A stretch of 20,971 nt of DNA from a virus. Where the stretch lies: IMG/VR virus record IMGVR_UViG_3300013286_000078, positions 1-20,971 of that record; one strand, 5' to 3'. Within the stretch, counting starts at the first letter, position 1. Every line of letters starts with the position of its first letter. The notes beneath the pieces are model-generated. The model ran no database searches and was not told the origin of the DNA. It saw only the letters and a list, made by a program, of their open reading frames with translations. The position numbers were made by a program, and so were the translations under genes. Of the stretch, positions 1 through 20,971 are shown in pieces.

Positions 1-1082
1 ACTGGTTCGAAGGTACTTGGATCAAGTACAACACCGCTACTCATTAAAGGAATGTAAGGGCAATAGAACGCAGCTGCATCAGCTTCGCTAGTACCTTTAT
101 ATCCAACTAATACAGAAGCTGTATCACTTGCATAGCTGTTTACAAACACACGCATAGCGCCGTTCAATGTTCCAACAAACTTGGTGTTTGTAGGAGCTTC
201 AAAAGTGCCTTCAGTTGTGCGAGCAAAAGCTGATGTTGTGGCTGATTGCAATACTGTCAAACTAGCTGGACTAACAACAGCCCAGTTACCAGCGCCACGA
301 CGTGTACGCTGAGCGATCAAGTTAGCAACACGATTGATAAGAACAGCTAAAGCAGCGTGTTCGTCACCAACGAATGTAGCAGTACCAGATACAGTAGCTT
401 GGTTGTATGTGTACTCAGTTGCAGCCAAAGTTGACAGGGATAAAAGAATCTCTTGATCAATTTCAGCTGTAATTTCTTGAGCCAATGCAGCCATGATTTC
501 TGCTTCAACGTCAATACCATGCATGGCTTGTGCGTCTTGTGCAGATTCAAATGTCCAACGAGCTTGTAACTTGCGTGTTTTTGCTTCAACAGCTTGTTTC
601 AAGATCTGTACAGAAATTTGCTTACCGCCATTACCTTCCATTACTGCTGTGTTGTTACCGGTATAACCAGTAGCTGTAGCAGTAGTTTGTGGTACTGTGG
701 AGTATGCTGTAGCAATGGTAAATGGGCTTAACGCTTCTTGACCAGCTGTTACAGAAGTTGCGGCTGCTGATTGATCATTTAATGACTGAGCATAGCGAAC
801 ACGCAATGTGTGGATTTGACCAACAGGACCTGTCATTGGCTGTACGCCGACCAACTCGTTAGCGATAACAGTTGGCATAACACGTCGAATAACTGGCAGA
901 ATCACACGGTTTAATGTAGCGATGTTACCACTTGCTGTTGAACCAGAAGATGCGTTCTCACGCAAGTACTTCTTGGTATTTTCAAGGATTACACTCATGG
1001 ATGTACGCTTAGAACCGGATAAACCTTCTAAGAGTGCGTCTTTAGTTTCGTCCCAACGACCTTCTAATAATTCTTGTGACAT
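1..1082 (-). CDS. 23: Major capsid protein gp23 (3' end beyond the window)
   Basis: This is the T4-type major head protein, which forms the hexamers of the prohead and mature capsid. I translated it by hand from ATG at 1082: 360 codons are present and the frame stays open to the left edge, so the C-terminus is missing (T4 gp23 has 521 residues). Recognisable gp23 blocks are VGVQPMTGPVGQIHTLR near residue 80, RTRRGAGNWAVVSPASL, and FYCPYIPLMSSGVVLDP near the cut end. The start is supported by a strong AAAGGAG site six bases upstream. The N-terminal stretch before the conserved core is short and contains LRE-N at residues 40-43. That fits the (L/I)-x-E site cut by the T4 prohead protease, giving an inferred mature N-terminus at Asn43. 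It is the last gene in this window of the 20-core-21-22-23 series. Confidence 0.97.
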   Translation of the reverse strand, partial: MSQELLEGRWDETKDALLEGLSGSKRTSMSVILENTKKYLRENASSGSTASGNIATLNRVILPVIRRVMPTVIANELVGVQPMTGPVGQIHTLRVRYAQSLNDQSAAATSVTAGQEALSPFTIATAYSTVPQTTATATGYTGNNTAVMEGNGGKQISVQILKQAVEAKTRKLQARWTFESAQDAQAMHGIDVEAEIMAALAQEITAEIDQEILLSLSTLAATEYTYNQATVSGTATFVGDEHAALAVLINRVANLIAQRTRRGAGNWAVVSPASLTVLQSATTSAFARTTEGTFEAPTNTKFVGTLNGAMRVFVNSYASDTASVLVGYKGTSEADAAAFYCPYIPLMSSGVVLDPSTFEP

Positions 1083-1109
1083 TTAAGTCTCCTTTTTTAA
1101 TATCTTAAA

Positions 1110-2204
1110 TTACAGCCCTGCCAAACGCTTCAAATCGATAACATTGCTTTCGCTTTCGTTATCAGCATCTTGGCTACGGACAGATTTATCACCAGTTGCT
1201 ACAGAAACTGTTTCCGTGATCACCTTGTGGGCTTTCGCAGAGCGGTCTTCTAACACAGCTGGTAGATACTTTTCAAAAGCATTTGACAGACGAGCTGTTT
1301 GTACGCTTTCGAGCAAATTACGCATGACTTCTTGTTTCTCTTTATTCAAGGGAGCAAGCAATTCATCCAAGGCGGTTTCCCGTGTATTGGATTCTTTGAT
1401 CATTTGTATTTCGCGTTCTTTGGACTCAACTAAGACTTTCGCCTTTTGAGTAATTTTGATGGCTTCGGACAGTTTTGCATCTTTCTGAGCGATTGTATCA
1501 TGCAACTTACGAACTTCCGCTTTCTCATTTAAATGAGTTGCGCCAAATTCAGCAGCATACGCTTCAAAAATTCTGCGACCAAAGTTGTTCTCACGAGCAG
1601 CTTTGATATCTTCTTGCAACTGACCAAGTTCGGCCTTCAGATGTGTGGACACAGCTTGAGTCATTTTCTTAGCTGATTCTGTTACGAAACGGCTTTTCAA
1701 TTCTTCAAGTTTACTGCGAGCTTCACGCACCAGACGAACTTTTGTGTTGACCACATCTTGTTTGTCTGTTGCAAATTCTTGAATCTCACGAGCCAATGCA
1801 TGAACAACAAAGCCTTCCAATTTGGAAATGCCTTCTGCATGCATCTTACGGTCTTTGCGCAATTCGCCAATTTCTTCAGCAAGTTTAGTAACCATAAAGT
1901 CGTTGAACTTTGTGGCTGACTCTTTCATCTTACCTTGGAATTTGACACGATCTTCTGCTAATGATTGCTTTTCAGCTTTCACTTGCTCGAGTTCTGCGGT
2001 CAAACCTTCTGTTACCATACGATCCAGGGCTTCCACCATCACTGTTTTATCATGCTCATAGCGTTGTGCAAACTCTTCGCGGAGTTCTGCACGGGCTTGT
2101 TCTTTGGCTTCAACTAACTTGGCTTCCCAAGCTTCATTGATTTCAGCTTTCGCTTCCTCAGTAACTAACTCGCTATCTAGTAACGGTTTAATAGCATCTA
2201 ACAT
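1110..2204 (-). CDS. 22: Prohead scaffolding core protein gp22
   Basis: This is the main internal scaffold of the T4-type prohead, around which gp23 assembles and which gp21 later degrades. The 364-residue product is longer than T4 gp22 (269). It is almost wholly charged and helical, with heptad-like coiled-coil runs rich in E, K, A and L from about residue 10 to 290. The C-terminal tail NVIDLKRLAGL resembles the conserved end of gp22 proteins. Position supports the call: it lies directly between gp21 and gp23. ATG at 2204 follows GGAGAAATAAGC, a good ribosome site, and overlaps no neighbour (gp21 ends at 2207). Sequence similarity alone would be weak for such a low-complexity protein, so synteny carries much of the call. 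Confidence 0.92.
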   Translation of the reverse strand: MLDAIKPLLDSELVTEEAKAEINEAWEAKLVEAKEQARAELREEFAQRYEHDKTVMVEALDRMVTEGLTAELEQVKAEKQSLAEDRVKFQGKMKESATKFNDFMVTKLAEEIGELRKDRKMHAEGISKLEGFVVHALAREIQEFATDKQDVVNTKVRLVREARSKLEELKSRFVTESAKKMTQAVSTHLKAELGQLQEDIKAARENNFGRRIFEAYAAEFGATHLNEKAEVRKLHDTIAQKDAKLSEAIKITQKAKVLVESKEREIQMIKESNTRETALDELLAPLNKEKQEVMRNLLESVQTARLSNAFEKYLPAVLEDRSAKAHKVITETVSVATGDKSVRSQDADNESESNVIDLKRLAGL

Positions 2205-2206
2205 GC

Positions 2207-2863
2207 TTATTTCTCCTGTATCTTGAGATTCTTGATTAAACGAATTACTTCGTTTTTCACAAATCTCTGTGCTTTGTTGCTCTTCGCTGGATCCTTAAAC
2301 ATGTCTAACAAGCGTTGTCCGCCGGTATGATTTAACAAACCTTCGTAAATTGCTGTTGGATATGCATTTGGAGCACTGGGTTGAGCAACTACATCCACAG
2401 TGACTATTTCAAAGTCACTGACATGTCCGTTGGCGTCGTTGACGTTACCGCTGCCACGACTGCTAACACCTAGTTTTACACCGGATTCTAACATGGTTTT
2501 AACCAGTTGTCCCATTGGTGTAGGTAATATTTTTAATGTGCCATAACCGCATGAGCCATCCATCCACATGTTTTCAATCATGTGACTTACACGATCCAGG
2601 TTAATTTTCAAGTCATCTGGGTGATCTACTTCACCTAGCACAGAGTGACCGGTTTTAATCTGTTCGTTGACAGTGTCTACTGCTTTGGCAATTTCGCTAA
2701 CTGGATATACTCGCTCATTGGCGTTTCTTACGCCGCCTTCGATACAAACACCCTTTAACTTGAGAGTCTTGGTACCAGAGCCATCTTTGGCTTCCTCAGA
2801 CAGGAGTTCTACCCTGGCCTGAGTGAAGCTTAGATGTTCTTTAAGATAAGTGTTACGAGCCAT
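2207..2863 (-). CDS. 21: Prohead core protein protease gp21
   Basis: This is the T4-type head maturation protease, a serine protease of the herpesvirus-assemblin fold that cleaves scaffold and capsid precursors inside the prohead. The product has 218 residues (T4 gp21: 212). Visible family features are GEVDHPDD around His81 (the histidine motif), LGVSSRGSG around Ser134/Ser135 (the nucleophile motif) and the following VTVDVVAQPSAPNA block near residues 154-167. The gene sits between the acidic core protein and scaffold gp22, as in T4. The start at ATG 2863 has only a weak upstream site, but homologous content begins soon after it. Its inferred substrates here include gp22, the 2873-3805 protein and the gp23 N-terminus. 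Confidence 0.95.
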   Translation of the reverse strand: MARNTYLKEHLSFTQARVELLSEEAKDGSGTKTLKLKGVCIEGGVRNANERVYPVSEIAKAVDTVNEQIKTGHSVLGEVDHPDDLKINLDRVSHMIENMWMDGSCGYGTLKILPTPMGQLVKTMLESGVKLGVSSRGSGNVNDANGHVSDFEIVTVDVVAQPSAPNAYPTAIYEGLLNHTGGQRLLDMFKDPAKSNKAQRFVKNEVIRLIKNLKIQEK

Positions 2864-2872
2864 ATCTACCGA

Positions 2873-3805
2873 TTAACCTTTTGGAAAAGGTGTACGGGTG
2901 TTAACTCCAGCAGCTTGAGCCGTTACAGGCTTTGTAGCTGGGGATAATTTTTTGCCACCAGTTGCAGGTTCGTTCTGAAACTTGTCACTGCTTACAGGTG
3001 TTGTACTTGGAGCTGGACGGCCTTTGGCTGTGTCACCAGTCATTCGAACTGGAGCACCTTCCATACCTTTGGCGCCACTGTTAACTGCTACAGTAGACTT
3101 GGTATTTGTACCGGCTGGTTCTGTTGTCACAGGTTTTGGAGCAGCAGCTAAGTTGATGTTTTCCATCATGCCTTCGTCTGTGTCAAAAGCCATTGTGTCG
3201 TCGGCTGCCATGGCGTCGCCGCCTAATGTTTCGCCTTCTTCACCGGCCATATCACTCTCAATACCGTTGCCTTCGCCACCCATAATAGCTTCAAATTCAG
3301 CCATTAATTCGTCGAGTTTGTCTTCAAGATCAACCACGCGATCTTCAATGTCGCCTTCTTCGTCGTGATCAGATTCCATGTCATGTGTAACATCGTGACC
3401 TGCTTCTTCAGCTTCATCATCAAATTCGGCAGCTGATTCTTCATCTTCGCTCATGCCTTCTTCTTCAGCTTCTACTGTGTCAAGCATTTCATCTTCACTT
3501 TCCATGCCATACATTTCGTCGAGTTCTTCTTCACCTTCGTCGAGTTCTTCTTCTTCGGCTTCTTTAACTTTACGTCCGTTTTTAAAGTCGTATTCTAAGT
3601 CTTTTTTAACTTTTTTAGCATCACGTTCAGCACGGTCGTCAGCTTTTTCGTCATGACTTTCTTCGTCTAACTCTTCGGCTTCGTCCATGAGCGTTTCGTA
3701 AATTTCACGGGATTTTTCAACCACGATATCGTGGAAAAGCTCTTTAGCTTTTTGTTCTTCATCGTTAATTACAAATTCAATTAACTGTTCAAATTTTGAG
3801 GTCAT
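2873..3805 (-). CDS. Acidic prohead core protein, gp67/gp68-like
   Basis: This is an internal prohead core protein, probably degraded by gp21 during maturation. The N-terminal 40 residues (MTSKFEQLIEFVINDEEQKA, then a short helix with LFHDIVVEKSR) resemble the start of T4 gp67-type core proteins: a helical head followed by a very acidic segment. Residues about 45-215 are dominated by E and D, with many DEE and EEL runs, and the last 90 residues are P/T/A/G-rich and probably disordered. The length of 310 residues far exceeds T4 gp67 (80), so it may combine the roles of gp67 and gp68. I chose ATG at 3805 because AAAGGAG lies seven bases upstream; a start 14 codons further up lacks that support. 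Position between gp20 and gp21 matches T4 genes 67/68. Confidence 0.82.
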   Translation of the reverse strand: MTSKFEQLIEFVINDEEQKAKELFHDIVVEKSREIYETLMDEAEELDEESHDEKADDRAERDAKKVKKDLEYDFKNGRKVKEAEEEELDEGEEELDEMYGMESEDEMLDTVEAEEEGMSEDEESAAEFDDEAEEAGHDVTHDMESDHDEEGDIEDRVVDLEDKLDELMAEFEAIMGGEGNGIESDMAGEEGETLGGDAMAADDTMAFDTDEGMMENINLAAAPKPVTTEPAGTNTKSTVAVNSGAKGMEGAPVRMTGDTAKGRPAPSTTPVSSDKFQNEPATGGKKLSPATKPVTAQAAGVNTRTPFPKG

Positions 3806-3834
3806 GTATTTCTCCTTTAAATGGCTCGTGAAAG

Positions 3835-3842
3835 TATTTACT
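3835..3842 (-). promoter_or_regulatory. Possible T4-type late promoter, weak match
   Basis: On the minus strand this reads AGTAAATA followed by C. It matches six of eight positions of the T4 late promoter element TATAAATA and lies about 30 bases upstream of the start of the acidic core protein at 3805. The gap between that gene and the small gene at 3902 is otherwise empty, so a promoter here would be sensibly placed. The match is too weak to be sure. Confidence 0.3.
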
Positions 3843-3901
3843 TGCAACGAGTAATAACGGTGCTTTATAAGGAGAAAAGTGGGTGTTTTATGTTGTTTTT
3901 A

Positions 3902-4123
3902 TTACATTGCCGGGGCGGCAGGCGGTGGTGCGTATTGTTTGCGAATATCTTTGAGTTTTTCTTTGTATTCTACTGATCTAATGTCATTCATCTGACGTAA
4001 TTTATTAATTTGACGCAGAGTTAGACGGGTCTTGCGCAGACTGTCCAAGGCAGTTTGACTGTTATCCTGGCCTAAATCTTGATAAGCTGACGGACTACGA
4101 TCGTAGAGTTCATTTAAAATCAT
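3902..4123 (-). CDS. Small conserved head-module protein of unknown function
   Basis: This is a 73-residue protein encoded between portal gp20 and the prohead core gene. From memory, a similar short protein occurs at this place in other T4-like phages of cyanobacteria and marine bacteria, with a shared core resembling KTRLTLRQINKLRQMNDIR followed by a charged helix and a proline/alanine tail. I have no function for it; its place suggests a minor prohead or capsid-assembly role. I chose ATG at 4123. A longer open frame extends back inside gp20 but its upstream part (Q, K and W-rich) looks like a shadow of gp20. There is no Shine-Dalgarno sequence. Instead a perfect TATAAATA lies four bases before the ATG, so the message may be leaderless or translation may be coupled to gp20. 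Confidence 0.72.
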   Translation of the reverse strand: MILNELYDRSPSAYQDLGQDNSQTALDSLRKTRLTLRQINKLRQMNDIRSVEYKEKLKDIRKQYAPPPAAPAM

Positions 4124-4127
4124 ACTG

Positions 4128-4135
4128 TATTTATA
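4128..4135 (-). promoter_or_regulatory. T4-type late promoter element TATAAATA
   Basis: The minus strand reads TATAAATACAGTATG here, an exact copy of the T4 late -10 element read by the gp55/gp33 sigma system. By my reading it is the only perfect copy in the window. It overlaps the gp20 stop codon (4131-4133) and ends four bases before the ATG at 4123. If used, transcription would start at or near that ATG and would drive the core protein, 21, 22 and 23. Confidence 0.65.
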
Positions 4136-5975
4136 ATGTTGGCACTGGAGGAACTCCAGCAGCTGCGCCTGGGGCGCCTTGTCCTGCTGGCTGTCCGGCC
4201 ACTTCTGTTGGTGCTGTACCAGCACCCGGAATGCCACCTTCGGCTCCAGCCAGTTCTTCGCCGGTGGTGATGTCACTTTCCATGCCTGCAGGAGTAATGC
4301 CAATTGAGCGTAGATCTTGGCCTTGTGTGGTTTGTAATTCAGGCTCGTCGCGCTCTTCACGCCACAAATCTTCGTTTTCTACAATTTCTTCTTCGGTCAA
4401 GCCCAGGAAGCGTTTCATCATAAAACGCTTGCTCATGTAAGGGTATGCTTCTAGCTGTGTGAATGCTGTGATACGAGTGGTGTCTAGTTCACTCTGACGA
4501 TAGCTGGCAAAGTTTTGTGGCTCACAAAGGCTAAGGCCAAAAATTCCAGCGTCGATGTTAAAGCCTCTCCAGCGCAGGAACATTTTGAATTCGTCATCTA
4601 ACTTTTGCATTATGAGCTTTTGCAAGCGTATGCAGTACTGGTTAAAACGGTATTCTTGAATGAGTGCTGTGCCTACACGACCGTCGTTCATGGCTTGATT
4701 TGAGTCGTCTGGACCAGTGGGCAGGTAACTGCTGGGCACACGCAGACCGCGGGCCATTTTGTTGTTAAAGTATTTTAAATCGTCAATTTCGCCCAGGTTT
4801 GATCCGCCAGGTAAGGTAGTAACATCACTGCCACGACCTTCGGCTGTAACCGGGAAGAAATAGTCTTCATTGATACTGAGTGGATTGTAACTGGCATCCA
4901 TCATGTTGGCGCCGCCACCTGTTACAGTAGGAATACGCCGTTGATGCATTTCATTTTTAACCCGCTCAACAAACTGCATGGCCATATGACTAGGCATGTT
5001 GCCCACATCAATTTTGAAAATTCTACGCTCTGGTGCTCGTTGCACACGATAGATCAGGACAGAATCTTCTAGCAATTCTTTTTGTTTGTAGACCTTGAAA
5101 ATATTTTCCAGGATACTTTGTCCAAAAGGCCAGAAAAAGTCTAAGCCTTCGTTTAGACTTAAATGCACAATATGACGGGCATCCAAACATGATTCGTTCA
5201 TGGCCTGTTGGAAACGATTGTTGCCAACACCACCAGCTGATCCTGCATAGCCACCTGCACCACCTGCGCCTGTGCCCGAATTGCCTTGACCCATGGCACC
5301 GGTTGGACGGCTAACATAGTAGTCTTGTGTGGTTTTGCTGGCCACACTCATGTTTTGAAAGTTAGGGTTGATGTCACGAATAATATACTGCTCTGGACGT
5401 TTGCCTTCGGATTCGTTGACGATCACTCTACTGACCTTGGTCATGTCAACCCACATCATTTCAAATGTTTCTGGGTCACGCACAAATACTTGATCACCAT
5501 ACTTGATGGTGTTGCGGAACAGTTTGAACATGCGCTGATCCAGCTTGTTCAGCTTGGTCCACTGCTGTAACTGCTTTTTAATAATTTCTACTTCGTGATC
5601 GGTGGGCTTGTCTTTGAAATGAATATCAAAGGGAGTTTGATTGTCTTGATTGATCTGTGTGGAAAATTCAGATATGATATCTAGGCAAGCATTGACTTCT
5701 GAATCCATGTCCATGTTTTCGTACTGATTATAGCGTTCAATACGGTTTGGGTGTCCTGTATATACTTCTGGCAAGCGACTGGCATAGTTTCTAAAGGCAA
5801 AGTCATTGCCGGCGCCGTTTTGTCCAGCTGCACCTTGGCCTGTTTGGCGGGCATAGCCCGGAAGTCCAAATTGATTTGTGCCTGAGATTGGGCTTAGTTG
5901 TCCGCCAGCATCTGGCACACTAAAATATTTACGCCACCCACCATTACGTCCATTTTTACCGTTGTCAATTGCCAT
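4131..5975 (-). CDS. 20: Portal vertex protein gp20
   Basis: This is the dodecameric portal at the unique capsid vertex, which initiates head assembly and conducts DNA during packaging. The product has 614 residues; T4 gp20 has 524. Family-typical blocks include the EVYTGHPNRIERYNQY region near residue 70, DMDSEVNACLDIISEF, FVRDPETFEMMWVD, the Gly-loop QAMNDGRVGTALIQEYRFN near residue 430, and FLGLTEEEIVENEDLW toward the C-terminus. Extra length comes from a glycine-rich insertion near residues 225-255 (repeated GAGG/AGG) and a Gly/Ala/Pro-rich tail of about 60 residues, both probably disordered. ATG at 5975 has no clear ribosome site and lies 19 bases after the upstream gene, which suggests coupling. 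It is the first of the T4-ordered head genes here. Confidence 0.97.
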   Translation of the reverse strand: MAIDNGKNGRNGGWRKYFSVPDAGGQLSPISGTNQFGLPGYARQTGQGAAGQNGAGNDFAFRNYASRLPEVYTGHPNRIERYNQYENMDMDSEVNACLDIISEFSTQINQDNQTPFDIHFKDKPTDHEVEIIKKQLQQWTKLNKLDQRMFKLFRNTIKYGDQVFVRDPETFEMMWVDMTKVSRVIVNESEGKRPEQYIIRDINPNFQNMSVASKTTQDYYVSRPTGAMGQGNSGTGAGGAGGYAGSAGGVGNNRFQQAMNESCLDARHIVHLSLNEGLDFFWPFGQSILENIFKVYKQKELLEDSVLIYRVQRAPERRIFKIDVGNMPSHMAMQFVERVKNEMHQRRIPTVTGGGANMMDASYNPLSINEDYFFPVTAEGRGSDVTTLPGGSNLGEIDDLKYFNNKMARGLRVPSSYLPTGPDDSNQAMNDGRVGTALIQEYRFNQYCIRLQKLIMQKLDDEFKMFLRWRGFNIDAGIFGLSLCEPQNFASYRQSELDTTRITAFTQLEAYPYMSKRFMMKRFLGLTEEEIVENEDLWREERDEPELQTTQGQDLRSIGITPAGMESDITTGEELAGAEGGIPGAGTAPTEVAGQPAGQGAPGAAAGVPPVPTL

Positions 5976-5994
5976 AGTTTATTATTTAGCGGGT

Positions 5995-8295
5995 TTAGCT
6001 TTGCATGCGTATTAATCTTTCGCTGGCCGTGACTTGATTTTTCATTACCGATACCAACTCGTCTAATTTGGACAACTGTGCTGACAGCAACGAAGTGGCC
6101 ATTTCGCTCACACTGCTGTTGGGCATGGCTGCTGTGTTTGCAGTTGGTGTGACTGTGAGTGCTTCGGTTCCGTGCATGGTCAAATTTGGTTGATACCCGC
6201 CCGACGGTCCACTTATTACTCCACTAAATCCATCTTTTGCACTAATTTGCGCATGGATATGGCCGCCTGTGGCCTTGGCGCTAGGTGAATTATATTCATC
6301 AATGGCCAAACTAGCTCCAAGGCTTTGTAGGTACTTGACAATACCAGCACCTTGTTCTTTGGTGGGCTTGGATTGAAGAGCAAAGTCCATGGCCAAGCCT
6401 TTGGTATGCTGGCTGTTGCCTGCATTTTCTTGATGGAAGTTATCGTTAAACCCGGAAAAATAAGCAAACCCTGGCACTGTGCTTTGTATTTCTTTGGCCA
6501 TTTCAATAAGTCTTGGATCAATTCCGGCACCTTCTTTTTGCACATCGCCTGCTTTGATATTCAGGCCCATACCTTTTAAATCGCTTTGGCTAGTTGGTTG
6601 AACATTGGCACCACCGCCCGAGGGTGCAGCTGCACCTCTTCCAGTACTAAGTCCTGTTGCAGCCCCGCCCATACCAACGGCTTTATTGGCAGTTTTTCCA
6701 TAATCAACCATGCCAGTATAGCCAGCTATGCCACCAATTACCCCACCAATTGCTCCACCAACTGCGGTGCCAATGCCTGGAATAACCGAGCCCATCATTG
6801 CTCCAGCTACACCCATACTAACTGCCCCGGCTATAGCACCTGCTTGTCCACCAACAGCTTCGCCTGTATCGCCACCTTTGTCTTCTATGGCGTCGTTTGT
6901 GGCCTTGAGCAATTTTTGCATGGCCTCGGCCACTGCCTTGGTATACCTGGCAGTATACGGCATTATTCCATAAGTTAGTGCATCAAATTGTCGTGTTAGT
7001 CCTTCGAATGACTTTTGTGCTTCAATTGTGTCCAGTGTTAGTTGGTCAGTTTGAGTAATTTGTTTTTTCTGAGCTGCTGCTGCCTGCTCAACAATTTTAC
7101 CATTTTGATCAAATTTAGTACCAGTCAAATCAAGTAAGCCAGCAAGATCACTAAATGTTGCTCCGTAATCCTTGTTATATTTTCCTTGCTGTATTAATGT
7201 GCTTTCGTTTTCTTTAATGGCTTGTTGTAATTCTTCTGTGGCCTGAGCTCCTGTAATTTGTCCGGCAGTTAATCTTTGTTGGATGTCTAAGGCTTTACCA
7301 TTGGTAGCAGTCATTAGGTTCTGTGCCGCGGCACTGTCCACAATGCCTGATGACAAGTCTCTAATGCCTTGGCCTGCATCTTTGCTGACTGAACTAATGG
7401 TACTTTGGAACTTCATTAATTCTTTTGCAGCCGCTTCGTTGCCATTATTAATCATGTCTTGATACTGAGCACGGAATCGTGTTTCGCTTAAGGCAGCATC
7501 TTGTTGTTTCTGTAATGATTCTCTACTTTGTCCAGTTACCTTACTTAATAAATCTAACTCTCTAACATAACCTATAGTACCTTGTGCCAACTGTTCGTTG
7601 GTCATCATCTGACTACGACCCAGTCTAGTTTGCTGTGTTAAAAAAGCTCCAGCACTGGAACTAATTTGATCTGCACTTAGGCCTAATTTTCTTAGGGTTT
7701 GGTCTGAGCCGTCACCAAGCCCGGTTACTTGTTCCAAGACCCGACTAAAACTTTCTGCACCTTCGCCAGTGAGACCATTAAATCTGGCCAGCGTTTGTGA
7801 GTTGTCCATTACTACTTTTTGGAACTGTTGTAAACTCAGTCCTGAACGAATCTGCTGATCTTTTAAGGCTGACATGCCCTGGGCAGTGGTGGCGCCAACA
7901 GAGCTTAGTGCATTAAATGATTTTTGCGTGGCATCTAACTGCCCTATAAGAACTTTAGCACCTTCCGCAGCCGCTTTAAGTGCTCCAGCAATGGCGTCCC
8001 CAAATACCGGTACCGCTTTGGCCACTGCACCCATGGCATCGGCGGCTACATCAACTACCCGGTTCATTGTGGTTAAACTGGAGTCGCCTTTGGCCAATTC
8101 TCCAGCAAATCCTAGCATGCCATTGGCTATGCTTTTTGTTGCGTCAGCTAGGCCTTTGTCAAGATCTTTAATAAATTTTTGGCTTGTGGTAAGTTGCTGT
8201 CCAAACTTGGTGGCCGCAACTCCACCTGATTGCAACGATTCACGCAGTGCGTTCATTGCTTGGGCTAGTTGTTCTGTTTCGTTTTCTAAGGCCAT
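5995..8295 (-). CDS. Tape-measure-like virion protein with M15-type peptidase domain
   Basis: This is probably a large tail protein that combines a tape-measure-like body with a cell-wall peptidase. The product has 766 residues. Residues 1-470 are helical and rich in A, Q, S and T, as in tail tape-measure and other long virion proteins. Residues 478-550 form a Gly/Ala hydrophobic zone with repeated GGxIGG/GxxxG motifs that could insert in a membrane. Residues 590-690 carry the metal-binding pattern of M15/VanY-type DD-peptidases: SQHTKGLAMDF gives His630 and Asp637, acidic Asp666/Glu667 follow, and GGHIHA gives His679 and His681. An alternative is a structural protein released in the virion, not the true length ruler; T4 itself uses gp29 as ruler and gp5 as tail lysozyme. 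No Shine-Dalgarno sequence is seen at ATG 8295. Confidence 0.72.
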   Translation of the reverse strand: MALENETEQLAQAMNALRESLQSGGVAATKFGQQLTTSQKFIKDLDKGLADATKSIANGMLGFAGELAKGDSSLTTMNRVVDVAADAMGAVAKAVPVFGDAIAGALKAAAEGAKVLIGQLDATQKSFNALSSVGATTAQGMSALKDQQIRSGLSLQQFQKVVMDNSQTLARFNGLTGEGAESFSRVLEQVTGLGDGSDQTLRKLGLSADQISSSAGAFLTQQTRLGRSQMMTNEQLAQGTIGYVRELDLLSKVTGQSRESLQKQQDAALSETRFRAQYQDMINNGNEAAAKELMKFQSTISSVSKDAGQGIRDLSSGIVDSAAAQNLMTATNGKALDIQQRLTAGQITGAQATEELQQAIKENESTLIQQGKYNKDYGATFSDLAGLLDLTGTKFDQNGKIVEQAAAAQKKQITQTDQLTLDTIEAQKSFEGLTRQFDALTYGIMPYTARYTKAVAEAMQKLLKATNDAIEDKGGDTGEAVGGQAGAIAGAVSMGVAGAMMGSVIPGIGTAVGGAIGGVIGGIAGYTGMVDYGKTANKAVGMGGAATGLSTGRGAAAPSGGGANVQPTSQSDLKGMGLNIKAGDVQKEGAGIDPRLIEMAKEIQSTVPGFAYFSGFNDNFHQENAGNSQHTKGLAMDFALQSKPTKEQGAGIVKYLQSLGASLAIDEYNSPSAKATGGHIHAQISAKDGFSGVISGPSGGYQPNLTMHGTEALTVTPTANTAAMPNSSVSEMATSLLSAQLSKLDELVSVMKNQVTASERLIRMQS

Positions 8296-8352
8296 GTTTT
8301 TTAGTCGATAAGTAATAAAGTATTATATCAATTATATTTATGGTGGACAAAA
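8296..8352. promoter_or_regulatory. Divergent promoter region between the head/tail operon and gp26
   Basis: This is a 57-base AT-rich gap between divergently transcribed genes. On the minus strand CATAAATA (8335-8342) matches seven of eight bases of the T4 late element and lies about 40 bases before the ATG at 8295. On the plus strand GGTGGA at 8342-8347 is the ribosome site for gp26. I did not find an equally good late element facing gp26. Confidence 0.5.
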
Positions 8353-9195
8353 ATGGCTCAAAATGACAACCCTTTACGCCGGTATTTTAGACAACCTGCG
8401 ATTTATATTCGACTGCCCAGTGAAGGGAAGTTTTACCCGCCTGGCACGCTAGACATGCCGCCCAATGGCGAATTGCCAGTGTTGCCCATGACTGCTGTGG
8501 ACGAAATTGTTAGCCGTACTCCGGATGCCCTGTTCAATGGATCAGCTGTCATGGACATTATTGGCAGCTGTGTACCAAACATTACAGATCCGTGGTCTAT
8601 TCCTACCACAGATCTTACCACGCTGTTAATTGCTGTGCGGTTGGCCAGCTACGGACATGACATGGAAATTGGTAGTGTTTGCCCCAAGTGCGGTCATAAC
8701 CATGATTTAACTCTGGATCTGCGTGTGGTCCTGGACAGTATTGGCACTGCTGATTATAACGAAACGGTGATTTCAGGTGATCTTACTTTTTATTTTGCTC
8801 CAATGACGTATCGTCAGGTAAACGAAGCTGGACGAGTTCAGTTCGAAGATCAAAAGATTTTACAAATGATTCAAGAAACCGATGTGTCTGAAGAAATTAA
8901 GTTTGCCAAATTGGGTGAAGCATTCAAGCGTATCACAGAACTCACTGTCAAATCAATTTCAGAAAGTGTATCAGCTATTAGAACGCCCGATGCCATGGTA
9001 ACCGATCAACCTAATATCCAGGACTTTTTACATAATTGTCCAAAAAGTGTGTTTGATTCCATAAAAGATCATGCAATCAAACTACGAGCATCTACAGATT
9101 TTAAACCAATCAATGTTACCTGTGAGGAATGTACTCACGAATACGAACAAACCTTTACGTTGGACATGACAAATTTTTTCGTCAACGCCTCCTAG
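8353..9195 (+). CDS. 26: Baseplate hub subunit gp26
   Basis: This is a baseplate-hub protein of T4-like phages, needed to build the central hub. The product has 280 residues (T4 gp26: 208). The N-terminal RQPAIYIRLPSEGKFYPPG block is typical of gp26 in environmental T4-likes. Two zinc-ribbon half-sites are visible: CPKC at residues 110-113 (then GHNHDL) and CEEC at residues 257-260 (then THEYEQ), likely one zinc site that brackets the middle domain. Start ATG 8353 is preceded by GGTGGA. The 3' end contains tandem slippery heptamers four codons before the stop, and the next gene (gp51-like) is open in the -1 frame across the stop. A 352-residue gp26-gp51 fusion could therefore also be made. 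Confidence 0.9.
   Translation: MAQNDNPLRRYFRQPAIYIRLPSEGKFYPPGTLDMPPNGELPVLPMTAVDEIVSRTPDALFNGSAVMDIIGSCVPNITDPWSIPTTDLTTLLIAVRLASYGHDMEIGSVCPKCGHNHDLTLDLRVVLDSIGTADYNETVISGDLTFYFAPMTYRQVNEAGRVQFEDQKILQMIQETDVSEEIKFAKLGEAFKRITELTVKSISESVSAIRTPDAMVTDQPNIQDFLHNCPKSVFDSIKDHAIKLRASTDFKPINVTCEECTHEYEQTFTLDMTNFFVNAS
9171..9180 (+). promoter_or_regulatory. Candidate -1 programmed ribosomal frameshift site
   Basis: Read in the gp26 frame the sequence is ACA AAT TTT TTC GTC. It contains two overlapping X-XXY-YYZ heptamers: A AAT TTT (9171-9177) and T TTT TTC (9174-9180). A -1 slip enters the frame of gp51, which is open from 9126 to its stop at 9408. Gp26's own stop is only four codons away (9193-9195). 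No strong downstream hairpin was seen by eye. Confidence 0.6.
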
Positions 9196-9410
9196 TCCTG
9201 AACTCTGACCAAATTAGCGAATTAGTTGAACAGTTAGATAAAGAAACACACAACATCAGGCTAGATGTTTTAAAATTGTGTTGGTACATGCGAGGCGGGG
9301 TTACATATGATGAAGCCATGCACATGAGCGGATCTGAGCGCAAGATCATGAATGATATTGTGAAAGAAAATTTAGAGACCACTAAAAAGTCGGGCCTGCC
9401 GTTTTTTTAA
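9180..9410 (+). CDS. 51: Baseplate hub assembly protein gp51-like, probably reached by frameshift
   Basis: This is a small protein resembling the gp51 baseplate-hub assembly catalyst as found in non-enteric T4-likes, where it is much shorter than T4 gp51 (249). The recognisable part is LNSDQISELVEQLDKETHNI, then LCWYMRGGVTYDEA and the end ENLETTKKSGLPFF. No ATG or GTG with a ribosome site occurs before the conserved part. An ATG at 9129 lies inside gp26 with its purine run abutting it, and the next ATG falls inside the WYMRGG block. The coordinates given start at the point a -1 shifted ribosome would enter, giving 76 residues fused to gp26 residues 1-276. A non-canonical start such as CTG at 9198 is the main alternative. 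It ends three bases before the next gene. Confidence 0.75.
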   Translation, partial: RQRLLVLNSDQISELVEQLDKETHNIRLDVLKLCWYMRGGVTYDEAMHMSGSERKIMNDIVKENLETTKKSGLPFF

Positions 9411-9413
9411 CCT

Positions 9414-9920
9414 ATGCTAGACTTAGACACCGTAAAATACAATATAGAACGCTGGGTAGAAACTTTTGTAGAAGTTCCTAATCCTGCTCTAGGTGGCTGG
9501 TCACCATGTCCTTATGCTCGCAAGGCCAGATTAGATCAGGACTTTGAAGTGCGTCTGGGCACAGACCCATATCGTGATGCCATGAATGTTGGTGTGTCTG
9601 GATTATCTAAAAGTGTGGTTATCTATGCTTACAATACAGAAGATTGGTCGCATATGGATTTTGCCTACAAAATAGATCAGGCAAATCAACACTGGCTACT
9701 GCCACATGACCTATTGGGTCTTGAAGATCACCCAGGCGATCAAGAGGTTGTTAATGGTGTTGTCATGAATCAAGGCACTTACGCCCTGCTAATGATTCAA
9801 AAACTGTCTGACTTAAATGAAAAAGCTCAACTTGTTGCCCGAAAAGGATTTTATGATACCTGGCCAGAAGAGTATTTACAGGTGCTGTTTACCCACCGTA
9901 AAGATCCGCGGACAATTTAA
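9414..9920 (+). CDS. Protein of unknown function with a CPYARKA motif
   Basis: I do not recognise this 168-residue protein with confidence. The N-terminus has a motif WVETFVEVPNPALGGW followed by CPYARKARL near residues 32-40. The middle has a DHPGDQEVVNG stretch, followed by a hydrophobic YALLMIQKLSDL segment. The first part weakly recalls the W-x-N-LCPFA-K motif of DUF1415 proteins, but that is a memory-based guess. It begins three bases after the gp51 stop with no ribosome site, so translation is probably coupled to gp51. It is the last gene of the plus-strand hub group and overlaps the convergent transferase-like gene by 32 bases. No signal peptide or membrane segment is seen. Confidence 0.8.
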   Translation: MLDLDTVKYNIERWVETFVEVPNPALGGWSPCPYARKARLDQDFEVRLGTDPYRDAMNVGVSGLSKSVVIYAYNTEDWSHMDFAYKIDQANQHWLLPHDLLGLEDHPGDQEVVNGVVMNQGTYALLMIQKLSDLNEKAQLVARKGFYDTWPEEYLQVLFTHRKDPRTI

Positions 9921-10569
9921 TTTTACTATCTCGACGGCATAGCCAACGATAATGATCTACATCCAGACTCCAAACATCGCCAGTCCACCATTCAAATCCC
10001 TGCATGTCGGCCTTGTACACCGAGCTTCGTTCGTAGCCAGGTCCTAGATAAACATATTTGTAGCCAGCTTGTTTGGCCCAGGCAATTTCATGCTCAAGAC
10101 TGCGTGTGCCTAATTTTGTAGCAGGCAAACTGTAATCCCAAACAAACAGACTGGTTTCAATGGCTTGATCTGTATAGTGTCTTAACTTTGCCCAGGCCAC
10201 AAATACATCGTTTTGATAGTAGGCCATGAATCGATCTGTAGGCAGGCGTTGTCCTACTTCAAAGTATTTTTTAAATTTTTTGTAGTAGCAGTAGGCAGTG
10301 TAGATATGATCCATTTCTGTGAACTGACCAGGAGTAGGGTCTAGCAATACGGTAGCATCCGTCATTAACTCGTAGTTGGTCGCTGATGTGGTAACTTTGG
10401 TGCTGCGACTTTGATACCATTTAACTTGATTGTGTTCAATGGTTTGTAAAAATCCCATTTCCAGGGCTGCATTGTATTCTTCTATGGCCACATCAATGAG
10501 CTCGCAACCAAAGTGAAAAAACTCACCTTGCTCTTGGTGGCCAAAATTATGATCAAACTTTATTTTCAT
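9889..10569 (-). CDS. GNAT-fold protein related to aminoacyl-tRNA-protein transferases
   Basis: The 226-residue product has a C-terminal half that matches the pattern of arginyl/leucyl-tRNA-protein transferases (ATE/Bpt, GNAT fold). FVWDYSLPATKLGTRSLEHE (residues 142-161) is followed by AWAKQAGYKYVYLGPGY and SSVYKADMQGFEWW (residues 182-195). In Bpt-type enzymes the corresponding segment reads roughly LGTxxxxxEIxxAKxxGxxYVYLGYxIxxxxxMxYKAxFxP. The N-terminal half (HNFGHQEQG, several Trp/Tyr) is not recognised, and the cysteine-rich N-terminal motif of true ATE enzymes is not present. It may add an amino acid to a protein N-terminus or acylate something else. The gene is single on the minus strand, convergent with the 9414 gene and divergent from the 10610 operon. 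AGGG lies eight bases before ATG 10569. Confidence 0.68.
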   Translation of the reverse strand: MKIKFDHNFGHQEQGEFFHFGCELIDVAIEEYNAALEMGFLQTIEHNQVKWYQSRSTKVTTSATNYELMTDATVLLDPTPGQFTEMDHIYTAYCYYKKFKKYFEVGQRLPTDRFMAYYQNDVFVAWAKLRHYTDQAIETSLFVWDYSLPATKLGTRSLEHEIAWAKQAGYKYVYLGPGYERSSVYKADMQGFEWWTGDVWSLDVDHYRWLCRRDSKIKLSADLYGG

Positions 10570-10609
10570 TTAAATAACCCTATATTACTACTTATCAGGA
10601 GAATCCACA
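10569..10609 (+). promoter_or_regulatory. Divergent intergenic region with possible late promoter
   Basis: This short gap separates divergent genes. On the plus strand TTTAAATA (10569-10576) differs from the T4 late element at one base and would start transcription about 25 bases before the GTG at 10610. The ribosome site AGGAG is at 10597-10601. The element overlaps the ATG of the minus-strand gene, so it is only a candidate. Confidence 0.35.
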
Positions 10610-10948
10610 GTGGCAGACATTTATACAATATGGGCAAACAAAGAAGGTGAATTATCTGATCTGGAGTTTGCCACTAACATGCGAGGTTTTTTACAGCACC
10701 TGGTTGACGAAGGCAAAATGGAGTCATTCAGAATCACACGTTGTAAAATGGGCTTTCGCAGTGTGGCTGATATGCCCGAGTGGTTTATCATGATGGAGTT
10801 CAAGAACATGGCTCAGATTGATGAGGCATTTCATAGGGTTGCACCACTCAAAGGCGAGCTAGAAGATAAACATCGCAGTTTTAATCAGTTTGTCAGTGGT
10901 GACATACAGCATGCCCTGTGGCGAGATTGGCCTGATACCAATCTATGA
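10610..10948 (+). CDS. Small DUF6614-like protein (ferredoxin-like alpha/beta)
   Basis: This is a 112-residue protein starting with GTG at 10610, eight bases after AGGAG. The pattern resembles the bacterial DUF6614 family as I remember it: DLEFATNMRGFLQHLVDEGK, then FRITRCKMGF, EWFIMMEFKNMAQIDEAFHR, a GELEDKHRSFNQFVS segment and a short ALWRDWPD end. This suggests a compact dimeric alpha/beta barrel; the function is unknown. It is the first gene of a three-gene plus-strand operon, and its TGA stop overlaps the ATG of the next gene (ATGA). As it precedes a radical SAM enzyme, an accessory or binding role is possible, but nothing in the sequence proves it. Confidence 0.75.
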   Translation: MADIYTIWANKEGELSDLEFATNMRGFLQHLVDEGKMESFRITRCKMGFRSVADMPEWFIMMEFKNMAQIDEAFHRVAPLKGELEDKHRSFNQFVSGDIQHALWRDWPDTNL

Positions 10949-11457
10949 ATCAACTGACCCTGGCATTTGAGGCCACAGAATGCAACGGTTGGCCAAGTCT
11001 TAGATTTTGCATTGACCATGATATACAACAAGAAATTACTTTTTCAGGACCCAGTGCTGTGGTCACGCTTGATATAGATTTGCTAGATGGTGTCCACGAA
11101 TTAGAAATAGAACGCTACGCAAAAACCAACAACAATGTGGTATTTGTGGACAATAAAATTCTACAGGATCAATTGGTCACACTGACTGATATCTATGTTG
11201 ATGATGTAAAATTGCCAGATATGTTTAAATACTCTGGTACTTTTTATTATCATGACCAAGCAGTCAAGTCAGGCACAATATGGGGACCAAATGGCAAATA
11301 CATCTGGTCTTTTGAAACACCCTTGTTAAATTGGTTAATTTCACAACGCAAAAAAGGAAGTGACACAGTGGTTGACCTGTTTAATCCAGATAACACACAG
11401 CAACTACTGAATGATTTGGCCAAATTTAAATCTATAATCAATGACCAACAAAATTAA
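10945..11457 (+). CDS. Beta-rich protein of unknown function (possible carbohydrate-binding fold)
   Basis: This 170-residue protein has alternating hydrophobic strands (VVTLDIDLLDGVHELEIER, then VVFVDNKILQDQLVTLTDIY) and a later block GTIWGPNGKYIWSFETPLLN that ends in a helical tail. The strand pattern and the ITDIYVDDVKLPDMF-type segment suggest a beta-sandwich; I suspect a lectin or carbohydrate-binding-module-like domain, but this is inference. It overlaps the upstream gene by four bases (ATGA) and the downstream radical SAM gene by 17 bases, so the three are surely co-translated. A weakly similar protein (17039-17446) precedes the paralogous radical SAM enzyme on the other strand. This makes it a candidate substrate, carrier or targeting subunit. 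Confidence 0.78.
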   Translation: MNQLTLAFEATECNGWPSLRFCIDHDIQQEITFSGPSAVVTLDIDLLDGVHELEIERYAKTNNNVVFVDNKILQDQLVTLTDIYVDDVKLPDMFKYSGTFYYHDQAVKSGTIWGPNGKYIWSFETPLLNWLISQRKKGSDTVVDLFNPDNTQQLLNDLAKFKSIINDQQN

Positions 11458-12994
11458 AAAAATCTGTTTGATAAGCAGTGCGCAAATACAATACAGCAGA
11501 CCTCCTGCTGGCCTGGCATTCATGGCCGGAGTATGTGAACGCAACAATGTTGAATACAGCGTGATAGATTTGAACATAAATTTTTTACATCATGCAGGCA
11601 AGGAAGTTTGGAATCAGTGTTTTTTACACACCACAAATAATCTATCAAAACTACCGGCCAAATTAAATGAAATAGTAAATGAGTTTTTAGATCAAACCAT
11701 TGACCAGATTGTTGCCACCGGAGCCGACTGTGTGGCCATCACTACCTTAACACAGTTAAATCAGCAATGGGCTGAAAAGTTTTTGCGAAGATTACGACGT
11801 CGTGTTAATCTGCTGACCATTGGTGGTGGGCCTGGTCTAGGAGTACCTGACAGTTTTGGTCAGGACCCTACCATGACCTTTGGTCAACATCTGGCTCAAC
11901 AAAAATTGCTCGATTATTATGTGCTGGGCGAAGGCGATATTGTGTTTGAAAAATTTTTGCAGGGCAGTCGTAACGAACCAGGATTAAACACTAAAAATTG
12001 TCCTGAGACCCTGCAACCACAAATTGATGATCTAAATGGGCTGGCTATGCCCAGCTACAAAAATATTGATTTTAACTTGTATAAAAGTTTCTATGATAAG
12101 CCAGTGATATCAATTACCAGTAGTCGTGGCTGTGTGCGACGTTGTAGTTTTTGTGATGTTGGACATTTATGGAAGAAATTTAGATTTCGCAGTGGAAAAA
12201 GTGTAGCCGATGAAATGCTCAAACACCATCTGGACACCGGTGCCACAGACTTTTGGTTTACTGATAGTCTTATCAACGGTTCACTAAAACAGTTTATGGA
12301 TTTACTGGAGCAGTTGACCATTTACAAACAGCAGTATCCTAGCTTGGAAAAGTTAACCTACTCAGGACAGTTTATTATTCGCCCACAAGGCAGTCACCCT
12401 GATCGCATGTTCAAACTCATGAAGGAAACCGGATGCAATCATATACAGGTTGGAATAGAATCAGGCAGCGAGTCTGTTCGCAATCACATTGGCAAAAAAT
12501 TCAGCAATGCTGATATTGATTATCATTTTAAAATGTGTGAGAAATACCAAATCAAAAACTGGTTACTAATGATGGTTGGGTATCCAACTGAAACTGAGCA
12601 AGATTTTCTTGACTCGCTAGACATGCTGACTAGATATCAAAAATATGTAGTCAATGACACTGCATTTGGAGTGCAGGCAAATGGCCCTGCTTCCATATTG
12701 CCCAATACTCCGTTGGCATCTCAGCAGAATGAACTGGGCATAATATACGAGCACGAAGGCAGTTCAAATTCCTGGACAACCGCAGATAATCCTGGCCTGT
12801 CGTTCAATGAGCGGCATCTTAGATGGATTAAATTAATCGAACATGCTGTAACGTTAGGATACAATTTGCCAGTTGAGATTGACATTTATTTGACAACTAA
12901 CCAACAAGCAGTGCTGTCAAACAAAGAAAATCAAACTGTCAAAACTAAAAAAGTAATTCCTATCTATACTACGTCATCTAGCATATATTCATAA
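11441..12994 (+). CDS. B12-binding-type radical SAM enzyme (copy A)
   Basis: This is a 517-residue radical SAM protein with a Rossmann-like N-terminal domain of the cobalamin-binding class. Residues about 5-180 have RPPAGLAFMAGVCERNNVEYS, ATGADCVAITTL, IGGGPGLG and YYVLGEGDIVFEKFL, the usual order in B12-radical SAM proteins, although the classical DxHxxG base is not seen. The catalytic [4Fe-4S] motif is CVRRCSFC (Cys231, 235, 238), followed by a TIM-barrel with TDSLINGS, HIQVGIESGSESVR and MMVGYPTET. The reaction is unknown; members methylate, cleave or rearrange unreactive carbons. It is a clear paralog of the 15549-17042 protein (shared TDSLINGS, KKFSxADIDYH, GYPTET). It overlaps the preceding gene by 17 bases. 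Tandem hairpins follow its stop. Confidence 0.9.
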   Translation: MTNKIKKICLISSAQIQYSRPPAGLAFMAGVCERNNVEYSVIDLNINFLHHAGKEVWNQCFLHTTNNLSKLPAKLNEIVNEFLDQTIDQIVATGADCVAITTLTQLNQQWAEKFLRRLRRRVNLLTIGGGPGLGVPDSFGQDPTMTFGQHLAQQKLLDYYVLGEGDIVFEKFLQGSRNEPGLNTKNCPETLQPQIDDLNGLAMPSYKNIDFNLYKSFYDKPVISITSSRGCVRRCSFCDVGHLWKKFRFRSGKSVADEMLKHHLDTGATDFWFTDSLINGSLKQFMDLLEQLTIYKQQYPSLEKLTYSGQFIIRPQGSHPDRMFKLMKETGCNHIQVGIESGSESVRNHIGKKFSNADIDYHFKMCEKYQIKNWLLMMVGYPTETEQDFLDSLDMLTRYQKYVVNDTAFGVQANGPASILPNTPLASQQNELGIIYEHEGSSNSWTTADNPGLSFNERHLRWIKLIEHAVTLGYNLPVEIDIYLTTNQQAVLSNKENQTVKTKKVIPIYTTSSSIYS

Positions 12995-13006
12995 GCGGTA
13001 CTAAAA

Positions 13007-13060
13007 GATTAGCTACGCTAATCTATGTCTTTCGCTAAAGCTCAGACATGATTTTTATTA
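13007..13060 (+). terminator. Tandem hairpins with T-rich tail, likely terminator
   Basis: A perfect 7-bp stem GATTAGC/GCTAATC with a 3-base loop (13007-13023) is followed by ATGTCT/AGACAT (13025-13049) with an inner GCT/AGC pairing, then a T-rich run (ATTTTTATTATTTG). This follows the radical SAM stop by 12 bases. On the minus strand the first hairpin is followed by TTTT, so it may also stop the opposing operon. Confidence 0.6.
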
Positions 13061-13092
13061 TTTGTTTTTATACGCATTATCCAGATTACGCG

Positions 13093-13150
13093 GTCACAAT
13101 TCACCGTATGCACGGTGAACTGACTCTACATTATCCGAGTGTAGCTGTCA
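13093..13150. repeat. Competing hairpins (mutually exclusive pairing)
   Basis: TTCACCG/CGGTGAA (13100-13119, loop TATGCA) is a perfect 7-bp stem. CTACA/TGTAG (13126-13144) is a second stem. TGAC at 13121-13124 can pair either with GTCA at 13093-13096, extending the first stem, or with GTCA at 13147-13150, extending the second. Confidence 0.5.
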
Positions 13151-13181
13151 TTTATTATAATGAGATTAGAAAAAGTTTACT

Positions 13182-13241
13182 AACCTGGTGTTTTGTATAA
13201 TTTTCTTAACATCTGTATAAAAAAGTTATACCAAACCTGGT
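13182..13241. repeat. AT-rich direct and inverted repeats
   Basis: AACCTGGT occurs at 13182-13189 and 13234-13241. Between them GTATAA is present at 13195 and 13215, and its inverse TTATAC at 13226-13231, giving a 6-bp palindrome with a five-base spacer (13215-13231). The block looks like a regulator binding site or a promoter; TATAAT is at 13196-13201 on the plus strand without a good -35. Confidence 0.4.
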
Positions 13242-13298
13242 TTTGCAAGGTTTTCTGCGGAGGCGGTTGACCGGTACCCCCTACTCAAGCTTCACATA

Positions 13299-13379
13299 TC
13301 AACGGAACCCTAGTGACCCAATAATAAATCCAAGTCCTATGAGCATGGGTCGTATCTTTTTCAACGGAGCCCAAACCAT
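13299..13379 (-). CDS. Possible 26-residue membrane peptide
   Basis: A small ORF starts at ATG 13379, six bases after AAGG. The peptide is MVWAPLKKIRPMLIGLGFII followed by GSLGFR: a basic N-terminal third and then a hydrophobic stretch of about 13 residues, as expected of a tiny inner-membrane protein. It is downstream of the GIY-YIG gene on the same strand. Its two ends carry a 12-base direct repeat. Such short ORFs arise by chance, so confidence is low. Confidence 0.33.
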   Translation of the reverse strand: MVWAPLKKIRPMLIGLGFIIGSLGFR

Positions 13380-13392
13380 TTGTTGCCTTAAG

Positions 13393-13440
13393 TTAGCAAT
13401 TGCCTTTGACACACAAGATTATCCGGACCGGGTATCTCAC
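13393..13440 (-). CDS. Possible 15-residue peptide behind a strong ribosome site
   Basis: GTG at 13440 follows a full AAGGAGG Shine-Dalgarno sequence by four bases, the strongest in the window. The frame encodes MRYPVRIILCVKGNC and then TAA. It lies just downstream of the hairpin at the GIY-YIG stop. It may be a translated leader or regulator, not a functional peptide, or the purine run may belong to a structured RNA. Confidence 0.22.
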   Translation of the reverse strand: MRYPVRIILCVKGNC

Positions 13441-13454
13441 CGTTCCTCCTTGCG

Positions 13455-13472
13455 GATCTAGCTGCCTAGATC
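13455..13472 (-). repeat. Perfect 7-bp hairpin at the end of the GIY-YIG gene
   Basis: GATCTAG/CTAGATC with loop CTGC overlaps the GIY-YIG stop codon. No T run follows on the minus strand, so it is not a standard terminator. It directly precedes the AAGGAGG sequence at 13445-13451 and might protect the RNA or control that site. Confidence 0.4.
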
Positions 13473-13968
13473 AAACAGAGTCGTTTAATTTACGAATATG
13501 ACTACCATGTACACGAACAGATATCTGCCCATTATAATAGTCATTGGTTTCTAATACTTTTCTTTGGAATTGTTCTCTAGCTTCTATGTAACTACATTCG
13601 GCCTTGGACCTACAGTAGTATAATATTTCGCGAGTAAAGTTGCCTGCGCCTAAGCGTTCGATGTCTTGATTGAGTTCTATGTTGCTGCCGTAGTAGGTTT
13701 GCCAGTCTGATTCTATTTTGCCTTTGATTTTTTTGCGTTTCTTTTTACCGTTTTTTAATTTTACTACCTTATATGTTGTCCTACTAAATTTTGCTAATTT
13801 TTTTCCAATATATCGCCTACCGGTTGAGTTATTTGTGATCAAATAAACAAAACCGACACAATCTTCGGGCAATTCCGTGAGTTGAGTGTTTTCGTAAAGC
13901 CATACCATGGACTTATAGTTATCCAGGATCTTGAAATACTCATTAATTTGTTTCCCACCCCACAGCAT
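13471..13968 (-). CDS. GIY-YIG nuclease, Seg-like
   Basis: This is a small GIY-YIG-family endonuclease of the type often found free-standing in T4-like phages (Seg-like homing endonucleases). In the 165-residue product the GIY equivalent is GFVYLITNNSTG (Tyr42) and the YIG is RRYIGKK (Tyr53-Gly55). A basic KNGKKKRKKIKGK stretch, ESDWQTYYGS and SYIEAREQFQ with the candidate catalytic glutamate follow. The conserved part begins about residue 36, so start choice is uncertain. ATG 13968 overlaps the upstream radical SAM gene by 26 bases; ATG 13908 avoids overlap, and GTG 13989 is also possible. None has a good ribosome site. It ends at the structured non-coding region, which could be its target or a remnant of its insertion. 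It may simply be a resident mobile gene in the operon. Confidence 0.85.
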   Translation of the reverse strand: MLWGGKQINEYFKILDNYKSMVWLYENTQLTELPEDCVGFVYLITNNSTGRRYIGKKLAKFSRTTYKVVKLKNGKKKRKKIKGKIESDWQTYYGSNIELNQDIERLGAGNFTREILYYCRSKAECSYIEAREQFQRKVLETNDYYNGQISVRVHGSHIRKLNDSV

Positions 13969-15043
13969 ACTGTTCGTCCACCACTGCACTGCTGCATTTT
14001 TGACTGCACTCTACCCAGGATTTGGTGGCATCAGTAAATCCCTGACTACATTTATTCCACAGTGGATCTGCAATGATTTCTTCAAATGTTCTGTTGTGCA
14101 AGCTCATGCTCTCGCGATGCTTTGCAAAAAAACTATCTTTCCACTGGATAGTTTTATCACCGTAGGTTAAACTATGATACGGGAAACTGACCCAGCTGCA
14201 AGGAAACACAACTCCTTCGGCATTAACATACACACCACGATTGCCAACCTCGCATAAAGGCGTAATAGGCTGGTCTTTGTACTTGTTACAAGTTTTAACG
14301 TACTGTAGACGGTTGTAGTCAAGATAATCGCCATTGTTTTGTTCTCGTCCGCTGATGTTTATAGTTTCACGTTCATATCTGTGAGTCTTACTAATAAACT
14401 CAGATCTGGGTTCCAATGGATCTGCAACGCCGCCATACCCGCCGTACACACTGCCAAACTTGGTACTATAAGTCCATTGCACAGTGTCCATTGCTAATTT
14501 TTGGGCCTGTGCTACAATGTTGTCCTGGTGATCTTGGTTAAACGCAAATATAATAGTGGCCCAGGCCAAAAACACATCTCGGTTTGTTTCGCGCACAGCC
14601 TGTATGCCTTGCATGATACTATCAAAATTGCTGTTGACACGATACAGGTTATTGCTGGCATCATCGTAGCCATCTATGCTAAAATTAATAGTGTCACGGT
14701 CGTTCAGCACACTGGCCAATTCTCTCCACCATTCAGATTTTTTATAACTACCGTTGGTGATAGTAAAGATGTGTATGTTTGGATTGACTGACTTGATATA
14801 ACGACAAATTTCAATGTATTCTTTACAGTATATGGGATCACCTACATCACCGCACATGGTAACACGTTTGACTTGAGTGCGTAATCGTTCTTCTGTAAAA
14901 AACTTCTTTACAAAATCCAATGTCATGTTTTTGTTCAGCCACGGAGTATCTGGATGTTCGGTGCGTGGACAACGAGGACATTTGAGTGCGCATACAGCAC
15001 TGGGCTCCAGGTGCCAGTGATAAAATTGCCAATTTAAAGCCAT
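13943..15043 (-). CDS. Radical SAM protein with SPASM-type C-terminus (copy 1)
   Basis: This is a 366-residue radical SAM enzyme. The N-terminal cluster motif CALKCPRC gives Cys18, Cys22 and Cys25; MCGDVGDPIYCKEY takes the place of the usual GGEP strand, and a NFSIDGYDD barrel segment follows. The C-terminal third has auxiliary-cluster cysteines in a SPASM/Twitch arrangement: CEVGNRGVYVNAEGVVFPC, then WNKC, and VECSQKC near the end. Such proteins commonly modify peptides or proteins, although some act on small molecules. Its nearest relative here is the 17443-18393 protein, with the same C-A-L-x-C-P-x-C motif and G-x2-G/x-x-PxxC layout. It overlaps the SDR stop by 10 bases, with AAAGG seven bases before ATG 15043. 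The substrate is unknown. Confidence 0.88.
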   Translation of the reverse strand: MALNWQFYHWHLEPSAVCALKCPRCPRTEHPDTPWLNKNMTLDFVKKFFTEERLRTQVKRVTMCGDVGDPIYCKEYIEICRYIKSVNPNIHIFTITNGSYKKSEWWRELASVLNDRDTINFSIDGYDDASNNLYRVNSNFDSIMQGIQAVRETNRDVFLAWATIIFAFNQDHQDNIVAQAQKLAMDTVQWTYSTKFGSVYGGYGGVADPLEPRSEFISKTHRYERETINISGREQNNGDYLDYNRLQYVKTCNKYKDQPITPLCEVGNRGVYVNAEGVVFPCSWVSFPYHSLTYGDKTIQWKDSFFAKHRESMSLHNRTFEEIIADPLWNKCSQGFTDATKSWVECSQKCSSAVVDEQYAVGWETN

Positions 15044-15552
15044 AGGTCTAGCCTTTTGATCATGGGATCCGCTGCCATAATTTTAATTCGTTCAGCAAGA
15101 TCCGCCACCGGCATTTTGGTAATGTTTAAATGAGCAATCATGGCTGTGTCGATTGGGCCTGGATTAACAATTTTCATACTGCATCGTGCTGTGGCCAACA
15201 TGGCATCGTGCATCATCTGCAGAGATTGCTTGTGTTGACGATAAGCCCAGTACTCATAATCAAGTGCCAGTTCCAGGCGTGGTTGAGTGATTACCTTGCT
15301 GCCCACAGTGACAATTGTTTTTGTTTTGTCGTATTTCCAGTGCTCAAAAAAGTATTCCAACACAAGTTCTTGTCCACGTCCATCATACGCACAGTTAACT
15401 ACCATGTCGTAGTCCAAGAAGTCTACACCCCACAGATCTATTTTGTTAATATCGTGGCCACCAGACACCGACACGCATTTAACTTGGTGTTCGGCATACA
15501 CGTTGGCCAAGGCTTGTGCCAGTCCAGTTTGTCCAGTTATTAGTATTTTCAT
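15034..15552 (-). CDS. Short-chain dehydrogenase/reductase-like protein
   Basis: This is a NAD(P)-binding Rossmann protein of the SDR superfamily. MKILITGQTGLAQALA carries the N-terminal dinucleotide loop (Gly7, Gly10). VVNCAYDG (residues 51-58), VTVGS (Ser85), the catalytic pair Tyr104-x3-Lys108 (YRQHK) and NPGPIDTAM after strand 6 (residues 130-138) are all present. At 172 residues it is much shorter than the usual 230-300, so the C-terminal substrate lid is reduced. It probably oxidises, reduces or epimerises a small molecule or sugar linked to the surrounding radical SAM enzymes. Its ATG overlaps the TGA of the B12-type radical SAM gene (ATGA) and its end overlaps the next SPASM gene, so it is co-translated with both. 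Confidence 0.85.
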   Translation of the reverse strand: MKILITGQTGLAQALANVYAEHQVKCVSVSGGHDINKIDLWGVDFLDYDMVVNCAYDGRGQELVLEYFFEHWKYDKTKTIVTVGSKVITQPRLELALDYEYWAYRQHKQSLQMMHDAMLATARCSMKIVNPGPIDTAMIAHLNITKMPVADLAERIKIMAADPMIKRLDLWL

Positions 15553-17042
15553 GCTGGTTTTAACTCAAATATTTTTGCAGGAGTTTTTGTAAATTCACGG
15601 CTGCGTTCTGCTAATTTTTTAAGAATTAACAACTCTTCTTTGACTCTGGGCATAGGATAACCCAGTTCCACTGACAATTCGTGTATTTCTAAACGACGAC
15701 GAATGCGCTCACGCAATGTGTTGCCAGGGTTCACGCCAGAAGTCCATCCGTATAAACTGTCAAATTTAATATTACTTTCTAAACTAAGTTCTAATTCATC
15801 AACCATGTTCATGATTGGAGTATGCTCATACAAGTGCATGGTAAATCCCCAACGAGCCATGAATATAGTGCCCATGTCTGCATATGTTTTGTAACGACGC
15901 AAGGCATCTAAATTGGCCTGGTGATCCTCTAGTGTTTCTGTTGGATAACCCACAATCATTAACAACACATTGGGAATATTCCAACGCCCACACTGCTCTA
16001 AATGATAATCAATATCTGCATCTGAAAACTTCTTTTTCATGTGTGTTCGTACACGATTACTGAAACTTTCAATGCCGGTGATCAACATTGTGCAACCTGC
16101 CAGATGCATGAGCTCATAACTGCGTTCACGCTGTTGACTACTGGGTCTGCAAATAAACTGCCCTTGATACTTGATTGGCGCCAATTCTGGACGCTGTTGC
16201 TTTCTATTATACAGTAGTTCGTTAAACTTGTCAAAGTTACTGATACTGCCGTTGATCAAACTGTCTGTAAACTCAAATTCAGTAATGCCATAGTCATCAA
16301 AATGTCGTTCCATTTCGGCCACAATATGTTCAGCACGACGATATCTAAACTGCGGCCAAGTAAGTTCAATGTCGCAAAATGTACATTTACGCACACATCC
16401 GCGACTGCCTGTAATTAATATCTTTTTATTTTGATAACGTGGCATGTCAAAATATTCATAAGTTGGCATGGGCAATGCAGTAAGGTCTTCAATTTGCACA
16501 GGATTATTACAGTTGATACCAGGATAATTGGCATTGCCTTTGAGCAGGCAATCCAGCGCAACTTCGCCCTCGCCAAAAATTACATAATCAGCCAAGTTGT
16601 TTTTTATAATATGCTCACCAAAGATTTCCTTGTTGCTGGCACTAATGTCGGTGCTAATGCCCGCACCCCCAACCACACTAGGAATGTCACTAATGGTAGG
16701 ATACCAGTCTAGTACCTTGGCTGCAATACGATTGCTAAAATAACTAAACACACTAAAGCACACAAACTCTGTTTCTGCGTTGATGTTTTTTTGCAACTGC
16801 TCAACAAACACACGGCGAATTTTAATTTCTAAATCAGCAGGCAAGTGATCCATGGAAAAAGTTGACCACGATTCTAACATGTCCCAGTCATCGCTGGATA
16901 ACTCATAAAACAAATCTAAATTGTAGTCAAAGATCTTGACATTGTAATCGTTTTCCTTGGCCACACTAGATAGTATGCTCAATGCAGCAGGCGGAAAGTT
17001 GGTTTCCACTTTGGGCAAAGATACCAGCACAATGTTTTTCAT
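15549..17042 (-). CDS. B12-binding-type radical SAM enzyme (copy B)
   Basis: This is a 497-residue paralog of the 11441-12994 enzyme. The N-terminal Rossmann-like region has SLPKVETNFPPAALSILSSV, FVCFSVFSY, VVGGAGIS and DYVIFGEGEVALDCLL, typical of the cobalamin-binding domain of this superfamily, again without an obvious DxHxxG. The cluster motif is CVRKCTFC (Cys216, 220, 223). The barrel has EFTDSLINGS, LITGIESFSNRVR, KKFSDADIDYH and LMIVGYPTET, all shared with copy A. The C-terminus differs more (a TSGVNPGNTLRERIRRR segment). The ATG overlaps the stop of the beta-rich gene by four bases. Two divergent copies suggest two related substrates or two steps of one pathway. Confidence 0.9.
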   Translation of the reverse strand: MKNIVLVSLPKVETNFPPAALSILSSVAKENDYNVKIFDYNLDLFYELSSDDWDMLESWSTFSMDHLPADLEIKIRRVFVEQLQKNINAETEFVCFSVFSYFSNRIAAKVLDWYPTISDIPSVVGGAGISTDISASNKEIFGEHIIKNNLADYVIFGEGEVALDCLLKGNANYPGINCNNPVQIEDLTALPMPTYEYFDMPRYQNKKILITGSRGCVRKCTFCDIELTWPQFRYRRAEHIVAEMERHFDDYGITEFEFTDSLINGSISNFDKFNELLYNRKQQRPELAPIKYQGQFICRPSSQQRERSYELMHLAGCTMLITGIESFSNRVRTHMKKKFSDADIDYHLEQCGRWNIPNVLLMIVGYPTETLEDHQANLDALRRYKTYADMGTIFMARWGFTMHLYEHTPIMNMVDELELSLESNIKFDSLYGWTSGVNPGNTLRERIRRRLEIHELSVELGYPMPRVKEELLILKKLAERSREFTKTPAKIFELKPA

Positions 17043-17446
17043 TTAAGGAACTCTTTTATTTCTTTAACTAATTCTGGATACAAGTTATTGATGCCAATAT
17101 ACTTGTCGTACATGTTTTCTGCAGACTTTTCCTCTATGGTCAAATGAGCAAGTCGTCCGGCAATGTCTTTATTTTTGTAATCTTTATAAAAGTTTTCGCC
17201 AATGGTAAACTCTAACTTATGATCTTGAACCAGTACATCAGCTAACCAGTAGTTTAACATATAATTGTTAAATCTCACAACAGGTTTAACACCATACGGT
17301 TTAAACTCTACTTCGACCACAGCCGGCAAACGATCAACAGTGCCGGTCAACACAGCGGTATTGGCCGACGCTGCCACAAGAGTCTGATTGACAAAAATCT
17401 TGATAGATTCAAGCGATTGGGTATGTGATACTTCAATGGTATTCAT
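17039..17446 (-). CDS. Small beta-rich protein of unknown function
   Basis: This is a 135-residue protein starting MNTIEVSHTQSLESIKIFVN. I chose ATG 17446 because it overlaps the TGA of the SPASM radical SAM gene as ATGA; a start eight codons earlier (a non-ATG codon at 17470) is less natural. The first 90 residues alternate hydrophobic strands (VVEVEFKPYGVKPVVRFNNY, then LADVLVQDHKLEFTIGENF), and the end is helical (LYPELVKEIKEFLK). It weakly resembles the 170-residue protein at 10945-11457, which also lies directly before a B12-type radical SAM gene. No known family is recognised; a substrate, carrier or binding partner is possible. Confidence 0.75.
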   Translation of the reverse strand: MNTIEVSHTQSLESIKIFVNQTLVAASANTAVLTGTVDRLPAVVEVEFKPYGVKPVVRFNNYMLNYWLADVLVQDHKLEFTIGENFYKDYKNKDIAGRLAHLTIEEKSAENMYDKYIGINNLYPELVKEIKEFLK

Positions 17447-18393
17447 CTTAATTGTATTTCCTGGCGCCACTTATCTAACGCAAACGGTTGTCCGCTAGTC
17501 GCAGTACAACTATCACGACATATCTTTAATGGTGTTTGATTCCAAGACTGCCAAACAGCCTGCCACTCAGGCAAGGCATGTACTTGATCAAACACCTGGG
17601 GTTGACTGCGATTGTGGAATATGTTTCTTAATTCCTCGCCAGCAGCATCCGGATATTCAATCTTGCCCCCAATGTAACAACAAGGTACCCATTCTCCAGT
17701 GGCCATTAAATAAGCCTGCCCTGTGGTTTCATAATGGCATTCAATAGGGCCTGCCAACGCAACAGGTTCTGTGCTAATTTTAGTTAACCACTGTATTTTT
17801 TGTGTTACGGGGCGATCTGTATATTTAGTGCGGAACCAAGTGAATCCTAGGTCACGTGCCAGTTGTTCGGCCTCAGCAACTTGATGTTGGTTGTATTCAA
17901 ACACCAACATGTCCCAATGGGCCGATCCTCCTGCATCAATAAACGCCGTTGCGTTATTGATAATCTTTGACCAATTGCTATTCCTGCGATAGATATGATT
18001 GGTATCTTCAAGTCCGTCTATGCTAAACACAGCATAGTCAAGCGGTCCGTTAAGTATGCCGGCCAATTCACGCCACCACGCTTCATTTCTTAAACTGCCA
18101 CTGGTGTTAATACCTAGCACAATTCCTGGATTGACTGATTTAAACCAGCTAAAGATATCCAAACATTCTCGAGCCGCCGCAGGTTCACCGTAGTTGCCAC
18201 ACAAAAACATTTTGTCCAACTGCTTGACCCAATCAACCGGGCATAGGCGTTGTATATCAGCCAAAGATAACTCGGCCGAAGTCATTAATGGATTTGGCTC
18301 ATCATCATGATAACGAGCACACTGTGGGCATGCTAATGCACAAGCGGTAGTGGGCTCAATTTGTAAAATTTTTTTAGTAGCAAGTTCGAACAT
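17443..18393 (-). CDS. Radical SAM protein with SPASM-type C-terminus (copy 2)
   Basis: This is a 316-residue radical SAM enzyme. The cluster motif is CALACPQC (Cys18, 22, 25 counted from ATG 18393); FLCGNYGEPAAARECLDIF is the GGEP-like strand and YAVFSIDGLEDTNHIYRRN is the typical barrel segment. The C-terminal cysteines (IECHYETTGQAYLMATGEW followed by VPCCYIGG, then ICRDSC) are a SPASM/Twitch set for auxiliary iron-sulfur clusters. The first in-frame codon, TTG at 18396, is less likely than ATG at 18393, which shares one base with the gp46 TGA (TGATG). Its layout is that of copy 1 at 13943, but it is shorter. The partner and substrate are unknown. Confidence 0.88.
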   Translation of the reverse strand: MFELATKKILQIEPTTACALACPQCARYHDDEPNPLMTSAELSLADIQRLCPVDWVKQLDKMFLCGNYGEPAAARECLDIFSWFKSVNPGIVLGINTSGSLRNEAWWRELAGILNGPLDYAVFSIDGLEDTNHIYRRNSNWSKIINNATAFIDAGGSAHWDMLVFEYNQHQVAEAEQLARDLGFTWFRTKYTDRPVTQKIQWLTKISTEPVALAGPIECHYETTGQAYLMATGEWVPCCYIGGKIEYPDAAGEELRNIFHNRSQPQVFDQVHALPEWQAVWQSWNQTPLKICRDSCTATSGQPFALDKWRQEIQLR

Positions 18394-20156
18394 CAAGCAA
18401 TTTCAACATCCGTATTATAGCTGGTAAAGCCATTTTCCTTGACTACTTTAAGTATGTTTTCCACTCGCCCAGACAATTCATCTCTATGGCTTACTAGCCA
18501 AATTGATTTGTGCCGTTCACGGCTCATTTGCTTTAGCAAGGCCAAGGCATTTTCCACACCTTGTGTGTCCAATCCGTTGTCAATCATTTCATCAATAAAC
18601 AAAATGTTGATAGGAGTATACAAACTTTCAAACACATCTCGGAATGCCCAACTCATACTTAGGATCAAGCGATTGCGCTCACCGCGACTCAAGTTATCAA
18701 AATCCAACTCGCGTCCTAGTTCTTCAATACTAACAGTTAAGTCGTTTTGAAATACCACAGTGTGTGGTAAACCAATACGATCCAGATAATGTGTTAGTCG
18801 TGCATTTAGATAACTTAAATTTTGTTCAATAATTTTTTTACGAATAAACGAATCTTTGTTGGTCAACAGTTTGAGCAAAAACTCTTGATGTTCTTGCAAG
18901 CGGGTAAGCTCGTTAAGTGTGTCATAATTGACTTCTTGCAGTGCTTGACTTTGCATGTCAGAAATTTGTTCTGCATAAGGATCTGTTTCCAGTTGTTTAA
19001 CATCCAATTGTGTTTGTAGATTGGCCAAGTTTGTGCGATGCTGGATGGCATCTTCCTCTTGATCATAGAACCTGGTGGGTGGCTTGCCCAACTTACCCAA
19101 CGCTTCAGATGCTTCTTGTAACGAAGCCAAGCCAACAACATATTCTTCATGACTTGTTGTTGCTTGAGCCAGCTCATTCTTTTTAGTTGTTAATACTTGT
19201 TCATGTTTGCTATCGTGAAACGCTTGCCCGCAAGTATGACAAGTATGTGCCTCTAAAGACTCAATTTCTTTTTTTAACTTCTTAATTGTTTTTTCTTCGC
19301 GATCTAAATCTAACTTGCCTCTACTGATAGCAGTGGAGAAATCGTTGATGTCCTTGCGTTTCTGCTCCCATAACGCATGATCCTTGTGTGCCTGTATTTC
19401 GGCATCAATATTAATTTCTTGTAAACTGGCCAAGGCAGACTGCAGCTTTTCTGTGTCTTCTTTGTGTTTGGTTATCCATAAGACTTGTCTGCGTTTAAGT
19501 GCTTCAATTTGCTCTTCGATACGCACATTGGCTTCTTGAATGGCACGACTGCGAAACTCTTCTTTGGTAATATCCTCTTTGGTGGTACGATTAAGTTCTT
19601 TAATTTTTTCTGCACGTTCTGACAACATGGTGATGCCCAACAACTGCTCAATGATTGTGCGTTGGCTGTTGGCATTTAAACTCAAGAAAGGCTCAGTATA
19701 AGTGTTCAAGGCCATGATATGCTTGAACATATCGTGCGACATGCCCAGGATGTCTTCAATGGCCTGTTGAGTTTCACGACTATCGCCTTGTGCGCTGTCT
19801 TCTACCTCTGTTTCTTTGTTGTCTATATAAAACTTTAATAAGTTGGGTTTGCGACCACGCTCAATACGATACTCTTGATTGCCCACTGAAAAGTCCAGGC
19901 TAACCAACATATTTTTGCCATTGGTTTTGTTTACTAGATTATCTTTACGAATATTGCTTAATGCTGTGCCATACAAGGCATAGCTAAGTGCATTGATAAT
20001 AGTGGTCTTGCCAGTGCCGTTACGAGAACCATCGCCGCCCAAGTCTAAGTTTTCTCCCAGCACCAGGGTTAAATCTTGGCGATCAAAGTCAATGGCCTGG
20101 GTGCTGTTACCCACACTCATAAAATTACGAACAGTTAGATCTTTTATTTTAATCAT
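18393..20156 (-). CDS. 46: Recombination endonuclease subunit gp46 (Rad50/SbcC-like ATPase)
   Basis: This is the ATPase half of the T4 gp46/gp47 complex, which resects DNA ends for recombination-dependent replication and host DNA breakdown. The 587 residues (T4 gp46: 560) contain the whole SMC-type layout. Walker A is at residues 43-52 (NGTGKTT), coiled coil spans about 180-300, and the zinc hook CHTC is at 306-309. A second coil follows; the ABC signature LSRGER is at 489-494, Walker B LFIDEMID at 519-526 and the switch histidine in VSHRDE at 555-560. Gp47 is not in the window. The ATG overlaps the stop of the upstream radical SAM gene by four bases and its end overlaps the downstream one, so a core replication gene sits inside the radical SAM operon. 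Confidence 0.96.
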   Translation of the reverse strand: MIKIKDLTVRNFMSVGNSTQAIDFDRQDLTLVLGENLDLGGDGSRNGTGKTTIINALSYALYGTALSNIRKDNLVNKTNGKNMLVSLDFSVGNQEYRIERGRKPNLLKFYIDNKETEVEDSAQGDSRETQQAIEDILGMSHDMFKHIMALNTYTEPFLSLNANSQRTIIEQLLGITMLSERAEKIKELNRTTKEDITKEEFRSRAIQEANVRIEEQIEALKRRQVLWITKHKEDTEKLQSALASLQEINIDAEIQAHKDHALWEQKRKDINDFSTAISRGKLDLDREEKTIKKLKKEIESLEAHTCHTCGQAFHDSKHEQVLTTKKNELAQATTSHEEYVVGLASLQEASEALGKLGKPPTRFYDQEEDAIQHRTNLANLQTQLDVKQLETDPYAEQISDMQSQALQEVNYDTLNELTRLQEHQEFLLKLLTNKDSFIRKKIIEQNLSYLNARLTHYLDRIGLPHTVVFQNDLTVSIEELGRELDFDNLSRGERNRLILSMSWAFRDVFESLYTPINILFIDEMIDNGLDTQGVENALALLKQMSRERHKSIWLVSHRDELSGRVENILKVVKENGFTSYNTDVEIA

Positions 20157-20971
20157 AGTAAATTTTGTAGTTCCGGTAATACCTGCGCCAATGATTGTTT
20201 TCTATGAACATCCATTAGATTTGTTAATCTTTTAAATTCTATCAATTGATGACTGGTATCGTTGGACCACATATAGTTTAACACATTATTCCACTTGGTT
20301 GCAAGCATATCGGCACCATTGTTTCGGCACCATACCATGTGATTTTTTATTAATATATCCAGTCGTGTTTTGTGTTCCAGCGGTAATGTAGAAACAGTCA
20401 AATGATCTGGGCTAATCATGGTATTCAATGAAAATTTTAAAAGATTTAATATTCCGTTGGTATGCCATGTTTTTTGTAAATCAATTAAACTTGACACATT
20501 TAATAAGCCCACAGTTGAAGTCACGGTAAAATTTACATGTGGACATTCGGTTTTAACTAACTCTAAATTTGATTCAATGGTTTTCCAATTGCTTCCAGAT
20601 CTAACATACTCGGCCACATCTCCAATGGCATCCAAGCTGGCGCCAATTGTAATATTTTTAAATTTCTTCCAAAGATCCAACACAGATATGTCTTGATATT
20701 GTAAAGTTGTAAAATTAGTGTTGTATGAAATTTCTAAATTGGTATTACCGCACCTGATAAGAGCCTTTAATATTTCGTAGTGTTCTACAGCCAACAATGG
20801 TTCACCACCGGCAAAGTATATCTTTTCAGCCAGCGGTAGATACTCTAATATTTCTGTCAGGCTAGATTTTCTTTGGCCAGAACGCAGAGCTGATTTTACT
20901 GAATTGGTATTACCAAATAATTCTGTTTCTTCCTGTGCAATGGCACTACTAAAATAGCCACTGCACATACG
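20153..20971 (-). CDS. Radical SAM protein, Twitch-type, cut by the right edge
   Basis: The frame is open to the edge of the window, so the 5' end is missing; 272 codons are visible. The first residues read R-M-C-S-G, which fits the last cysteine of a CxxxCxxC motif, so the methionine there is internal and not the start. The GGEP motif follows at IYFAGGEPLLA, then YNTNFTT and IGASLDAIGDVAEYVRSGSN. The C-terminal end (FKRLTNLMDVHRKQSLAQVL, then PELQNLL) resembles Twitch-domain radical SAM proteins common in phages. The TGA stop overlaps the ATG of gp46 (ATGA). The function is unknown. It is the most upstream visible gene of the minus-strand operon. Confidence 0.85.
   Translation of the reverse strand, partial: RMCSGYFSSAIAQEETELFGNTNSVKSALRSGQRKSSLTEILEYLPLAEKIYFAGGEPLLAVEHYEILKALIRCGNTNLEISYNTNFTTLQYQDISVLDLWKKFKNITIGASLDAIGDVAEYVRSGSNWKTIESNLELVKTECPHVNFTVTSTVGLLNVSSLIDLQKTWHTNGILNLLKFSLNTMISPDHLTVSTLPLEHKTRLDILIKNHMVWCRNNGADMLATKWNNVLNYMWSNDTSHQLIEFKRLTNLMDVHRKQSLAQVLPELQNLL

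Follow-up and report, generated by a model that had tools for sequence, protein, structure and literature searches.

Radical SAM cassettes in a hotspot beside gp46 of uncultured T4-like phages, with a possible role in glycan tailoring

Introduction

Aquatic T4-like phages often carry radical SAM genes, and a substrate is rarely proposed for them. In the most similar islands on record, cassettes of such genes stand alongside O-antigen-type glycosyltransferases, according to the portion of PMC7029224 that deals with them. Such genes can also be numerous in a single genome; for instance, the relevant section of PMC5332604 gives 12 radical SAM genes and many Fe-S genes for the T4-like marine viral genome TARA_ERS488813_N000010.

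Here we describe a cluster in IMG/VR record IMGVR_UViG_3300013286_000078, a linear fragment with T4-like head genes whose whole length of 20,971 bp (the window) was analysed. We tentatively read the cluster as a set of cassettes for glycan tailoring that phages can exchange; in them, a partner of carbohydrate-binding type would present a putative saccharide substrate to a B12-radical enzyme. This is the reading that we favour, as possible rather than probable.

Organization of the locus

The features are listed below in order of position.

9889..10569, minus strand: ATE_C-domain transferase-like protein, a variable neighbour (PF04377, 27.4 bits)
10610..10948, plus strand: DUF6614 protein, paired with ATE elsewhere (PF20319, 78.5 bits)
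10945..11457, plus strand: bsA, predicted CBM60-like beta-sandwich, 170 aa, partner of B12a with a 17-base overlap (AlphaFold2, PDB fold match, adjacency)
11441..12994, plus strand: B12a, B12-type radical SAM enzyme, 517 aa (PF04055, 66.3 bits; weak B12-binding match; alignment)
13471..13908, minus strand: GIY-YIG endonuclease-like gene that bounds the slot on its right, with a homologue-based start (phrog_447, E=4e-37; homing-endonuclease PHROGs; conserved border)
13943..15043, minus strand: SPa, SPASM/Twitch-like radical SAM enzyme, 366 aa, SDR-paired (PF04055, 47 bits; SDR-SPASM pairing)
15034..15552, minus strand: SDR, 172 aa, with conserved S85-Y104-K108 (PDB profile search, alignment, motif check)
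15549..17042, minus strand: B12b, B12-type radical SAM enzyme, 497 aa (PF04055, 47.7 bits; 485 viral relatives)
17039..17470, minus strand: bsB, predicted beta-sandwich, 143 aa, partner of B12b, with an ATG at 17446 suggested by homologues (AlphaFold2, adjacency)
17443..18396, minus strand: SPb, SPASM/Twitch-like radical SAM enzyme, 317 aa (PF04055, 31.3 bits)
18393..20156, minus strand: gp46, an SbcC-like gene of core recombination that bounds the slot on its left (phrog_77, E=1e-99; kept in all compared loci)
20153..20971, minus strand: Twitch radical SAM enzyme in the gp47-gp46 hotspot, N terminus lost at the contig end (NF033640, 229 bits)

A Pfam profile search places PF04055 matches at five places in the record, each above the curated cut-off, which bears out the original prediction of five radical SAM genes within 11 kb. 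The two B12-type paralogues, the two SPASM-like enzymes and the Twitch enzyme lie around the core gene gp46. Three of them occupy the slot, defined as the interval from gp46 to the GIY-YIG gene, and one more lies on either side. For comparison, homologous slots were collected from 75 related phages picked by gp46 alone; these hold between 0 and 3 radical SAM genes, fewer than the five counted here across the slot and its two flanks.

Transcription is arranged in two convergent units, with the ATE gene on its own. The minus-strand unit contains gp46 (18393-20156), and its last member is the GIY-YIG gene, whose longest ORF spans 13471-13989. With longest ORFs throughout, the gene junctions are -4, -17, -10, -4, -4, -28, -4 and -4. 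Once the ATG starts suggested by homologues are used (bsB 17446, SPb 18393), the junctions agree with the predicted packing in two operons with 1-17 base overlaps, the ATE gene lying outside both units. In a BLAST search against 50,697 phage records, bsA, B12b and the ATE protein had no match, and B12a and SPb had weak matches only.

The minus strand at 13256-13412 encodes an RNA with strong covariation that has no entry in Rfam. Two coding candidates in the conserved intergenic stretch 12995-13470 were rejected, a 26-codon peptide considered as a RiPP precursor and a plus-strand ORF (cluster 26). In both cases the homologous stretches differ in length out of frame and show base-pair covariation.

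B12-type enzymes and their beta-sandwich partners

B12a and B12b are paralogues with 35% identity. Both match B12-radical NCBIfam models, the best being TIGR04072 at 95 bits compared with an equivalog cut-off of 360. The CX3CX2C motif of the radical SAM core (CVRRCSFC, CVRKCTFC) and a GGxG motif are invariant in the B12 alignment. The B12-binding domain PF02310 scores 22.2 bits in B12a and 17.8 bits in B12b, and because these values are under the Pfam cut-off of 32.1, cobalamin is a putative cofactor of the two enzymes.

The partners were modelled with AlphaFold2 at a pLDDT of 91.7 for bsA and 88.8 for bsB. Among 350,542 PDB chains, the only fold matches to bsA with E<0.001 are the CBM60 structures 2xhh (1.7e-4) and 2xfd (2.6e-4), the latter with a TM of 0.71 on the target but only 0.49 on the length of bsA. 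The protein is predicted to have the fold of a Ca-dependent CBM60 carbohydrate-binding module; for bsB, the model's match to CBM60 (E 0.02, rank 4) is suggestive. Beta-sandwich folds are common, which counts against this assignment. On its side, the Pfam CBM60 profile PF16841 matches 2 of 47 family members, both sub-threshold (best E 0.011). Because its sequence profile is under the Pfam cut-off, bsA is termed CBM60-like and not CBM60. Homology between bsA and bsB is seen in profile comparison only (hhalign probability 85%), and a single-sequence search with bsA gave no matches. A candidate bs-B12 fusion in locus L016 (687 aa) was rejected; its C-terminal extension looks beta-rich by eye, and hhalign against bsA and bsB was negative.

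Pairing of the two genes is close to universal. In viral loci, 92 of 100 B12 genes adjoin a same-strand bs gene, nearly all of them overlapping it; the eight exceptions include three genes at contig ends, two more distant 657-aa proteins and two with another small partner. Every bsB gene (38/38) lies directly 5' of a B12 enzyme. In the sample chosen by gp46 only, B12 and bs genes occur together in 8/8 B12-bearing slots (Fisher 1.8e-7). On a tree of the 94 partner-bearing B12 proteins, partner type and partner position each change once, compared with at least 24 and at least 14 changes for shuffled labels; the pair is therefore inherited as a unit, and this co-inheritance fits what is expected of a two-component enzyme.

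The strict one-to-one pairing, the overlap and the co-inheritance also speak for an alternative that we consider unlikely, namely that the bs proteins are themselves substrates, post-translationally modified by the adjoining radical enzyme and then active in the virion or the host. Peptides and proteins are common targets of B12 and SPASM radical enzymes (for reviews see, e.g., PMC5682303 and PMC8326336), and bsA has one invariant lysine, K60. However, bsA is also paired with a PLP aminotransferase-like enzyme (4/4, Fisher 8e-4 in the gp46-chosen sample) and with a Twitch enzyme, as would suit a shared recognition subunit better than a substrate. The partner also evolves faster than the B12 enzyme, and almost no residue that could be a modification target is invariant in both bsA and bsB. 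On the enzyme side, B12a and B12b score 67.2 and 71.9 bits with the RiPP maturase model TIGR03975, far under its cut-off of 281.85. No short RiPP precursor peptide was found, the one short-ORF candidate examined (in 12995-13470) overlapping the covarying RNA.

The B12 family is mostly viral and rare in cellular genomes, with 485 confirmed viral stretches compared with 29 in 84,980 species genomes. Of these cellular members, the nearest are on short MAG contigs, some with a phage-type bsA partner. This distribution argues against auxiliary metabolic genes that serve a small-molecule pathway of the host, with no glycan or virion target. The section of PMC5332604 on such genes describes in this light marine viral genomes of T4-like type, which have as many as 12 radical SAM genes as well as Fe-S carriers. 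The B12 relatives in Bdellovibrionia (L090, L091) have no bs partner, and their neighbours pointed to no substrate. A carbohydrate-binding partner would be unexpected for an enzyme of soluble metabolites, and we regard a role in host metabolism as decidedly improbable.

SPASM-like and Twitch enzymes and the SDR

SPa and SPb share 34% identity over 189 residues, and each combines a CX3CX2C motif with a Cys-bearing, SPASM/Twitch-like C terminus. The C-terminal cysteines form CX12GX4C in SPa, and both enzymes, judged by eye, fall short of the full SPASM set. The Twitch enzyme exceeds the cut-off of 170 for the NF033640 Twitch model, its match spanning model positions 126-397 of 398; its N terminus and the expected CX3CX2C region are missing because the contig ends there. 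It lies in the gp47-gp46 interval, which is a second hotspot.

The predicted SDR is real, though short: it has 100 matches in a PDB profile search, a TGxxxGxG motif and invariant Ser85, Tyr104 and Lys108, and YxxxK is present in 39/39 homologues. In the gp46-chosen sample, the SDR always shares its slot with a SPASM-like enzyme (14/14, Fisher 3e-4).

Cassette exchange beside gp46

In a group of uncultured T4-like phages, some of them on contigs of >300 kb, the slot next to gp46 acts as a hotspot for cassettes. Slots with 0, 1, 2 and 3 radical SAM genes number 27, 29, 18 and 1 (n=75), and 19 of the 75 are empty, with the gp46 and GIY borders kept there too. Slot content requires 39 changes on the gp46 tree (76 tips). 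Cassettes are thus exchanged between phages, with the B12 enzyme and its partner inherited together. Related slots and the gp47-gp46 gap sometimes contain a sulfotransferase (PF03567) and SGNH-like proteins, which speaks for glycan tailoring, as do the glycosyltransferases of the most similar known islands. Against it, several neighbours that look like sugar enzymes had no counterpart in Pfam or the PDB. Clusters tentatively taken for a fucosyltransferase (c14) and a 2-oxoglutarate oxygenase (c27) likewise matched no profile in Pfam or the PDB.

Rapid turnover, the empty slots and the lack of association between B12 and SPASM-like enzymes in this unbiased sample (Fisher P = 0.60) would suit a hypervariable hotspot that gathers unrelated cargo, the five radical SAM genes being a coincidental accumulation with no shared purpose. 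We find this quite doubtful: radical SAM enzymes and their partners are strongly over-represented in the slot, at least one such enzyme being present in 48/75, and B12 and SDR cassettes co-occur beyond expectation, albeit weakly (5/8 vs 9/67, P = 0.005).

On the far side of the GIY gene, the ATE-like and DUF6614 genes form a separate pair; of 34 intervals, 20 contain the first and 19 the second. Their presence shows no association with radical SAM genes in the slot (P = 0.73, 34 intervals), and they are therefore placed outside the radical SAM pathway. The "transferase-fold" protein of the original prediction is this ATE_C match, at 27.4 bits against a cut-off of 25; ATE_C alone passes, and the full arginyl-tRNA-protein transferase model NF002344 scores 22.8 against 252.

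The first interpretation is thus partly supported. A single multistep pathway of five enzymes, SDR and transferase finds no support, and ATE is unlinked. The refuting condition set with the original prediction, independent occurrence of the genes in related phages, gave a mixed answer: from one phage to the next the genes do vary independently, but they do so as fixed pairs (B12 with CBM60-like, SDR with SPASM-like) and always at this one slot. An accessory cluster of a T4-like phage is supported, its most likely role being to install a modification; a surface glycan was one of the targets named.

Modification of nucleotides or phage DNA as a defence against host nucleases is very improbable: phage base hypermodification is known to employ radical SAM and PLP enzymes and the slot is bordered by gp46 and the GIY-YIG gene, but both borders also flank the empty slots, no DNA-modification enzyme was seen in the window, and the CBM60-like partner would have no obvious role.

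A proposed model for glycan tailoring

The glycan-tailoring reading can be outlined as follows. Three kinds of self-contained cassette are seen here: bsA-B12a and bsB-B12b; SPa-SDR; and single SPASM-like or Twitch enzymes. The bs partner would position a glycoconjugate or saccharide for the B12 enzyme, and the enzyme would use a 5'-deoxyadenosyl radical and probably host-supplied cobalamin to alter an unactivated carbon, C-methylation being the simplest outcome. A SPASM-like enzyme may oxidise a sugar alcohol that the SDR then re-reduces, so that the centre is inverted overall. The outcome would be an altered host surface polysaccharide or virion glycan, and cassettes could be swapped as hosts change. 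Care must be taken, as B12 and SPASM-like enzymes act on peptides as well.

Pairing with a sugar-binding-like fold suggests that these phages may chemically tailor sugars. A more specific form of the proposal, which we hold to be somewhat unlikely, is a virus-enriched two-component system, made up of a B12-dependent radical SAM enzyme and a separate CBM60-like lectin; the two together would carry out radical chemistry on intact glycans, and phages would swap such units at one address to vary host-surface or virion glycans. In practice, the fixed pair of a B12 enzyme and a carbohydrate-binding-like protein offers a two-gene expression unit and a first substrate class to try. If true, the proposal would mean an unexpected viral use of B12-radical chemistry and a new route for phage glycan diversification.

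Comparison with known systems

The pelagimyophage host-recognition island, as far as it is described in the portion of PMC7029224 concerned, is also T4-like and hypervariable, with radical SAM cassettes gained between close relatives and glycosyltransferases nearby. It lies between VrlC and gp14, in contrast to gp46 and GIY-YIG here, and neither the B12/CBM60-like pair nor the SDR pair is found in that part of the account. TARA_ERS488813_N000010 is likewise a T4-like phage rich in radical SAM genes; in the relevant section of PMC5332604, however, they are read as part of Fe-S metabolism, and neither partner proteins nor a cassette structure is given. Among cultured phages, Arenbergviridae such as Pseudomonas phage PA5oct have the nearest gp46 (53%) and a similar gp47-gp46-baseplate-portal order, but no annotated radical SAM gene in the corresponding interval. 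Like other B12-dependent radical SAM enzymes (TIGR04072, the PhpK family, RiPP C-methyltransferases), B12a and B12b have a putative B12-type N-terminal domain followed by a CX3CX2C core; unlike them, they score far under the equivalog cut-offs and belong to a family that is mostly viral and has its bs partner as a separate protein. Finally, the modelled fold of bsA resembles the Ca-dependent modules of CBM60 and CBM36 (2xfd, 2xhh; E 1.7e-4 to 2.6e-4, target TM ~0.7). Known CBM60 and CBM36 modules are domains attached to plant-wall enzymes, whereas bsA, with a sequence under the Pfam cut-off, stands alone as a protein and has a radical enzyme as its partner.

Gene content of the contig

The contig, a linear IMG/VR record (20,971 bases), encodes the T4-type head proteins gp23, prohead protease and gp20, as well as a baseplate protein and a gp46/SbcC-like protein. 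The original prediction of five radical SAM genes was confirmed: two are B12-type paralogues (B12a and B12b), two are SPASM-like (SPa and SPb) and one encodes a Twitch enzyme whose N terminus is missing, cut at the contig end. Radical SAM cores are present in the enzymes, as are the catalytic residues of the short-chain dehydrogenase/reductase (SDR). The minus-strand order is Twitch, gp46, SPb, bsB, B12b, SDR, SPa and GIY-YIG, with overlapping junctions that bear out the predicted tight packing. The plus strand carries DUF6614, bsA and B12a, and an ATE_C-domain gene (ATE) lies isolated on the minus strand.

An old pair of B12 enzyme and beta-sandwich protein

Each of the two B12 enzymes here has a small beta-sandwich (bs) partner:

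10945-11457, plus strand: bsA, 170 aa, overlapping the B12 enzyme start
17039-17470, minus strand: bsB, 143 aa, overlapping the B12 enzyme start

Across viral loci, 92 of 100 B12 genes have a same-strand bs neighbour, and bsB lies directly upstream of a B12 gene in all 38 cases. Partner type (bsA or bsB) requires a single change on the tree of the 94 B12 enzymes that have a partner, compared with at least 24 under shuffled labels, and partner position also requires one (at least 14 when shuffled). These are near-obligate gene pairs, and because adjacency is near-constant while partner type and position each change once, the B12 enzyme and its bs partner form a unit of long standing whose two genes are inherited together. 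Confirmed stretches of the B12 family number 485 in viral contigs and 29 in species genomes, a large viral excess that carries the caveat of search patterns derived from viral sequences.

Variations on this arrangement can be found. Tandem sets of two B12 enzymes and two bsA occur beside SPASM-like enzyme and SDR genes (L057-L066, L069, L084), often followed by more short radical SAM genes (clusters twitch:208 and c16:104). Upstream of two B12 enzymes, another small protein, aspartyl/asparaginyl hydroxylase-like by eye, replaces bs (L011:6143-6628 and L012:5131-5586), and tail-fibre-like genes adjoin. Large bacterial contigs of Bdellovibrionia (L090, L091) have two adjacent B12 radical SAM genes without a bs partner, followed in L091 by a Twitch-type gene.

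Neither bsA nor bsB matched Pfam or PHROG, and their AlphaFold2 models are confident (pLDDT 91.7 and 88.8). Only two PDB matches of bsA reached E < 0.001; both were CBM60 structures, and cellobiose was present in one of them. The bsB model had a CBM60 structure at rank four (E 0.02). We name bsA, on its predicted fold, CBM60-like rather than a CBM60 member, since Pfam CBM60 matches were sub-threshold (2 of 47 bsA relatives) and every significant match in viral structure space was an uncharacterised Caudovirales protein.

Exchange of cassettes between phages

Retrieval through B12 or SPASM proteins biases the choice of loci, and 80 loci were therefore sampled by gp46 alone; 75 had a closed interval, or slot, between gp46 and the GIY-YIG gene. 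Nineteen of the 75 slots were empty and 48 held at least one radical SAM gene (one in 29, two in 18, three in 1). Within these 75 slots, all 8 with B12 also had bs, all 14 with SDR had a SPASM-like enzyme and all 4 with a PLP aminotransferase-like enzyme had bsA. B12 and SDR cassettes were weakly associated (P = 0.005), and B12 and SPASM-like enzymes showed no association (P = 0.60). On a 76-tip gp46 tree, slot content needed 39 changes and B12 presence (9 tips) needed 8, both upper-side estimates because the tree was a quick one. Cassettes are exchanged between phages.

PLP aminotransferase-like enzymes (c37) alternate with bsA in the slot (L018, L047, L048, L079, L222, L261, L264, L268), which suggests that enzymes of several classes make use of the CBM60-like protein.

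The gp47-gp46 interval is a second hotspot, occupied in 46 of 69, with Twitch enzymes the most frequent occupants. In the cultured phages nearest in gp46 (PA5oct, Phosso and Atu_ph07), the corresponding place lacks any gene annotated as radical SAM. Among 34 GIY-to-baseplate intervals, ATE (20) and DUF6614 (19) occur as a pair, independently of slot content (P = 0.73), so neither is part of the radical SAM pathway, contrary to the earlier proposal for the transferase. The pair recurs between the GIY gene and baseplate genes at 9889-10948 here and at L009:12456-13280, with ATE inverted here relative to L009.

A structured RNA beside the GIY-YIG gene

Conserved sequence lies directly downstream of the GIY gene:

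13256-13412, minus strand: conserved RNA
12992-13167: second conserved block after the RNA, extending the conserved stretch to 12992

RNAalifold on 52 sequences gave 33 pairs in 6 helices, 10 of the pairs with compensatory changes on both sides. Across the alignment 98.9% of cells were paired and 82 had double changes, compared with 18.9 in shuffles; the covariation signal was lost when partners were slid. There was no Rfam match, and a covariance model located the RNA in the equivalent position of relatives further removed. A terminator-like hairpin and T run can be seen by eye near the RNA 3' end (about 13000-13025, minus strand).

Proposed function and comparison with known systems

The bs partner may present a saccharide for alteration by the B12 enzyme at an unactivated carbon, while the SPASM-like enzyme and SDR would oxidise and then re-reduce a sugar alcohol; the target could be a glycan of the host surface or virion. 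In the main rival reading, the substrates are the bs proteins themselves. Consistent with glycan tailoring, related loci hold sulfotransferase and SGNH-like genes. A literature search of limited breadth found no earlier description of the B12 enzyme and CBM60-like pair. Published work already describes T4-like phages with many radical SAM genes, 12 in one genome (PMC5332604), and radical SAM cassettes within hypervariable islands; in pelagimyophages such cassettes are mixed with O-antigen-type glycosyltransferases, which is likewise consistent with glycan tailoring (PMC7029224).
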